A stretch of DNA of 64,000 nucleotides from Leptolyngbya iicbica LK (GTDB lineage: Bacteria > Cyanobacteriota > Cyanobacteriia > Phormidesmidales > Phormidesmidaceae), in contig NZ_QVFV01000001.1 of NCBI RefSeq assembly GCF_004212215.1, positions 1,448,155 to 1,512,154 of the forward strand, read 5' to 3'. Position 1 is the stretch's first letter. The number at the start of each line of letters is the position of its first letter. Position numbers and translations under genes: made by a program. This document shows, one piece after another, positions 1-64,000 of this stretch. A model generated the notes under the pieces. It saw nothing but the letters and a program-made list of their open reading frames with translations. It was not told the DNA's origin and made no database searches.

Positions 1-1867
1 CCGCCTCAATTTTGGACATTTCCAGCACGTTATTGATCAGGCCAAGCAGGTGTTCACCACTGTTGTTAATAATCTCGACGTAGTTTTGTTGACGGCTGGG
101 CAAAGTGGAGTTGCGCTGGAGCAATTGTGAAAAACCGAGAATCGCATTCAGCGGGGTGCGCAATTCGTGACTCATATTGGCCAAAAATTCACTCTTCGCC
201 TGATTGGCTCGCTCCGATTCTTCTTTGGCGATCCGTAACGCTTGCGCTTGTTGGTGCGTGCGGGCAAATAAATCGGCCTGTTTAATAGCGATGCCGAGCT
301 GGGTGCCAATCCGCGCCAACATTTCACATTCGCCCATTTGCCATTGGCGCGGGCCATCGTTTTGATAGCAAGCCAACAATCCCCACAATTGGTCATTTAA
401 GAAAATGGGCACGATGACATATGCGCGGGCCTGAATCGCTTTGAGCAGATTGAGATAGCAATTGTTAAAGCCCTGTGCATACACATCTTCAACGGCAATG
501 TAGTCGATGCCCTGGGCATAAATGCCGCCCTGGTTTTCTTGCAGATAGGTATCGCGGATGATCGTGGCATCGACCGCGAGGCGACCAGGAACGCATTGAT
601 CTTGCTGAAGCAGTTGCTCTTGCCAGGGACCCACACCCGTTTTTTGGAGGAGGGCTTGCCAGGGGACATCGACTGCCTCGGCGATGACTTCCCCACTCCA
701 ATCTGGTTGAAAGCGATACACGATCGCGCGATCGCACCCAATGGCTTGGCGCACCTCTTTGACCGTACTGCGAAAAATCACGTCGAGTTTCATGCTGCGG
801 CGCATTCGTTGCAGCACTAGCGAAGTCGCTCGTTCTTGCTGAGCCACTTGGGCCAGTTGTAAGTTGCGCTGGCTCAGTTCCTCTGTCCGCTGAGCCACCT
901 GCTGTTCCATACCGGCATAGGTAGCGCGCAATTCGGCTTCGGCCTGTTGGCGTTGCAGTTCGGCGGTGGCTCGCGCGGCAAAAATGCTCATGATGGCTGC
1001 AGCCTCATCCGGGCGCTGCAAAGGGCGATCGTGCACCACACAGAGCGTTCCGATCGCCTGGCCAGTATCGGTCAGTAACGGCACTCCCAGATAGGATTCC
1101 GCCTTGGCCTCAGCAAGTAAGCGCGAGTCGGGAAACTCAGTCTGAACCGCCGCTGGTAAGTAATACTGCTGCCCCGTCGTAATCACCCGGCTACAAGCCG
1201 TACCGGGCAGCGCCACCTGAAAATTTTCACAGACTTTGCCCTCGCCCCACACGGCCAGCGCCTGAACCGTGTCAGTGTCTGCCTGATATTCCGACACAAA
1301 GGCATAGTTCACTTTGAGGGCCTGCGCCATGTTTTTGACTAACGCCGCGAAGAATGCCTCTCCAGTGGCCGACGCCGTGCCCTCGACCAGGCGCTGCAAC
1401 GTTTCTTGAGATTGTTGGCGGACAGTCATTTCAGCTTGTAATTGTTGATTGAGATCTTCTAGATCTTGGGGCGATCGCAGCGCCAAAAATTGCGGCATCC
1501 ACTCCACCAGCTTGAGCGCCGTGACGACGGAAATGAACGCGGTCAACGCTCGCTCTGTCCCAGCGACCCAGTAGTTGGGAAACCACAGCACCCAAATATC
1601 CAACAGGTGCCCCACCCCGCAAAACGCAATAAAGGCCCCAAACAATAGGAACACCTGCGTAAACGGCGTATCGTGGCGGCGGCGGACGAAGTAAACCAGC
1701 ATGATGGGGATCGAAAAATAGGCCAGCGCAATCAATACATCGCTCACCACATGCAACGTCACCAGAGGCGTTTGCCACAGATAGCAATGTCCATGGGGAA
1801 TATAGGAATTCTGCAATTGCCCCAGCCAAGCGATAGTGCTCACCGCGCTCGCAGCCGCCCCAGCCAT
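1..1867 (-). CDS. Ethylene-receptor-like, GAF/cyanobacteriochrome sensor histidine kinase (C-terminus outside window)
   Basis: The reading frame is open from an ATG at 1867 to the window edge (622 codons); the kinase ATPase domain lies beyond it. Residues about 30-115 form three hydrophobic helices that match the plant ETR1 ethylene-binding domain. The motifs [13 protein letters not shown] and [11 protein letters not shown] place Asp43, Cys83 and His87 at the ETR1 Asp25, Cys65 and His69 positions with identical spacing; in ETR1 the Cys and His hold the copper cofactor. Next comes an ordinary GAF domain (about 135-290). A second GAF (about 340-510) has the phytochrome/cyanobacteriochrome signatures DWSGE, Cys470 in NNCYLNLL and PRQW. 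Its DTYL replaces the DXCF motif, so the second cysteine of that subclass is absent. A HisKA box follows, with His567 in MSHELRTP. Synechocystis Slr1212 (SynEtr1/UirS) combines the same kinds of domain. Ethylene and light sensing are inferred from these residues, not shown. Confidence 0.88.
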
Positions 1868-2029
1868 ATGTTTCCAACCCTGTATGCAATAGTCTGGTCA
1901 TAGGTTGCCCATTTGTGATGCCAGAGCTTGAATGTTACGAGCTATACCATCAGCTTACTGAGAAATCGGGCACACCACACAAATCATCTAGACGTTTTAT
2001 GGCAGCCCAGAGGTTACCCGTGCTTTCGT

Positions 2030-2061
2030 CTATGGCAATCCGCAGCTATGGCAATCCGCAG
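2030..2061. repeat. 16-bp tandem duplication
   Basis: The unit CTATGGCAATCCGCAG occurs twice head to tail and is followed by TCAGGTGCCGA. The same core recurs near 2254 and, in diverged form, near 27405. Confidence 0.8.
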
Positions 2062-2232
2062 TCAGGTGCCGAGAGCCCAAAAGTTTAAAGTATGAGCGTT
2101 GAATCGAAGTGTGGACAGCCGTCTCGGCTGTCCTAGGGCAAGCAAGATGCTTGCTCAACAAAACTTGGGTTGGATTTGAAAAATCCTGCTTCCTAACCTA
2201 AGCCCCTCGTTTGTCCGTCAAATCAATGAATG

Positions 2233-2292
2233 GAGCTATCTGCGCAGCGCTATATGGCAATCCGCAGTCAGGTACCGACAGGTAAGGGGCTG
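2233..2292. repeat. Dispersed repeat, copy B
   Basis: It contains GGAGCTAT...GCGCTATAT (2232-2254) directly followed by GGCAATCCGCAGTCAGGTAC, then CGACAGGTAAGGGGCT. The same two modules occur at 27402-27497 in the reverse order, which suggests a rearranged or multi-copy intergenic repeat family. Confidence 0.65.
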
Positions 2293-2453
2293 CGGAGATT
2301 TCTGAGCAAGAAATCACCTGGAAAAGACGGGGGGTCGGTTGCGGTTGATGCCAGGAACCCCAACACAGTCAAGCGTCTGATCTGGTTGGGTCTCGTGCCT
2401 CGACGCCAACCGACACGGGGACAGAGACCCGATTGCGTACTCCTCCCACACAA

Positions 2454-2481
2454 AAAAATCGGGCCAGATCAGGTCTGGCCC
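2454..2481 (-). terminator. Intrinsic terminator of glgP
   Basis: GGGCCAGA (2461-2468) pairs perfectly with TCTGGCCC (2474-2481) around a 5-nt loop. On the minus strand the stem is followed by GATTTTTTTG. It lies 26 bases past the glgP stop codon. Confidence 0.85.
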
Positions 2482-2507
2482 AATTGTCGTGAGACTATAC
2501 CAATGAC

Positions 2508-5051
2508 TTACACCGTCAATGAAGCCTGGGCTTGGTCATAAATCGGGACGGTGACGGGTAGAGGCTTGACTTTCCAGATGTCTTCGCAGTATTCGCTGAT
2601 GGAGCGATCGCTGGAAAACTTCCCAGTGCGCGCCGCATTCAAAATCGACATGCGGGTCCAGTTGTCTTGATCCCGGTAGGCTTGGTCTACTTGATCCTGA
2701 CAATCAATGTAGGCCTGATAATCCGCCAACACCACAAAGGGATCGTGGTGTAGCAGATTATCCAACAACGGTCGGAAGAGTTCTGGATCACCGTGGGAGA
2801 AGTGACCGTGGGCGACTAAGTCCAGCACAGCCTTCAGCGTTTCATTACTATCGTAATAATCCCAGGGGTTGTAGCCGTTGGCTTTGAGTTCCTGCACTTC
2901 TGGGGTCTTGAGACCAAAGAGGAAGAAGTTTTCGGCCCCCACTTCTTCACGGATTTCGATGTTTGCACCATCCAAAGTACCGATGGTCAGTGCGCCATTC
3001 ATCGAGAACTTCATGTTGCCCGTGCCAGACGCCTCTTTGCCCGCAGTGGAAATCTGCTCCGACAGCTCGGCGGCAGGATACACGCGCTGACCAAAAGTGA
3101 CGTTGTAATCCGGTAGGAAGACTACTTTGAGGCGATCGCGCACATCGGGATCGTTATTCACCACATCGCCGACCGACGTGACGAACTTGATCATGAGCTT
3201 CGCCATGGCATAGCCCGGAGCCGCCTTGCCACCAAAGATAAAGGTGCGGGGCGTCAGGTCAATGTCAGGATTCGCCTTGATGCGGTTATACAGCGTGATG
3301 ATGTGCAGCACCTTCAGATGTTGGCGCTTATATTCGTGAATCCGTTTGACCAACACGTCGAACATCGATTCGGGGTTGACCGTGATCCCCGTGCGCCGCT
3401 GAATGTGCTCAGCCAAGTCGCGCTTGATCGACAGCTTAATTTGCCGCCACTCATGACGGAAGCCAGGATCGTCAGCGTACTGCTCCAGTCCTTTCAGCTC
3501 ATGAAGATGCTTGATCCAGTTATCGCCAATCTTGCTGCTGATCAAGTTGGTTAGCCGAGGATTCGCCTGCACCATCCACCGTCGAGGCGTCACCCCGTTA
3601 GTTTTGTTGTTGAACTTCTCAGGGGACAGTTCGTAGAAATCCTTGAGAATGGTAGATTTCACCAGTTCGGTATGCAGCGCCGCCACCCCGTTGATCGAGT
3701 AGCTGCCCACGCAGGCGAGATTGGCCATGCGCACTGAGCGATGACCGCTTTCATCAATTAACGACAGCCGCTCCAGGTGCCCTTCATCGCCCATGAACTT
3801 CACCCGCACCTGATCCAAAAAGCGGCGGTTGATTTCATAAATGATCTCCAGATGGCGAGGCAGGATGCGCCCAAACAGATCGACCGACCATTTCTCTAGC
3901 GCTTCAGGCAACAGAGTGTGATTAGTAAAAGCAAAGGAGCGACTGGTGACATCCCAAGCGGTATCCCATGCCATGTCGTGCTCATCAATGAGCAGCCGCA
4001 TGAGCTCAGCCACCCCGATCGCCGGGTGAGTATCGTTGAGCTGTACGGCAAACTTTTCGTGGAAGGTGTTGAGACGACGCCCACTGGTCAAGTGAATGCG
4101 GATCATGTCTTGCAGCGCGCAAGACACAAAGAAGAACTGCTGCATCAGGCGCAACTCTTTGCCCTGCACTTGCTCATCGTTGGGATACAAGACTTTGCTG
4201 ATGTTCTCAGACACGATCTTTTGGTCCACCGCGCCATAGTAGTCACCCACGTTAAAGACTTGGAAGTCAAAGGATTCCGGAGCTTCGGACTTCCACAAGC
4301 GCAGGGTATTGACCGTGTTGACCTTATAACCCGTGATCGGGGTGTCATAGGGAATGCCTTTCACGATTTGAGCGGGCACCCACCGCACTTTGTATTGGCC
4401 TTGGTTGTCCACATAGGGCTCAGTGTGACCGCCCAGCTTGACGGTGACGGCAAAGCTCGGTCGGGCAATTTCCCAAGGGTTGCCAAACTGGAGCCACTTG
4501 TCGGTCATTTCGACCTGCCAGCCATCGCGGATGTCTTGGTCAAAGATGCCAAATTCGTACCGGATGCCGTAGCCGAGTGCGGGAATTTCCAAACTGGATA
4601 GGGAGTCCATGTAGCAGGCGGCCAAGCGACCCAAGCCACCATTGCCGAGACCGGGTTCTTCTTCTTGATCGATCAGGACCTGATAATCCAGATTCGATTC
4701 CTGCACGGCTTGCCGAACTTCGTCCTGAATGTCTAAGTTAATCAGGTTATTTTCCAAATGCGGCCCCAGCAGAAATTCCGCTGAGAGGTAGGAAACGATG
4801 CGGGTGTCGGGCTGCAAATAGTTCTTTTTGGAGTAGAGCCAGCGGGGCATCAGGCGATCGCGCACCACAAACGCGAGGGCCAGATAAAAGTCATTTTTCG
4901 AAGCATGTTCGGGCAGTTTGCCCTGAATGTAATACAGGTGGTCGGCTAAGGCGCGGCGTAGGGTTTCGACGCTGAGGCCGGTGCGATCGTCTTCGATCGT
5001 AATGGGACAATTTGCTAAAGGATCATTGGCTAAAGGATCAGCAGCAACCAT
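2508..5051 (-). CDS. glgP: Glycogen phosphorylase
   Basis: This enzyme releases glucose 1-phosphate from alpha-1,4-glucan ends using pyridoxal phosphate (EC 2.4.1.1), the main step of dark glycogen use in cyanobacteria. The 847 residues are full family length. The signature EASGTGNMKFSMNGAL (about 673-688) carries the PLP lysine at about 681. EEEPGLGNGGLGRLAACYMD and NDTHPAIGVAELMRLLIDEH are further family blocks. The start ATG at 5051 is preceded by GGAGGAATCTGAAAT, a good ribosome site. The gene reads in the same direction as pgi, which lies 388 bp upstream, so glucose 1-phosphate and glucose 6-phosphate handling are neighbours. An intrinsic terminator closes the transcript. Identification is firm. 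Confidence 0.97.
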   Translation of the reverse strand: MVAADPLANDPLANCPITIEDDRTGLSVETLRRALADHLYYIQGKLPEHASKNDFYLALAFVVRDRLMPRWLYSKKNYLQPDTRIVSYLSAEFLLGPHLENNLINLDIQDEVRQAVQESNLDYQVLIDQEEEPGLGNGGLGRLAACYMDSLSSLEIPALGYGIRYEFGIFDQDIRDGWQVEMTDKWLQFGNPWEIARPSFAVTVKLGGHTEPYVDNQGQYKVRWVPAQIVKGIPYDTPITGYKVNTVNTLRLWKSEAPESFDFQVFNVGDYYGAVDQKIVSENISKVLYPNDEQVQGKELRLMQQFFFVSCALQDMIRIHLTSGRRLNTFHEKFAVQLNDTHPAIGVAELMRLLIDEHDMAWDTAWDVTSRSFAFTNHTLLPEALEKWSVDLFGRILPRHLEIIYEINRRFLDQVRVKFMGDEGHLERLSLIDESGHRSVRMANLACVGSYSINGVAALHTELVKSTILKDFYELSPEKFNNKTNGVTPRRWMVQANPRLTNLISSKIGDNWIKHLHELKGLEQYADDPGFRHEWRQIKLSIKRDLAEHIQRRTGITVNPESMFDVLVKRIHEYKRQHLKVLHIITLYNRIKANPDIDLTPRTFIFGGKAAPGYAMAKLMIKFVTSVGDVVNNDPDVRDRLKVVFLPDYNVTFGQRVYPAAELSEQISTAGKEASGTGNMKFSMNGALTIGTLDGANIEIREEVGAENFFLFGLKTPEVQELKANGYNPWDYYDSNETLKAVLDLVAHGHFSHGDPELFRPLLDNLLHHDPFVVLADYQAYIDCQDQVDQAYRDQDNWTRMSILNAARTGKFSSDRSISEYCEDIWKVKPLPVTVPIYDQAQASLTV

Positions 5052-5439
5052 ATTTCAGATTCCTCCAAGGGTTAGAACAGGTTTTAGACAACAACGCTGA
5101 TTGAGGCGTTGGACCTGGCGCTTTCACCAGGCAATCGATTAAATTTCCAGGTAAGTTTTTCGGCAAACGTGGGAGTCATGCAAGATAAAAAGCTTTCAGA
5201 CACGGACAGCGATCGCGCACTGGGATAGGCAACGATCATGGCTCACAAGCTGTCACCGGGTTCGAGTACACCAAAATCAGGCAAGGGGCAGCCGTGATTT
5301 TTTCGCCACGGTAGCAAATAATCATGGTGCGTCCACTGATTTCACAACAATTTAAAGACTTGATTGCATTAACTCTGACTGTACTGAGTGCTTATGATCT
5401 CAGTGGCCACTGAAGAAACGGCAAATTCCCCCGCAAAAT
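5052..5439. other. glgP-pgi intergenic region
   Basis: No gene is visible in these 388 bases. A perfect 14-bp palindrome, TCAGTGGCCACTGA (5400-5413), lies 27 bp past the pgi stop; it may be part of a terminator or a protein site. The rest should hold the glgP promoter, which I could not define. Confidence 0.5.
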
Positions 5440-7038
5440 TTAAGACTCTGACGATGCTTTGGCCGCCACATTGAGTTTCGAGGGGGTGCGGCGATCGCCT
5501 TGCAGGGTGATGCCGCGATTGTTGGCGGCCAAGTGTCGCAGTATTTTGTACACCGATTCCACTTGGTCAGTCGCGCCCGCTTTGTCGGCCACCGTGGCCA
5601 GCGGCAGGGGCTGATCGAGCGATCGCACCACGGTCAACACGCGACGTTGCAAATCGATAATCGAAGCCGCCGCTTTTTTGCCCGCTTCGACGCCGGGTTG
5701 GTGGTAAGCATTGATATTCACCAGCGAGGCATACAGGCCCACTGCCCGCTCGTACAGAGCGATTAGCGCCCCCACCGTGCGAGGCGTCACCTCATTGATG
5801 GTGATGGTGATCGATTCGCGCTGATTGTCATAGAGCGCGGCTCGCGTGCCCTGCAAAAACCCATTCAAGAAGTCGCCGGAGGTTGCATCGGGCTCCACTT
5901 CAATGGATGGCCCTTCCCGATCTTTCAGCACTTCAATAAACGTCGCGAAAAAGTTGGGCACGCCCTCGCGGAGCTGCTGCACATAGGCATGTTGGTCGGT
6001 GGAACCTTTGTTGCCATACACAGCGATCCCCTGATGAACGACGTTGCCATCCAGGTCTTTTTCTTTGCCGAGCGACTCCATCACCAGCTGTTGCAAATAG
6101 CGAGAAAACAGCAGCAGACTGTCTTTATAGGGCAGCATCACCATGTCCTTCTCGCCTTGGCCGTTACCCGCGTAATACCAGGCCAGCGCCAGCAGCGCCG
6201 CCGGATTCGTTTTCAGATCAGCCACGCGGGTGGCGGCATCCATTTCTTTGGCGCCCACCAGCATAGAGCGGATGTCAATGCCGAGCAGCGACGCCGACAG
6301 CAGACCAACCGCTGACATTTCCGAGGTGCGGCCCCCCACCCAGTCAAACATGGGAAATTCGGCGAGCCAACCTTCCATGCGTTCCAGCTCGTCCATCTTG
6401 CTGCCAATCATGGTGATGGCGACCGCGTGGGAAGGAAAATCCAAGCCCAGGGCTTCGAAGCGGTGTTTCACTTCCAACATGCCGTTGCGGGTTTCGGGGG
6501 TGCCGCCGGACTTGCTGGTAATGAGGACGAGGGTGCTTTTCAAGTCGTCGCCCAAGCGATCGAGCACCAGATCCAGCCCAGCGGGATCGGTGTTGTCCAT
6601 GAAGTAAATGTCCATCTTGGGATTGATGGGCGCGAGCGCTTCGGAGACAAACTCGGGACCCAGAGCCGAGCCGCCAATCCCTACGGAGAGAATGCGGGTG
6701 AACTGATCAGCTTCCGCTGGCTTGATAGTGCCAGCGTGAACCTGCTGCACAAAGTCGTCAATCTCATCGAGCACGGTGGTAATCTCTTGCCCCAAGTCGT
6801 CAGGGGCTAAGTCGGGATCCCGCAGCCAATAATGGCCCACCATGCGGTCTTCGTCCGGATTGGCGATCGCCCCTGCTTCCAATGCCGCCATGTCGGCAAA
6901 GGCTTTGGCAAACTTGGGCTGCAAACTTTCCACAAAGGCGGCATCAAAGCCCATGCGGCTGATATCAACGTAAAGCTCCAGCCCATCGTGATAATAGAGC
7001 CAGTCTTCGTAGCGCTGCCAGAGTTCGGTGGCGTTCAT
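5440..7038 (-). CDS. pgi: Glucose-6-phosphate isomerase
   Basis: Interconverts glucose 6-phosphate and fructose 6-phosphate (EC 5.3.1.9), linking glycogen, glycolysis, the oxidative pentose phosphate pathway and gluconeogenesis. The frame matches the about 530-aa cyanobacterial enzyme. It contains two SIS folds, with [16 protein letters not shown] and [11 protein letters not shown] in the first and the active-site block [16 protein letters not shown] (about 240-255). Two starts are possible: GTG at 7044 and ATG at 7038. I chose ATG because GAGGAG lies 5 nt upstream of it, whereas the GTG overlaps that ribosome site. Confidence 0.96.
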
Positions 7039-7300
7039 GAACACTCCTCATTTGCACTGCTCTCGTCGCGATGTGGCTGATCGGACGGGATCTGCGATCG
7101 CTTTCACCATAACCAATGGTTTTTCTGCAACCAAGAGATTTTAAGACTCCTTTTTCAATTCTGGGGAAAGTCACGGCTAACACCGCCCGCGATCGCGATC
7201 GCCCAAATTTCTCTACGGAATTTGCAGAAAAGTGCGCCAGTTCAGGGTTCTATTGCTACACTCTGAAGCACTTAGACTGACTGTACTACTCCCGTTCACA

Positions 7301-9286
7301 ATGGCAACGCGCCGCTTTTATCGCAATCTGGCTGCTAAGCGCCGACAACGCAAGCGTCGGGCCACCTTTTTCTCGATTTTGGCGATCGCGGGGGGAGCCT
7401 TGCTGCTACAAGCGTTTCACATCGCAGCGGGCTACCTCGAAGCACCCGCCACCTTGGGCACCATTCAGCTTGGCAAAACGTTGACCGAAGGCACCACACT
7501 GATTGGGCTACAGGATGTCAAAGCCGCCAATGGTCGCCCTCAGATTTCACCATTGCCCAAAGCGGAAGAAGTGTGGGAGTGCGAGGTCGTGGTGGTGGGC
7601 GGCACCCTGGGCGGGGTCGCAGCAGCGAACCATGCGATGCGGACGGGCGCCCAAACTTGCTTAATTGAGGTGACGCCCTGGCTAGGCGGGCAGATCAGCT
7701 CTCAAGGGGTTTCCGCCATTGATGAGTCGCGAACGATGCGGCAGTTTCAAAACTTTTCCGAAAGCTGGCGCGAGTTCAAACGCTCCATTCGCAGTCAACC
7801 CGTGCGGCTGCCGGGGTGGACGGGGATGAGCGATCGCCAATTCACCTACGAGACCAATAGCTGCTGGGTCGGCTCTCTCTGCTTTTTACCCCGCGCCGGA
7901 GCCAACGCCTCAGAACAACTGTTGCAGTCGGCCTTGGCATCGTCGCCCCAAAGCCGCTGGGCCACGTCCACCGCGTTCAAAGGCGCTGCTTTCGACACAT
8001 CAGGACGCAACATCACCGCCGTTTATGCGGTGCGCCGGACGCCGAAAAACGAAAATTATCTGCCCAAAGGACGGCTGTCGCAAGAGCTCTACGACTGGTA
8101 TGCCTGGTCGAGCAGCGAGTTGTACGACAAAAAGCCGATTCGCCTGCAGCCGCCCGCTGGTCAGCGCATGATCGTCATCGACGCCACCGACACCGGCGAA
8201 TTTATTGCCTGGGCCCAAGTGCCCTTTCGGGTCGGCTCTGATGGTAAAGACGTGCTGGATGAGCCCAACGCCCCCGTGCAGTCCAACCCCGCTTGCACCC
8301 AGGCATTTACCTATCCCTTTGTGATGGGCATTGTGGACGACGAAGGCGGCAGCAAGCAAGCCCTCGCTCGGTTAGAAACCAGCCTGCCCAAAGACGAACA
8401 CCGCAATATGTTCGGCATGGAAGGGTTCCCCATGTACCACAATGGCGGCCTGTTTAACTATCGCCGCATCATCAGCCGTCAGACCGGAGAAGGCTCGGTC
8501 GCGCGCACCGCCACAGGCGAGTTGACGATGATCAACTGGACCGAGGGCAATGACTGGAACATCATGGACGATGCCCTCGTGATGACCCAGGACATGCTGC
8601 AAGATACTGGGCAATATCAAAACTGGATGGGCGGTCTATCCATTCAAGCGCTAAAAAATGGCGAAAACCATTCCCTGTTGTTTGCGGAATGGCTGATCGA
8701 TCATCAAGCAACCAGTGAGTTTCCCCTGACGTTTTTGTACGGGCCAGATGCTCCCATGTGGACGCAGTCGGGGCTGAGCATGGTGCCCTACATTCGCGAG
8801 GGACGGCGCATCATTGGGCGGCCCGCCTACGGGCAAGAGCAATTCATGATGACGGAGCGCGACCTGCGGGTCGATATTGATGGCGGGCGTGAATTTGCCC
8901 CCACCGCGATCGCCCTCACCCACTACGACATCGACATTCACGGCTGTCGGTGGCGCAATTGGGCGCCCTCTTACGAGGCCACCCGCGCCAGCGTCAACGA
9001 ACGGCTAGCGCGCCCCCTGCCCATTCCCCTCGAAGCGTTGATCCCCGTCGGCGTTGATAACCTGCTGATTGGCGGCAAGAGTATTGCCGGGTCGCACATT
9101 GTCAATGCCATGACCCGAGTGCACTATGGCGAATGGAGTGTCGGCGCGGCCGCTGGGGCCACTGCGGGCTGGCTCACTGAGGTCGCTCAACCCACCAACC
9201 TCACCCCCTCGCAAATTGTGGTAACGAATCAGATTGGCGATCTACAAAAATTCTTAGTCGATCAAAAACTGCGCTACTACTGGTAA
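7301..9286 (+). CDS. FAD-dependent oxidoreductase (FAD_oxidored type), membrane-anchored
   Basis: After an Arg/Lys-rich start (MATRRFYRNLAAKRRQRKRR) comes one hydrophobic segment (about 23-40), so the protein is probably anchored or exported. The dinucleotide-binding motif VVVGGTLGGVAAANHAMRTG (about residues 99-118) and the following LIEVTPWLGGQISSQG fit the PF12831 group of FAD oxidoreductases. The C-terminal block NLLIGGKSIAGSHIVNAMTR is also typical. The substrate is unknown. A longer frame opens at 7232, but ATG at 7301 gives a better leader. The downstream lipoprotein gene begins 23 bp past the stop, so the two are probably cotranscribed. Confidence 0.85.
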   Translation: MATRRFYRNLAAKRRQRKRRATFFSILAIAGGALLLQAFHIAAGYLEAPATLGTIQLGKTLTEGTTLIGLQDVKAANGRPQISPLPKAEEVWECEVVVVGGTLGGVAAANHAMRTGAQTCLIEVTPWLGGQISSQGVSAIDESRTMRQFQNFSESWREFKRSIRSQPVRLPGWTGMSDRQFTYETNSCWVGSLCFLPRAGANASEQLLQSALASSPQSRWATSTAFKGAAFDTSGRNITAVYAVRRTPKNENYLPKGRLSQELYDWYAWSSSELYDKKPIRLQPPAGQRMIVIDATDTGEFIAWAQVPFRVGSDGKDVLDEPNAPVQSNPACTQAFTYPFVMGIVDDEGGSKQALARLETSLPKDEHRNMFGMEGFPMYHNGGLFNYRRIISRQTGEGSVARTATGELTMINWTEGNDWNIMDDALVMTQDMLQDTGQYQNWMGGLSIQALKNGENHSLLFAEWLIDHQATSEFPLTFLYGPDAPMWTQSGLSMVPYIREGRRIIGRPAYGQEQFMMTERDLRVDIDGGREFAPTAIALTHYDIDIHGCRWRNWAPSYEATRASVNERLARPLPIPLEALIPVGVDNLLIGGKSIAGSHIVNAMTRVHYGEWSVGAAAGATAGWLTEVAQPTNLTPSQIVVTNQIGDLQKFLVDQKLRYYW

Positions 9287-9309
9287 GAGACGAATTCGGG
9301 ATCAAAGGT

Positions 9310-10530
9310 GTGTGGCAAGCCAGGTTAACGAAACTGCCCTCCGGCTGGGGGCGATCGCGGCGATGGCGGTCTCTCCTGATGGGACTGGTCGCGATCGGGA
9401 CGCTGCTGACCCTGACCGGCTGTGACTTGCCCCAGGTCAGCGCCGAAGAGCGGCTTTTCTTGCCCCTGCAAATTGAGCTGTTGGACGTGGCAACACTGCC
9501 TGCCCAAACGTTTGCCGACACCCCCGTCGGCGGTCTCTCGGCCCTCACCTACGATCGCCAACGCGACGTGTTTTACGCCCTGTCCGATGATCGCGGTCGC
9601 CTGGCGCCGCCCCGGTTTTACACCCTCGCGATGGCCACCGACTTCAGCACGCCCGAGTCCCCAAAAATTGCCGATATTGCCGTGCAGGCCATCACCACGC
9701 TGAAAGATCAGGCGGGTAATGAATATCCCAGCGATCGCCTTGATCCCGAAGGTATGGTGCTCTCGCCCCGCCAAACCGTCTTCATTTCCAGCGAAGGGGT
9801 CCCCGCCACCCAAACCCCGCCCACCCTCAATGAGTATGATCTCGCCACCGGACAGCTCAAAACCGAATTCCGCCTCCCCGCCCGCTTTTTACCCACTGTG
9901 CCCACCGAGGAAGAGCCGGAGCCAGCGGCACAAGGCATTCGCGACAATTTGGGCTTTGAAGCCCTGACCCTGGGACCGACCTCTAGCGCTGGAGCATTCG
10001 AACCCTTTCGCCTCTTCATGGCGACCGAATCCGCCCTCGCCCAAGACTTTGACCCCGATCCCGCCAATCCCCTTACCAACCGCTTTCTGCATTACCTGAT
10101 TGGGCCGCAGCAGTCCACCTTCATCTCCGAATACGCCTATCCCCTCAGTCTCGAACCGTTGGGCACCGTGGTGAATGGCCTGACAGAGTTAGTGGCGATC
10201 GACCAAGGCGGACATTTCCTCGCCCTTGAACGAGTCCTGGGCATTCGCGGTTTTGTCATCAAGCTCTTTCAACTCGCCACAGGCGGCGCGACCGACATCT
10301 CAACGTTGCCCGCACTACCGTCGTCAGACAATATCAATCCAATTCAAAAACAATTGCTGCTGGATTTCACCACACTAGAGGTACCGGTGGCCGCGATCGA
10401 TAACCTGGAAGGCATGACTCTGGGGCCACCGCTACCGGATGGGAGCGCCAGTCTTTGGTTGATTAGTGACAACAATTTTTCTGATGATCAGTCAACTCAG
10501 GTGTGGTTATTTCGCCTTGCGATCGGGTAA
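9310..10530 (+). CDS. Esterase-like/phytase-like lipoprotein
   Basis: A GTG start gives an N-terminus with Arg residues, a hydrophobic stretch and the lipobox LTLTGC (Cys about 38), indicating a lipoprotein. The mature part has the features of the phytase-like esterase family (PF13449): GGLSALTYDRQRDVFYALSDDRG near the start, DPEGMVL, FEALTLGP and IDNLEGMTLGP near the end, consistent with a beta-propeller. The likely role is periplasmic or outer-membrane hydrolysis of phosphate or other esters; the substrate is unknown. It follows the FAD oxidoreductase by 23 bp. Confidence 0.82.
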   Translation: MWQARLTKLPSGWGRSRRWRSLLMGLVAIGTLLTLTGCDLPQVSAEERLFLPLQIELLDVATLPAQTFADTPVGGLSALTYDRQRDVFYALSDDRGRLAPPRFYTLAMATDFSTPESPKIADIAVQAITTLKDQAGNEYPSDRLDPEGMVLSPRQTVFISSEGVPATQTPPTLNEYDLATGQLKTEFRLPARFLPTVPTEEEPEPAAQGIRDNLGFEALTLGPTSSAGAFEPFRLFMATESALAQDFDPDPANPLTNRFLHYLIGPQQSTFISEYAYPLSLEPLGTVVNGLTELVAIDQGGHFLALERVLGIRGFVIKLFQLATGGATDISTLPALPSSDNINPIQKQLLLDFTTLEVPVAAIDNLEGMTLGPPLPDGSASLWLISDNNFSDDQSTQVWLFRLAIG

Positions 10531-10763
10531 TTAATCACAATTGATCCCGAGGCTTTCTCCACCCCAAAAAAGTTGTCGAATTTGCCTTTGCGTTTAGGGT
10601 GCTCTTCACAATCGCGGGATGTCTTAAAGCCCAGTGACTTGACCGCAATCCCTCTGTGCAAAGAAAACCCAAAGTCACAGTGCTCGAGCCGAGACTTTTT
10701 TAGGACACTATGTTTAGGGGACATAAAACTGATACATTAAGCGGGTATTGGCGATGTGTTTGA

Positions 10764-11924
<1,161 letters not shown>

Positions 11925-11956
11925 ACCGTCAATTTATCTGGTTCCGTTATCGAGAA

Positions 11957-12028
11957 GGGAGATTAGATTTGCCGATGTTTTAGGGCCTTTAGGGGTGTCT
12001 AGAAAACTGCGAGTCTAGTCTCTTTTTT
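11957..12028 (+). terminator. Intrinsic terminator/attenuator between sqdB and sqdX
   Basis: GAGATTAGA (11959-11967) pairs with TCTAGTCTC (12014-12022) over 9 bp with one G-U pair and is followed at once by six T residues. The loop is long (46 nt) and may fold further. It ends about 50 bp before the sqdX start, so sqdX expression from the sqdB promoter would need read-through. Confidence 0.65.
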
Positions 12029-12078
12029 GTTTGCCGCTAATTTTTTGTTTAAATGTCCTAGCTTCGAGTGCCAAGCCC

Positions 12079-13215
12079 ATGCGTATTGCCCTATTTACTG
12101 AAACCTTTTTGCCCAAAGTTGACGGAATTGTGACCCGCCTCAAGCATACGGTGGAGCACTTACAGCGATTGGGGCATGACGTGATGGTGTTTTGTCCTGA
12201 GGGAGGGTTGAAATCCTACAAAGGGGCGCAAATCCACGGAGTTTCCGGGATGGCGTTTCCCCTTTATCCCGAGTTGAAGCTGGCTCTGCCGCGCCCATCT
12301 ATTGGCGAGGCGATCGAAGCGTTTGCGCCCGATCTAATCCACATTGTGAATCCAGCGGTGTTGGGGATGGCAGGACTGTTTTATGCCAAGACGCTGAATA
12401 TTCCACTGATGGCGTCGTATCACACCCACTTGCCCAAGTATCTGGAGCATTATGGCTTGGGCGTGTTGGAAGGGGTGATGTGGGAGCTGATCAAAGCGGT
12501 ACACAATCAGGCCCGGATTAATTTGGTGACCTCGACGGCGATGCAGGAAGAGCTGACTGAGCATGGTGTCGAGCGGGTGCAGGTCTGGCAGCGAGGGGTC
12601 GATACGGAGCTGTTTCGCCCGGAACTCGCCAGCCGAGAAATGCGCGATCGCCTGACTCAAGGTCACCCCGATGCACCGCTGCTGTTATATGTGGGGCGGC
12701 TCTCGGCCGAAAAAGAAGTCGATCGCATTAAGCCGGTGCTGGAGTCGATCCCCGATGCGCGACTAGCGCTGGTGGGCGATGGTCCCCACCGCGAAGATCT
12801 GGAAAAGCACTTTGCCGGAACGCACACGAACTTTGTGGGCTATTTGGCCGGGGAAGAACTCGGTTCCGCCTACGCTTCCGCCGATGCGTTCGTTTTCCCC
12901 TCTCGGACAGAAACGCTGGGACTGGTGCTGCTGGAAGCGATGGCGGCGGGCTGTCCGGTGGTGGCGGCCAATGCCGGGGGCATTCCCGATATTGTCACCA
13001 ATGGCGAGAACGGCTATCTGTTTGATCCGAAGGATGAGGGGGGAGCGATCGCCGCCACCCAGCGCCTGCTGGATCGCGGGGCCGAGCGCGAACTGATGCG
13101 CCGCAACGCCCGCATGGAAGCGGAAAAGTGGGGCTGGAACGCGGCTACCCGGCAGCTAGTTGACTTTTACACAGCAATCTTGAGCAAGAACAGCACCTTA
13201 CCCACTGCCGCCTAA
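12079..13215 (+). CDS. sqdX: Sulfoquinovosyltransferase (SQDG synthase)
   Basis: Transfers sulfoquinovose from UDP-sulfoquinovose to diacylglycerol, completing SQDG synthesis at the membrane. It is a GT4 glycosyltransferase with the start MRIALFTETFLPKVDGIVTR. It also has SYHTHLPKYLEHYG (about 115-128), the donor-binding region with LLYVGRLSAEKEVD, and the E-x7-E block FPSRTETLGLVLLEAMAAG (about 273-291). The frame is open from 12031, but ATG at 12079 matches the family start, giving 378 aa. Position after sqdB supports the assignment. Confidence 0.95.
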   Translation: MRIALFTETFLPKVDGIVTRLKHTVEHLQRLGHDVMVFCPEGGLKSYKGAQIHGVSGMAFPLYPELKLALPRPSIGEAIEAFAPDLIHIVNPAVLGMAGLFYAKTLNIPLMASYHTHLPKYLEHYGLGVLEGVMWELIKAVHNQARINLVTSTAMQEELTEHGVERVQVWQRGVDTELFRPELASREMRDRLTQGHPDAPLLLYVGRLSAEKEVDRIKPVLESIPDARLALVGDGPHREDLEKHFAGTHTNFVGYLAGEELGSAYASADAFVFPSRTETLGLVLLEAMAAGCPVVAANAGGIPDIVTNGENGYLFDPKDEGGAIAATQRLLDRGAERELMRRNARMEAEKWGWNAATRQLVDFYTAILSKNSTLPTAA

Positions 13216-13316
13216 GTTAGCGAGTCGATCCTACAGACTGTTTACAGGGCATGTGCCCGTTGATATAGCAAGCCATTGCCAAGGTCGTTAGGCTGGTAAC
13301 AGTTTTAAACTGAGGG

Positions 13317-13844
13317 ATGGCTGTGCGGCAACGTCAGATATATACCATAGGGGGTTTGCTGGTTGCGATCGCCCTACCGTTGGCCTGGTGGGGACATCAG
13401 AAGGTTGCCCGCGCCCCCGAAGCGCCGCCTGCGATCGCCGTGTTTCCGGCATCAAAGCAAGGGCCAGCCGCCAGTCTGCCCCAAACCATGACTACGGCGG
13501 ACGAAGCGGCGATCGCCGACATTATTCAGCAGCAGTTGGCAGCCTTTCAAGCCGACGACGCGGAGTTAGCGTTCAGCTTCGCCAGCCCCGATATTCAAGC
13601 CCAGTTTCAGACAGCAGATCAGTTTATGGGCATGGTGCAGACGATGTACGAACCCGTTTACCGGCCCCAGTCCGTTGAGTTTGGCGCGATCCAATTTATC
13701 CGCGGACGACCGGTGCAGGCGGTCACTGTGCTCGGCCCCACTGGCACCTGGGTCACGGCTTACTACCAAATGGAAAAGCAACCCGACGACACCTGGCGCA
13801 TTGCCGGATGCGTGTTAGCCCCCGTCGAGGGCGAGACCATCTAG
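13317..13844 (+). CDS. DUF4864 domain protein, exported or membrane-anchored
   Basis: Residues about 10-27 form a single hydrophobic segment, so the protein is anchored or secreted. The rest resembles DUF4864 (NTF2-like fold): EAAIADIIQQQLAAFQADDA, SFASPDIQAQF, MVQTMYEPVYRPQSVEFG and a closing TWRIAGCVLAP. No catalytic function is known for this family. ATG at 13317 follows GAGGG. Its stop codon lies inside the first unit of a 19-bp tandem repeat. Confidence 0.75.
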   Translation: MAVRQRQIYTIGGLLVAIALPLAWWGHQKVARAPEAPPAIAVFPASKQGPAASLPQTMTTADEAAIADIIQQQLAAFQADDAELAFSFASPDIQAQFQTADQFMGMVQTMYEPVYRPQSVEFGAIQFIRGRPVQAVTVLGPTGTWVTAYYQMEKQPDDTWRIAGCVLAPVEGETI

Positions 13845-13935
13845 CAGGGGCGAGACCATCTAGCAGGGGCGAGGCATTCTCGAAGCGAAGATTCAGACTG
13901 AGCCCAAACGGTCACATCGAGAATGCCTCGTCCCT
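13831..13935. repeat. 19-bp tandem repeat plus inverted repeat between convergent genes
   Basis: GCGAGACCATCTAGCAGGG occurs twice in tandem (13831-13868), and the first copy contains the end and stop codon of the upstream gene. Next, GGGCGAGGCATTCTCGA (13867-13883) is the reverse complement of TCGAGAATGCCTCGTCCC (13917-13934) apart from one inserted base. The pair resembles the GTAGGGGCG-type palindromes scattered through cyanobacterial genomes and could act as a bidirectional terminator. Confidence 0.75.
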
Positions 13936-13939
13936 ACGG

Positions 13940-15106
13940 TTAACGCCGCCGCAGTTTGCTCACCAGCTTGCGTGAAAACTGGACATTGAGTTTTTCGCGA
14001 TCGGCCCAGTCTTGCAAAATTCGGTAAAACAGTTGGCGATCCGGGGCTTGCAGCACCGCCGTTTGGTCAGCCGTTTCGATCGCATAGGGATACCCACTGC
14101 CCACAATCACCTCCGCTTTCACCCAGTCAATGACCGTTTCGGCTAAGCCCGCTTCCCACAGCCACCGAGGCAGTTCTAGTCGGGCCGGGGGACGATCGCG
14201 GGTGGTCTGCAAATAGGTGAAAATGACTTGATCTTGTTGGTCGCCATATTTATCGAGAATGCCCTCGCGATCGCAGTGCAGCAGTGGGGTGCGATCGCCC
14301 CAGTTCATCAACCGCTTCAGCACCTGAGCATCGTGAATCGTCTCCACCGCTCTCACCTCGGGGTCGTAATGCTGTAATAGCGTCGTCAAATCGCGAGCAT
14401 AGGATGTATCGATAAAACCCACGAGGGGAACCCGGTATTGCTGACTGGTGGCGAGCAGCTTCACCATCGCATTGACATAGGCGGCTTGACTTTCGGGATC
14501 AAAGGCATCGGCAAAGGTCACCACCAGCGAACCATCAAACAGCACCAGCGTCCGCTCCGGGCACCGACAGGTCTGCATATAGCCCACCAGTCGCTCCACT
14601 TCCATTTCAAAACGCCGGATATTGACCCGGCGATCCACGGGCTCGCCCTGATGATTGACCCGCAAATCATCCGGCGTCAGCACGTCCAGCGCAATGTCTT
14701 TGGTGTATTGACCATCCGGCGTGTGGGGATTTTCAAACCAGCCAATCTGAATCAGCGCCACAGGTAGCGACACGTCTTTGCTGGGAAAAATCTGCGAACC
14801 ATCCACCGCAAAGGTCGTGACCCCCGATAGCTGTTCTTTCACCCACACGAGACTGTCTTCGCGATTGGCCCAGTGGTGCGGATTCGCAATGACGCCCTTC
14901 TTCACCGCCTCAAAATCTTCTAGCAGATGCGCCCCAATCCCCGCCTTGGACAATCGCTTAGCCGTTTTCGCAAAGGGCTCCTGGGTCAAGCGGGTCCAGG
15001 CGTCGCGATAGCGGTTCAGGTCTTGTCCCAAAGTCTGGTCAAACGAGGAGAGCGCTTCACGCTTCTCTTCCAATACGGCGCGAATTTGAGCAGGGCTAAC
15101 GGGCAT
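13940..15106 (-). CDS. nurA: NurA-like DNA repair nuclease
   Basis: The protein has the NurA-family layout: TTFAVDGSQIFPSKD (about 96-110) with the metal-binding Asp, then ERTLVLFDGSLVV (about 183-195) and GFIDTSYARDLTTLL. A further acidic/His patch lies toward the C-terminus. In archaea NurA is a 5'-3' exonuclease that works with the HerA helicase in end resection; no herA-like gene is present in this window. ATG at 15106 is close to a divergent gene at 15135, so the two share a short promoter region. The family call is good; the role in this organism is inferred. Confidence 0.85.
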   Translation of the reverse strand: MPVSPAQIRAVLEEKREALSSFDQTLGQDLNRYRDAWTRLTQEPFAKTAKRLSKAGIGAHLLEDFEAVKKGVIANPHHWANREDSLVWVKEQLSGVTTFAVDGSQIFPSKDVSLPVALIQIGWFENPHTPDGQYTKDIALDVLTPDDLRVNHQGEPVDRRVNIRRFEMEVERLVGYMQTCRCPERTLVLFDGSLVVTFADAFDPESQAAYVNAMVKLLATSQQYRVPLVGFIDTSYARDLTTLLQHYDPEVRAVETIHDAQVLKRLMNWGDRTPLLHCDREGILDKYGDQQDQVIFTYLQTTRDRPPARLELPRWLWEAGLAETVIDWVKAEVIVGSGYPYAIETADQTAVLQAPDRQLFYRILQDWADREKLNVQFSRKLVSKLRRR

Positions 15107-15134
15107 ACATCCTGACCCTTTTGATTTAGGACTG

Positions 15135-16322
15135 ATGTATTATAGTACGGTTTTCCCGATCGCATTGCCCAATTTTGCCGCGAATGCAGACGTGATGGAT
15201 GCAAGGGCGGGGACTACGCCACCATCGCAACGAGCCATCCGGTGCGGCGGTGAACGATCGCGCGGCAATAGATTTGCTACCCTATGCAGACTGAATGGAT
15301 GGAGTCTACTGCCGTTGGAAGGGGAATCTGCGATCGCGCCACCACCACATCCCAACGCTGATTTGGGGCGATCGCCGCTAGTCATTGGCAAAGTGGAAAT
15401 TCCGCCGGGCAAGCGGGTCAAGGTCGAAATTCCCGTGACACGGCTCCCCACGGGCACCACGTTATCGCTCCCCGTGGCGGTGGTGCGGGGACGCTATCCC
15501 GGCCCCTGTCTGTGGCTGAGTGCGGCCATCCATGGCGATGAGCTGAACGGAGTCGAAATTATTCGCCGGGTGGTGCGATCGCTCAAATCGTCTTACCTCC
15601 ACGGCACTGTGCTCGCCGTCCCCGTGGTGAATATTTTTGGCCTGATCGAACAGTCCCGCTATCTGCCCGATCGCCGCGATCTCAACCGCTCCTTTCCCGG
15701 CTCCGCGCGGGGATCGCTGGCCGCCCGCCTCGCCGCCATCTTTATGCAAGAGGTGGTCAGTCACTGCACCCATGGCATTGACCTTCACACCGCCGCCATT
15801 CACCGCAACAACTTTCCGCAAATCCGCGCCAACCTGCAAGACCCCACCACTTACGCCTTTGCCAAAGCCTTTGGGGCGCCGATCATCATCCATGCGGGCA
15901 CGCGCGACGGCTCCCTGCGCGAGGCCGCCGCCAAGCGCCATATCCCTACTCTGCTGTTTGAAGGGGGCGAGGCGCTGCGTTTTGGCGAAGACGCGATTCA
16001 AGTGGGGGTGGATGGGGTACGGCGGGTACTGGCGTATTTGGATATGTACACCCTGGATGCGCCAACCCAAGTACCGCTCGCGATCGAATCCTACGAAACG
16101 AAATGGATTCGGGCCTCGCGAGGGGGCTTTTGGCACCGTAAAGTGGAGCTCGGCCAGCGGGTCAGCGCTAAAGAAACCCTGGGATTTGTCAGCGATGCCT
16201 TTGGCGATAAACCCACCCCCGCCCGCAGTCCGCTCAATGGCTACGTCATCGGCTACAGCCAAAATCCCCTGATCCACCAGGGCGACGCCCTCGTTCACAT
16301 CGCCAAAGTTACACCTAGCTAG
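15135..16322 (+). CDS. Succinylglutamate desuccinylase/aspartoacylase family protein
   Basis: A zinc-dependent deacylase-like protein of the AstE/AspA group (M14-like fold). Visible metal and active-site elements are SAAIHGDELNGVEIIRR (HxxE), RRDLNRSFPGS and GIDLHTAAIHRNNFPQIRA. A C-terminal beta-barrel region ends LNGYVIGYSQNPLIHQGDAL. The substrate is unknown; cyanobacterial members are rarely characterised. The start is uncertain: recognisable family sequence begins only around residue 85, and the first 60-80 residues may be untranslated. In-frame ATGs are at 15135 and 15195. It overlaps no neighbour. Confidence 0.8.
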   Translation: MYYSTVFPIALPNFAANADVMDARAGTTPPSQRAIRCGGERSRGNRFATLCRLNGWSLLPLEGESAIAPPPHPNADLGRSPLVIGKVEIPPGKRVKVEIPVTRLPTGTTLSLPVAVVRGRYPGPCLWLSAAIHGDELNGVEIIRRVVRSLKSSYLHGTVLAVPVVNIFGLIEQSRYLPDRRDLNRSFPGSARGSLAARLAAIFMQEVVSHCTHGIDLHTAAIHRNNFPQIRANLQDPTTYAFAKAFGAPIIIHAGTRDGSLREAAAKRHIPTLLFEGGEALRFGEDAIQVGVDGVRRVLAYLDMYTLDAPTQVPLAIESYETKWIRASRGGFWHRKVELGQRVSAKETLGFVSDAFGDKPTPARSPLNGYVIGYSQNPLIHQGDALVHIAKVTPS

Positions 16323-16330
16323 CTAACTTA

Positions 16331-18574
16331 CTACTTGTGTTCTAGCTCAGAATTATCAGGAGGCTGCCAATCAAAGTTGGGATGGATAGCTTTAAATTCT
16401 CGCAGCTGCGGTTCTAAAACTTCAATGGGAACAGCCAGCTTGTCTGCGAGTTCGAGGACGTTGTTGGCAAAGTCAGTAGCGGTAGCGATTCCAGTGCCAA
16501 GGGCAACAGCTATTCTCAGCAACCCCATCAAGCGAGTTTTCAACCTTGCGGGACTAGGCTTTTTAAATTGCTGAAGGTCGTGGGTCAAGTCTTCTAAATG
16601 GACTTGAACGGCTTCCTTTTCAGTCTCTGGAAAGGTCTGAGCGTAACTTTGCAGAGACTCTAGTGTTTGCAAGATTTTGTCGGCGTCTTGCCCATAATGT
16701 AGGCTCACCTGACCGCTGATTTCGCCCAGATTGATGACGTTGCCTTGTAGGTTGTTGCCCGTGTTGACAAAGCTGCCGTCAGCGGCAGAAATGTTGGGAT
16801 TATTGCTGTGGGTCATGGCAGTGGTTGTGACAGTCACGTTACTGGCGGCAGGACCGAGGCTGAGCATAATGGCCTTGAGGTCATCGGCCCGTTTACGTTC
16901 ACCTTCGAGTAAACCCCGGGCTCTGGCTGCTTCTAGCTTAAGGGCCTGCAACTCATCAAAATCTTGTTCAAACTTGCCTTTGTTAGTGCCTGGGGGCACG
17001 GCGACGGTGACGAGCATATCTTCCCCTTTGCGCTCGTAGCCTTGGACGGCATCGTCAGGCAAATGGTAGTCGGCCATCAACTGCGCCAGAGTGTCTCTGA
17101 AGACCTGGGGATGAATGCCCTGACGAATCAGGATTTGCACCGTGTCGAGCATTTCTTTGAAGAACTTCTCGAAGTCGCCTGGTTGGAAGATCTTGTCGGG
17201 ATTGTGGGGCCGCCGCTCGCGATTGCCCTGGGCATCGGGTTCTGCTTTGAGGAAAACGTACTGACAGTCAATGTCTTTGAGAATGGTGGTTTCATCAATA
17301 TTCCACGCTTCCAGGCAGGCTCCGGTGAGGTGCGCCCCGGTGAAATCGGTGCCGACGCATTGCGCATTGGTCAAGTTGGCCCCGTGCAGTTCCGCGCCCG
17401 CCAGGGTTGCACCGTTGAGGTCGGCCCCTATGAGGTTTATGCGATGTAGGGTGGCTCCCGCCAGATTCACACCTCGCAAATCATCATATGAGAAATCTCG
17501 ATTAACACCGTCGAGACTCACAAGCAGATCACGAAGCCAGGGGTCGTCTAGGTTGCTGTATTCAAATCCGAGAAAAGTACGCTCAAAATTTTCAACGTTG
17601 CGCCACCGAACATTTTTTAGCAGTATTGGACGCTGGGAAGAACTGGAAAAGTTAGCCCTATTAAGGTCTGAATTAGCGAAAGATGCCCTGGTCAAATCAG
17701 CACCAATAAACTTTGTACCGGTCGCGGAAAAAGCAATACTTCTTAGACGCAATGGCCAAAACCTATGATCGTCTTGACGTAGAAAGCAAATAATTATAAC
17801 TGTAAAAATAAAATTGATGAAAGCGCAAATGCAGGCTCCATATATTGCAATAGATCCAGCGTAACCATTCGCAATCAAAACGCCGACACTAATGGCGGCG
17901 CTGAGTGAAGTAACTAATGCAATTGCAAGAGCGATATGCGTAGAAAAGGCACATAAAATAGCAATTATTATGGCAAGGGCTAAAGCGAATGCACCACCAG
18001 TTGCACTGACAGCAAAAGCGCCAATGACGCTAACCACAACGGAAACCGCAAAAGACTGTGCCTCAGCAAAATCAGTTGTTTTTATGATAGAAACAGCTAC
18101 AACTAGCGCCAGAGACAAAATGGCAGAATAGATTATATACTTCAATGCTCGGATATTAAATCCTTGATCCCAGATTATGAAGTAGGCTACGATAACGGGG
18201 ATTAATCCTGCTACGATTCCGAGAGGATTGGTTGGACTGCCAAGAATATGAAAGCCGCTTATTATACTTCCAGAAGTTCCTTGTATGACACCAGCTACAA
18301 GGGCAACAGCAGCTATCTTTATGATTTCAAATATAGATTGCGAAAGTTGTAAACTAGTTTTAATAGAACAAAACTTTGTTTCTAGTAAGTCTGTGTCTAT
18401 AAATTGGACGTCGCGAATATCCGCTCCCGTAAAATCTGCGCCAGATAAGTCAGCATCCTCAAAGTGACAGCCGCGTAAGATGGAACCTCGAAAGTCACGC
18501 TCTCCGGCGGCATAGTCTCTTAACACATCTTTGGTTTTAAGTCGCTGTCCGTGGTACTTACCGCGATCTGACAT
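16331..18574 (-). CDS. Pentapeptide-repeat polytopic membrane protein with a C-terminal NxG/helical domain
   Basis: Domains in order: pentapeptide repeats (about 27-62, FRGSILRGCHFEDADLSGAD); a hydrophobic region of about six to eight helices (about 75-270); more pentapeptide repeats (about 285-310 and 360-430, LIGADLNGATLAGAELHGA); and a soluble part. The soluble part has a coiled-coil stretch (about 540-580), an Asn/Thr/Gly-rich linker ending NLGEISGQVS, and a C-terminal helical bundle. Similar linkers and tails occur on other cyanobacterial pentapeptide-repeat proteins, which suggests an interchangeable effector or assembly module. The DNA of the membrane region (about 17780-18400) is clearly AT-richer than its neighbours, a possible sign of transfer. 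The function is unknown. Confidence 0.85.
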   Translation of the reverse strand: MSDRGKYHGQRLKTKDVLRDYAAGERDFRGSILRGCHFEDADLSGADFTGADIRDVQFIDTDLLETKFCSIKTSLQLSQSIFEIIKIAAVALVAGVIQGTSGSIISGFHILGSPTNPLGIVAGLIPVIVAYFIIWDQGFNIRALKYIIYSAILSLALVVAVSIIKTTDFAEAQSFAVSVVVSVIGAFAVSATGGAFALALAIIIAILCAFSTHIALAIALVTSLSAAISVGVLIANGYAGSIAIYGACICAFINFIFTVIIICFLRQDDHRFWPLRLRSIAFSATGTKFIGADLTRASFANSDLNRANFSSSSQRPILLKNVRWRNVENFERTFLGFEYSNLDDPWLRDLLVSLDGVNRDFSYDDLRGVNLAGATLHRINLIGADLNGATLAGAELHGANLTNAQCVGTDFTGAHLTGACLEAWNIDETTILKDIDCQYVFLKAEPDAQGNRERRPHNPDKIFQPGDFEKFFKEMLDTVQILIRQGIHPQVFRDTLAQLMADYHLPDDAVQGYERKGEDMLVTVAVPPGTNKGKFEQDFDELQALKLEAARARGLLEGERKRADDLKAIMLSLGPAASNVTVTTTAMTHSNNPNISAADGSFVNTGNNLQGNVINLGEISGQVSLHYGQDADKILQTLESLQSYAQTFPETEKEAVQVHLEDLTHDLQQFKKPSPARLKTRLMGLLRIAVALGTGIATATDFANNVLELADKLAVPIEVLEPQLREFKAIHPNFDWQPPDNSELEHK

Positions 18575-18681
18575 CGTTAGATTGAGGATTTTGACTTGAG
18601 GTTAGGACAGTTGAGAACCCCCGGATTCTTTCCAGAGTCGATGCTAATTCATGTGAATCCAGTCAAAGAATCTAGGGTCCT

Positions 18682-18728
18682 GGGTGCTCAGCAAATTTTC
18701 TCTATTTAAGCCCAAATTCTTGGGGATG
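18682..18728. repeat. Direct repeat, left copy, flanking the DUF4160/DUF2442 pair
   Basis: GGGTGCTCAGCAAATTTTCT continues with CTATTTAAGCCCAAATTCTTGGGGATG. The copy at 19298-19344 differs only at a few positions. Together they bracket the two-gene module. Confidence 0.85.
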
Positions 18729-18733
18729 CACCA

Positions 18734-18997
18734 CTAGCGTCTAGCCTCCGGCGAAGGTGCGCCGCGTAGCAAACCAGCTGTGCTGAGATCTTCATCCAGA
18801 GCTTCCCAATGCATACCATAGCCACCGCCACAAACTTCCCACTGGCTCCGCTGTGTGGGCGTCGCGTTCAACAATCGGGGATACCAGACCAAAGGCACTG
18901 TGATAGTCCGACCATCCATCAAATCCACGCTGATCGTGTCTTCCGTGAAATGGACATCCTTGACCCGCTCATCGACTTGAATCGCCAAACCAGCCAT
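18734..18997 (-). CDS. DUF2442 domain protein
   Basis: An 87-aa protein with the DUF2442 pattern: VKDVHFTEDTISVDLMDGR, then VPLVWYPRLLNATPTQRSQW, WEVCGGGYGMHWEALDEDLS and GLLRGAPS. DUF2442 genes are very often paired with DUF4160 genes, as here; the pairs are widely suspected to be toxin-antitoxin-like, but the mechanism is not established. Its start overlaps the end of the DUF4160 gene by 29 bp, implying coupled translation. Confidence 0.85.
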   Translation of the reverse strand: MAGLAIQVDERVKDVHFTEDTISVDLMDGRTITVPLVWYPRLLNATPTQRSQWEVCGGGYGMHWEALDEDLSTAGLLRGAPSPEARR

Positions 18998-19214
18998 ACC
19001 AGGCCTCCAAAAACAGTTGCTGATGTTCTAAAACAAGCTTGCGTAGTTTGCGTAACTCCTTGGGACTAAAGCCAATATTGTTAGCCAACTCTCCTGAATC
19101 TAACCAAAATTTAGCGGATTCACGGTCTCTATCAACGTGAATATGAGGCGGTTCATTGGGTTCATGACTGTAGAAATAAAACCGATAAGGCCCAAGCTTT
19201 AATACTGCTGGCAT
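18969..19214 (-). CDS. DUF4160 domain protein
   Basis: An 81-aa protein typical of DUF4160: GPYRFYFYSHEPNEPPHIHV, then AKFWLDSGELANNIGFSPKE and LVLEHQQLFLEAWYGWFG. It is the first gene of a two-gene unit with the DUF2442 gene. The pair sits between two ~46-bp direct repeats, as expected for a small mobile or recombined cassette. Function unproven. Confidence 0.87.
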   Translation of the reverse strand: MPAVLKLGPYRFYFYSHEPNEPPHIHVDRDRESAKFWLDSGELANNIGFSPKELRKLRKLVLEHQQLFLEAWYGWFGDSSR

Positions 19215-19297
19215 CGTTCCGATTTGGCTGGGAAGCGTTGACCGGGGTATTGGCTGAGATCTGACATGGAGGGCAAGAGGGGGTGAGAGTGGGGAGC

Positions 19298-19344
19298 GGG
19301 TGCCAGCAAATTTTTTCTATTTAAGCCCAAAGTCTAGGGGATGA
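19298..19344. repeat. Direct repeat, right copy, flanking the DUF4160/DUF2442 pair
   Basis: GGGTGCCAGCAAATTTTTTC continues with TATTTAAGCCCAAAGTCTAGGGGATG. It matches 18682-18728 in the same orientation and lies just past the stop of the SWIM protein gene. Confidence 0.85.
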
Positions 19345-19359
19345 GTCAGCGATCGCGCT

Positions 19360-21102
19360 CTACAGTCCAGCCGTGTCCAGTTCTTGTTGTAAGGCGGGCA
19401 GGCGTTTGTGCTGAGATCGCACCTGTTCCACATACTCAATGAACTCCGCCGCGCGATCGACTTGGGCAAAGAGAGGTTTCATTGCCGTGAGATATTGGGC
19501 CGCCCGGCGATAGTTCTCCCGTCCGCGTTGCTCAATCGCCGCAGTGATTAATTCCTGATAGAGGGCGATCGCTGTTCCCGGTTGATCGGTGCTGATGGCC
19601 GCCGCCACGGGCGCGATGTGGGCGGCCCGTTGCCAGCAGGTGCATTGTTGTAGGTTGTAGAGCGCCATCTCCCAGTCCTGTTCCCATAGGGCAATGTCAA
19701 TGAGGTGCCCCAAACGGTTTTGCGATTCGAGCTGAGTGAGCAGTGACTGCCGTAGGGTGTCCCATTGCCCCAGGGGATCCGCCTGCACCTGCAAGGTGCG
19801 ATAGCCCTCAAGCGTAAAGCGGGTTTGCAAAAGTTCGGCTTGTACGGCGATGAATTGTTCGGGTGAGCCGTGATTTTGATAAAACTGCGTCAGCCATTCC
19901 TGGTAGACGTAGCTCCGCGCCTCAGTTTGCGCAAAGTGCTGGACGAACGCCAGGGCGCGATCCACTTCTCCTGCTGCGATCAACGCATCGGCAAACTGAA
20001 CAACCAAACCGGGCAATCCGGAGAAGTGGGCTTGGGCGATCGCCACTGCTTCCCCATAGCTGCCGTTGCCCAGATGCCAATCCGCCTGTTGTTCGGGTGT
20101 GCCAAATTTGAGAATGGTGGCGGCGGCCTGCTGGTCATCTCCCTGGCGATCGGCCCGCGCGGTTAACAACTTGACCAGATAGCTCTGCGCCCAACTGCCC
20201 GAGCGACTTTGAGGCAGTTTCGCCAACTCTTCATGGATGCGGGGTTCTAGCCAGTCCCAGTCGGCGGCGGTGGTGTGCGCGGTCAGGGCCTCCCCAGCAG
20301 GATAAGCATAGTCAATGCCGCCCAACTCCAAATCTTTCAACACCGCGTCAAACAAGGTTTCCACCCAGCGGCGGCGGCGGTTGCGATCAAGTTCCTCGAC
20401 CTGGATAAGGCAGTCTTGCAAGCCCGCCGCCATGTCTTGAATCACACAGGCCACTGCGCCGTCATAGTCGATTTCAAACACGCTGAAGTCGTAGCGCTGG
20501 TTGGCAATCGCCAGCAGCAGTTGATACACATCCCCGGCGTGCAGCCAGTCGCCGCCTTTGCTCAAGCGATCGCCGTGATCGACCAGCGCCTCCAGTCCCG
20601 CCGCCATCGACTGCATTTCCTCCCCCTGAAAGATCCGTTCCGCCTGACGCGAATATTTCGCCAGATCAGGGGCAGCCCCTCGGGCGGGCGCTTGGGGCGC
20701 ATCGACAATGGTCATCAAATCGGGATACCGCTGCACCATCGCCTCAACCATGGTGAGCAGATCGGCGCGGCTGCGATCGCCGAGCAATTCCGCAACCGGC
20801 TGCAGCTCTTCGAAAGTGTCGGGGGTGTGAATGTAAGTCAGCAGCAGCGCCACTTGATGTTTGCAAATGCCACCCCAGTCATAAGGGCAGGTGCAGCTTG
20901 ACGCCTCAATGCCCGCTTGATCAAAAGTGACCTCAGTCCGATAAACGCCCGTACCCATGCAGTCGGCCCAAATTTTGGCCCCCTGACGTGCGCCTTGAGC
21001 GATCGCACCCTGGCGAAAATAGCGTTGTCCCCGTTGCCAACTTTGCTCAGTGGCCAACGCTTTCACCTGCTTTTCCGTGAGTCTGGGTAAAGATGCCGCC
21101 AT
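19360..21102 (-). CDS. SWIM zinc-finger protein
   Basis: A 580-aa protein with a SWIM finger (CxCxnCxH) in SSCTCPYDWGGICKHQVALL (about 68-87), a DNA- or protein-binding zinc site. The rest is a long alpha-helical region of about 450 residues with TPR-like character (many Leu/Ala/Trp-spaced helices), ending QHKRLPALQQELDTAGL. Bacterial SWIM proteins of this form have no settled function. ATG at 21102 faces a divergent gene starting at 21158, leaving only about 55 bp for two promoters. Confidence 0.82.
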   Translation of the reverse strand: MAASLPRLTEKQVKALATEQSWQRGQRYFRQGAIAQGARQGAKIWADCMGTGVYRTEVTFDQAGIEASSCTCPYDWGGICKHQVALLLTYIHTPDTFEELQPVAELLGDRSRADLLTMVEAMVQRYPDLMTIVDAPQAPARGAAPDLAKYSRQAERIFQGEEMQSMAAGLEALVDHGDRLSKGGDWLHAGDVYQLLLAIANQRYDFSVFEIDYDGAVACVIQDMAAGLQDCLIQVEELDRNRRRRWVETLFDAVLKDLELGGIDYAYPAGEALTAHTTAADWDWLEPRIHEELAKLPQSRSGSWAQSYLVKLLTARADRQGDDQQAAATILKFGTPEQQADWHLGNGSYGEAVAIAQAHFSGLPGLVVQFADALIAAGEVDRALAFVQHFAQTEARSYVYQEWLTQFYQNHGSPEQFIAVQAELLQTRFTLEGYRTLQVQADPLGQWDTLRQSLLTQLESQNRLGHLIDIALWEQDWEMALYNLQQCTCWQRAAHIAPVAAAISTDQPGTAIALYQELITAAIEQRGRENYRRAAQYLTAMKPLFAQVDRAAEFIEYVEQVRSQHKRLPALQQELDTAGL

Positions 21103-21157
21103 GGATATTTCAGGAGTGACCGACTACTCTGGTCAGCATAGAGTAACCACAATTTCC

Positions 21158-21607
21158 ATGGGCAAGAAAAAGAACAAATCGTCAGAGCGCATTGGACACC
21201 TGCCGCCTCAGCACGATTTCTTTCTCAACCCTCATCTGGATGCTCGCTTCACCCGCTGTCCGAAGTGCGATGGCAAAACCAAACTGCGGAAAAAACCGCT
21301 GCTGATTGTAATCAAACCCGCCCAAGTCATCAGCCTAAATAAGACCTGTCGCTACTGTGCTGACTGCGATCTGCTGATTGCCCACAAAGACGAACTCGAC
21401 GAACTGTTGGAGTCGGCTTGTCGCCAGCTCTATCCCCAGTTGGTGGGCAATGAGTATTGTGTCTTTGGCACGCTCGATCGTAAATCCTGGCGCGAAGGCC
21501 ACCACAGCTCTTCCCTAGAGGATTTGCTGGACACCCTGCACGACTTCAAGCGGTACCTCGAATTTGAGCCGCCCCGCTATGTCTGGGTCTTTGAGGGCGA
21601 CGATTAA
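21158..21607 (+). CDS. Conserved hypothetical protein with two CxxC pairs
   Basis: I do not recognise a named family. The 149-aa protein starts with a Lys-rich MGKKKNKSSERIGHLP. It has CPKC (about 33-36) and CRYCADC (about 60-66), which together could bind one zinc ion as a split ribbon, and an acidic C-terminus (YVWVFEGDD). The open frame begins at 21050 inside the divergent SWIM gene; ATG at 21158 is the sensible start. Confidence 0.7.
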   Translation: MGKKKNKSSERIGHLPPQHDFFLNPHLDARFTRCPKCDGKTKLRKKPLLIVIKPAQVISLNKTCRYCADCDLLIAHKDELDELLESACRQLYPQLVGNEYCVFGTLDRKSWREGHHSSSLEDLLDTLHDFKRYLEFEPPRYVWVFEGDD

Positions 21608-21644
21608 GCCGAAAGGTAAATCGCCTCAAAATAGAGAGCATCGG

Positions 21645-22166
21645 TTAACGTTCATGAAACCCGATCACGTCTAAATCCGCTGCCGTCCAATTTTGGTAGT
21701 AGCCCGTTTGCCGCAACGACTGGGTGACCTGATTGAGAAAGGGAGTCGACTGAATCGAGAGATGTGGATAGGGCGATCGCCGCGTATACACCCCTTGGAT
21801 ATTGAAATTATCCTCAGGATGACCACCAAAGGCCATTAACTCTAGCGGTAGCAGGTGTAGATTGAGCGCCTCGACAAATGACTCCATCGCGGCCAAAGAC
21901 ATCCCTGCTGGCCGGGGATGAATCATGATGAGGATTTCTGACCCAGCATCCCGAGTAAAGTCAGTCACTAGCTCCATGAATTGGGAGTCTGGTTCCACCT
22001 CGTTCTGAGTGAAGGGGTACACCTGAAATTGGATGGTGTTGTCTAAACGAGCTTTGCGAGCAAAGGGACATACTGGCAAATCACCAAAAACGGGATGGGG
22101 AACTTCGACAAACTCTCGTAAGTACGCCATCATGGCGTCAATTACGACTTCGTTTGGCTGACTCAC
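21645..22166 (-). CDS. DUF1415-like hypothetical protein
   Basis: A 173-aa protein with VCPFARKAR near residue 40, MIHPRPAGMS, and FGGHPEDNFNIQGVYTRRSP followed by YPHLSIQS; this order resembles DUF1415, a family without known function. I chose GTG at 22166 because AAAGGAG lies 6 nt upstream; the frame also extends to a TTG at 22187. It converges with the plus-strand zinc protein 37 bp away. Confidence 0.7.
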   Translation of the reverse strand: MSQPNEVVIDAMMAYLREFVEVPHPVFGDLPVCPFARKARLDNTIQFQVYPFTQNEVEPDSQFMELVTDFTRDAGSEILIMIHPRPAGMSLAAMESFVEALNLHLLPLELMAFGGHPEDNFNIQGVYTRRSPYPHLSIQSTPFLNQVTQSLRQTGYYQNWTAADLDVIGFHER

Positions 22167-22349
22167 GTAAAACTCCTTTGACCGCAACTTAACAACTCGG
22201 GCTCAATGAGCCTCAATCCGGAGTTAACCTAACACAAGCAATTGCTCAACCTCAGATTTGGCAACGTTCTCAGGGCGAGGATGGCAACCTCAATTACGCG
22301 GCGCAACGCTCAACGAACAAGTCGCCGTGAGTCGCGCCCTAGCCCATTC

Positions 22350-22952
22350 CTAACTTGCTGCCGCTAACCGAGTGCTGAGCGTTGCTGTCGAAATTTTGTA
22401 GACCACTTCATCTAATACATGCCCCGTCAGTGCAGTGATCACTTGCTCACGAAAGACTACCCCGCCCAGCGCTTCCGGAATTTTGCGGCTGGCGATATTA
22501 GCCCGATCCACGGGATAAATGACGTAGTCGAACGCTAACGTTTGCACAAGCCAGCGGGCCACCGTGCAAATCGCTTCGCGACCATAGCCCTGCCCCTGAG
22601 CACTTTGCTTAATCCAAATGCCGAGTTCGGGCGATCGCGGCCCTTGAGTGAGATGTACGCCGCAACAGCCCAAAAACCCATCATCAGACAGCGTAATCGC
22701 CAGCACTAGCTCCGTCTGACTTTCCATGGCCGCCCGCGATCGCGCGATGAACTCGAGCGTCTCGTCCAGGTGCTCTGCTGGCTTAGGATACATGTAGCGC
22801 GTCACCGCAGCGTTGAACTCCGCGAACATCACCGCCGCATCCCGTTCCTCCACAGACCGCAAAATGACGCGATCGCCCACCAGGCACAATGCGGCCAGGT
22901 CAGGCGTGGGGGCACATTTGAAGATAAAAGGCTGCACATCAGTTGGCGTCAT
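22350..22952 (-). CDS. GNAT-family N-acetyltransferase (RimJ/RimL-like)
   Basis: About 200 aa with the GNAT acetyl-CoA core: LVGDRVILRSVEERDAAVMF near the N-terminus, the acetyl-CoA loop QSAQGQGYGREAICTVARWL (about 115-134) and YPVDRANIASRKIPEALGG. These are typical of the ribosomal-protein or small-molecule acetyltransferase subgroup; the substrate is unknown. ATG at 22952 is preferred over the TTG at 22973 because GGTGGAG immediately precedes it. Confidence 0.85.
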   Translation of the reverse strand: MTPTDVQPFIFKCAPTPDLAALCLVGDRVILRSVEERDAAVMFAEFNAAVTRYMYPKPAEHLDETLEFIARSRAAMESQTELVLAITLSDDGFLGCCGVHLTQGPRSPELGIWIKQSAQGQGYGREAICTVARWLVQTLAFDYVIYPVDRANIASRKIPEALGGVVFREQVITALTGHVLDEVVYKISTATLSTRLAAAS

Positions 22953-23205
22953 CACTCCACCCTGGCTGGTCAACAGTCAATTCTCGGAAATGACTACGGC
23001 CACCGCCCCTAATTTCCGCATGACGACTTGGCTACGAATGCCTTGCATTCTTGAAGCAAGAGGCCTTTTGATGCCAGCGAGATCGCCGTCCCCAGTCCTT
23101 GCGCAACCTTCACCATGCGATGACATTCGCCAGATTTTTCAGCCGTTGCCTTGAGATTCTGGCATCTCCTTTGTAGACTCAGTTTGCACTGTGATGATAA
23201 AGGCT

Positions 23206-23598
23206 ATGGAAGACACGCCCGTGTTGTCAGAATTTGAGGCAGCCCCCACGCTCGCTGGAGTAGATGAGTTACCACCCGACGCCTATTTGACTGTGGATGA
23301 TGTGCAAAAACAGATCAAGCGATCGCGCGCTTCGGTCTATCGCTATGCCAACACGCATCCCGACATCTTGAACCCGCCCTTTGATGCCGATAAGCTCAAT
23401 CCCGAGGTACGGCGCGATCGCGACGATCCCCTCCTATTTCACCCTCGCGAAGTGCGACGATTTGCCCAAGACATTCTCGGGCTCAACCCCACTATCACCG
23501 TGCAACCGTCCGAAGAGACCACCACCCAAGAAATTCTCAAAGCCATCCTGAGCGAATTGCGCGCCATTCGCCAGCAGTTAGAAGCGCAATCAGACTAG
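23206..23598 (+). CDS. Hypothetical protein with an HTH-like segment
   Basis: I do not recognise a named family. About 130 aa; residues about 28-60 (YLTVDDVQKQIKRSRASVYR) look like a MerR/excisionase-type helix-turn-helix. The tail (about 105-128, EILKAILSELRAIRQQLEAQ) is a probable coiled coil for dimerisation. A small DNA-binding protein is likely; its targets are unknown. The frame also offers GTG at 23191 and ATG at 23194; ATG at 23206 is preceded by AAAGG. Confidence 0.65.
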   Translation: MEDTPVLSEFEAAPTLAGVDELPPDAYLTVDDVQKQIKRSRASVYRYANTHPDILNPPFDADKLNPEVRRDRDDPLLFHPREVRRFAQDILGLNPTITVQPSEETTTQEILKAILSELRAIRQQLEAQSD

Positions 23599-23972
23599 TC
23601 CCGAGCAAACTTGGAGCGTGACAACTGCACCACCCACTACACGGCCCATATCCCTAAGGGGTGATCGTCGCACAGTGCCCCGCATTCAAGGCACATGAGC
23701 ATCCTTTAAAGTTAAGGAAAGGAAAAACAGCTCACCATTGATATTTATTTACAATTTTCGTGTACAGTATGTTGTTCAACTCACAATTTACGCAGAGTTT
23801 ATTCGCTACTGTAGATGTCAATTGGGCCTGCCGACCTTAGAGAGCCTAAAGTTTCTCTAAGCTTTCTTGCAGATTGCAATCTGCTTTGAGTTACGCTGTG
23901 CTCAATTGGAAGACTAGAGTATGTGGGTCTGTACGCACTGTTTGCAATTTCTGGTATTGTCATCGCGTCTTT
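23599..23972. other. AT-richer intergenic region
   Basis: No gene is visible. The part from about 23700 to 23830 is AT-rich (ATTTATTTACAATTTTCGTG) and could hold the promoter of the small membrane protein that follows; no clear -35/-10 pair could be fixed. Confidence 0.5.
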
Positions 23973-24158
23973 ATGGAATCTGCTAATACCTCCGAGAATG
24001 CCTCGGAACCTCCGAGTAGTCGCCTTTCTCACGTTGTCGGCACGGTCATTGCACTGTTGACGCTAATGCTACCGCTTCTAGCGATCGCACATTACTCTGC
24101 TGTAGATCCGCCTCCTGCCACCTTACCCAGCTATCCACTATCGCGATCGCCTGAATAA
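23973..24158 (+). CDS. Small single-pass membrane protein
   Basis: A 61-aa frame with a polar Ser/Glu-rich N-terminus, one transmembrane helix (VVGTVIALLTLMLPLLAIAH, about 19-38) and a Pro-rich tail. I do not recognise it. The open frame starts at 23874, but ATG at 23973 gives a compact protein. A hairpin 44 bp downstream (24203-24226) would end its transcript. No clear ribosome site. Confidence 0.45.
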   Translation: MESANTSENASEPPSSRLSHVVGTVIALLTLMLPLLAIAHYSAVDPPPATLPSYPLSRSPE

Positions 24159-24202
24159 ATGATTGATGAGGATCCCAGCATCCCTCTAGGGTTGATTGGC
24201 GT

Positions 24203-24226
24203 CTTCGCCTAAAATGCTAGGCGAAG
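24203..24226 (+). terminator. Hairpin, probable terminator
   Basis: CTTCGCCTA (24203-24211) pairs perfectly with TAGGCGAAG (24218-24226) around a 6-nt loop. The T-tract after it (CGTTGTCTTGTG) is weak, so efficiency is uncertain. Confidence 0.55.
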
Positions 24227-24374
24227 CGTTGTCTTGTGCTGGTCAGAGTTGAAATCGCTGACTCGATTCGGTGACTTCATCACGGCTCTGTCGTTAGCGG
24301 CATCCCTCTGAGCAGACATCGGGAGTATTTGGCTCCACAACGCTTGCCGACCACATCATATCTGGAGACGCATT

Positions 24375-24884
24375 GTGGATTTATCTCGGATTCCCGCTCA
24401 GCCTGAGCCTGGTCTAATCAATGTTCTGATTGAAATTCCGGCGGGCAGCAAAAACAAGTACGAATTTGACAAAGATATGGGGGCCATGATCTTAGATCGC
24501 GTCCTCTTTTCTTCGGTGCAATATCCCTACGACTATGGCTTTGTGCCCAACACCCTCGCCGATGATGGTGATCCACTAGATGGCATGGTGCTGATGGATC
24601 AGCCAACCTTTCCGGGATGTGTGATTGCGGCTCGACCCATTGGCATGTTGGAAATGGTCGATGGCGGCGATCGCGATGAAAAAATTCTCTGCGTACCCGC
24701 CGAAGATCCACGCTATGCCAAGGTGATGTCTTTAGATGACATTGCTACCCATCGCCTCGACGAAATTGCGGAATTCTTTGGCACGTATAAAAACCTCGAA
24801 AAGAAAGAGGTGCAAATTTTGGGCTGGCAAAACGTCGATAAAGTGAAGCCCTTAGTGCAGCAATGCATTGACGCAGTCAAATAA
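24375..24884 (+). CDS. ppa: Inorganic pyrophosphatase
   Basis: Soluble family I pyrophosphatase (EC 3.6.1.1), which pulls biosynthetic reactions forward by removing pyrophosphate. The 169 aa match the family length. The metal-binding signature [10 protein letters not shown] (about 64-73) and [11 protein letters not shown] just before it are complete. The start is GTG at 24375 with GGAG upstream (TCTGGAGACGCATT). Confidence 0.96.
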
Positions 24885-25215
24885 CCTGGTCGCTGAGTAT
24901 CGATGTTCAGTGGGGATGGGTATCCTGATAAACAATGAGGCGGAATGAGGCGGTCGATGTTGACTACCTCACCACTGTCCAGACAGTGTACTGCGCTGGT
25001 GAGACGGGTTTCCCATCTCCGACTAATCACGATGCTCGGCTCGTTTAATCCGGAGCGGGAGCTGAGCGTTAGAGTAATAAAAGCCACTAAACTTTCCTGA
25101 ACATACTGAAAAGCGCCAGAATATTTATCAATCAAGTGCTTCGCAATCGACTTTAGGCGACCGTTATTCATGCCAGCGATTACGTAACCTAACCTTCTAG
25201 TTGTTGTTTTTCTCC
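24885..25215. other. Intergenic region
   Basis: 331 bases with no supported gene. A 182-codon minus-strand frame crosses it but is antisense to ppa and shows no recognisable protein features. Confidence 0.5.
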
Positions 25216-26127
25216 ATGCCAGACACAGATGCTTCAATGCTGACAGAAAGTAATTCGACACCTGCAGAAGGGGTGCAAGCTACGGTGATGTCAGCAACCG
25301 AATGTTTGACGGTTAAGTTTTGGGGCGTACGCGGTAGTGTGCCGACACCGGGGGCTGACACCGTTCGATATGGCGGCAATACCGCTTGCGTAGAAATTCA
25401 ACTGCCCGGGCATCGGCTGGTGTTTGACGGTGGGACGGGGCTGCGAGTGCTGGGCAAACACTTGCTCGAAGCTGGCCATCCCGTCAGTGCCCACATCTTT
25501 TTTACCCACACCCACTGGGACCGCATTCAAGGATTTCCTTTTTTTGGACCTGCATTTATCGCTGGCAACCATTTTGATGTATATGGCGCGACTGCTGCGA
25601 ATGGCGCATCCATCAAGCAGCGCCTGACGGATCAAATGCTGCGGCCTAATTTCTTCACGCCGCTGCAGAATATGTCATCCACTATGGAATTTCATAACAT
25701 TGCCGCCGGCAACGTGATTCACCTGGATGATGATGTCACGGTCGAAACGATCGCGCTCAACTCTGCGACCAGCGCACTCGGCTTCCGAGTCAACTATGCG
25801 GGCAAGTCAGTCGTTTACGCGACCGATAGTTATAGTACAGAGGCTGGCCCCGACCCGAGCTTGTTGTATCTGGCTCAAGGGGCAGAGTTACTGGTGTATG
25901 GCGGCACTTACTCGGAGCCAGTATATGCCAGTATGGGCGACGACCCCCAGGCAATGTCTTGTGACCAAAGTATTGCGATTGCCGAAAAGACCCAAGTCAA
26001 AGAAATGATCTTGTTTCATCACAATCCACGCCACGATGATGACTACCTTGATCATCTCGAAATGGAAATCCATAATCGCTGTCCACAATTGCGTCTAGCG
26101 CGTGAAGGGATGACGCTCCAGCCTTAA
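25216..26127 (+). CDS. MBL-fold metallo-hydrolase
   Basis: A metallo-beta-lactamase-fold protein of about 300 aa. Typical parts are KFWGVRGSVPTPGADTVRYG, GGTGLRVLG, and FFTHTHWDRIQGFPFF (about 97-112), which carries the HxHxD metal site. LILFHHNP-like MILFHHNPRHDDDYLD lies near the C-terminus. Relatives include phosphodiesterase- and RNase Z-like hydrolases. ATG at 25216 is chosen over an in-frame start 15 bp earlier; neither has a clear ribosome site. Confidence 0.87.
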   Translation: MPDTDASMLTESNSTPAEGVQATVMSATECLTVKFWGVRGSVPTPGADTVRYGGNTACVEIQLPGHRLVFDGGTGLRVLGKHLLEAGHPVSAHIFFTHTHWDRIQGFPFFGPAFIAGNHFDVYGATAANGASIKQRLTDQMLRPNFFTPLQNMSSTMEFHNIAAGNVIHLDDDVTVETIALNSATSALGFRVNYAGKSVVYATDSYSTEAGPDPSLLYLAQGAELLVYGGTYSEPVYASMGDDPQAMSCDQSIAIAEKTQVKEMILFHHNPRHDDDYLDHLEMEIHNRCPQLRLAREGMTLQP

Positions 26128-26237
26128 GCCGAGAGCACGAGTCGTCGGGAGCAAATCATTCAGCACTCATCTTGATTGCGTCGCCCTGCTGAGAATAGTT
26201 TTACCCTGTGACTATGGATGATTCACGGTGAGTAACG

Positions 26238-26612
26238 ATGCAATTATTTTTGGCGATCGCAGCAATTTTGGGAGGACTCGCCGTAGCAGGGGGAGCCTTC
26301 GCGAGTCATGCCTTACAAAATCAATTGACTGAGCGCGCGATCGCCGTTTTCAACACTGGCGTCCGCTATCAGATGTACCATGCGCTGGCACTGCTAACAG
26401 TCGCCATGCTGTTAGGGACAGCCAAACAAGCTTTACCGTGGCTGACGGCAGCAGGTTGGTGTTTCATCGTCGGAGTCATACTGTTTTCGGGCAGTTTATA
26501 CCTCATCAGCTTGGCCGGGCTCAAAGCCTTTGGTCCCGTCACGCCGATTGGTGGGGTTGCGTTTATTGCAGGTTGGGTCTGTCTAGCCGTTGCTGCCCTG
26601 AGATGGGCGTAG
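26238..26612 (+). CDS. DUF423 membrane protein
   Basis: A 124-aa protein with four hydrophobic helices and the DUF423 (YgdD) pattern: GGLAVAGGAFASHAL near the start, NTGVRYQMYHALALL in the middle and FGPVTPIGGVAFIAGW near the end. Inner-membrane protein of unknown function. It stands alone, with ATG at 26238. Confidence 0.92.
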   Translation: MQLFLAIAAILGGLAVAGGAFASHALQNQLTERAIAVFNTGVRYQMYHALALLTVAMLLGTAKQALPWLTAAGWCFIVGVILFSGSLYLISLAGLKAFGPVTPIGGVAFIAGWVCLAVAALRWA

Positions 26613-27144
26613 ATCATCCTGGGCCAACTTTGCAACTAGAAAAGTAAATTCCCGCTACTGACATAGGTGGATCAATTGCAGAGAGAGACTCAGCTGTTGA
26701 TGCGATCGCGGTCCCAGAGTCCCCTGACCCAAGTGCTGGCAATCTCTAGCCTTCCTGAGAAAAGTCAACGCAGAAGAGACACAATCACGTCTTACTTGAA
26801 ATCTTTAAAGAAGTAAAATATTTCAACTCAAAACGTTGACCAGCATGAGACTCAACACTGCTTGTTAGCAGAATCATCTGGAGCAGCTGCTTGCCATTTG
26901 CAGCGACAACAGATATTGCAGTTTGTTGATTTTTGCATCGCTGGCCCATGTTTTGAAACATAGAATGTGGGCGTGTAAAGGTTTATAGTCCCTCTTGAGA
27001 AGGCTGTCATCTCGTTGTCGATAATATGAGCACAGCGATTCCCGCTCGAGGCTTTGCTATTAGCTAATCATTCATATTCATTAGCGAAAAGCTGTTTGAG
27101 CGATCGCTAAACTTAAGGTTATTGATTAACGGAAAGTGAAGAAA
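26613..27144. other. Intergenic region with a possible operator
   Basis: 532 bases without a supported gene. Two structures are visible. A hairpin-prone stretch lies around CCCATGTTTTGAAACATAG (26946-26964), and an inverted repeat GCTAAT/ATTAGC (27063-27068 and 27080-27085) lies 60 bp before the next gene and could be an operator. Confidence 0.45.
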
Positions 27145-27357
27145 ATGCCCCATCCTGCACCCAGCAAAGTCTATGAAAATTTGCAGAAACTCGCCACTGC
27201 AGATACTGCACAAAGCGCTGAATATCGGCAAGATGCAGTTGAAGTGTTAGCTGACCTGGATGTTGACGTTGATGTGCGCCAGGAGATCGCCGATCGCCTC
27301 GACGACGCCAACCACCTCATGACCCTCAACAACGTTGATGGCGAAGACAGTTACTAA
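27145..27357 (+). CDS. Small acidic hypothetical protein
   Basis: 70 aa, soluble and helical, rich in Asp (VLADLDVDVDVRQEIADRLD), with no recognised family. GTG at 27136 is an alternative start, preceded by GGAAA. Directly behind it lies a copy of the dispersed repeat also found at 2233-2292. Confidence 0.55.
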   Translation: MPHPAPSKVYENLQKLATADTAQSAEYRQDAVEVLADLDVDVDVRQEIADRLDDANHLMTLNNVDGEDSY

Positions 27358-27401
27358 CTATTCCGTGAGCCGAAAGCGACGAAGACTCGGTTCAGTGAAC
27401 A

Positions 27402-27497
27402 ATACATCGCAGTCCGCAGTCAGGTACCAACAGACAAGGGGCTTAAGCTACTTGTTCCGCAGCATGGGAATGTACGGAGCTATTACGCGGCGCTATA
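27402..27497. repeat. Dispersed repeat, copy C
   Basis: GCAGTCCGCAGTCAGGTACC followed by AACAGACAAGGGGCTT matches 2256-2292 at most positions. GGAGCTATTACGCGGCGCTA at 27476-27495 matches 2232-2251. The two modules are in the opposite order to copy B. Confidence 0.65.
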
Positions 27498-27507
27498 TAA
27501 AACAATG

Positions 27508-27539
27508 GGGTTCAGCCTGACTAAATCAAGGCTGAACCC
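27508..27539 (-). terminator. Terminator of the desaturase gene
   Basis: GGGTTCAGCCT (27508-27518) pairs perfectly with AGGCTGAACCC (27529-27539). On the minus strand it is followed by CATTGTTTTAT, a modest T-tract. It lies 40 bp past the desaturase stop. Confidence 0.65.
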
Positions 27540-27578
27540 GATGTCGCTGAAGGCAGACGGTTGACCTTAGCCGCCGTT

Positions 27579-28505
27579 TTAGCGATTGGCCGATAATTGC
27601 GGCTTGGGAGATTCTCGTTGCGGTCTAGCCGCCTGCCCTAACTGGTTGCTATCGTTGGCCCGCTTCAACAGCGACTGTTCGGTGGGCAGGTGCAAACGTG
27701 AGGCTAACGAGACTCGCTCTAGCAGCCGAATGAACTGAAAAGTAGGATCAGGCAAATAGGTCACTTTGCCATTTTGTAAAGTAATGCCGTGGCGACTAGA
27801 ATGAGCGATCGCATGGTGCAGGTTATGCCACCCCTCGCCCAGCGTCAGTACTGCCACCAGGGCATTATTACGGCTATTATCCCCCGTGCGAAAAGGTTGT
27901 TGACCAACTAAATGACATAGAGAATTCACCGTCTGCACCCCATGAAACAAGAGGGTGGTACTCAGGCAAAATGCTCCAAAATATTCGACACCACCAATAC
28001 CGTACGAGAGCAAACACAACGCCACTAATGGCATAAAGTGAACGCGATCAAGTCGCCTTAAAAAAGGATCCTGCTCCACATCGACAGGCAATTTAGCTGG
28101 AAAAAACCAGCGCGAGAATAGCCAGCCTCCTTGTGACCAGTAAATTTTATTCACTCCGGGGAGTGGCCGACAGGGCGAGTGAGCATCCACCGCTTGGTCA
28201 GAATGTTGGTGATGGGCCAGATGATGGGCCTTCCACCAACTAGGGCCCATCTGCCCAGCCGCCGCACCGACTAAGCAACCCACCCATAGCACCAGCTTCG
28301 GAGCTCGATAGCTATTGTGGGTAAGCAACCGATGATAAATCGCAGTGGTGGCTAGCATACGGATGCCGTACCAGCCCACAGCCCAAGCGATCGCGCCCCA
28401 AGATATCCCTGTCGTCAAAATCAACAAGGCACCGCAATGACTGAAGAGGATCAGTGTTGGGCCAAGTCCGTAAGCCAGGATGGTCAGCGGAGAATACTGC
28501 CGCAT
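27579..28505 (-). CDS. Acyl-lipid/acyl-CoA fatty acid desaturase (delta-9 type)
   Basis: A di-iron membrane desaturase. All three His boxes are present: YHRLLTHNSY (about 57-66), KAHHLAHHQHSD (about 92-103) and EGWHNLHHAIAHSSRHG (about 225-241). Hydrophobic segments flank them. The reaction is inferred to be insertion of a double bond into fatty acids of membrane lipids; the position cannot be told from sequence alone. A longer frame starts at 28577, but MRQYSPLTILAYGLGPTLIL at 28505 is the more natural beginning. The last about 35 residues are polar and unconserved-looking. Confidence 0.88.
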   Translation of the reverse strand: MRQYSPLTILAYGLGPTLILFSHCGALLILTTGISWGAIAWAVGWYGIRMLATTAIYHRLLTHNSYRAPKLVLWVGCLVGAAAGQMGPSWWKAHHLAHHQHSDQAVDAHSPCRPLPGVNKIYWSQGGWLFSRWFFPAKLPVDVEQDPFLRRLDRVHFMPLVALCLLSYGIGGVEYFGAFCLSTTLLFHGVQTVNSLCHLVGQQPFRTGDNSRNNALVAVLTLGEGWHNLHHAIAHSSRHGITLQNGKVTYLPDPTFQFIRLLERVSLASRLHLPTEQSLLKRANDSNQLGQAARPQRESPKPQLSANR

Positions 28506-28695
28506 ATTTATTTTGTAAGCCCCATATTTAGCAAGCCTTAGTCTAACGACATATAGGGGCGCCCACGATGCCGACAAAATCGTAGCTCATCTCAAATGGC
28601 TGGAAACGATTCATCGGGAAGGATGAAGAGACTCGTGGCAGGTAATGCCCACAATCCCAAAATCACCGTCCACAATAGTTATCCACATAGAGCCT

Positions 28696-29229
28696 ATTTG
28701 AGATCTTTCGGTATTTCCGTCAAAGAAAACCATGATGTCTAGTTCCTTAGTCACCATGGCTTATTCCAGCGGTTTGGCGGATGCCGAACGGAAACTCCTC
28801 GAACGCCTCTTGCCCGAGATCTTGCTCCCCAAACAGCAGACTCGACCGCTTGAATGGAGCTATCGCGAGATTATCGACGGCATCCTTTATCGCCTCAAGA
28901 ATGGTTGTAACTGGGCGGACCGGACCTGTCCCGAGACTAGCCACCTTATTCGACGGTGTATTGGCACTACAAGCAGTGGCGTGTAGACGGTACTTTGGCG
29001 CGACTGATGACGGTTCAGCATGAGCGGGGAGGTCGGAAACAAGCCCCACGGGATTTGTCCCCGTCAAAGCCCGGTGGGTACTGGAGCGCTCGAATGCGTA
29101 GATGGAACGCTGCAAGAGTGTGACGCAGAACTTTGAGCACACCTTCGACCATGCCAAAGCTCAACTGGATCTGTGTTTCATCAGGCTCATGTTCAAGCGA
29201 CTGGCAGCCGCTACTTAGCGATCTCAAAT
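28696..29229 (+). mobile_element. Remnant of an IS5-type insertion sequence
   Basis: ATTTGAGATC (28696-28705) and GATCTCAAAT (29220-29229) are perfect 10-bp terminal inverted repeats around a decayed transposase. At about 530 bp the element is far shorter than a complete IS of this group, so it is inactive. A third ATCTCAAATGG lies at about 28589, upstream of the left end, and may be another end fragment. Confidence 0.75.
28747..29216 (+). pseudogene. IS5-family transposase, degraded
   Basis: The N-terminal part (MAYSSGLADAERKLLERLLP ... ILYRLKNGCNW) is the conserved start of this transposase group. A frameshift follows, then YSTVYWHYKQWRVDGTLAR in another frame. The central catalytic part is deleted. 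The C-terminal part reads FVPVKARWVLERSNA, a stop, then MERCKSVTQNFEHTFDHAKA and LCFIRLMFKRLAAAT. The gene therefore has at least a frameshift, a large internal deletion and a nonsense codon. Confidence 0.88.
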
Positions 29230-29444
29230 GGGTTCTACAAGTCGTCAGGATAACGGCAAGCGGTTTTCATGCTGTGCGGTTTGCCTTTGCGGGGAATAGC
29301 CCTACTGCGGGACCATTAATTCAGACGTGGACTTCACAGCATCACCAGTCTGTGCAGACGCGGAAGACATGCTCTCAGCCTAGAGAGCTTGGGGCACATC
29401 CCAGAAAATTGTAAATTGGGAATGACCTGCACCCTGGTAACACC

Positions 29445-30635
29445 GTGAAAGCGATTACTCTGCTCGGCTCCACTGGCTCCATTGGTACGCAAACCCTGGA
29501 CATTTTGGAATCCCATCCCGAAGATTTTCGCTTAGTGGGGATTGCGGCTGGCAATAACGTGGAACTGCTAGCGCAGCAGGTACGTCAGTTCAAGCCCGAG
29601 ATTGTCGCCATCTGTAACGCCAGCAAGTTGCCAGATTTGCAGGCCGCCTTAGCAGACCTTGATCCCCAACCAATTATTTTGGCGGGCGACGATGGGGTGG
29701 TGGAGGTGGCGCGGTATGGCGATGCCGAAGCGGTGGTAACGGGGATTGTGGGGTGTGCCGGGTTGTTACCGACTTTGGCGGCGATCGAAGCCGGTAAAGA
29801 TATCGCTCTGGCGAATAAGGAAACCCTGATTGCCGGGGGGCCTGCGGTGCTGCCCTTGGTGGAAAAGCATGGGGTGAAATTGCTGCCCGCCGACTCCGAG
29901 CATTCCGCCATTTTCCAGTGCCTGCAAGGCGTTCCTAATGGTGGCCTGCGGCGGATTATTTTGACTGCTTCTGGCGGGGCCTTCCGCGACTGGCCGGTGG
30001 ACAAGCTGCCTCAAGTCACCGTCGCCGACGCCCTCAAGCATCCTAACTGGAGCATGGGCCGCAAAATTACCGTCGATTCCGCCACGTTGATGAATAAAGG
30101 GCTGGAGGTCATCGAAGCCCACTATCTGTTCGGCCAAGACTATGACGACATTGATATTGTGATCCATCCCCAAAGCATCATTCACTCGCTGATTGAGTTG
30201 CAGGACACGTCGGTGCTGGCCCAACTCGGTTGGCCCGATATGCGGCTGCCGTTGCTTTATGCCATCTCCTGGCCCGATCGCGTCTACACCGACTGGGAAC
30301 CCCTGGATCTCGTCAAAGCCGGAACGCTGACCTTCCGCGAACCGGATCACGCCAAGTATCCCTGCATGGATTTGGCCTATGCGGCGGGACGAGCCGGGGG
30401 CACGATGACCGCTGTGCTCAACGCGGCCAACGAAAAAGCCGTCGAGCTATTCCTCGACGAAAAGATTAGCTATCTGGAAATCCCGAAAGTGATTGAGCGG
30501 GTGTGCGATCGCCACCGCGATGATCTGGTAGCACAACCCGTGTTACAAGACATCTTGACGGTTGATCAGTGGGCGCGCATCGCCGCGACAGAGGTCAGCC
30601 AAAATCTGACTTCCCCGGTAATGGCCCAAGCATAG
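29445..30635 (+). CDS. dxr: 1-deoxy-D-xylulose 5-phosphate reductoisomerase
   Basis: Second enzyme of the MEP isoprenoid pathway (EC 1.1.1.267), making 2-C-methyl-erythritol 4-phosphate with NADPH; it feeds carotenoid, phytol and quinone synthesis. The 396 aa show the NADPH motif [27 protein letters not shown], the metal-site block [17 protein letters not shown] (about 145-161) and the flexible loop [20 protein letters not shown]. The start is GTG at 29445. The small membrane-protein gene begins 9 bp after its stop and is probably cotranscribed. Confidence 0.97.
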
Positions 30636-30644
30636 GATCAATCG

Positions 30645-30851
30645 ATGGAAATCGCGATCGTCATCGGCATTCTCATCATCCTGTTTCTCGTCACGACATG
30701 GGTGCTCAAAGTCGTGCGAGCAACGCTGAGGCTCGCGATTTTGATGGCGATCGCGCTGTTGGTGCTGTTCATTATCGGCATCGGCCCACAAACCATTTGG
30801 GAACAGCTGCAAAACTGGCTACCGGGTTTCGAGCCCGTCAATCCCCAGTAA
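30645..30851 (+). CDS. Small membrane protein downstream of dxr
   Basis: 68 aa with one long or two short transmembrane helices (IAIVIGILIILFLVTTWVL and AILMAIALLVLFIIGIG) and an amphipathic tail containing WEQLQNWLPGFEP. I do not recognise a named family. It starts 9 bp after dxr, so it is probably translated from the same mRNA. Confidence 0.65.
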   Translation: MEIAIVIGILIILFLVTTWVLKVVRATLRLAILMAIALLVLFIIGIGPQTIWEQLQNWLPGFEPVNPQ

Positions 30852-30975
30852 AGCTTTCACAGCGGTGAGGCGGGCGATCGCACAAAAGTTCTTGGTTCCT
30901 GCTTCACAAACGTCCCTACTACCCAGCCACTCAGCCACGAAAGTTGCCTGAATGTTTGATGGACCAGCAAGTCCC

Positions 30976-32886
30976 TTACTTGTAGCTGCGCTGGGTGAGC
31001 TGTACATTCTCGAAGTTCAAGTCTTCGCGATGCAGGGTGGGGGTGCGATCTCGCCCCTGATATGCCCAAGCCGCGACATAGGCAAAGTGGTCGTCGTCAC
31101 GCTTGGCTTCGCCGTCGGCGGTCTGGTGTTCCTCCCGGAAATGTCCACCGCAGGACTCTTCACGGTGCAGCGCATCCCGCGCCATGAGTTCTGCCAATTC
31201 CATAAAATCAGCCACGCGCCCGGCAAACTCTAAGTTTTTGTTCAAGGTGTTGGCCGTGCCTGGCAATTTGAGGTTGTGCCAAAATTCTTCACGCAGATCT
31301 TGAATGCGGGCGATCGCCGTTTCCAATCCGGCCTGATCTCGGGCCATGCCCACGTAGTCCCACACCAATCGACCCAGTTCTCGATGAAAGGTCATGACCG
31401 TTTTGTCGCCGCGAATCTGCAAGAGCTGTTCAATATGGTGGCGAGCTGCGTCCTCCACCTCAGCAAAAGCAGCATGATCCGGGGTAACGGGTTCTGGTTT
31501 TTGCGTCGCGAGATACGCGCCCAGCGTTTGGGGAATCACGAAGTACCCATCGGCCAGCCCTTGCATCAGCGCACTCGCGCCCAAGCGATTGGCCCCGTGA
31601 TCGGAAAAGTTTGCTTCCCCCAGCACAAACAAACCGGGAATCGTGCTCATCAGGTGATAGTCCACCCACAGTCCGCCCATCGTATAGTGGACGGCGGGAT
31701 AAATGCGCATGGGCACCTGATAGGGATCATCCCCGGTGATGCGCTGATACATGTCGAACAGGTTGCCGTATTTAGCAGCGATCGCCTCTTGACCCTGCTC
31801 AGCGATCGCATCCCGAAAGTCGAGATACACCGACAGTCCGGTTTCGCCCACGCCGCGCCCCTCATCGGTCATCGCTTTGGCATTGCGCGAGGCCACATCT
31901 CGAGGCACCAAATTGCCAAAGGCCGGATAGCGCCGCTCTAAGTAGTAATCGCGATCGCAGTCGGGAATCTCGTTGGGTGATCGGCGATCGCCGGGTTCCT
32001 TGGGCACCCAGACCCGACCGTCATTGCGCAAGCCCTCGCTCATCAGCGTCAGCTTCGACTGATAGTCCCCCGAGACTGGAATGCAGGTGGGATGAATCTG
32101 CGTATAGCAAGGATTCGCAAAATACGCCCCGCGTTTGTGGCAGCGCCAAGCCGCCGTCACGTTGGAGTTTTTGGCATTGGTCGAGAGATAGTACACATTG
32201 CCGTAACCGCCCGTACAGAGCAACACTGCATCACCGCTATGGCGCTCCAGTTCCCCGGTGACCAAATTCCGCGCAATGATGCCCCGCGCCTGACCGTCAA
32301 TCACGACCAAATCCAGCATTTCGCGCCGGGCCAAGATTTCCACCTGTCCCGCCTGCACCTGCCGCATCATGGCGCTATAAGCGCCCAGCAACAACTGCTG
32401 CCCCGTTTGCCCCCGCGCATAAAACGTCCGCGACACGAGGGCTCCCCCAAAGGAGCGGTTCGCCAGCAGGCCACTATATTCCCGCGCAAAGGGCACACCC
32501 TGGGCCACACACTGATCAATGATGTGGCTGCTGATTTCCGCTAGACGGTGGACATTGGCCTCACGAGACCGGTAGTCGCCGCCCTTGATCGTGTCGTAAA
32601 ACAGCCGCCAGACGCTATCGCCATCGTTGGGATAGTTCTTGGTGGCGTTAATGCCCCCCTGCGCCGCAATGCTGTGGGCACGGCGGGGCGAATCTTGGAT
32701 GCAAAAGCTTTTGACGTGATAGCCCTGCTCTGCCAAAGTCGCGGCCGCAGAAGCACCCGCTAATCCGGTACCCACGACGAGCACGGTATGTTTGCGCTTG
32801 TTGTTGGGACTCACCAAGGGACTGTGTTCTTGAAACTGAGTCCACTTATCAGATAACGAACCTGCCGGAATTCGAGAATCAAGCAT
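30976..32886 (-). CDS. sdhA: Succinate dehydrogenase/fumarate reductase flavoprotein subunit
   Basis: Catalytic FAD subunit of succinate:quinone oxidoreductase, linking the TCA cycle to the thylakoid/respiratory quinone pool. 636 aa with the dinucleotide fold [20 protein letters not shown] (about 35-54) and the FAD-linking His block [17 protein letters not shown] (about 69-85). Substrate-site features include [26 protein letters not shown] and the closing [16 protein letters not shown]. The architecture resembles the long B. subtilis/Bacteroidetes type. No iron-sulfur or membrane-anchor subunit gene is adjacent; in cyanobacteria these genes are commonly unlinked. Confidence 0.93.
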
Positions 32887-33172
32887 AGCGCCAGCAAACT
32901 TTTACAACGACTGAGCTAGTTAGGGCAAACCAGCCCAGACGAGCTGCGATCGCCACCCTCACTATAAAACTTGAGCTAGGAGGCGGCAGCGACCCACTCG
33001 GTAGCCAGCCGCAACGCTAGTCCTATGCTGATCCTGGCTGATGTCAACGCGATCGCACGCGCCTTAGCAACAAAACAACGCAAATCATTCAGGGCTGCGC
33101 AAATCATTCAGGGCTGCCGGACAGACCTTGCGCAGCCGTCAATCAATTGACTCAAACTCCAGTTACCCAGCA
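32887..33172. other. Intergenic region with a 19-bp tandem repeat
   Basis: No gene. CGCAAATCATTCAGGGCTG occurs twice head to tail (33079-33097 and 33098-33116). The length equals that of the tandem unit at 13831-13868, but the sequence is unrelated. Confidence 0.7.
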
Positions 33173-34579
33173 TTAAGACTGCGAAGAGACACTGGCTTCA
33201 ATCACCGTCGGGTCATCAACATCACCATGCTGAGTTTTGACCCATTTCAACCGTTTAGGACGAATCGCCATCCGGGTCGTCACCGTCGCCACTACCACCA
33301 ACCAATGGGTCATATAAATCATGCCGCGCACGGTTTGCACCAACACCGAGAAGAGCGAGGCACTTTGACTACGACGCAGGCCCTGGGCCATGCCCACCGT
33401 GGCAAAAATCGCTGCCGCACTGGATAAAGGCACGAGCATGGGTGGCCGCTGCCGCGCGATCGCCAGCACCAAATCGGGTAGGGCCGCTGTCGGCAACCCA
33501 TACTGAATCATCCAAAATAGGGCCAGGTCTAAGGTCTTACCCCAGCCCAGGCGACGCGGCGTCAGTAGCCGCCAATAGTCTAAATAGCGCTGATAGCCCC
33601 CCTCGGCCCAACGGTTGCGCTGATGCCAGAGGGCGATCGCTTGCGTCACCCCCTCTTCCCGCACCGCTGGGGTCATCATCAGCGGCACATCCCAGCCGTT
33701 GACGTGCAGCTTTAGCGTCAAATCCAAATCATCCGTGATGGTTTCTTCATTCCAGCCACCACATTGTTCCAAAGCAGTGCGCCGCACAAACTGGCCGTTG
33801 CCGCGCAGTTCACCGATGCCTCCCAAAGCATTGCGCTTGAGCTGACAGTAGGCATCAAAAGCCATTTCGGCCACTTGCCCCCGCGTCCAAAAATTTTGGG
33901 TGCCGTTAGCGATCGCCTTCCGCAACTGCACCGCCCCCACCTGCTCTTGCTGAAACAGGGGTACCGCTCGTCGCAAGCAATCGGGGGGAATTTGCGCATC
34001 CGCATCAAACACCAGCAAAATTGAGCCCGGAGTTGTCGGCCAAACCTGATTTAACGCGCCTGACTTGCCCCCAGTGGCGGTTTCATCGCGATGGATAACG
34101 TGCAGATTCTCTTGATTTTGGGCCAGCTGATCCATCAATAGCCCGGTGCCGTCGGTGCTGTTGTCATCAATCAACCAAATATCAAATCGGGTCGCGGGAT
34201 AGTCGATCGCGGTCAACGACTTCACTAACCGTTGAATCACTTGCACTTCGTTTTTAGCCGCCACCAAAATTGAGACCGTGGGCCACTGACTCAGATAAGC
34301 AGCCGTCCGCTCGCTAGGAGGCGTGTCTTGCCAACTCGGCAGCGCCTCTGGGGTCACCTGTGGCACCCGCCGCAGCACACGCACCAAATGCACACCAGTC
34401 ACCAGCACCAAGCCATAGACCAGCCATTGGCCCCAAACCACTAGATGCAGCAGCGCAGTAAACGCCCAAACGGTGACTAACGCGATCGCGGCCTTGAGCC
34501 GCCGCCGCTCGTAGCGATGAAAATCATCAGCCGCCAGCGGAGATAAGTTCACCGAGTTGCCCTTAAACCCATTCAACAT
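33173..34579 (-). CDS. mgdA: GT2 glycosyltransferase, probable monoglucosyldiacylglycerol synthase
   Basis: A processive-type family 2 glycosyltransferase with N-terminal helices (about 30-70) and C-terminal helices (about 355-440). The catalytic set is complete: VSILVAAKNEVQVIQRLVKS with WLIDDNSTDGTG, LVFDADAQIPP, ETITDDLDLTLKLH and QRNRWAEGGYQRY. This architecture and length fit cyanobacterial MgdA (Synechocystis Sll1377), which makes glucosyldiacylglycerol, the precursor of the thylakoid galactolipid. The GT2 fold is certain; the exact acceptor is an inference, and a cellulose-synthase-like or other GT2 is the alternative. Confidence 0.72.
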   Translation of the reverse strand: MLNGFKGNSVNLSPLAADDFHRYERRRLKAAIALVTVWAFTALLHLVVWGQWLVYGLVLVTGVHLVRVLRRVPQVTPEALPSWQDTPPSERTAAYLSQWPTVSILVAAKNEVQVIQRLVKSLTAIDYPATRFDIWLIDDNSTDGTGLLMDQLAQNQENLHVIHRDETATGGKSGALNQVWPTTPGSILLVFDADAQIPPDCLRRAVPLFQQEQVGAVQLRKAIANGTQNFWTRGQVAEMAFDAYCQLKRNALGGIGELRGNGQFVRRTALEQCGGWNEETITDDLDLTLKLHVNGWDVPLMMTPAVREEGVTQAIALWHQRNRWAEGGYQRYLDYWRLLTPRRLGWGKTLDLALFWMIQYGLPTAALPDLVLAIARQRPPMLVPLSSAAAIFATVGMAQGLRRSQSASLFSVLVQTVRGMIYMTHWLVVVATVTTRMAIRPKRLKWVKTQHGDVDDPTVIEASVSSQS

Positions 34580-34968
34580 ATCGCTGATCGTGCACTCCGC
34601 TGTCGACTAAGAACGTGAATACCCAGCCCGAAGAACCGCCTCGTGGGCGATCGGTGCCGGTCCAGATTTGGCAGCTCACCCCGGCCGGCTTCTGATCGGC
34701 CGCCCAGTCAGAACTGAATGGCGCCGAGATCAGATGGCGCTGGGGGCACTGCCAGGCAGCTTGATCTTTGGCCAAGCATTCACCTGAAATCTGTTCTCAT
34801 CCTAGCGGCTTAAGGCTTCTTAACGATAAATGTTATGCCTGGAAAGGCGGTTGTTGTGCTATCACTGAGGTCAAAATGCCCAACTTCGGGAACCCTAGAG
34901 CTGGGGCAGTGAGGTTTGCACTTGCCACCTCACCTGAGTCATCAGTCACACAAATTTCCAAGGCCGCT
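34580..34968. other. Divergent upstream region of the GT2 and ebsA-like genes
   Basis: 389 bases. The open frame of the next gene runs back to 34768, but its first 67 codons look like non-coding sequence. No terminator or RNA structure was recognised. Confidence 0.5.
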
Positions 34969-35349
34969 ATGTCACTGACGTTTGAAGAGATTAAACCCGC
35001 TCAAAAAGCTGAAATTGGCGTTTACCTACCCTATTATCAGGGCAACAAGCGCAATGCATTGCCTTACGCCATTGGCCTCTATAAACAGGGCAATTTAGAA
35101 GGGGAACGGGCGATCGAAGAAGGCGAGAGCATTCCCTTTATCGCCACCTGGAATGTCTCGACGCTACCCGCCGATTTAACCCGCTGTCGCTTGCAATTTG
35201 ATGATGACGCCGACTTGAGTTATGAGATCACCATGGCAACATTCGAATATGTTGATTTTCTATTCGATGTAGTGGTTGCCCTGCGTCACAAGCGACCCGC
35301 TGATTTTTCTAAGTCTTTCTATCGTAAGCTTTTACGGTTAGACGATTAG
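34969..35349 (+). CDS. ebsA: EbsA-like type IV pilus biogenesis protein
   Basis: 126 aa starting MSLTFEEIKPAQKAEIGVYL. The conserved-looking features are YLPYYQGNKRNALPYAIGLY, EEGESIPFIATWNVSTLP and the C-terminal KSFYRKLLRLDD. These match my memory of the cyanobacterial EbsA family, which in Synechococcus elongatus binds the pilus ATPase PilB together with Hfq and is needed for pilus assembly and biofilm self-suppression. There is no signal peptide, consistent with a cytoplasmic partner. The assignment is by recall of the family pattern, so a homology search is the deciding test. Confidence 0.62.
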   Translation: MSLTFEEIKPAQKAEIGVYLPYYQGNKRNALPYAIGLYKQGNLEGERAIEEGESIPFIATWNVSTLPADLTRCRLQFDDDADLSYEITMATFEYVDFLFDVVVALRHKRPADFSKSFYRKLLRLDD

Positions 35350-35430
35350 GGTTGCGCCACCGCACTCGGCAAAGAGTGGCAAAATTGGAAGGGCAGTCCC
35401 ACCGGTAAGCATTAGTAAGGAGCGAGAGGA

Positions 35431-36531
35431 GTGCCCAACACCGCCAAGCATCTAATTATTGGCTCAACAGCGCCCTATAGCGGCAAGTCAACCCTGGCCA
35501 TTGCCATTGGCAGTCAGTTACAAACGATGGGGGTGCCGATGAGCTGGGGCAAGCCTTTAGCGTCGGTGGATGCTTTTGGCTACGGCTTAGATGTCACAGA
35601 CGGTGATTTAACTTTTGTCCCCACCACCCTGGGACTAGAGGCAGCCCACCAGTCGGCCAACTTACTATCGCTCAACCGACAGTCTTGGATGGCGCAGATT
35701 CAGCAGCCCAACACAGCTGGACTGGGGGAAACGCTCAGCCACTATTGGGACGACGTCAAAGGTGATCTTGCCCTGCTGGAAGGGCCTTCCAACTTAGAAG
35801 AAGGCGCACTGTTTAATTTGTCTTTGCCGGAAATGGCGATCGCGTTAGACGCGCAGGTCATTTTGGTCATGCATTCCAACACGTTGGGCATGATTGATCA
35901 GCTCGTGGCCGCCCAAAAACGCCTCGGCCCCAACTTACTCGGTGTCGTCTTGAATGAGGTGAGCGAACAAGATAGTGAGTCCACGCATAAAACCATCGCA
36001 CCCTATCTAGAGCAACTGGGCATTCCGGTGTTGGGCATGCTGCCCGAGTTACCTTTTCTCCAAGGCATTCGCGTCTCAGAACTGGTGCGGTATCTGAATG
36101 CTGAAGTGCTCTGCGGCGAAGACCACCTCGATTTGGTCGTCGAGAGTTTGAAAATTGGGGCCATGAATGTGAACTCGGCCCTCCGCTTTTTTGGGCAAGG
36201 GACCCACCAAGCGGTAGTGACCGGGGGCGATCGCCGCGACCTGCAAATTGCGGCCTTAGAAACCTCAACCCACTGCCTGATTCTCACCGGCCAAATTGCA
36301 CCCAGCAAAGACGTGCTGCTGTTTGCTAAAGATAAGGAAGTGCCTGTGTTGTCCGTGGCGACCGATACGCTGAGCACCGTCGAGCGGATTGAAATGCTGT
36401 TTGGGCGCTTACCGCTCAACAATCCCGACAAGGTGCCCTTAATCAAAGAGCACTTAGCTAGCCAGGTCGATATGCAACGATTATTGACATTGATTGGCTT
36501 AGAGACCCCTGCGATCGCACCCCGTGGCTGA
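35431..36531 (+). CDS. Phosphotransacetylase-like protein (BioD-like ATPase plus DRTGG domain)
   Basis: 366 aa. The N-terminal domain is BioD/CobB-like with the P-loop GSTAPYSGKSTLAIAIG (about 11-27) and LLEGPSNLEEG (about 117-127). The C-terminal half (about 215-330) has the DRTGG/CBS-adjacent fold (VTGGDRRDLQIAALETSTHC, LILTG, then VPVLSVATDTLSTVERIEML). The same two domains form the N-terminus of long phosphotransacetylases; here the catalytic PTA domain is absent, so a regulatory or ligand-sensing role is more likely than acetyl transfer. The start is GTG at 35431 with AAGGAG 8 nt upstream. Confidence 0.82.
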   Translation: MPNTAKHLIIGSTAPYSGKSTLAIAIGSQLQTMGVPMSWGKPLASVDAFGYGLDVTDGDLTFVPTTLGLEAAHQSANLLSLNRQSWMAQIQQPNTAGLGETLSHYWDDVKGDLALLEGPSNLEEGALFNLSLPEMAIALDAQVILVMHSNTLGMIDQLVAAQKRLGPNLLGVVLNEVSEQDSESTHKTIAPYLEQLGIPVLGMLPELPFLQGIRVSELVRYLNAEVLCGEDHLDLVVESLKIGAMNVNSALRFFGQGTHQAVVTGGDRRDLQIAALETSTHCLILTGQIAPSKDVLLFAKDKEVPVLSVATDTLSTVERIEMLFGRLPLNNPDKVPLIKEHLASQVDMQRLLTLIGLETPAIAPRG

Positions 36532-36546
36532 CATTTTCCACGAGAC

Positions 36547-36555
36547 TGATACAAT
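36547..36555 (+). promoter_or_regulatory. Extended -10 promoter element
   Basis: TGATACAAT matches an extended -10 (TGnTAnnnT) 31 bp before the DprA-like start, so that gene can be transcribed separately from the upstream one. Confidence 0.5.
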
Positions 36556-36585
36556 AGGCGCGTTCATTCATTTCGTGTATCTCCG

Positions 36586-37101
36586 TTGAGTCAGTCCATT
36601 GATGCCCCCTTGGAGTCGTCCAAGGTTGATGTATTTCTGCAAGAATTGGCTGCCATCCAGCAGTCCGGCTCGAAGCGTATTGCGATTTTGGGCTCGCGGC
36701 ACGTGCCGATTACCCATCAGCAGCTCATTGAGCTGATGACTTACGCTTTGGTTGTGGGGGGCAATCGGATCATGACCTCTGGGGCCACTGGCACCAATTC
36801 CGCTGCCATTCGCGGCGCGTTGAAGGGTGACCCCAACTTGCTGACGGTGATCTTGCCCCAAAGTTTAGATAAGCAGCCCCGCGAGTCACGCGATCAGCTG
36901 GATCAGGTCATGCACTTGGTCGAAAACAGCAGCAACGATTCGCTGTCTTTGGCCGAAGCCAGTGCTATCTGCAACCAAGAGATTATTTCTCGGTGTCAGC
37001 AACTCATTTGTTTTGCCTTTCACGACAGCCATACGCTGCTTCGCACCTGCGAAGATGCCGAAGATCAGCGCAAAATTGTTACCCTGTTCTATTTCGATTA
37101 A
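36586..37101 (+). CDS. DprA/LOG-like Rossmann protein (DNA recombination-mediator A family)
   Basis: 171 aa with a Rossmann-type core: IAILGSRHVPITHQQLIELM, VVGGNRIMTSGATGTNSAAI, then NLLTVILPQSLDKQP and IICFAFHDSHTLLRTC-like ICFAFHDSHTLLRTCEDAED. The cyanobacterial family is annotated as a DNA recombination-mediator because of its resemblance to DprA, but it is far shorter and lacks SAM and winged-helix domains. Binding of ssDNA is not shown. The start is TTG at 36586; no in-frame ATG occurs near it. Confidence 0.75.
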   Translation: MSQSIDAPLESSKVDVFLQELAAIQQSGSKRIAILGSRHVPITHQQLIELMTYALVVGGNRIMTSGATGTNSAAIRGALKGDPNLLTVILPQSLDKQPRESRDQLDQVMHLVENSSNDSLSLAEASAICNQEIISRCQQLICFAFHDSHTLLRTCEDAEDQRKIVTLFYFD

Positions 37102-37122
37102 TCGCCCTCGCTCAGAGCTACT

Positions 37123-37551
37123 ATGACGCTTTTGACCCAACTGCCCATGCCAGCTACGCTGCTCGTGTGCATTGTGATTGCTGCGGTGCTGGTCTACGCG
37201 CCGTTTATTTTGGTCGGAGCGGCACGGTTGCAAATGGGCTATGACATGTCGGCTCCGCGTACTATGACCGACAAAATGCCCTTGTATGCCCAACGAGCTA
37301 ACTGGGCCCATCAAAATTCTTTCGAATCGCTGGCGCTATTTGCCCCAGCAGCCCTGATGGCTTACGTCACCGGGCAAGATTCCACAATCGCCCTGGGCGC
37401 TGCGATCGCTTACATCATCGCCCGCAGCCTCTATAGCGTTTTTTACATCCTGGATATTCCTATACTGAGATCGGCGATGTTTGCGATCGGTAGTCTGGGC
37501 ATTTACACCCTATTTTTCCTCAGCTGTCGCACAGCGCTGGCCCTGGGCTAA
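37123..37551 (+). CDS. MAPEG-family membrane protein
   Basis: 142 aa, four transmembrane helices. The family block RANWAHQNSFESLALFAPAA (about 59-78) is the MAPEG (eicosanoid/glutathione metabolism) signature. Bacterial members are glutathione-transferase-like or of unknown function. It starts 21 bp after the DprA-like gene, so the two are likely cotranscribed. Confidence 0.88.
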   Translation: MTLLTQLPMPATLLVCIVIAAVLVYAPFILVGAARLQMGYDMSAPRTMTDKMPLYAQRANWAHQNSFESLALFAPAALMAYVTGQDSTIALGAAIAYIIARSLYSVFYILDIPILRSAMFAIGSLGIYTLFFLSCRTALALG

Positions 37552-37581
37552 TTGCTTTAGGAGTGTTGGGTTTTCTAGGTT

Positions 37582-39441
37582 TCAGCCTCTTTGCCCAAGG
37601 ATAAATTCATCAAATTTGACGACATCTGAATTGGGTTGGCGGGTATCGAAATAGTAGCTGGTGACTTTGCCGCTCCCCGTTTCCAAAATGCTGAAAGCGG
37701 TGATGTCATTACTGGCAATGTAGGGCAAAGGGCTGCCCGAGTCATCTTCTAACGGGGCCAGGGTGGGCATCACCGGGGCAAGTCCGTTGGGATCTCCTTG
37801 GGCCACATAATAATCTTGTTGATAGCCGTTAAATTCGATCGTGTCTTCGCCAGGGGGCATCTGACGCTGCTCGGTTTGCCAAAACGCACCGTAGGTATTC
37901 CCCACATTCGAGGTTTCTAAAAAGTGCATGCCCGACTCGCTGACAAAGCGATTCCACAGGTGGGAATGGCCGTAGAGCACCAGATCGACGCCTGCACTTT
38001 CTAACAAGGGCATCAGGTCGCGCATGATGTAGTCATCGCGCTTGGGGTATTCGTAGCGGACCGCACGCAGAGCGCCGTCGGGGTAGCGATCGTACAGCGG
38101 CACCGGATCAGTAAACGGGGGCACAATGTTGTCGCCTAAGCTATGGGGCGGGTGGTGCAGCATCACGATTTGGTAGCGCGCTTGCTGAAATTCGGGGCTC
38201 GCTAGCTCAGATTGGAGCCATTGATATTGCGGGCTACCGGCATGGATGGGCTCAAAAATATGTTGGCCATGTCCCCAATTGATCGGGTTGCCCAGATCCG
38301 CCAATCGCTCTTGAAACCGTCCCTGTACGCCAATTTCGACCGCTGGCCGTCGCCAAATATTGGTCACAAAGAGAGACACCAAGCGTACATCGCCAAAGGT
38401 AGTCGCGTAAAACTGGCTGGTGGGGCGATCGCGACCCGGCACTTCAGCCATTGGCAAGGTGAACAGCTCTTCGTAGGTATCCGTATTAAAGGAATGATTC
38501 ACAATCCATTGCTGGCGCAGAGCCGGATCACCCTGGGCGTTGAACAACTCGGGTTGGGCATCGTAGACAGCAACGGCCGCCGCGCGGGGTACCGGATCAT
38601 TGAATTGCTTATTCAACGGGGTGAAGGGTGAAACCCGACCCATAACTTCATGGTTGCCGATCGCGGGAAATAGGGGTGCTGACTGAATCAAAGCGCCGCC
38701 ACGATATTCTTGATTGCCTAACTGATAACTCGCGCGGCCTTGCAAAGCGGGAAAAAACGCGGCTCCTGTCGCATCGTCAAACCACTCAGAGGCGCGATCG
38801 GGCACATTCACCAAATCGCCAGCCACAAATACGGCATCGACCGCACCGACAGTTTCCTCAACTTTTTGCAGGTTGGCTGCCGTCATCGGCTTAGCCTGGT
38901 GGTCAGAGGTCAGCAAAATTTTCAAGGGTGTCCCGGCGGCGGGCGCTGCCGACAGAGTAAATTCCTCGCTCGTCAAGATTTCGCCATCATCGGTCACACT
39001 CTCAACGCGATAAGGCCAACGCTGACCCGGTTGCAGCCCTGTCACCTCCGCCTCATGTCGCCAGACCAAGCGAGGAGCCGGGGCCTCCAGCGCCTCACCA
39101 CTGGGGAGATTAGAGGCCTGGTCTTCTTGCAAACGAGACAGCAGGCGCGTTGTGGCTGGCACCGTCGACGCATTGTCCGCTAATCTGGCCCCCGATCGCG
39201 GGCCGTAGTATACCGTGTGGGTCTGCCCGGGAAACTCAGTAAACCAAACCACCCGCACCGATGTCGCGGTGGGCAACTGCAAAAACGGATCGGTGAGTAA
39301 TCTGCCCATGGCTGGCGAGCCTGAACTGCTAGTCGTAAAGGACACTTGCGCCTCTAAGGTAATCACCAGCAAAGCCACCACCGTGAGCACAATGGCAGAA
39401 ATCAGCAATGTCAGGTTTTCGCGCCGGGTCATAGTGGCCAT
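37582..39441 (-). CDS. Purple-acid-phosphatase-like metallophosphoesterase, exported
   Basis: 619 aa. One N-terminal hydrophobic helix (about 10-31) suggests an anchored or secreted protein. A fibronectin-III-like domain follows (about 45-165, VRVVWFTEFPGQTHTVYYGP). The calcineurin-like phosphoesterase domain has LLTSDHQA, VFVAGDLVN (GDx2N), AIGNHEVMG (GNHE), IVMLHHPPHS and VLYGHSHLWNR (GHxH), a complete set of di-metal ligands except that the usual first D-x-H reads SDHQ. The substrate is probably an extracellular phosphomonoester. The start is ATG at 39441; ATG at 39432 (with AGGA 8 nt upstream) is equally possible. Confidence 0.85.
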   Translation of the reverse strand: MATMTRRENLTLLISAIVLTVVALLVITLEAQVSFTTSSSGSPAMGRLLTDPFLQLPTATSVRVVWFTEFPGQTHTVYYGPRSGARLADNASTVPATTRLLSRLQEDQASNLPSGEALEAPAPRLVWRHEAEVTGLQPGQRWPYRVESVTDDGEILTSEEFTLSAAPAAGTPLKILLTSDHQAKPMTAANLQKVEETVGAVDAVFVAGDLVNVPDRASEWFDDATGAAFFPALQGRASYQLGNQEYRGGALIQSAPLFPAIGNHEVMGRVSPFTPLNKQFNDPVPRAAAVAVYDAQPELFNAQGDPALRQQWIVNHSFNTDTYEELFTLPMAEVPGRDRPTSQFYATTFGDVRLVSLFVTNIWRRPAVEIGVQGRFQERLADLGNPINWGHGQHIFEPIHAGSPQYQWLQSELASPEFQQARYQIVMLHHPPHSLGDNIVPPFTDPVPLYDRYPDGALRAVRYEYPKRDDYIMRDLMPLLESAGVDLVLYGHSHLWNRFVSESGMHFLETSNVGNTYGAFWQTEQRQMPPGEDTIEFNGYQQDYYVAQGDPNGLAPVMPTLAPLEDDSGSPLPYIASNDITAFSILETGSGKVTSYYFDTRQPNSDVVKFDEFILGQRG

Positions 39442-39473
39442 CCTGAGCTAGCAACAGGGCTCTTAACTCATTC

Positions 39474-39902
39474 TCAAGCGAGAGCGGTGGAACGGACAAT
39501 TTCCTGGTTGGGTGCGCCGACTTCGTACAGTTCAATGGGTAAACCGTCGGGATCAGCCAAAAAGACAAAGCGGCAACCCGTATATTCATCCGTGCGTACA
39601 GCTTCTACGGGCACCTGGGCCGCCGCCAATTTGGTGAGCCAAGGGTCGAGCTGAGATACCGCAAATGCCAAGTGACGGAGGCCTCGCGCCTCGGGCTGAG
39701 TGGGGCGAGGCGGCGGATCAGGGAAAGAGAATAATTCCAGTTGTGAACCATCGGGCAAAGCCAAGTCTAGCTTGTGAGATCGCCGCTCGATCCGGTAATT
39801 TTCGGCGATGATTTTGAGGCCCAAAATGTGGCAGTAGAAATGGCGCGACACCTCATAGTCGGAACAGATAACGGCTACATGATGGATGCGCAGTAAGGTC
39901 AT
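39474..39902 (-). CDS. VOC-family protein (YaeR/glyoxalase-like)
   Basis: 142 aa with a vicinal-oxygen-chelate fold closely like E. coli YaeR: IHHVAVICSDYEVSRHFYCH, LPDGSQLELFSFPDPPPRPT, GLRHLAFAVSQLD and FVFLADPDGLPIELYEVG. The metal ligands His, Glu, His and Glu can be placed. A lyase or dioxygenase-type activity is possible; the substrate is unknown. It reads in the same direction as the phosphoesterase, with 32 bp between them. Confidence 0.9.
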   Translation of the reverse strand: MTLLRIHHVAVICSDYEVSRHFYCHILGLKIIAENYRIERRSHKLDLALPDGSQLELFSFPDPPPRPTQPEARGLRHLAFAVSQLDPWLTKLAAAQVPVEAVRTDEYTGCRFVFLADPDGLPIELYEVGAPNQEIVRSTALA

Positions 39903-40175
39903 GACGGATCATCGCCACCAATGGACTGGCTAATCAAACGATCGCCGCATGCAGCATTCAAGGTTCGAGCTGCAACCGTGGAAGTAGAGAATAAAATGCT
40001 GCAGCCTTGATCCGAATCTTTGAGTCCCTTAGAGATCAGCATTTTATAGACTCCAAGTTGCATTTTGCCTGCTCTGGCACTGCCGAGATGGCTGTTCACA
40101 CTTAAGTAAATTCCCATTCCTTAATCGGCAATAGTTCAGTTGCCCACTAGCTTAAATTGGACCATGGGTTGCTAC

Positions 40176-40826
40176 CTAAGAGGCTGAAGAGTCTTCTGGA
40201 ATCGCCTCAGAGTCTTCGTCTTCGAGCCAGGTGAACTCGATCGCATCTCCCGCTTGCATCCCCAGTTCGGCGGCCCGACCCCCACGCAGCTCTAGCACGT
40301 AGTCGACAGGTTGCCGCCCCGGCCCATAGGTGGGACAGGGATCGCCCTCGCAGGGGGGAACATCGCTCGCGATCGCCACCACCTCACCTTGGTGAATGAA
40401 CACCATATCTAAGGGGATCAAAACATTTTTCATCCAGAAGCTCACGGGGCGGGCCGGCTCAAAGGGAAAGAGCATCCCGCGATCGTCCGGCAAAGATTCT
40501 CGCGCCATGAGGCCAATCGCCTGTTGTTGAGGCGTTTCTGCCACTTCGAGACCGAGCGTTTGATCCGCAATCTCGACCTCAGCGGCGACGGGCAAAATTT
40601 GTCCTTGGGCTAATAGCTGTTGGTTCAGCAGTTCTTGATCCAGCTCAGGTTGGGAGGGGGCTGGGGTTTCGGCCGTCGGCGAGTCGGCTGGGAGCGGAGC
40701 GGCCGAGGGTTCTGGCGATTCACTTTCGGAAACGGCTGCGTCACAGCCCACCAAAGCCGCCACAGATAACACTGACCACAACACAGAATGCACTAAGCCA
40801 ACACGCCACTTAGCAAAAAGCTTCAC
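40176..40826 (-). CDS. DUF192 lipoprotein
   Basis: 216 aa. The N-terminus has a signal sequence with the lipobox VAALVGC (Cys about 28), then an acidic Pro/Ser/Glu-rich linker (about 33-75). The DUF192 domain fills the rest: QQAIGLMARESLPDDRGMLF, SFWMKNVLIPLDMVFIHQG, VLELRGGRAAELGMQAGD. The function of DUF192 is unknown. Confidence 0.9.
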   Translation of the reverse strand: MKLFAKWRVGLVHSVLWSVLSVAALVGCDAAVSESESPEPSAAPLPADSPTAETPAPSQPELDQELLNQQLLAQGQILPVAAEVEIADQTLGLEVAETPQQQAIGLMARESLPDDRGMLFPFEPARPVSFWMKNVLIPLDMVFIHQGEVVAIASDVPPCEGDPCPTYGPGRQPVDYVLELRGGRAAELGMQAGDAIEFTWLEDEDSEAIPEDSSAS

Positions 40827-41046
40827 TCACTCAACTCCTAACTGACGGGTCAGTTTTGTCGTAAGTTATGCCAACGATAGTAGCGTTATAGCGCTGATGA
40901 CTCGTTGGTTTCGCTGTCATAGCATACCGAAAAAATCTGCCTGTTGTGTGTAGCGCTTGACCCACCATTGCGAGCCTTGCCGCCCACCGCTTGGCAGCAC
41001 TTGGGCAAACTGGTTCCCCCTGCACGGTCACAATTCGGCAGGGCGT

Positions 41047-43422
41047 TTACAACGGGGCGGGATTGCCCACCAGAACAAAAGCAGCCCAATTGATGGGATC
41101 AGGATATTGGGCGCGGGTTTGGAGCATGGCTTGGCGAAGAGCCTGGGCTTTGTCGGCACCCTGTGACAGCTCGGTATAAAAGGCTTGCATTAAAGTAGCG
41201 GTGGGCTCATCGGGCACCGCCCAAAGCGAGACGACAGTACTTTGGGCTCCTGCTGATAGCAGCGATCGCGATAAGCCCACCACCCCATCGCCTGTCACTT
41301 CGCCCAGGCCGGTATCACAAGCGCTCAACACCACTAGTTGGGCGGACAAAGACAGATTGGCAATTTCTCGCGCGGTCAATAAACCATCATCATCGTCGTC
41401 GGGGGCGAGGGCGATCGCACCAGGAATGGGAATGCGATCGGTGGTATCGACATAGTCCAGCAGGCCATGGGTCGCGAGATGCACCACATTGGCCGTGGAC
41501 ATGGCCGTTGCGACCTGCGATTCGGTAGCGTCGCTGCCCAGTATCGCCTGCGTTTGCAAGAGGTCGGCAATGGCGATCGCTTCCGCTTCCGCCCCCGGTA
41601 AGGGCTGCAACTCGCCTTCTAAGCTGGGGACAGCAGGCATGGTGGGATTGCCCACGACTAGGGGGGCAGCACCAACCATCGTCGCCTCAGCCAGCGTCAG
41701 GTCGAGCAGTTGAATTGCAGGCGTAGTGAGCAAGGTGTGCTTATCAACCAGCGCCTGCCCGGCGGCATCCGTAAGCGCAGCAAAGGGCAGATAAAACAGC
41801 GATTCGTGGGGCACCAGCACCACCAGCGCGTCGGGATCATCGGGGAGTGCGGCCTCGATCGGTGCAATCAAACGGGTGTAGAGATCATTGAGATCAGACG
41901 AAGATTGGGCGCGATCGGTCTGCACCACGCCAATGCCACGGGTGCGGCCCAAGGCCCCAATGGCCGAACGACTTTGCTGCACCTGCTCATTCAAGCTGAG
42001 GGTGATGCCCGCCAGGGAAATTTCTTCAAAGGTTACGGTGCCGTCCGGCGCGACCACCCACACAAATACCCGCCCCGCTTCACCCCGCTGCCGACCCTGC
42101 ACGGTGAAGTCGTCTTCTGGGACGATCGCATATTCCACCAAGGTGGCGTCTAAGCGCTGGGCGACCTGACGCAATTCATCAATGGTCGGCGCGGTGATGG
42201 GCGTGTCATCCGTGGCAAAGGATTCCACAAAGGCGCGAGCCCGCCCCGCTTCCGAGGTTTCCAGCGCAGCGATGTAATCGCCTTGGGCCACCTGCACCTG
42301 CATCAGCAGGTTGTAGGTATAGATTTGGGTATCAAAGACGTTGACTTTATCGGCATCGGCTAGCCCCCGACGGAGGGCAGATAGGAGCTGTACTGATTCT
42401 TGCAGGGCGATTTCAGCTGGGTCAAAATCGCCCGTGACGAGTTGGGTATGGGCCAAATTGTTCAAAGCATCGGCCAGCAGCCGGGGCGTTTCGAGGTCGC
42501 GGGCGATCGCCACGCTGGCTTGATGACTCCGCAGCGCCTGCTCAAAGTCATTCGCATCTTCAAAGGCGACGCCCAGGTTGGTCAGCACGGTGGCTTGTAG
42601 CTGGCGATTGCCCGTTTCTACCGACAGGGCCAGACTGCGCTGAAACTGAGCGATCGCGGCGGCTTGATCGCCCAACTTTTGGTAAGTGCCACCCAGGTTA
42701 TTCAAACCATACGCCGCAGACCCGAGGAAGCCCGCGTCCGTAGCCAGGGCAATGCCCCGCTCATACCAGGCGATCGCCCTGTCGAAGTCCCCCTCTAGGC
42801 TGTAAAGACCGCCCAAGTTCATTTGGGCGGTCGCTTCAAGAGACGGGGCGTTGACGTTAGCCGCCAGAGTCATGCTCGTTGATTGGGCGGCGATCGCCGA
42901 ATCATAATCCCCTAGCGCTTCGTAGGCATTGCCCAAAAGACCATAGAGCTGGGCGATCGCGGCCGATTCGGGCTGATCTTGTAATTGCGTCAGCGCCTGT
43001 TCATAGGTCTCTACCGCTTGGGCAAATTGCCCCGACGCTTGATAGGCAATGCCCAAATTGCCCAAAGCTTGGGCGACGAGATCGGGCCGCTCCAGCATTT
43101 CGGCAATCGCGGCACTCTCACTGGCATAGGCAATCGCGTCACCATGACGACTGAGGGACAGGGTGGCGGCGGCCAACGCATTCAGCGTCAGGGCCGTTTG
43201 AGTGGAATTTTCTGCGGCTCGAAACCCGCTCAAAGCCGACTCCCAGGCAGCGATCGCCGCCTCGTAATCGTTAGCCTGAAATGCCGTCAACCCGGTTTGA
43301 AAAGCCGTGGCAGGGTCGGGCTCTCGGACGCTTTGACTAATGGTGACAGCTGCCGACGGCAGCCATCCTCGCGGCTGGACGTCAGCACTCAGCAACGCCG
43401 CCGCCCACAGGGTCGATAACAT
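41047..43422 (-). CDS. TPR-CHAT caspase-like protein, probably exported
   Basis: 791 aa. Hydrophobic start MLSTLWAAALLSADVQ looks like a signal peptide. About 8-9 TPR motifs occupy residues 40-360 (for example AIAQLYGLLGNAYEALGDYD). The CHAT domain (about 480-785) has the catalytic pair His652 in HLATHGLLDY and Cys702 in VVLSACDTGLGEV, and ends WAAFVLVGNPAPL. CHAT proteins are clan CD cysteine proteases related to caspases and separase. The start ATG at 43422 has GGGGAG 6 nt upstream. It is the second gene of an operon with the hemagglutinin-type gene, 36 bp away. Proteolytic activity and any substrate are inferred. Confidence 0.9.
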   Translation of the reverse strand: MLSTLWAAALLSADVQPRGWLPSAAVTISQSVREPDPATAFQTGLTAFQANDYEAAIAAWESALSGFRAAENSTQTALTLNALAAATLSLSRHGDAIAYASESAAIAEMLERPDLVAQALGNLGIAYQASGQFAQAVETYEQALTQLQDQPESAAIAQLYGLLGNAYEALGDYDSAIAAQSTSMTLAANVNAPSLEATAQMNLGGLYSLEGDFDRAIAWYERGIALATDAGFLGSAAYGLNNLGGTYQKLGDQAAAIAQFQRSLALSVETGNRQLQATVLTNLGVAFEDANDFEQALRSHQASVAIARDLETPRLLADALNNLAHTQLVTGDFDPAEIALQESVQLLSALRRGLADADKVNVFDTQIYTYNLLMQVQVAQGDYIAALETSEAGRARAFVESFATDDTPITAPTIDELRQVAQRLDATLVEYAIVPEDDFTVQGRQRGEAGRVFVWVVAPDGTVTFEEISLAGITLSLNEQVQQSRSAIGALGRTRGIGVVQTDRAQSSSDLNDLYTRLIAPIEAALPDDPDALVVLVPHESLFYLPFAALTDAAGQALVDKHTLLTTPAIQLLDLTLAEATMVGAAPLVVGNPTMPAVPSLEGELQPLPGAEAEAIAIADLLQTQAILGSDATESQVATAMSTANVVHLATHGLLDYVDTTDRIPIPGAIALAPDDDDDGLLTAREIANLSLSAQLVVLSACDTGLGEVTGDGVVGLSRSLLSAGAQSTVVSLWAVPDEPTATLMQAFYTELSQGADKAQALRQAMLQTRAQYPDPINWAAFVLVGNPAPL

Positions 43423-43458
43423 GAGATTCTCCCCACTTAGCGCTCAATACGCTGTGCT

Positions 43459-45969
43459 TTACTCTTCACACTCAGCGTCAGGGTCTTCCTCATTGTCGTC
43501 ACAAATTTCTAAGATTGACTCTTCTGCTTCGGTCTCAATGCCGCGCAGGGTTTCTGCATCGTCGTCGTCGGAGAGGTCATCCAATCCGGTGGTGTCGGCG
43601 ATTTCGTTAGTGGGTTCAAACAGTTGGCTCTCTAAAAAGGTGACGATGGTGCGATCAGGCTCGGCGAACAGCAAGCCCGCCAAGGTGCCGTTTTCGCCAG
43701 GCGGGGGCGCGACGCCGCCGTCACCCACGATCGCCGGCCCGATGAAAAAGTCGCGTGCTTCAAATCGGCGAGTGTTGAGGGTGTCAAAGGCGATCGCAAT
43801 TTCGCCGCGAGTGTTGGGATCGATCTTCACCCCCCGGAAAAAATATTGCTGGTCGGCAGCGGGGGGAATGGGATTATCCGCCGCGTCACGGGGTAGAGGA
43901 ATCGCGACAAAAATACTCAGGTTGTAGGTGTCAGAAGCGATCGCGTTACCAGCGGCATCTCGCTGCGACACCGCTTCGACCCGAAAGAAATCTTCCACGC
44001 GGAAGGTGTCGGCGGCATTGACCACCAGTCCACCAGCCCCAGCCAAGATACCATCGACGATGATGTCGCCCTGCGTGGATTCCAAATAAACGCGACTGCC
44101 GTTGCCGCCGCCCAGCCCCACCGCTCCCGAAATCAGCGGTATCCCATCGGCATCAATAATCTGGCGCTGGAGCGCATTCAAATCGCCCGCTTGAATGGAG
44201 GAACCGATCACCGTCAAGTTACCGTCCGTTTCCACCGAGGGATCAATATTGGCGTTATCGTTGCCGTCGCGCCAGGTACGAATATCGCCCAGGGTCACCG
44301 CTCCCCCCGCCGTGATGAATACATCGCGTCCCGGGGCTGAAATCGTGTCGCTCGGATTCATGGCAAAAGTGCCGCCGGACTCAAAGCGAATCGGGGCGGG
44401 ATCGGGCGGCACCTCACTGGGCACGAGGGATTCGGTGATCTCCACGCCATTGATGAAAATGGGCGATCGCTCGGCAAAGGTAAGTTCGTTGTCGGCCAAA
44501 TCTTCGATGGTGATGCTGTTGCTGGCCCGTAAGGTAACAGCGGTATCACCACTCAGCCCTTCCAACTCCGATTCAAAAATGAGAGTGGGAATGGGATCGG
44601 TCAGGGCCAGGTTAGTCTCGCTCAGCAGCGTCGCCAGCGTATCTGTGTCATCACCGTCGGCAGTGCCATTGCGAATGATGATGTCGGTCGGGTCGAGCAA
44701 CAGTTCGCCGTCGGTGCCCAGCGGGGCGGTCGTATTCACCATGCCGTCAAAGAGCAGCGATCTCGCCCCCGACACTTCTACAAACCCGCCGTCGCCGCCC
44801 AGGCCCCCCCCTTGGGCCGAAATCTCCCCGGCAAACGCTGTCGTGTCATCTGACCAGAGAATCACCGTGCCGCCATCACCCTCCACGAGTGCATCCGCGG
44901 CGATCGCGCTCTCGGCATCCATCACCGTCAAGGTAGAACCTGGCAGCGTAAGTTGTCCCATCAGATCACCGCCCACGCGCACGGTGCCGCCCCCCTGGTC
45001 GCCTGAAGCATCCACCGTGGCGCTGAGCAAACTGACGCGATCGCCCACCACCGTCACATTGCCGCCCTTGGTGCCAGAGGTGTCGAGGGTGCCCGTGGCG
45101 ATCGCGGTCCCTGGCACATCGGCAACGGCGGTATTCACCAGGGCGATCGTGCCATCAGGATTTGTCGTGATGCCGGTGGCGGTGGCAATGTCGCTGCCCG
45201 TCAACAATTCCGGCAAAGCTAATGGTGAAAAGGGCAAGGATGTCGGAGCTTCAGCAGACAATGCTTCCAACTCTAGGCTCAGGGCCATGTCGGTTTGGCT
45301 AATGCGGACGAGGTTGCTGTCGGGGATGGCGGCGATCGTGATGTCGCCCCCCGGTGCAGTCAGCGTCCCAGTGGAAATCACCTGCCCCCCCACAAGGGTG
45401 ATGGACTCGCCTGGCATGACAGCCAAATTTGCGGCGTTGACGATCGCGCCTTCCTCGCCCGTAAACGCAAATCCGGTCGGCGTTCCCGCCAACTGGCTGT
45501 AATCGTTGGGGCCGAGGACATTAAACAACGCCTCATCAAACAGCACCCCGCTGGCGGTAGTCGCCGCAAACGATCCGGCCAAATCAAGCTGGGCATTGGG
45601 GCCAAACAAAATTCCGGCAGGATTGATGAGATACAGATTGGCCGCACTGCCCGCCACCTGCAAGCGCCCGTCAATATAGGAAGCCTGACCGCCCGTAATT
45701 GCACCCAGAATCGATTGCACGTTGGGCTGGGCCAAAAACGCCGCGGTCTGGTCTGCCGTCAACCCAAACTGAGTAAACGCATGGAACAAAGTCTGCTGGT
45801 CAGCCGACAGCTGCCCCCCCGTAATGTTGAAAGTTGGCCCAGCGGCCTCAACCTGGGTCGTTCCGCTCGGATCGGGAGTAATGGGGCTTGCCTGTCCGGA
45901 TAGCGCAAACCCCAACAGCGTACTACCCACCACCAAAGCAGAGACCGACGGATGCAGAACAATATTCAT
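43459..45969 (-). CDS. Filamentous-hemagglutinin-type (two-partner secretion) protein
   Basis: 836 aa from ATG at 45969 (the frame extends to 46056). A signal-peptide-like start (MNIVLHPSVSALVVGSTLLG) is followed by the TPS domain (about 25-260) with GPTFNITGGQ, LFHAFTQFGL, LYLINPAGILFGPNAQLDLA, and GFAFTGEEGAIVNAANLAVM. The remainder is beta-helix-like repeats rich in Gly/Asp/Val (to about 700), then a mixed region, and an acidic tail ending ICDDNEEDPDAECEE. The length is modest for this family. It would be exported across the outer membrane by a TpsB/FhaC-type pore; none is encoded in this window. It lies upstream of the CHAT gene in the same operon. Confidence 0.88.
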   Translation of the reverse strand: MNIVLHPSVSALVVGSTLLGFALSGQASPITPDPSGTTQVEAAGPTFNITGGQLSADQQTLFHAFTQFGLTADQTAAFLAQPNVQSILGAITGGQASYIDGRLQVAGSAANLYLINPAGILFGPNAQLDLAGSFAATTASGVLFDEALFNVLGPNDYSQLAGTPTGFAFTGEEGAIVNAANLAVMPGESITLVGGQVISTGTLTAPGGDITIAAIPDSNLVRISQTDMALSLELEALSAEAPTSLPFSPLALPELLTGSDIATATGITTNPDGTIALVNTAVADVPGTAIATGTLDTSGTKGGNVTVVGDRVSLLSATVDASGDQGGGTVRVGGDLMGQLTLPGSTLTVMDAESAIAADALVEGDGGTVILWSDDTTAFAGEISAQGGGLGGDGGFVEVSGARSLLFDGMVNTTAPLGTDGELLLDPTDIIIRNGTADGDDTDTLATLLSETNLALTDPIPTLIFESELEGLSGDTAVTLRASNSITIEDLADNELTFAERSPIFINGVEITESLVPSEVPPDPAPIRFESGGTFAMNPSDTISAPGRDVFITAGGAVTLGDIRTWRDGNDNANIDPSVETDGNLTVIGSSIQAGDLNALQRQIIDADGIPLISGAVGLGGGNGSRVYLESTQGDIIVDGILAGAGGLVVNAADTFRVEDFFRVEAVSQRDAAGNAIASDTYNLSIFVAIPLPRDAADNPIPPAADQQYFFRGVKIDPNTRGEIAIAFDTLNTRRFEARDFFIGPAIVGDGGVAPPPGENGTLAGLLFAEPDRTIVTFLESQLFEPTNEIADTTGLDDLSDDDDAETLRGIETEAEESILEICDDNEEDPDAECEE

Positions 45970-46405
45970 GGGGCAACGGGGGCAAGACGAAGGGTTAACA
46001 AGTCGCCACCGCCAGCGATGTGGGAGCGCGATCACCGCAGCGATCGCCGCATCCATCCCAGCACCAAATAGGCAGCATGAGCAAAGGACGTAAAAGAAAA
46101 ATCAGCGTTTTCCGTACATTTTCGGAGGCTGCGTCTAGCTTACTGGATGAAATCCGCCATTTCATCTGAGCGCGATCGCCGAAAAAGATTGATATATCAG
46201 GGTTATTGGCGATTTACCCCTGACTGCATCAATGACAAAAATTGATGTTTTTAATCCGCGTGGCCCAGTGCTGACGCCGCCGACTCGGCCTGGTCTGCGG
46301 AAGGCCCAACACCATTGCTGGCAGCATCGCCAACCACTCCTTATTCCGTCGCCACCCGCGATCGCCGAAAACGTTACAGTATGTAACGACGACTGAGGGT
46401 GCAGC
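45970..46405. other. Divergent promoter region between the hemagglutinin gene and nei
   Basis: 436 bases with no supported gene. It must hold the promoters of both divergent transcripts. No inverted repeat or riboswitch-like structure stood out. Confidence 0.5.
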
Positions 46406-47230
46406 ATGCCTGAGGGGCCAGAGATTCGCAAAGCGGCAGACAAATTAGAGAAGGCGATCGCTCACCAGCCCACGACCGAAGTCTTCTTTGCCTTTGAACA
46501 TCTGCAACCCTACGCCGAAAAGTTGACCGGGCGTACCGTCACCCATATCGCCACCCATGGCAAAGCTCTCGTCACCTACTTTGACAACGATCTCTGCGTT
46601 TACAGCCACAACCAGCTCTACGGCAAATGGATGGTGCGCCAGGCTTACAACTTTCCCAATACCAATCGGCAACTGCGATTTGCCATCCACACCGATCGCA
46701 AATCGGCCTTGCTCTACAGCGCATCAGATATTGAAGTCCTGACCGCCGACGAGGTGCTCCACCATCCCTTCATCCAAAAGCTCGGGCCAGATATCCTGAA
46801 CCCGCAAGTAACCCGCGAACAGATCTTTGATTGGGTGCAGGAAAAGACGTTTTATCGGCGGCGATTCACCACGCTGCTGCTCGATCAAGGCTTTCTCTGT
46901 GGCGTGGGCAACTACCTGCGCAGCGAGATTCTGTTTGTCAGCGGCATTCATCCCACCCAGCGACCGACCGACTGCGATCGCGAACAGCTCGCCCGGTTCG
47001 CCGATGCCGCTCTGACCATTCCCCAGCAGTCCTATCACCACAACGGCATCACCAACGACCTCGACATCGCCCAAGATTTGAAGCAACGCGGCTGGCCCCG
47101 GCGACAATATCGCCACTGGGTGTTTGGCCGTGATGGGCAAGGCTGTTATGCCTGCGGCACCCCAATTGTGAAGGAGCGATCGGGCGGGCGGCGCTACTAT
47201 TACTGTCCCACTTGCCAACCCACCGACTAA
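46406..47230 (+). CDS. nei: Endonuclease VIII (Fpg/Nei family DNA glycosylase)
   Basis: Base-excision repair enzyme that removes oxidised pyrimidines and cuts the AP site. 274 aa. Start PEGPEIRKAADKLEKAIAHQ carries the catalytic Pro1 and Glu2 after Met removal; the N-terminal run and LYSHNQLYGKW fit Nei rather than MutM. The helix-two-turn-helix (LLLDQGFLCGVGNYLRSEIL, about 159-178) and the C-terminal zinc finger CYACGTPIV...YYCPTCQP are complete. ATG at 46406 is clear. Confidence 0.93.
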   Translation: MPEGPEIRKAADKLEKAIAHQPTTEVFFAFEHLQPYAEKLTGRTVTHIATHGKALVTYFDNDLCVYSHNQLYGKWMVRQAYNFPNTNRQLRFAIHTDRKSALLYSASDIEVLTADEVLHHPFIQKLGPDILNPQVTREQIFDWVQEKTFYRRRFTTLLLDQGFLCGVGNYLRSEILFVSGIHPTQRPTDCDREQLARFADAALTIPQQSYHHNGITNDLDIAQDLKQRGWPRRQYRHWVFGRDGQGCYACGTPIVKERSGGRRYYYCPTCQPTD

Positions 47231-47599
47231 TCTCAGTGTTCTGCGATCGCGATAGATCTTGACTACTTACTAGGGGGAGCGGGGGAGCCAGGGGGCAGCC
47301 GATTGGGTCATGATTGAGAGCATCGATATCACGCTCATTCAGTTGCGACTGAGGTTTGATCACGGCTTTAACCTCACCGCCTGCGGCACCTCTCCTTCGC
47401 AAGGAGAGGTTTAGTTACGGGTTGGCTACGACTTCATTGGCAACTGCTCAAAACTCTGGTTCCTCTCCTTTGCAAGGACTAAGTGAGGTTGGCGAGATCG
47501 CTCCGCTGCCATGCTGCCCGCTTTCTGTAGCGAGATGAAGTGATATTCAGTCCCCGCCTTAAAATCACGAAGATCCCCTTTTTATTTGAGAAGACCAAA
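47231..47599. other. Intergenic region with a strong hairpin
   Basis: 369 bases, no gene. ACCTCTCCTT (47388-47397) pairs with AAGGAGAGGT (47401-47410) around a 3-nt loop, a 10-bp perfect stem. A diverged copy of the left arm plus loop (CCTCTCCTTTGCAAGGA) lies at about 47462-47478. This type of palindrome is common in cyanobacterial intergenic DNA and could end nei transcription. Confidence 0.6.
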
Positions 47600-48040
47600 A
47601 TGACACCACAACTATGGGGCTTGATTGTTGGCGGCTTTTTGCCCGCCCTGTTTTACGGGCTCTCTAGCGTGTTTGCCAAAACGAGCTCTAATGCGGGCAT
47701 GTCAGTCGGCGGCCACCTCTTTTTTATCGGTATCGCGATTAGCGTGATGGGGGGTCTCTTCAACCTGTTTTTACCGGGGAATGTGCCATCGATCGCGGCG
47801 GCCATATCGTCCGCCATGCAAGGTATTTTGTGGGCGATGGGCACCGGCTGCGTGGTCTTGGGACTGCTGAAATATCAGGTTCCCTTGGCCAAACTGGTCC
47901 CCCTTTACAACATGAACACCCTGGTAACTGCTGGATTAGCGCTCATGCTATTTGCGGAGTGGCGCGATACCGATCCCGTCAGACTGCTCATCGGGGCCAG
48001 CTTGATTGTCGTCGGGGGAGTGCTGGTGTCGGGGGCGTGA
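47600..48040 (+). CDS. Half-size EamA/DMT-like transporter protein
   Basis: 146 aa with four to five transmembrane helices (LWGLIVGGFLPALFYGLSSV, HLFFIGIAISVMGGLFNLF, then SAAMQGILWAMGTGCVVL-like AMQGILWAMGTGCVVLGLLK, and a C-terminal LLIGASLIVVGGVLVSGA). It resembles one half of an EamA drug/metabolite transporter or GRP-type permease; such proteins work as dimers. The substrate is unknown. ATG at 47600 is better than an in-frame start at 47540 that adds an unlikely polar leader. Confidence 0.75.
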   Translation: MTPQLWGLIVGGFLPALFYGLSSVFAKTSSNAGMSVGGHLFFIGIAISVMGGLFNLFLPGNVPSIAAAISSAMQGILWAMGTGCVVLGLLKYQVPLAKLVPLYNMNTLVTAGLALMLFAEWRDTDPVRLLIGASLIVVGGVLVSGA

Positions 48041-48098
48041 CAGTTAGGCCGTTGTTGGCAAATAGCCTGCCCAATCGTTGGGGTTAGGCACTACTTGA

Positions 48099-48261
48099 GT
48101 ATGTGTTTAGCGTTCCGCAGAATCCCCTCCATTGGAGGGGTGCCCGCAGGGTGGGGTGGGTTTACCCCTTTGAGTTACAGAGTGACAGGCCGACCCACCC
48201 ATCCGCCCCTCCCAAGAGGGGAATTCAGTACTGAATGAGTGGATTGACGCTAAACACATAC
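48099..48261. repeat. Fold-back element with 15-bp terminal inverted repeats
   Basis: GTATGTGTTTAGCGT (48099-48113) and its exact reverse complement ACGCTAAACACATAC (48247-48261) bound a 163-bp unit. Inside each arm is a smaller hairpin (CCCCTCCATTGGAGGGG at 48124-48140 and CCCCTCCCAAGAGGGG at 48207-48222), and the arms are loosely complementary over most of their length. It has the form of a non-autonomous MITE-like element. It lies between converging genes and could also terminate both. Confidence 0.75.
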
Positions 48262-48300
48262 CTGCCCAACCTGTACAGGTCCTTGACTGGTTTAGGGAGG

Positions 48301-49182
48301 CTATTCGCTAGATGCCCCCGACGCCTCGTCAGCATTAGGCCAGCCCACCTGGGGATAGGGCACATGATGCCGCGCACAGGCTTGTTTCACCCGCAATACC
48401 AAGTCGGTTTTGTAAATAAATTCGTCCCGCGCATCCATCGGATACGCCTTGAGTTTGAGTTGGGTCGCCCAGGGCTTTTCGAGAATGATGACCGTGACGG
48501 GCAGCTTGAGCTGCGTATAACGACTGCTGTAAGCGGCTTGATACAACAAATCTGAAACCAGCTCTACATTCGCGGCGTGGGCAATGTAAAAATCCGTGAC
48601 AATCTGCGCTTCGAGTTGGCCGCTGTTGGCGTTCGAAATCGGTTCATTCCACAACGTGTTGTGGGGAATCGTAACCGTGTCATCGCTAGGGGTGCGGAGT
48701 CGAACTTCGCGCAAGCCATAGTTCACCACCTCGCCGTAATGGTCGCCAATGCGCACGCGATCGCCCATCCTAAAGGAACCTTCAAACAAGGTGACAATGC
48801 CCGCAATGATCGAACTGACATAGTCTTTGAAGGCAAAGCCGAGGGCGACGGCGATGGTACCCGTCAGCGCCAGCAGATTGGACCCCGTGGGATTGACAAA
48901 CAAATGCAGCAGGCGAGCGATCGCCACCAATAGCACCAGCGCTTTGAGAAAGGGCACAGATTGTTTGATCACCAGGCGAAAGCGACGCGGCACTTTTTCA
49001 GAAATAGCGGTGGTGAAGCTTTGAATGGCCGTCAGGAGACCGTAGGCGATCGCCACCGTCAGCAGCGCCTGGAGCAGCGATCGCCACGTGACTTCCTTAA
49101 ACAGCGCCTCCAGATTTTCCGCCGTGGGGACGGTCTCTTGCGCCAACAGCCAGAAGTGAAGAGAAACGGCCATCACAGTCAT
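48301..49182 (-). CDS. Mechanosensitive ion channel (MscS family)
   Basis: 293 aa. Hydrophobic helices (about 8-110) lead into the MscS pore helix and beta domain: LLALTGTIAVALGFAFKDYV, IAGIVTLFEGSFRMGDRVRI, VVNYGLREVRLRTPSDDTVT and IPHNTLWNEPISNAN. It opens under membrane tension after osmotic downshock; small members may have other roles. ATG at 49182 overlaps the TGA of the upstream gene (ATGA), so the two are translationally coupled. Confidence 0.92.
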   Translation of the reverse strand: MTVMAVSLHFWLLAQETVPTAENLEALFKEVTWRSLLQALLTVAIAYGLLTAIQSFTTAISEKVPRRFRLVIKQSVPFLKALVLLVAIARLLHLFVNPTGSNLLALTGTIAVALGFAFKDYVSSIIAGIVTLFEGSFRMGDRVRIGDHYGEVVNYGLREVRLRTPSDDTVTIPHNTLWNEPISNANSGQLEAQIVTDFYIAHAANVELVSDLLYQAAYSSRYTQLKLPVTVIILEKPWATQLKLKAYPMDARDEFIYKTDLVLRVKQACARHHVPYPQVGWPNADEASGASSE

Positions 49183-50375
49183 GCCTGCCCGATCAAAAAA
49201 TTGTTGTTGCCCAGTTCGCTATAGAGCTTGGGGTAGTGCGCCGGATGCACCGTCAACCAGCGTCCCGTTTGGCGCATCAGCCCTTCGCGCCGCAACACTT
49301 GCACCCGCGAGCGAATCATCCGCTCGTCTTCGCCCATACTCAGGGCCAGGTGCGATCGCGTCATCTCCCCATGCAAGAGCAGCGCGTGCAGCAAGTAACG
49401 ATCCAGCGCTTCCAGACTCATAAGGCTGGGCAACTTCGGTTTGCGCGGCGTGATTTCGAGACAGCTCAGATCCGGCGGCAACGTCCCATCTGGCGCGAGC
49501 CGTTCCGCCTCTACGCACAAAGTCTGCAACCAAAGATAAGCAGCGGTGGTCGCGCTGCCTGCCGAGACACTCGCCAAAGTCTTCCAAAAGTCCGCGTCAT
49601 CCTGGGCAATCTGCAGCGTTAACGACAAGTCTGGAGCGCTTTGCAGCACGACCTCAGCTAAGGGCCGCAGCCAGTCCGCCAAGTCCTCACCCGACAGCGA
49701 CGGTAAAGTCATTGTCCGTTCTAAATAGGCCCCAACCTGACACACTTTGTCCAAAAATGCCCAGGCCCAATGGTTACAGCCCATCACCCAAAAGCACGAG
49801 TCATCCTGAGCCACCTGATTTTGCAAATATTCAATGCCCTGCCAGCCCTGAATGCAGCGCAGAAAGCAGGGTTCCAAGCTGGGAATGACGTTAATTTGTA
49901 ACCGCGATGCATGCATGTCGGTCTGGGTCACAGGCATCGCGGGTTGGTCACCTTCGCTTTTTTGTTCGGGAACGAGCTCTCGCTGCAAATGTCCCGTAAT
50001 TTCCAGGGCATTGGGGGGACGATGATAGCCGCTGAGCAAAAAGCGCACTTCGTAATCCAGCAAGTAGTCTTGCAGACTCTCTTTGAGGATGAGGGCGATC
50101 GCGTCCACCGGACGGGTCAACACCACGAGACAATTGCTCACCGTTTCCGGATTCGCTTGCCAAGCCTGCAGCGCTTCCCGCGTCGCTAATTGAATCGCTG
50201 TCGTATAAGGCACCGGCGGCGGCAACGCTTGCAGTTGTCGGGTCAACGCTTGCGTGATGCCCGCTGGCAAAGCCGCCCACTGCGATTCACTTTCGGTGAC
50301 CGTCGGGGCGACCGTCCACTGCCGGGTCAGCCACTGGGGCAGCGATCGCCATAACTCTGACACCTGTCTTGTCAC
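49179..50375 (-). CDS. Hypothetical protein with C-terminal winged-helix (MarR-like) domain
   Basis: 398 aa. The first about 300 residues fit no family I recognise; they contain LVVLTRPVDAIALILKESLQ, a probable nucleotide- or ligand-binding core (SCFWVMGCNHWAWAFLDKVC) and LWLQTLCVEAERLAPDG. The last about 80 residues form a winged helix: LLHALLLHGEMTRSHLALSM, GEDERMIRSRVQVLRREGLM, then TGRWLTVHPAHYPKL. The gene overlaps the mscS start by 4 bp. A regulator or signalling partner for the channel is inferred from that coupling only. Confidence 0.72.
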   Translation of the reverse strand: MTRQVSELWRSLPQWLTRQWTVAPTVTESESQWAALPAGITQALTRQLQALPPPVPYTTAIQLATREALQAWQANPETVSNCLVVLTRPVDAIALILKESLQDYLLDYEVRFLLSGYHRPPNALEITGHLQRELVPEQKSEGDQPAMPVTQTDMHASRLQINVIPSLEPCFLRCIQGWQGIEYLQNQVAQDDSCFWVMGCNHWAWAFLDKVCQVGAYLERTMTLPSLSGEDLADWLRPLAEVVLQSAPDLSLTLQIAQDDADFWKTLASVSAGSATTAAYLWLQTLCVEAERLAPDGTLPPDLSCLEITPRKPKLPSLMSLEALDRYLLHALLLHGEMTRSHLALSMGEDERMIRSRVQVLRREGLMRQTGRWLTVHPAHYPKLYSELGNNNFLIGQA

Positions 50376-50489
50376 CCTGCCACCTCTAGCGCTTTGTCTG
50401 CCATCCTAAGACGCGCCTCTGACTCTGCCCGCCGTCCCGTCACAATCTTGGTCACACCACCCCAGCGGGTCACTCCCCCCAGCGACTGA

Positions 50490-50518
50490 TTGAGATTTGT
50501 TCCCCACGAGAGTATATT
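50490..50518 (+). promoter_or_regulatory. Strong sigma-70-type promoter
   Basis: TTGAGA (50490-50495), a 17-nt spacer and TATATT (50513-50518) are a near-consensus pair. Transcription would begin at about 50525 and read into the structured leader or small RNA. Confidence 0.7.
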
Positions 50519-50524
50519 AAGAAA

Positions 50525-50623
50525 TACAAAGGCGCTTCTCCGCTGCCGCTGGAGAATGTTCCTCATAGTGATGATTGCCAGGATACGTCTTTCGAGGATT
50601 CGTCGACATATCCTGGCTTTTTT
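50525..50623 (+). ncRNA. Candidate small RNA or terminated leader
   Basis: The about 100-nt transcript from the promoter at 50490 would contain a 5' hairpin (TTCTCC/GGAGAA, 50536-50556), a mostly unpaired stretch including TTCCTCATAG, and a textbook intrinsic terminator. The terminator is GCCAGGATA (50577-50585) paired with TATCCTGGC (50609-50617), followed by six T residues. This order (hairpin, CCUCA-containing single strand, terminator) resembles the cyanobacterial sRNA Yfr1, but the Yfr1 core ACUCCUCAC is not exact. The alternative is an attenuator for the small gene at 50653. Confidence 0.55.
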
Positions 50624-50652
50624 GTTGTAAACCTCATCCCCAAAGAGACGCC

Positions 50653-50790
50653 ATGGCCAGCAAAGAGCAAATCCAAAAGCACCTATCCCTTAGTTCCAAC
50701 ATTAAGTTAGGGCCGACTGTGCCCGACGAAAGAGCGGAGCAAGCTCGCAAGATGCGCATTATGGAACACATCAACCGCAGCAAGGGCTAA
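50653..50790 (+). CDS. Small hypothetical protein
   Basis: 45 aa, MASKEQIQKHLSLSSNIKLG then polar sequence ending RIMEHINRSKG; soluble and basic, no recognised family. It follows the candidate RNA and terminator, so expression may depend on read-through. The frame upstream to 50575 runs through the terminator and is unlikely to be translated. Its stop overlaps the M23 gene stop by 4 bp, the two converging. Confidence 0.5.
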   Translation: MASKEQIQKHLSLSSNIKLGPTVPDERAEQARKMRIMEHINRSKG

Positions 50791-51989
50791 AGGTACGCCA
50801 TCGGGTTAACTGGCGACCCGTTTTGCCGCACCTCGAAATGCAGGTGCGGCCCTGTGGATAGGCCCGTGGAACCGACTGCCGCGATCGCCTGCCCTTGACT
50901 GACGGCTTGGCCCGCACTGACAAACAATCGACTGCAGTGGGCATATAGCGTCGTGATGCCCCCACCATGGTCAACGATCACGGTGTTGCCATAGCCGCCG
51001 CGCCAACCGGAAAAAATCACTCGGCCTGAATCTGCCGCATAAATGGTCGTGCCGGTCGGCGCGCCAAAATCGACCCCCGCATGAAGGCGCGAAGTGCCCA
51101 AAATGGGGTGACGGCGATAGCCAAAGCCGCTGGTCATGCGTCCATTCACAGGAAACACAAAGACACCAGTCCCGCGCACCACCCCCGTCGAAGCGGCAAC
51201 TCTTTGACGAATGAGGGCAGCAATTTCTTCCGAATCCCTAGCCAGTTGCTCTTGAGCAGCAGCTAAGGCCGCTTTATCGGTTTGCAGGCGACTGATGAGC
51301 AACTCTTGCTGCGAGGCTTCGGCTTCATACTGCTGTTTTTTCGCCAACAGTTCTTGCCGCAGCAAAAAGACTCGGGTCTTTTGCGACTCGACCACGGCCC
51401 GTTGCTGTTTAATCTCATCCGCCTTGGCCTTCAGGTCGACCAGCACATTGCGATCGGCCTGATAGACCCGCTGTAACTGATAGCGACGATCCAAAAATTC
51501 ATTGAAATTTTCGCTCTGGAGCAACACCGCCCACCCCTCGCCCCCTTGCTGACGCTGCAAAAACTGCAAGCGGCCCACTGCGGCGCGGCGCACATCTTCG
51601 TAAGCGGCTTCGGCTTTCAGCAAGTCATTTTCAAGCGCCTTGAGTTCATCCTCCGCTTTAGCCAAGCGAAATTCGGTGTCAGCAATTTGCTGGGCCGTGG
51701 CAGCAATGGTGTTTTGCAGAACATCTAAATTCTGCTCAGCTTGATCGGTTTGTCGCTCTAGCTGCTGGGTTTGCTGTTGAATGTTTTGACGCTTTTGGTC
51801 AATCGTCTCTTTTTGCTCCCGCAGGTCATCAATGGACTGGCTGATGAGGAACGAACGCTCCATGGCCTGCACAGGCGTATGCAAAATCAGGCTATGGCAC
51901 AGCGCGATCGCGATCGCCAGCACCACCGTACTCACCCACCAACGCCGCCGTCGAATTTGCGGGGTTGGTCGCATCCCATTTGCAGTCAT
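50787..51989 (-). CDS. EnvC-like murein hydrolase activator / M23 metallopeptidase
   Basis: 400 aa. A signal or anchor helix (about 20-35, STVVLAIAIALCHSL) is followed by a long coiled coil (about 50-250, IDQKRQNIQQQTQQLERQTD) and a C-terminal M23 domain with GYRRHPILGTSRLHAGVDFG, ADSGRVIFSG and GPHLHFEVRQNGSPVNP. The zinc-binding elements HxxxD and HLH are intact, so it may itself be an endopeptidase in addition to activating amidases at the division site. ATG at 51989 is preferred (AGGTGGTGAAAAG upstream); the frame continues to 52052. Confidence 0.87.
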   Translation of the reverse strand: MTANGMRPTPQIRRRRWWVSTVVLAIAIALCHSLILHTPVQAMERSFLISQSIDDLREQKETIDQKRQNIQQQTQQLERQTDQAEQNLDVLQNTIAATAQQIADTEFRLAKAEDELKALENDLLKAEAAYEDVRRAAVGRLQFLQRQQGGEGWAVLLQSENFNEFLDRRYQLQRVYQADRNVLVDLKAKADEIKQQRAVVESQKTRVFLLRQELLAKKQQYEAEASQQELLISRLQTDKAALAAAQEQLARDSEEIAALIRQRVAASTGVVRGTGVFVFPVNGRMTSGFGYRRHPILGTSRLHAGVDFGAPTGTTIYAADSGRVIFSGWRGGYGNTVIVDHGGGITTLYAHCSRLFVSAGQAVSQGQAIAAVGSTGLSTGPHLHFEVRQNGSPVNPMAYL

Positions 51990-52403
51990 CTTTTCACCAC
52001 CTGCTGTCAATGCCTGCTGACCCATGTCATGCCCATCCATCACCCAGAGCACCCCGAAGAATCACCGCATTTTAGCGGCAAAGCCGCCAACGCACACTCA
52101 GTCCTTTCAAAAAGTCGCCGATTTTTTGCCAACTCCCCGTTGTCGCTCCCACGAGTGCAGCACTTAACGCTAGATGCAGCGTATCGCCCATAAAACTTAC
52201 CCTATATAGAGCAAATCGCTCGCCATTGATACATAACTGCAACATGACTCGCGCGCCACCTCTGTTGGGGATTGTGGATTCTCAAGGGAGTCTGTGGGAG
52301 TCCGTGGTGGGCGATCGCAATTCGACCTTCAGCATGAGCATCCGTTGACATCCCCAACCAGAATTGCCCTGACTCGCCAACGGCCCTTACAACAACTTTT
52401 ACA
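51990..52403. other. Divergent upstream region of the M23 and small-ORF/gor genes
   Basis: 414 bases. One small hairpin (GCGGCAAAGCCGC, 52074-52086) is visible; otherwise nothing is recognised. Confidence 0.5.
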
Positions 52404-52562
52404 ATGGAAAAAGAAAACCCCGATGACACACAGTTGGGCATTGTGCGATCGCGCAAACTAGTCACCGCTCCGGAGGTCTGTGGATTGCGGTTTACTGACC
52501 CAGATCAGCATCCCGTCACCGTTGACAGTCGCCCCCAGTCAGGCACTCAAGCGGGTTTGTGA
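52404..52562 (+). CDS. Possible small protein or leader upstream of gor
   Basis: A 52-codon frame from ATG at 52404 (start MEKENPDDTQLGIVRSRKLV, end DSRPQSGTQAGL) ends 44 bp before gor. It is polar and unlike any family I know. Codon use looks acceptable. It may be a genuine small protein cotranscribed with gor or chance. Confidence 0.35.
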   Translation: MEKENPDDTQLGIVRSRKLVTAPEVCGLRFTDPDQHPVTVDSRPQSGTQAGL

Positions 52563-52606
52563 GCAGTTGTCGGTCTATCAGTCATGGGAATCAAGGAGGA
52601 ACATTT

Positions 52607-53959
52607 ATGAGCTACGATTTCGACCTATTTGTAATTGGCGGGGGCTCCGGGGGCATTTCATCCGCTCGGCGAGCGGCCCAATATGGGGCTAAAGTCGGCG
52701 TCGCTGAGGCTTGGACTATCGGCGGCACCTGCGTCAATCGTGGCTGCGTTCCCAAAAAGCTGATGATGTATGCGTCCCGCTTTCCCGAGCAGTTTCATGC
52801 GGCAACGGGGTATGGCTGGAGCCAAAGCGACAGCAAATTTAACTGGTCAACTCTGATCAAGGCGGTAGAAAACGAACTCAAACGGCTGAACGGCATCTAT
52901 GACGGCATGTTAGAGCGCTCTAACGTGCAAGTATTTCCGCACTATGCCAGCTTTATCGACTCCCACACGTTGGATGTCGGCGGCGAAAAGATCACGGCGG
53001 AGAAGATTCTCATTGCCGTGGGCGGCAAACCTGTATTGCCCCCCATCCCCGGCATCGAACACGCCATCACCTCAGACGATATTTTCCACCTGCCAGAACA
53101 ACCGCACAAAGCGGTCATTTTGGGCGGGGGCTACATCGGCTGTGAATTTGCCTGCATTCTGAATGGATTGGGCACTGAGGTGACGCAAGTCATTCGCGGC
53201 GACAAGATTTTGCGCGGCTTTGACGAAGACATTCGCGATGAAATTCAAGCCAAGATGGTTGCCGACGGCATCCACATCATGACGCAGACGGACATCAAGC
53301 ACGTGGCCAAAACGGACAATGGCGTGGATGTCTGTGTGTTGATCAATGGGCACGAAGAGCACATTCTGGCCGATGTGGTGAGCTTAGCCGCCCTGGGCCG
53401 CAAGCCGAACATCGAGAAGCTGGGGCTGGAAAATACTCAGGTGGAGTTGGCGGCGGGCGCGATCGCCGTCGATCAATACAGCACCACTGCTGAGCCCCAC
53501 ATTTTCGCGGTCGGAGACGTGACGGATAAGGTCAATTTGACCCCAGTGGCGATTTCCGAAGGTCGCGCCTTTGCCGACACGCAGTTTGGCGGGCAGTCGC
53601 GCACCATGAGCTACGACAATATCCCCACTGCCGTCTTTACCTCGCCAGAAGCCGCCACCGTGGGCCTGACGGAAGCAGAAGCGATCGCCCAATATGGCGA
53701 AGATGGCATCAAGGTGTATCGCTCAAAATTCCGCCCCATGTTTTACACCATGCCGGATATTCAGACCAAGACGCTGATGAAGCTGATCGTGCATGTGGAG
53801 AGCGATCGCGTGATCGGGGCTCACATGGTCGGTGACGATGCCGCCGAAATTATCCAAGGGGTGGCGATCGCGCTTAAAACGGGGGCGACCAAAGCGAACT
53901 TTGACGCCACGGTGGGCATTCACCCCAGCGCCGCCGAAGAGTTCGTCACCATGCGTTAA
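52607..53959 (+). CDS. gor: Glutathione reductase
   Basis: NADPH-dependent reduction of glutathione disulfide (EC 1.8.1.7), central to redox buffering under light stress. 450 aa from ATG at 52607, which has a strong ribosome site (AAGGAGGA, 6 nt spacing). The FAD motif VIGGGSGGISSARRA, the redox disulfide GGTCVNRGCVPKKLM (about 39-53), the NADPH fold VILGGGYIGCEFACI, FAVGDVT and the C-terminal VGIHPSAAEEF with the catalytic His are all present. Confidence 0.96.
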   Translation: MSYDFDLFVIGGGSGGISSARRAAQYGAKVGVAEAWTIGGTCVNRGCVPKKLMMYASRFPEQFHAATGYGWSQSDSKFNWSTLIKAVENELKRLNGIYDGMLERSNVQVFPHYASFIDSHTLDVGGEKITAEKILIAVGGKPVLPPIPGIEHAITSDDIFHLPEQPHKAVILGGGYIGCEFACILNGLGTEVTQVIRGDKILRGFDEDIRDEIQAKMVADGIHIMTQTDIKHVAKTDNGVDVCVLINGHEEHILADVVSLAALGRKPNIEKLGLENTQVELAAGAIAVDQYSTTAEPHIFAVGDVTDKVNLTPVAISEGRAFADTQFGGQSRTMSYDNIPTAVFTSPEAATVGLTEAEAIAQYGEDGIKVYRSKFRPMFYTMPDIQTKTLMKLIVHVESDRVIGAHMVGDDAAEIIQGVAIALKTGATKANFDATVGIHPSAAEEFVTMR

Positions 53960-53991
53960 GACCTCACAGAGTCCTGGATAGGATCACTTTC

Positions 53992-54022
53992 AGCCACCTC
54001 AGCGGTATCGTCTGGGGTGGCT
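53992..54022 (+). terminator. gor terminator
   Basis: AGCCACCTCAG (53992-54002) pairs with CTGGGGTGGCT (54012-54022), allowing one U-G pair, and is followed by GTTTGCTGTG, a weak T-tract. It lies 33 bp past the gor stop. Confidence 0.6.
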
Positions 54023-54140
54023 GTTTGCTGTGTGGGGCAACCATCACCTGATCCTGTGAGCAAGAACACAAAACCTAACCGGGAGAGCCGCGCAATGGGG
54101 CTGTTTTTATCAACATCACCACGCCAGGAGCGTTACCCCC

Positions 54141-54251
54141 ATGACCCCCGAACAAGTACAAGGACTATGGATTTGCCTGATGATTAGCGTCTCCACAGTA
54201 ATCATTTGCCCCGCTGTTCTATGGGTTCTGCCCGATCGCTCCGCCGCTTAG
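54141..54251 (+). CDS. Tiny single-pass membrane protein
   Basis: 36 aa, too short for usual gene callers. MTPEQVQGLWICLMISVSTV begins a single transmembrane helix with two Cys, then PDRSAA. AGGAG stands 10 nt before the ATG. The size fits the many small subunits of cyanobacterial thylakoid complexes, but it matches none that I know, so the call is open. Confidence 0.45.
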   Translation: MTPEQVQGLWICLMISVSTVIICPAVLWVLPDRSAA

Positions 54252-54312
54252 GCATCAGACTTGAATCGGTGCGACAACAGCAACAACAGCCGCCTTAGCC
54301 GTTCAAGCCCCC

Positions 54313-55680
54313 CTAGCGATGCACTTGCTGCCCCAGCCAGGTCAGGGCCTCTGCCGAGGTCGTGATCGTTCCCTCAGCATGGGCGATTTCGGCGGCGGCG
54401 AGTAGTTGCCCAATGTGCGGCCCCGGACGCAGCCCCAATTGCTGAATCAAATCGCGCCCCGTCACCAACGCATGGGGATGAGCCACCGGATCCGCCGGAT
54501 TCAGGAAGCGCTCAATCAGCTGCGTCAACACTGGCAAAGGAATACCTTCTGCCAAGCCCACCAGAACTAACGCAATGAAGCTGTTGCCCGCTGTTTTAAA
54601 CAGTTGATATTGCTGTCGGGGCGCGTCATCGCCCTGCGCGATCGCCTGCAACACTTCCCAACTGCGCAAAATCGCCAGCACCGCTTGCTGCTCGGCCCGG
54701 CTGTATTTGAAGTGGGTCAGTTCCGTTTCGGCAATATCCACATCGGGCGACAAGATACGACTCAGCTTGGCTGCCTTAAACCAGCTCCGGTGAAATCCGG
54801 GGGGCGTCTGTTCTTTAATCCACCCGCTGAGCAACGCCGCAAATCCAGGACAATGCTCCTGCAACTGCGCGGCTGCCGCATCCACTGCCGCTAACTGCCG
54901 AATCTGCACGGCTGACAGGTTGGGAAGCCAGGTACAGAGCACATCATCTTCCCAGGCCAGCTTCATCAGCGGCGTACCCTCGGGCTTGCTTAACAGGCTA
55001 TCCAGTTCGCCGCGCACGCGCTCTGCCGCCACTTTGCCCAGCAGCGGAGCCAGTTCGTGAATGGTGGAGCGAGTCGGTTCATCCAGGGTGAAATCAAGCT
55101 GCGCCGCCTGCCGATAGGCCCGCAAGAGCCGCAGGGGATCGTCCGCCAGATTATCTGCCGCAATCATCCGCAGCACTCGCCGTTCTAAATCAGCACAGCC
55201 CCCCAGCGGGTCAAAGACCTGCTCGGTGTGGGGATGGTAGGCGATCGCGTTCACGGTGAAATCGCGGCGATGCAAGTCGGACTCCAGACTGTCCCCCACT
55301 TGTTGGGCAAAGTCCACCGTCGCCTGGGGAAACACCACCCGCGCAATCTGATTCTGCGGATCGAGCACGACAAATCCGGCTCCGTAGTGACGGGCGATCG
55401 CTCGCGCCGTTTCCACCGCCTGACAGGGCACCACAAAGTCCAAATCCAGATAGTCGGCTTTGCGGCCTAGCAGCGCATCGCGTACACTCCCGCCCACTAA
55501 ATGCGCCGATTCCGGCAGGAGGGATAGCTCAAAAGGCCAGGTCTGAGGCGATAGTACAGAGCTCACGGACAGCGCAGCAGCAGCGAAGGGAGATTGTTCG
55601 AGGGAAACAGCTTGCAATGCAGGACGACGGGTAAACAACAAAGCCTTCGGGAACGAGAGGGGATTCACCGATGAAGGCAC
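54313..55680 (-). CDS. cca: CCA tRNA nucleotidyltransferase/poly(A) polymerase family
   Basis: Adds or repairs the 3' CCA of tRNAs, or in some cyanobacteria only part of it (A- or CC-adding enzymes). 455 aa. The catalytic head shows HLVGGSVRDALLGRKADYLD (about 61-80) with the DLDF metal site, DFTVNAIAYH, DDPLRLLRAYRQAAQLDF and the RNA-binding helical body to the end. It has a long N-terminal extension (about 50 residues) before the core. Whether it is A-, CC- or CCA-adding cannot be read by eye. Confidence 0.88.
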   Translation of the reverse strand: MPSSVNPLSFPKALLFTRRPALQAVSLEQSPFAAAALSVSSVLSPQTWPFELSLLPESAHLVGGSVRDALLGRKADYLDLDFVVPCQAVETARAIARHYGAGFVVLDPQNQIARVVFPQATVDFAQQVGDSLESDLHRRDFTVNAIAYHPHTEQVFDPLGGCADLERRVLRMIAADNLADDPLRLLRAYRQAAQLDFTLDEPTRSTIHELAPLLGKVAAERVRGELDSLLSKPEGTPLMKLAWEDDVLCTWLPNLSAVQIRQLAAVDAAAAQLQEHCPGFAALLSGWIKEQTPPGFHRSWFKAAKLSRILSPDVDIAETELTHFKYSRAEQQAVLAILRSWEVLQAIAQGDDAPRQQYQLFKTAGNSFIALVLVGLAEGIPLPVLTQLIERFLNPADPVAHPHALVTGRDLIQQLGLRPGPHIGQLLAAAEIAHAEGTITTSAEALTWLGQQVHR

Positions 55681-55802
55681 AGCTTTTCATTTTGCAACAT
55701 TGCTTCCCACTCTGACAGCAGCTCAACCGCAAGTTGCGCTAGATTAGCAAAAACTTAGCACTCTCTTGTTCCACAGTAGGCCGTTTCTTCGGAAAAGATC
55801 CA

Positions 55803-56051
55803 ATGTGCATTTGTGTGAATTGCCACTATGTCGATCGCTGCACTACCTACAACGCGGTCGAAACCCAGCACCAGCAACCCCACCTGACGGAGTCGCCAAC
55901 TTTTGAGGCGACTAACCCCACCATTAATGTCAACATTCGCCAAGATGGCGACATTATCGAGATGGAATGGGATGTGGTCGGCTGCGACAGCTTTGTGGAA
56001 GAAATGGGCAAATGGTCGAAGCTGCGCCCCGGTGAACTGGTGCCTACGTAG
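55803..56051 (+). CDS. ycf34: Ycf34 protein
   Basis: 82 aa; MCICVNCHYVDRCTTYNAVE is the Ycf34 hallmark, with Cys2, Cys4, Cys7 and Cys13 as likely ligands of the [4Fe-4S] cluster described for Synechocystis Ycf34. It is needed for normal photosynthetic electron transport there. The tail (EMEWDVVGCDSFVEEMGKW) is also typical. ATG at 55803. Confidence 0.93.
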   Translation: MCICVNCHYVDRCTTYNAVETQHQQPHLTESPTFEATNPTINVNIRQDGDIIEMEWDVVGCDSFVEEMGKWSKLRPGELVPT

Positions 56052-56071
56052 CGATCGCATTCAGAGCAGGC

Positions 56072-56104
56072 AGGGGACGCTCCCTTTGAAAGGGAGCGTC
56101 CCCT
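56072..56104. terminator. Perfect 16-bp inverted repeat, bidirectional terminator candidate
   Basis: AGGGGACGCTCCCTTT (56072-56087) and AAAGGGAGCGTCCCCT (56089-56104) are exact reverse complements around one base. It lies between ycf34 and a minus-strand gene, so it can end both transcripts; no long T-tract follows. Confidence 0.65.
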
Positions 56105-56163
56105 ATCGGTAATCGTCTTTTGCCAAGAATGATGGGATTGTTTGGGGCGATCGCCCTCGCTCG

Positions 56164-56400
56164 CTATCCCGCAACGCTGGCCACTACCAACCGCAGCGTC
56201 GTGAAGAACAGCGGCCATTCGGTATAGGCCGGGAGCAACGCGGTCAGGCGATCGCCCCAAATGAGCGTGCTGTAGCTGCCGCCAGTAACCAAACCGGAGA
56301 GGAGAATCGTGAATATACTGAGCTGATCGATAGGTAAATCAAATTGACCGATCAGCCGATTTCCGGCCTTTGGGGCGCGATTTGAGGATTGCGAGGCCAT
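56164..56400 (-). CDS. Small membrane-associated hypothetical protein
   Basis: 78 aa from ATG at 56400: polar Ser/Arg-rich start, then IGQFDLPIDQLSIFTILLSG and a hydrophobic tail (LLPAYTEWPLFFTTLRLVVA). I do not recognise a family. The frame extends to 56499, but the extra residues look unlike protein. No ribosome site is obvious. Confidence 0.45.
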   Translation of the reverse strand: MASQSSNRAPKAGNRLIGQFDLPIDQLSIFTILLSGLVTGGSYSTLIWGDRLTALLPAYTEWPLFFTTLRLVVASVAG

Positions 56401-56704
56401 GGAATCGCGATCGCCACGCGAAGATATATTTAGTTGAAACGGTCTTCCCAAGAAAGGTCGAGGGAAATGGATGTCAGAGGAAACACTAAGCGTATTCAAT
56501 TTAGTTGAAGAGAGAAATCTTATCGTCGTTAATATCAGTATATTTTATATTTCGAGGCAATGTCATCCCCTTTCGACAGATTTTTTCGGTAAAAATCCAC
56601 TTTTCAGGTATAAATTATTGCTCAAATCCGCCAAGACGCGGCGACAGCGATCGCTGTCGCGCCAAGTACTCTGTCCCGGCGCACCCTCGACTTTCCTCGC
56701 GCCC
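56401..56704. other. AT-rich intergenic stretch
   Basis: 304 bases, AT-rich around 56500-56620; no gene, repeat or terminator recognised. It contains the upstream region of the small protein and the downstream end of glsA. Confidence 0.5.
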
Positions 56705-57721
56705 CTAGCTGGGAGTCGGCGTATTCGGCAAAGGGCGACCAGTTGGCTCGACTAAGTCTGCCGTTAAACCTTGATGGAAGCGGCAGTGACCCATCGACAG
56801 ATCAAACATGTGGAAGCCGTATTCTTGCGATAGGGCTTCAAACACCTTGAGGCCGCGAACGCTATTGCCATGTTCATCCAAAGGCGGCGAGAACACCGCA
56901 ATGCCCGCTTGGTTGGGCACCACCGCGATGAGCCCGCCCGACACCCCACTTTTGGCTGGAATGCCCACCCGAAAGGCCCATTCCCCCGCAAAGTTATACA
57001 TGCCGCAGGTGTACATCACGCTGAGCACATCGCGGACATACTCTGGCTGCAAAACTCGCTGCCCTGTAATGGGGTGTTTTCCCTGATTCGCGAGCGCAGC
57101 AGCCATCGTCGCCAAATCTTGGCAAGTGACCAGCAGGGCACATTGCTGAAAGTACAGATCGAGGGCTTCTTCAATATCGCCGTTGATCATGCCGAAATTG
57201 AGCATGAGGTGGGCCATGGCGCGGTTACGATGCCCAGTGGCCTTTTCCGACAGAAAGGTCGAAATATCGACGTAAACATCTCTGCCGACGTAGCGCTGAA
57301 ACATGGCCAGCATCCGATTGAGGCGTTCGGTAGGGGTATCGCCTTTGATCAGACTGGTGGTGGCGATCGCCCCCGCGTTGATCATGGGATTATCCGGACG
57401 GTGGGAGGTTTCATCCAGGCGAATGTGGGAGTTGAAGGGATCGCCTGTGGGTTCCACGCCAACTTTTTCCAGTAAGCGATCGCGCCCCCAATCCTCCATC
57501 GCCATACCGTAGACAAATACTTTGGAAATGGACTGAATGGTGAACTCTTGCTGAAAATCTCCCACTTGAAACATGCGACCATCCAGCGTGACGACACTGA
57601 TGGCAAATTTGCGGGCATCGGCTTTGGCAAGTTCGGGAATATAGCTGGCGACCTGCCCAGCCGTTAAGTCCCGATACTCTTGATACAGCGTTTCCAAAAA
57701 CGATTGAATGGGGGGCACCAC
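56705..57721 (-). CDS. glsA: Glutaminase
   Basis: Hydrolyses glutamine to glutamate and ammonium (EC 3.5.1.2). 338 aa of the serine-dependent beta-lactamase-like family: [20 protein letters not shown] (about 59-78) contains the SxxK nucleophile, followed by [20 protein letters not shown] and [20 protein letters not shown]. The start is GTG at 57721. No nitrogen-regulation operator could be assigned upstream. Confidence 0.95.
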
Positions 57722-57919
57722 GTTGTCTACCTTTGCATGATGGGGCAGGGGCGATCGCCCGCTTATGTCACCATATCAGGCCAATTTGTCGGCAGCGACG
57801 CCCGACACCAAAGTGTTGCCGCTCCCGCATTCAGCCCAGCAATTCACCGTGATCCAATGTGTTGCTGAAGAACCATGAATATCCAGTCCGGGACAGCCTT
57901 GCCATGACCAGCGAACAAT

Positions 57920-57946
57920 AAAAAAGGGCAAGCTTAGCGCTTACCC
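57920..57946 (-). terminator. Terminator of the hli gene
   Basis: On the minus strand GGGTAAGC pairs with GCTTGCCC (one G-U pair) and is followed by six T residues. It lies about 95 bp past the hli stop. Confidence 0.8.
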
Positions 57947-58040
57947 TCAGAACCTCTGACTGGGAGACGATGTCTCCTAGAAATACTGGCTGAGCCTTAC
58001 CAAGACCAAAGAGACTCAACCTTGAAACGAATTGTAAAAA

Positions 58041-58184
58041 TTACATCAGACCTAGCTGAGACAGGATGCCTTGGCCAGTGATCAATTCAGTCGCGATGCC
58101 GATTACAAAACCAAGCATTGCCAAACGGCCATTCCAGTTCTCTGCAAACTCGGTGAAACCAAACTTTCCTTGCTCTTCAGTCAT
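58041..58184 (-). CDS. High-light-inducible protein (Hlip/SCP)
   Basis: 47 aa, too short for many gene callers: MTEEQGKFGFTEFAENWNGR, LAMLGFVIGIATELITGQG, ILSQLGLM. The chlorophyll-binding helix motif ENWNGRLAMLGF with the Glu-Arg pair is complete. Hlips bind chlorophyll and carotenoid and protect photosystem assembly in strong light. AGAGG precedes the ATG. GTTTACAA at 58234-58241 resembles one half-site of the HLR1 element bound by RpaB; the second half is degenerate, so this is only suggestive. Confidence 0.93.
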   Translation of the reverse strand: MTEEQGKFGFTEFAENWNGRLAMLGFVIGIATELITGQGILSQLGLM

Positions 58185-58309
58185 GTTACAAACCTCTGTT
58201 GCTTCAAGGGGATAGAGGCTTCTACAACCTCTTGTTTACAAATGTAACTATTCTCCAGAGAATTTGCAACATTTCTTCAACATCTATCTCCATAGACAGA
58301 GAGCGCTTG

Positions 58310-60163
58310 CTAGGGCAAGGCTAGGGCACTACCACCTCCGCGTCTCGTCGGTTCGGCAACGGCGATCGCCCTGCCGTCTGGCTTGACAAGGATGCCAGTA
58401 GCCGCCCCGATTTCATCGGTAGAGGTCAATTGATGACCTTGGAGTGATAGAGCTTCACCCAAATCTGTGAGTTCGAATCCCTGATCGACCAGGGTGACAC
58501 CACTGTTGCGTTGCGATAGCCGGGGGGCCGCGATCGCGTCCTCCAGGTTCATCCCTAAGTCCATTACATTCACGGCAATCTGCAAAACGGTGGTGATGAT
58601 AGTGGAACCACCAGGAGACCCAAACGCTAGTAGGCCGCCATCGGGTGTCAGCGCGATTGTGGGGGCCATGCTACTGCGGGGCCGCTTGCCTGGTTCTGGC
58701 ACGTTGGGATGCGGCGCCTCGGGGTCAAAATCTGTCAATTCATTATTCAAAATGAAACCGTAGCCAGGCACCACCATGCCGGAACCGCCCGTGGATTCCA
58801 GGGTGAGCGTGTAAGCCACAGCCATGCCATCGCGATCGACCACCGTGAGATGAGTCGTTGAGAGGCCCCCAGGAGAAGAGGCTTGAGCGACCGGGGGTAG
58901 GGTCGTGAGGCTGGGACTCGGATCGCGCTGAAAAGGCAGGGGATCCCCAGCGATCGCTCGATAGTTGGCCTCATCCTCCGGAGCCCTTGGCGGCAGTTCA
59001 CTGCGCCGCTGACGGAGATAGTCATCGTTGAACAGGCCAGCCAGCGGCACATCCACATATTCCGGGTCACCCAGATAGGCATTGCGATCGCTAAACGCCA
59101 ACCGTTCCGCTTCGATCAGCCAGTGCAACGCCTCCGCTTCGGTCATGGCACTGAGATCAAAGCCTTCCAATAGCTTCAGGGTTTGGGCTACAGTCAAGCC
59201 CCCGCTACTGGGCAAGCCCATGCCAAAGAGGCGATAGCTACGATAGGTGCTGGTCACCGGGGAACGCACCCGCACCTCATAGCGATCCAGGTCGGCCTCG
59301 GTTAACCTTCCCGGCCAGACTTTGAAGGGAGGCGCTTCGACTGCGGGAGGCGCTTGCACGGTTTGGGCGATCGCGCGGGCCAAGTCACCGCGATAAAAAT
59401 CATTGACGCCGAGAGTCGCCAGGCGGCGGTACGTCGCAGCTAAGTCCGGATTCCGAAAACGACTGCCAATGGCGGGCGATTCCCCCCCTGGCAAGTACAG
59501 GTCACGGGTGCTGGTGAAGGCCGCGAAGCGATCGCGATTCCGGTCAACTTGCTCCGCAAAAGTGGCATCGACCGTGAAGCCCGACTCGGCCAGATCAATA
59601 GACGGTTGCAGGATTTCGGCGAGCGATCGCGTACCGTATCGTTCCAGTGCCGTGGCCCAGTTCAGCGGCGTTCCCGGCACGCCGACCGCGAGGCCGCTGC
59701 TGATGCGATTGGGGAAAAACGGCAAATTTTCGCCTGTGTCACTGTCGGGGTCGCGAAATAACTCGGGAGTCACGGCGGCGGGTGCTTCCTCTCGACCATC
59801 CAGGGTAATCACCGTGTCACGATCGGGCTGGTAAATCAGCATAAAGCCGCCACCACCAATCCCTGCCGAAAAGGGATCAGTGACACCCAACGCAGCAGCC
59901 GTCGCGACAGCGGCATCCACGGCATTGCCACCTGACTTTAAGACGTCGAGGCCAATCTGAGTCGCCCGCTGATCAACACTGGCAACCGCTCCCCCAGTGC
60001 CCACAGCGATATGAGGCGAGGGTTGCGATCGCCCCACTCCGGGCCACCATACTCCGGTCAAAAGACCACCCGCTAACAACCCCACCAAACACCATCGCCT
60101 CCAGCGCGACAGCATTACCTGTACTGTTATCAACAGTTTCGTCCCAATTTTGCCCATGGGCAT
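58310..60163 (-). CDS. ggt: Gamma-glutamyltransferase
   Basis: Cleaves or transfers the gamma-glutamyl group of glutathione (EC 2.3.2.2); made as a precursor that self-cleaves. About 617 aa. After a signal or anchor segment (LVGLLAGGLLTGVWW) come GGNAVDAAVATAAALGVTDP (large subunit), GIGGGGFMLIY, and GGLSTTHLTVVDRDG where the second Thr is the expected nucleophile and new N-terminus. The closing GSPGGSTIITTVLQ fits too. The frame is open to 60523 but overlaps the upstream gene; starts at 60163, 60157 and 60115 are possible, all leaving a signal peptide. Exported to the periplasm. Confidence 0.92.
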   Translation of the reverse strand: MPMGKIGTKLLITVQVMLSRWRRWCLVGLLAGGLLTGVWWPGVGRSQPSPHIAVGTGGAVASVDQRATQIGLDVLKSGGNAVDAAVATAAALGVTDPFSAGIGGGGFMLIYQPDRDTVITLDGREEAPAAVTPELFRDPDSDTGENLPFFPNRISSGLAVGVPGTPLNWATALERYGTRSLAEILQPSIDLAESGFTVDATFAEQVDRNRDRFAAFTSTRDLYLPGGESPAIGSRFRNPDLAATYRRLATLGVNDFYRGDLARAIAQTVQAPPAVEAPPFKVWPGRLTEADLDRYEVRVRSPVTSTYRSYRLFGMGLPSSGGLTVAQTLKLLEGFDLSAMTEAEALHWLIEAERLAFSDRNAYLGDPEYVDVPLAGLFNDDYLRQRRSELPPRAPEDEANYRAIAGDPLPFQRDPSPSLTTLPPVAQASSPGGLSTTHLTVVDRDGMAVAYTLTLESTGGSGMVVPGYGFILNNELTDFDPEAPHPNVPEPGKRPRSSMAPTIALTPDGGLLAFGSPGGSTIITTVLQIAVNVMDLGMNLEDAIAAPRLSQRNSGVTLVDQGFELTDLGEALSLQGHQLTSTDEIGAATGILVKPDGRAIAVAEPTRRGGGSALALP

Positions 60164-60257
60164 GCACCTCACCCGACGCCTGCAACAGTCTTTAGCATAA
60201 GACTGTCCAGCCATGAGAAGGTGGCCCACGCCGCCCCCAGACAGAGCCCTTGAGACG

Positions 60258-61385
60258 TTACTGACGTACCAGGCTATGGCAACGAGCATCGTCATAAAAT
60301 CGCCCAATCTCAATCTCAAACTGCGTACCCACCGGGGTGGTGCGCCATTCTGATTGAGGGCGATCGCAGCGATAGGATTTGTTCGTCTCAACATCGACAA
60401 GCTGTAGCGTATAGGTTTCGATGCTCCGCCCTTGTCGTTTACAGCCCAGAGACGTGCTGCTACAGGGTTGAATATTGACGGTTGGCCACATCGGTTCATC
60501 CGATAAACCGGCACCCACAGCAATCACCCATTCATCTACGTTCCACTCGTCGACCTTGTAAGTACAGTGTTCGTCATAAACGGGCTCTTCACGGTAAGTT
60601 GTCGTGCAAAAACTCTCTTCCCGAAAGGTGCCATCTCCCTGGTCGACCTGTTGAGTACTGCAAGTTTCGCCATCGGCAATCCGACGAGTGCCGCTCTGTT
60701 GGGTGCTGCAACTCACGTCGTAAGCGCCGCTGGGTACGCTACCTTGCCAATCGCTATCAGAGCGGGTCTCGTACACTTCAATGGCAATGCGGCGCTGCCA
60801 GTCATGGCCGGTCACAGCCACCGTTGCGGGTATGGTCATTGAGTACATCACCACCCCGACCAGTCCCCCCAAACCCGTTACAGACGCAATACTGCCGCCG
60901 ATGATGACGGGCTTGTTGGCCATCCAGCGATCGCCCAGCGATCGGCGAGCCGGTTTTGCCGGTTGAGTACGCTGCCTGGCCCGGCGAGGATGCCTCATGG
61001 CTTGGCGTTTCGCCATCTCCTGCGCGATCGCCTGTTCTCTCTGCGCTTCCTGCAACAAGTCTAGATTTTGGGTCGCAAATCTTTCCTCGTGGCGCTTGCT
61101 GCGCGAGGGCACAGTGCTTGCTTCTTCAGCCCCTTTCATCGGGGCACCACAGCGAATACAAAATTTTTGGTCAGCCGCATTAATCGAATCACAGGCAGAG
61201 CAAATCCGATCTTTGCCAGCAAAGGTATAGTTTTTGACCTCGACCTTGTCAGCGTCAGAGGGAAAGTAGCGCCAACTGGGATCTTGGGATGCACCGCATT
61301 GGGGACAGGTCCGATCGGTTTTAGCGAAAAGCTTTTTCTGACCGCAAAATTTACAGTCCCACAGCATTTCGTAAACTTTGCCCAT
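60258..61385 (-). CDS. Double zinc-ribbon membrane protein with Cys-rich outer domain
   Basis: 375 aa from ATG at 61385. The N-terminus has two zinc ribbons: WDCKFCG (about 11-14) with RTCPQCG, and ICSACDS (about 63-66) with FCIRCGAP. A basic linker (KRHEERFATQ...RHPRRARQRT) is followed by one transmembrane helix (about 165-187, IIGGSIASVTGLGGLVGVVM). The C-terminal domain has eight Cys (SCSTQQSG, ETCSTQQ, ESFCTT, DEHCTYK, QPCSS, LGCKRQ, YRCDR, ARCHS) and many acidic/Trp positions; disulfides are plausible if it is outside the cytoplasm. I recognise no named function. Confidence 0.75.
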   Translation of the reverse strand: MGKVYEMLWDCKFCGQKKLFAKTDRTCPQCGASQDPSWRYFPSDADKVEVKNYTFAGKDRICSACDSINAADQKFCIRCGAPMKGAEEASTVPSRSKRHEERFATQNLDLLQEAQREQAIAQEMAKRQAMRHPRRARQRTQPAKPARRSLGDRWMANKPVIIGGSIASVTGLGGLVGVVMYSMTIPATVAVTGHDWQRRIAIEVYETRSDSDWQGSVPSGAYDVSCSTQQSGTRRIADGETCSTQQVDQGDGTFREESFCTTTYREEPVYDEHCTYKVDEWNVDEWVIAVGAGLSDEPMWPTVNIQPCSSTSLGCKRQGRSIETYTLQLVDVETNKSYRCDRPQSEWRTTPVGTQFEIEIGRFYDDARCHSLVRQ

Positions 61386-61622
61386 GGCTATATCTCTCAA
61401 ACCTTAGCTTCTAAATCGCTCGGGTGATCCGTTCCATAGCGTCTTTAGAATGCCCACTGAGAGAAAAAGTGAGCGGTTTGAAAAACCTGGTCATCAACTA
61501 CCAGCGGAGCAACCACCAAGCGGAAAATCAACTTGGCGGCATACAGCACAGTACAGCCGTGGCTCCGCCGAAGACCGTTGTGGAATTGTTGTGTTCAGCC
61601 CCTACGCCTGTGGAGCCTGCGG

Positions 61623-62309
61623 CTAACGAACGGCTTCAATCAGGCGAGAAAAGTAGAACTGAGTTTTGTTCATGGCTTTGCGCTCAATCTTCCACCCCAA
61701 CGATTCGAGAATCTGGACGATATCTTTTTCCGCATGGAGATAAGCCCGCGTCGCTTTACTCGGGCCAGGGAAGAAGCTGCCGACTTTTTTCAAAGCACTG
61801 TAAAACGCAGTTTTCGGCGCGAAACTCAAAATCACCCGTGACTCAGCTAGCGAGCTCAAATGCTGAATCATACCCGCCGCTTTGTCTTGGGGATAATGGA
61901 TCAGCACATCCAGACAAATGACCGTGTGGTACTTGCCCGTCAGCGACTCTAAATCAGAAGCTTGAAACGAGGGAATCGGGCCAGCCGGGAGAGCAGCGAT
62001 CGCCCGCTCATGGGCCTCACCCACCATTTTTTGAGAAATATCGCTGGCGGTGACCACCGCGCCCGCTTGAGCTAAGGGAATGCTTAAACTGCCGACGCCG
62101 CAGCCCGCATCACAAATCGATAGCCCTTTCAAATTGCCATCAGCTTCTAACCAAGCCATCACCGTGTCGATAGTCTGCTGGTGGCCTTTCCGAATGTCGC
62201 GCTGGACTTTGTTGACTTCGCCATCGCCGTAAATCCGCCGCCACCGATCAAAGCCAGTGGCGTTGAAATACTCACGAACGACCGATTTATCGTCTACCGC
62301 ATTGGTCAT
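61623..62309 (-). CDS. chlM: Magnesium protoporphyrin IX methyltransferase
   Basis: SAM-dependent methylation of Mg-protoporphyrin IX (EC 2.1.1.11) in chlorophyll synthesis. 228 aa. The SAM motif ICDAGCGVGSLSIPLAQAGA (about 65-84), SDISQKMVGEAHERA, VICLDVLIHYP and VILSFAPKTAFYSALKKVGS follow the BchM/ChlM pattern. ATG at 62309 begins MTNAVDDKSVVREYFNATGF. It lies alone on the minus strand. Confidence 0.95.
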   Translation of the reverse strand: MTNAVDDKSVVREYFNATGFDRWRRIYGDGEVNKVQRDIRKGHQQTIDTVMAWLEADGNLKGLSICDAGCGVGSLSIPLAQAGAVVTASDISQKMVGEAHERAIAALPAGPIPSFQASDLESLTGKYHTVICLDVLIHYPQDKAAGMIQHLSSLAESRVILSFAPKTAFYSALKKVGSFFPGPSKATRAYLHAEKDIVQILESLGWKIERKAMNKTQFYFSRLIEAVR

Positions 62310-62646
62310 AGTGATTAAAAACAGTTTCTAATTCTTGCAGAATGTCACAACCTTACTGCCACCTATATTACGTCCAAAAAGGAAAAGGCTGGAAGCGGAT
62401 TTCAGCGAAAAATCCCCCCTGATGACCGTGGCGCAAATATCCATTTTTCACAACTTTGTAGCGTCGAGAGACAAGGCAACAGTCGATGCGCAAAGCAGAG
62501 GCAAGCGATAGCGTCTCTTAGTTCTACTCCCAGAACGAACGACGAAGACGAGCAGGCCACCTCAATGGGGGTCTTCTCGTACCCAGAAGCATTTAGCTGC
62601 CTGGATTAGGCATTAGCGATCGCCCATCAACCCTCCAGACTATGCC
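62310..62646. other. chlM-recA intergenic region
   Basis: 337 bases; it should contain the recA terminator and the chlM promoter. I could not identify either with confidence. No gene is visible. Confidence 0.5.
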
Positions 62647-63705
62647 TTAATCATCGTCTGGCATATCATCAAAATCGTCTGTGGCCTCAGCCTCCGAAAA
62701 ACCACCAATCTCGAGCTTCTGCTTCACCTTATTTTCGATTTCGATGGCGAGTTCAGGCTGTTCTTTCAATAGTTTGATGGCATTGTCGCGGCCTTGACTG
62801 ATGTTTTCGCCGTTGTAGCTGTACCAAGCGCCCTTGCGGACAATGATGTCGTGCTTTTCAGCAAGATCAACAATGCAGCCGAGGCTTGAAATGCCTTCAC
62901 CAAAAATCACATCAAACTCAGCGATGCGGAATGGGGGCGCCACCTTATTTTTGGCGACTTTGACTTTGGCACGGATGCCATATTCTTCGGTGCCTTTCTT
63001 CAGGGTTTGAATGCGGCGAATATCAAGCCGTACCGAGGCATAGAACTTCAGGGCATTTCCCCCCGTGGTGGTTTCCGGGTTGCCGTAAACGACGCCGATT
63101 TTCAAGCGCAGCTGGTTAAGGAAGACGACTGTACAGCCAGATTTACCAATGTTTCCGGTGATTTTCCGCAGGGCTTGGCTCATTAAGCGGGCCTGTAAGC
63201 CGACGTGGGCATCGCCCATTTCCCCTTCGATTTCAGCGCGGGGGACAAGAGCGGCGACGGAATCCACCACGACGATGTCGATCGCGGACGATCGCACCAA
63301 CTGATCCACGATTTCGAGAGCGGCTTCGCCCGTGTCCGGTTGCGACACCAACAACTCTTCAATATCAACACCGAGAGCCCCTGCATACACGGGGTCGAGG
63401 GCGTGCTCAGCATCCACAAACGCCGCTGTGCCCCCCTGTTTTTGCACCTCTGCGATCGCGTGCAACGCCAGGGTCGTTTTACCGGAACTCTCAGGGCCAT
63501 AGATTTCAATTACCCGCCCCTTGGGCAGTCCACCGCCTAGCGCCATATCTAGGGTCAATGCGCCTGTGGGCACCGTCGCCACTTTCATCCGGCTAGCGTC
63601 GCCCAGCTTCATGATGGAGCCTTTACCAAAATTGCGCTCAATCTGGTTGAGCACCATATTTAGGGCTTTATCTTTCTCGGAATTCCCAGTGGTAGTCTTA
63701 GCCAT
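62647..63705 (-). CDS. recA: RecA recombinase
   Basis: Strand exchange and DNA-damage signalling. 352 aa with Walker [18 protein letters not shown] (about 70-86), Walker [15 protein letters not shown], the conserved [12 protein letters not shown] and [17 protein letters not shown], and the acidic C-terminus ([13 protein letters not shown]). ATG at 63705 has AAGGGA upstream. TAGTACATGCGTATG just upstream (63796-63810, minus strand) is reminiscent of a cyanobacterial LexA box but does not fit the consensus in its second half. Confidence 0.98.
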
Positions 63706-63865
63706 ACAGTCCCTTAAATCGCAGAGTGCTGAGCAAAGTTAACGCTAGTCTAGCGACAAACCTGATTTTTTTAACCCTTCCAATCATACATACGCATGTA
63801 CTAAAATACCAGCGTTATGTTTGTCCCCTGACCCACCTGATCGCCCTCCCATAGTTCCCCCTCAA

Positions 63866-64000
63866 ATGTCACGAATTCCTGTTGCCGTTCCCGATACCGC
63901 TCTGAGTGTGGCGGGGGTCACCGACTATATCCAAGCGCTGCTCGAACAAGACCCGCAGCTCAACCGAGTCTGGGTGATGGGTGAGGTCTCGAGTGCCAGC
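63866..64000 (+). CDS. xseA: Exodeoxyribonuclease VII large subunit (N-terminus only)
   Basis: The first 45 codons: SVAGVTDYIQALLEQDPQLN then RVWVMGEVSSAS, the OB-fold start of XseA. The frame is open at the window end, so most of the gene is missing. It diverges from recA, with 160 bp between the two starts; both act on DNA ends or gaps. Confidence 0.85.
   Translation, partial: MSRIPVAVPDTALSVAGVTDYIQALLEQDPQLNRVWVMGEVSSAS

Follow-up and report, generated by a model that had tools for sequence, protein, structure and literature searches.

Hemagglutinin-like secretion stalks and caspase-like CHAT domains recur together in cyanobacterial genomes, as neighbouring genes or as a single chain

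Why should the gene of a secreted, hemagglutinin-like protein be followed directly by the gene of a caspase-like protease? The best-known CHAT proteases, namely Csx29, separase-like enzymes and HetF, act inside cells or at the inner membrane. In the window, by which we mean the whole 64-kb stretch of DNA analysed here, an FHA/TpsA gene of 836 aa (43459..45969, minus strand), encoding a signal peptide, a TPS domain, a beta-helix stalk and an acidic tail, lies upstream of a TPR-CHAT protease gene of 791 aa (41047..43422, minus strand). The 36-bp gap between them (43423..43458, minus strand) contains no terminator-like match. An earlier, sequence-only reading had proposed this order of a TPS gene and, 36 bp on, a TPR-CHAT gene, and it is confirmed by the ORF coordinates and by Pfam. 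There is an open alternative start for the FHA/TpsA gene at 46056; the start at 45969 agrees with that of the orthologue L070. Both genes are under purifying selection, with dN/dS values for FHA and CHAT of 0.084 and 0.069, respectively, against locus L148, and of 0.105 and 0.082 against L149. The four neighbouring window genes that were scanned encode DUF192, metallophosphatase, Fpg-type glycosylase and MscS proteins, with no Cas protein among them, and PADLOC returned only a generic TPR match.

The upstream protein has the features of a two-partner secretion stalk. Its signal peptide is normal-looking. Its TPS secretion domain (residues 30-228, with an NPAGILFG motif; 45286..45882, minus strand) is matched by PF05860 (E 2.7e-37) and TIGR01901 (E 1.2e-21), and this region of the FHA model folds like EtpA and the secretion domain of HMW1. 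In the same model, which is of moderate quality (pLDDT 68.2), the strands of the predicted beta-helical stalk continue to about residue 658, and the nearest solved structures are EtpA, HMW1 and HxuA. The C-terminal region that follows (residues 660-836; 43462..43992, minus strand) is predicted to be disordered (AlphaFold pLDDT < 50) and has an acidic end. The acidic, Cys-containing tail noticed earlier is borne out by the composition of the last 60 residues, which include 25 Asp/Glu and a single Lys/Arg, together with Cys823 and Cys834 (43468..43503, minus strand). These are the sole Cys residues of FHA and constitute a candidate disulfide anchor of the type found in HMW1 and HxuA.

In the downstream protein, the CHAT domain comprises residues 511-787 (41062..41892, minus strand; PF12770, E 6.8e-70). 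Both putative catalytic residues that had been described as intact, His652 within an LATHG motif (41467-41469, minus strand) and Cys702, the sole Cys of the protein (41317-41319, minus strand), are present and aligned with those of relatives, and the His and Cys are retained in 67/67 aligned CHATs. A TPR superhelix (residues ~37-402; 42217..43314, minus strand) is assigned from Pfam TPR families and from helices in the model, and at E <= 0.001 Pfam identifies only CHAT, TPR and TPR-like families in this protein. The AlphaFold model (pLDDT 82.5) resembles Csx29, separase and DdvA; the loop after Cys702 (residues 703-713) is poorly predicted. Beyond residue 90, the hydrophobicity of every 19-mer stays at or below 1.61.

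Signal-like starts had been claimed for both proteins, and this held well for FHA but poorly for the window copy of CHAT. Its weak signal-like N terminus (residues 1-31; 43330..43422, minus strand) has no basic residue ahead of the hydrophobic core, and its hydrophobic peak is the lowest among 32 aligned CHATs. The open frame ahead of the ATG extends for 7 codons only, leaving no room for an earlier start. The stretch aligns with clearer signal peptides in several relatives, for example, L152, L155 and L086, and by a crude measure a basic residue precedes the hydrophobic peak in 24 of the 32 aligned CHATs. Signal peptides were judged here by hydrophobic peaks and basic residues, with no trained predictor. 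Poverty in Cys was considered as a further sign of export and dropped, given that 17/32 relatives hold 2-4 Cys after residue 60.

The sequence-only reading had called for a survey of FHA-CHAT adjacency across cyanobacteria. The adjacency proved to be conserved from both sides and was accompanied by natural fusions. For the stalk-side sample, which was chosen by FHA alone, we searched 39 genomes, the window's own among them, for FHA homologues (E <= 1e-60), and 30 had one. Regions fetched from the 29 other genomes, leaving out ten of the eleven weakest matches, yielded 88 TPS ORFs, of which 51 were fused to CHAT, 10 were followed by a separate CHAT, 16 had neither and 11 were cut by contig ends. 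A CHAT domain is thus located in the same chain or just downstream for 61/77 assessable TPS ORFs, and a TPS-CHAT fusion or pair is present in 23/29 genomes. In L129, one of the ten adjacent pairs, CHAT is broken and spans two ORFs. Domains in the fetched loci were called with profiles built from own-genome proteins (for DUF928, partly from fetched loci) rather than with Pfam.

The CHAT-side sample consisted of relatives of the paired CHATs in named genomes, and its 37 loci are all cyanobacterial by name. It describes one subfamily because the search patterns were built from TPS-linked CHATs. We considered the 28 loci with at least 3 kb upstream; the nine others (< 3 kb, or no CHAT ORF) were excluded, and three of these (L157, L181 and L184) also show FHA sequence upstream. 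In 22/28 assessable loci, an intact TPS gene on the same strand is located no more than 0.9 kb upstream of CHAT, and stalk sequence lies upstream on the same strand in 24/28, down to ~38% CHAT identity. At L160 the upstream stalk is frameshifted and the match ends ~1.8 kb before CHAT, and at L168 the upstream stalk sequence is cut by the contig end. FHA is absent upstream in 4/28 loci, namely L161, where another CHAT takes its place, L169, L171 and L173.

Plasmids gave a more varied picture. CHAT matched 29 plasmid records, and the five TPR-CHAT loci viewed among these show signal-like N termini and lack a TPS neighbour (for L189, only ~1.3 kb upstream is available). A correction to the sequence-only reading is thus that a secreted-looking TPR-CHAT is not peculiar to the pairing with a stalk; in addition, the solved structure nearest to the window CHAT by Foldseek is that of DdvA, a transmembrane anti-sigma factor. 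A Kovacikia plasmid record that was not among the five has a TPS match ~5 kb upstream, and the reversed order, CHAT before FHA, occurs on two annotated plasmids. When a fusion protein was compared with plasmids (128 records matched), its TPS and CHAT ends were found together only in cyanobacteria among the 25 matches listed.

In a tree, 72 CHAT domains fall into two groups; with its long branches, fragments and unsettled bootstraps, only this two-group split was used. Group 1 contains the split TPR-CHATs and four single-chain TPS-TPR-CHAT proteins (L088, L091, L094 and L143), and group 2 holds 50 fusions, in which no TPR was found with our own TPR profile. Both groups include TPS linkage, and the linkage is therefore not confined to one of them. 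By their predicted domains, the TPR-containing fusions are the window pair as one chain. Comparison across genomes indicates that the pairing of stalk and CHAT is not due to chance, and we read the window pair as the two-gene version of a cyanobacterial TPS-CHAT system, apparently undescribed, whose parts are more often joined in a single polypeptide. Because both partners form one protein in many relatives, they very likely cooperate, and we regard a functional coupling as highly probable. The single-chain fusions also would place CHAT on the export path.

Where the two proteins might meet is suggested by the tail of the stalk. In HMW1 and HxuA a C-terminal disulfide provides an anchor (excerpt of PMC5422565), and the disulfide loop remains periplasmic and locks the TpsA protein in the pore (excerpts of PMC5422565 and PMC8151025). 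The Cys-bearing acidic tail of the window FHA fits such an anchor in the periplasm; were its loop to act like that of HMW1 and HxuA, CHAT would meet the tail in this compartment. With loci present in both samples counted once, exactly two Cys are found within the last 130 aa of 24/27 CHAT-adjacent FHAs, and in 23/27 this pair is the only Cys beyond the signal region; tail Cys are absent in 2/27. Two tail Cys also occur in 16/21 solo TPS proteins, and the pair is therefore a trait of the stalk and not CHAT-specific. Among 54 fusions, including three from the window's own genome, 29 have one Cys pair in the segment between TPS and CHAT, 21 have no Cys there, and 4 differ; in the fusion at L100 the Cys pair is far from CHAT. 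The CHAT parts of all 54 have exactly one Cys each. As a separate observation, ILKIL-like C-terminal ends were noticed in the Calothrix type as a candidate motif. No shared cleavage motif was established.

The survey suggested by the sequence-only reading also covered a nearby TpsB transporter. No ShlB (TpsB) match is present in the 64-kb window, and ShlB matches are found only elsewhere in the genome, whereas TpsB does occur within 5 kb of 10/50 related TPS-CHAT units. The lack of an adjacent TpsB weakens the case for a complete system, but not the call of the TPS domain, since most related units are also without one. The own genome (5.7 Mb) contains 11 CHAT, 11 TPS and 4 ShlB matches, the last of which are located on contigs C5 and C6 and, weakly, on C1 at a distance of 1.4 Mb. 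Three of its TPS genes encode TPS-CHAT single chains, and a cluster at C5:251-270 kb comprises, in this order, a TpsA gene, a TPR/cyclase gene, two further TpsA genes, a TpsB gene and a CHAT gene.

The sequence-only interpretation, in which CHAT may process or release the adhesin, is partly supported. As the best explanation, to which we would give a little less than an even chance, we propose that a periplasmic CHAT protein processes the tail of an anchored stalk. The stalk would pass the outer membrane via a TpsB whose gene lies elsewhere in the genome, and its C-terminal disulfide loop would hold it in the manner of HMW1 and HxuA, with the acidic tail remaining in the periplasm. CHAT would reach the periplasm either with a signal peptide of its own or as the C-terminal end of a fusion, and would sit at the acidic tail, with the TPR superhelix as its docking arm. 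Its role would be that of a protease dedicated to trimming or releasing the anchored stalk, in the way that the FhaB prodomain is processed by DegP and CtpA. Among the parts of this proposal, an extracytoplasmic location of CHAT is probable; the stalk tail as its substrate is a tentative assignment, about which we have slightly more doubt than confidence. The fusions to an export domain, the signal-like CHAT starts in relatives, the tail Cys pair and the retention of His and Cys in 67/67 CHATs would favour the proposal. Against it we count the weak signal of the window CHAT, the missing TpsB in the window, the 16/77 TPS ORFs without CHAT, the 21/54 fusions without Cys between TPS and CHAT, the 2/27 paired FHAs without tail Cys, the 4/28 CHATs without FHA, the occurrence of the Cys pair in solo TPS proteins, the reversed order on two plasmids, and the plasmid TPR-CHATs without TPS.

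The main rival to this proposal is that the stalk senses binding or damage as an outside-in alarm, and that periplasmic CHAT cuts or switches a CHASE2 receptor of the inner membrane with a variable cytoplasmic output. CHASE2 is encoded within 5 kb of 14/50 TPS-CHAT units, with DUF928 as well in 9/50, compared with 11 CHASE2 and 6 DUF928 in the whole 5.7 Mb of the own genome; from this density ~1.3 of 50 units would be expected to have CHASE2 (an estimate rather than a matched control). The 50 units are those flanked by at least 3.5 kb in both directions, duplicate loci being counted once, and 26/76 units were without such flanks. The order CHASE2, DUF928, FHA, CHAT recurs at L156, L158, L159, L167, L172 and L175, and at L170 with a further TPS gene. 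Outputs vary among the CHASE2 proteins scanned, with cyclase, GGDEF/EAL, TIR or CHAT domains and, in one protein, a sub-threshold histidine-kinase-like match. The presence of TpsB, DUF928 and CHASE2 at some loci suggests outside-in signalling. However, 36/50 units have no CHASE2 within 5 kb, the window pair is among those without it (the nearest on its contig is ~190 kb away), and an action of CHAT on CHASE2 is purely putative. We consider this alarm rather unlikely as an account of the pair. Still somewhat less likely is its fullest version, a modular trans-envelope receptor made up of an FHA stalk held by its disulfide loop in a TpsB pore, periplasmic CHAT, DUF928 and an inner-membrane CHASE2 receptor with interchangeable cytoplasmic outputs, of which the window pair would be a reduced two-gene copy. 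If it were true, surface contact or damage would be relayed inward by proteolysis, and the system would be a bacterial analogue of surface receptors linked to caspases.

It is improbable, in our judgement, that CHAT is carried outside with the stalk and acts as an effector, either at the surface or after release, in the manner of the C-terminal domains of CdiA-like polymorphic toxins. The fusions do place CHAT C-terminally behind TPS and stalk, in the toxin position of such proteins, and some caspase-fold domains in polymorphic toxins are thought to be toxins (excerpt of PMC3482391). Yet the ends of polymorphic toxins are varied, whereas a single domain, CHAT, ends 51/77 assessable TPS ORFs, and the split CHATs themselves lack a TPS domain. 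Moreover, we clustered the downstream neighbours of 99 CHAT ORFs, repeat loci included, that lay within 400 bp and were at least 60 aa long; the 12 largest clusters of these 98 neighbours contain no common small immunity-like gene, and those that recur encode TpsB, additional TPS proteins, or proteins with TIR or CHASE2. Alternatively, CHAT might no longer cut and might support stalk export as a TPR scaffold or chaperone; peptide binding is common among TPR arrays, and the poorly predicted loop 703-713 would agree with this. The invariance of His and Cys in 67/67 CHATs, the purifying selection on the gene and the lack of TPR in most fusions make this quite improbable. Very improbable, finally, is a neighbourhood without joint function, in which CHAT is cytoplasmic or has other targets, the gene order being simply inherited. 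Secreted-looking TPR-CHATs without TPS do exist and the window CHAT signal is weak, but the stalk is upstream in 24/28 loci and single-chain fusions occur in two CHAT groups. Processing of the anchored stalk tail by a periplasmic CHAT is the reading that we prefer.

If a large set of cyanobacterial CHAT proteins is fused to or paired with exported surface stalks, caspase-like proteolysis would operate at the cell envelope. Unassigned cyanobacterial CHAT and hemagglutinin-like genes would gain a concrete, testable partner, and filamentous bacteria may have a means of passing from contact at the surface to a programmed response.

The domain families of stalk and protease are already known, and our literature search found no paper that joins CHAT with hemagglutinin or two-partner secretion. 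EtpA, HMW1 and HxuA likewise combine a TPS domain with a beta-helix. The HMW and Etp systems come with TpsB and a glycosyltransferase (excerpt of PMC8151025), whereas the window FHA comes with a caspase-like protease and its TpsB is encoded elsewhere. Polymorphic toxins also include caspase-fold domains in secreted multidomain proteins; for type V secretion, the accessible part of their survey names HINT as protease, and no cyanobacteria (PMC3482391). HetF is a cyanobacterial protein with CHAT and TPR, like the window CHAT, but its CHAT is N-terminal (residues 1-555), it has one predicted transmembrane segment, and it is a divisome component; no link to TPS is mentioned in the available portion of that paper (PMC8406250).

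Among solved structures, Csx29 of type III-E CRISPR (Craspase) shares the TPR and CHAT fold and is ranked first by VIA (Z 27.4, rmsd 7.2 over 462). It is bound to Cas7-11 according to the titles of structure entries, a partner class not seen among the four scanned neighbours of the window pair. The transmembrane anti-sigma factor DdvA (8rw5, 8rot) is ranked first by Foldseek for the CHAT model (E 7.4e-18, TM 0.52; VIA Z 25.5, rmsd 6.4 over 604). By sequence, too, no other PDB entry gives a significant match to the CHAT domain (E 4.6e-07 for DdvA), and the His and Cys align. We take its TPR-CHAT part to be extracytoplasmic, in which case a precedent for an extracytoplasmic CHAT may exist. DdvA differs from the window CHAT in having anti-sigma and membrane parts, and we know of no surface-stalk partner of DdvA. 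To our knowledge, DegP, CtpA and SphB1, the proteases associated with Bordetella FhaB, are not encoded in the fha operon. The C-terminal prodomain of that stalk is processed by periplasmic DegP and CtpA (excerpt of PMC8263021), which are not CHAT proteins, whereas the protease described here is coupled to its stalk by gene order or by fusion.

The CHASE2 receptors of the cassette, the CHASE2, DUF928, FHA, CHAT gene order found at some TPS-CHAT loci, carry an additional CHAT domain of their own, which was detected by Pfam as a weak match N-terminal of CHASE2 in the two receptors scanned (locus L156, 1615-3972; locus L088, 3629-5959). Genes similar to these two are present at loci L091, L094, L111, L143, L159 and L172. 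The cysteine of an N(S/A)CDGLGL motif is conserved in all eight receptors examined, and a His motif is not obvious in these eight.

The FHA stalk proteins of L159, L162, L170, L175 and L182 have ILK(I/V)-like residues at or near the C terminus, preceded by an acidic or Asn-rich stretch. It is possible that these ends act as a docking or recognition motif.

Genome G005 contains another FHA-CHAT pair (L129, 3332-5778) with TpsB upstream and with its CHAT broken across two ORFs. On cyanobacterial plasmids, TPR-CHAT proteins with signal-like N termini are encoded at L185 to L189, adjoining further CHAT genes at L185 to L187, and no TPS neighbor was seen at these five loci. CHAT and FHA genes are adjacent in reversed order, next to an outer-membrane transporter gene, on a Gloeothece (L190) and a Nostoc plasmid (L191); at L190, CHASE2 is present as well.

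In the LK genome, contig C5 (~248-251 kb) encodes a TIR-CHASE2 protein of 1085 aa (L027, 3116-6373), adjoined by a DUF928 gene and divergent from the C5 TpsA/TpsB/CHAT cluster. A subtilase with a P-domain and RTX repeats (L030, 6298-8604, also on C5) is encoded between a TpsA and a CHAT gene. A TPS paralogue without a CHAT gene directly downstream recurs within the genus (LK contig C1, 1614917-1616800; L072, L076 and L077; L074, 7794-10490), and it has the same C-terminal Cys pair as the window FHA (Cys823/Cys834), a candidate HMW1/HxuA-like disulfide anchor.
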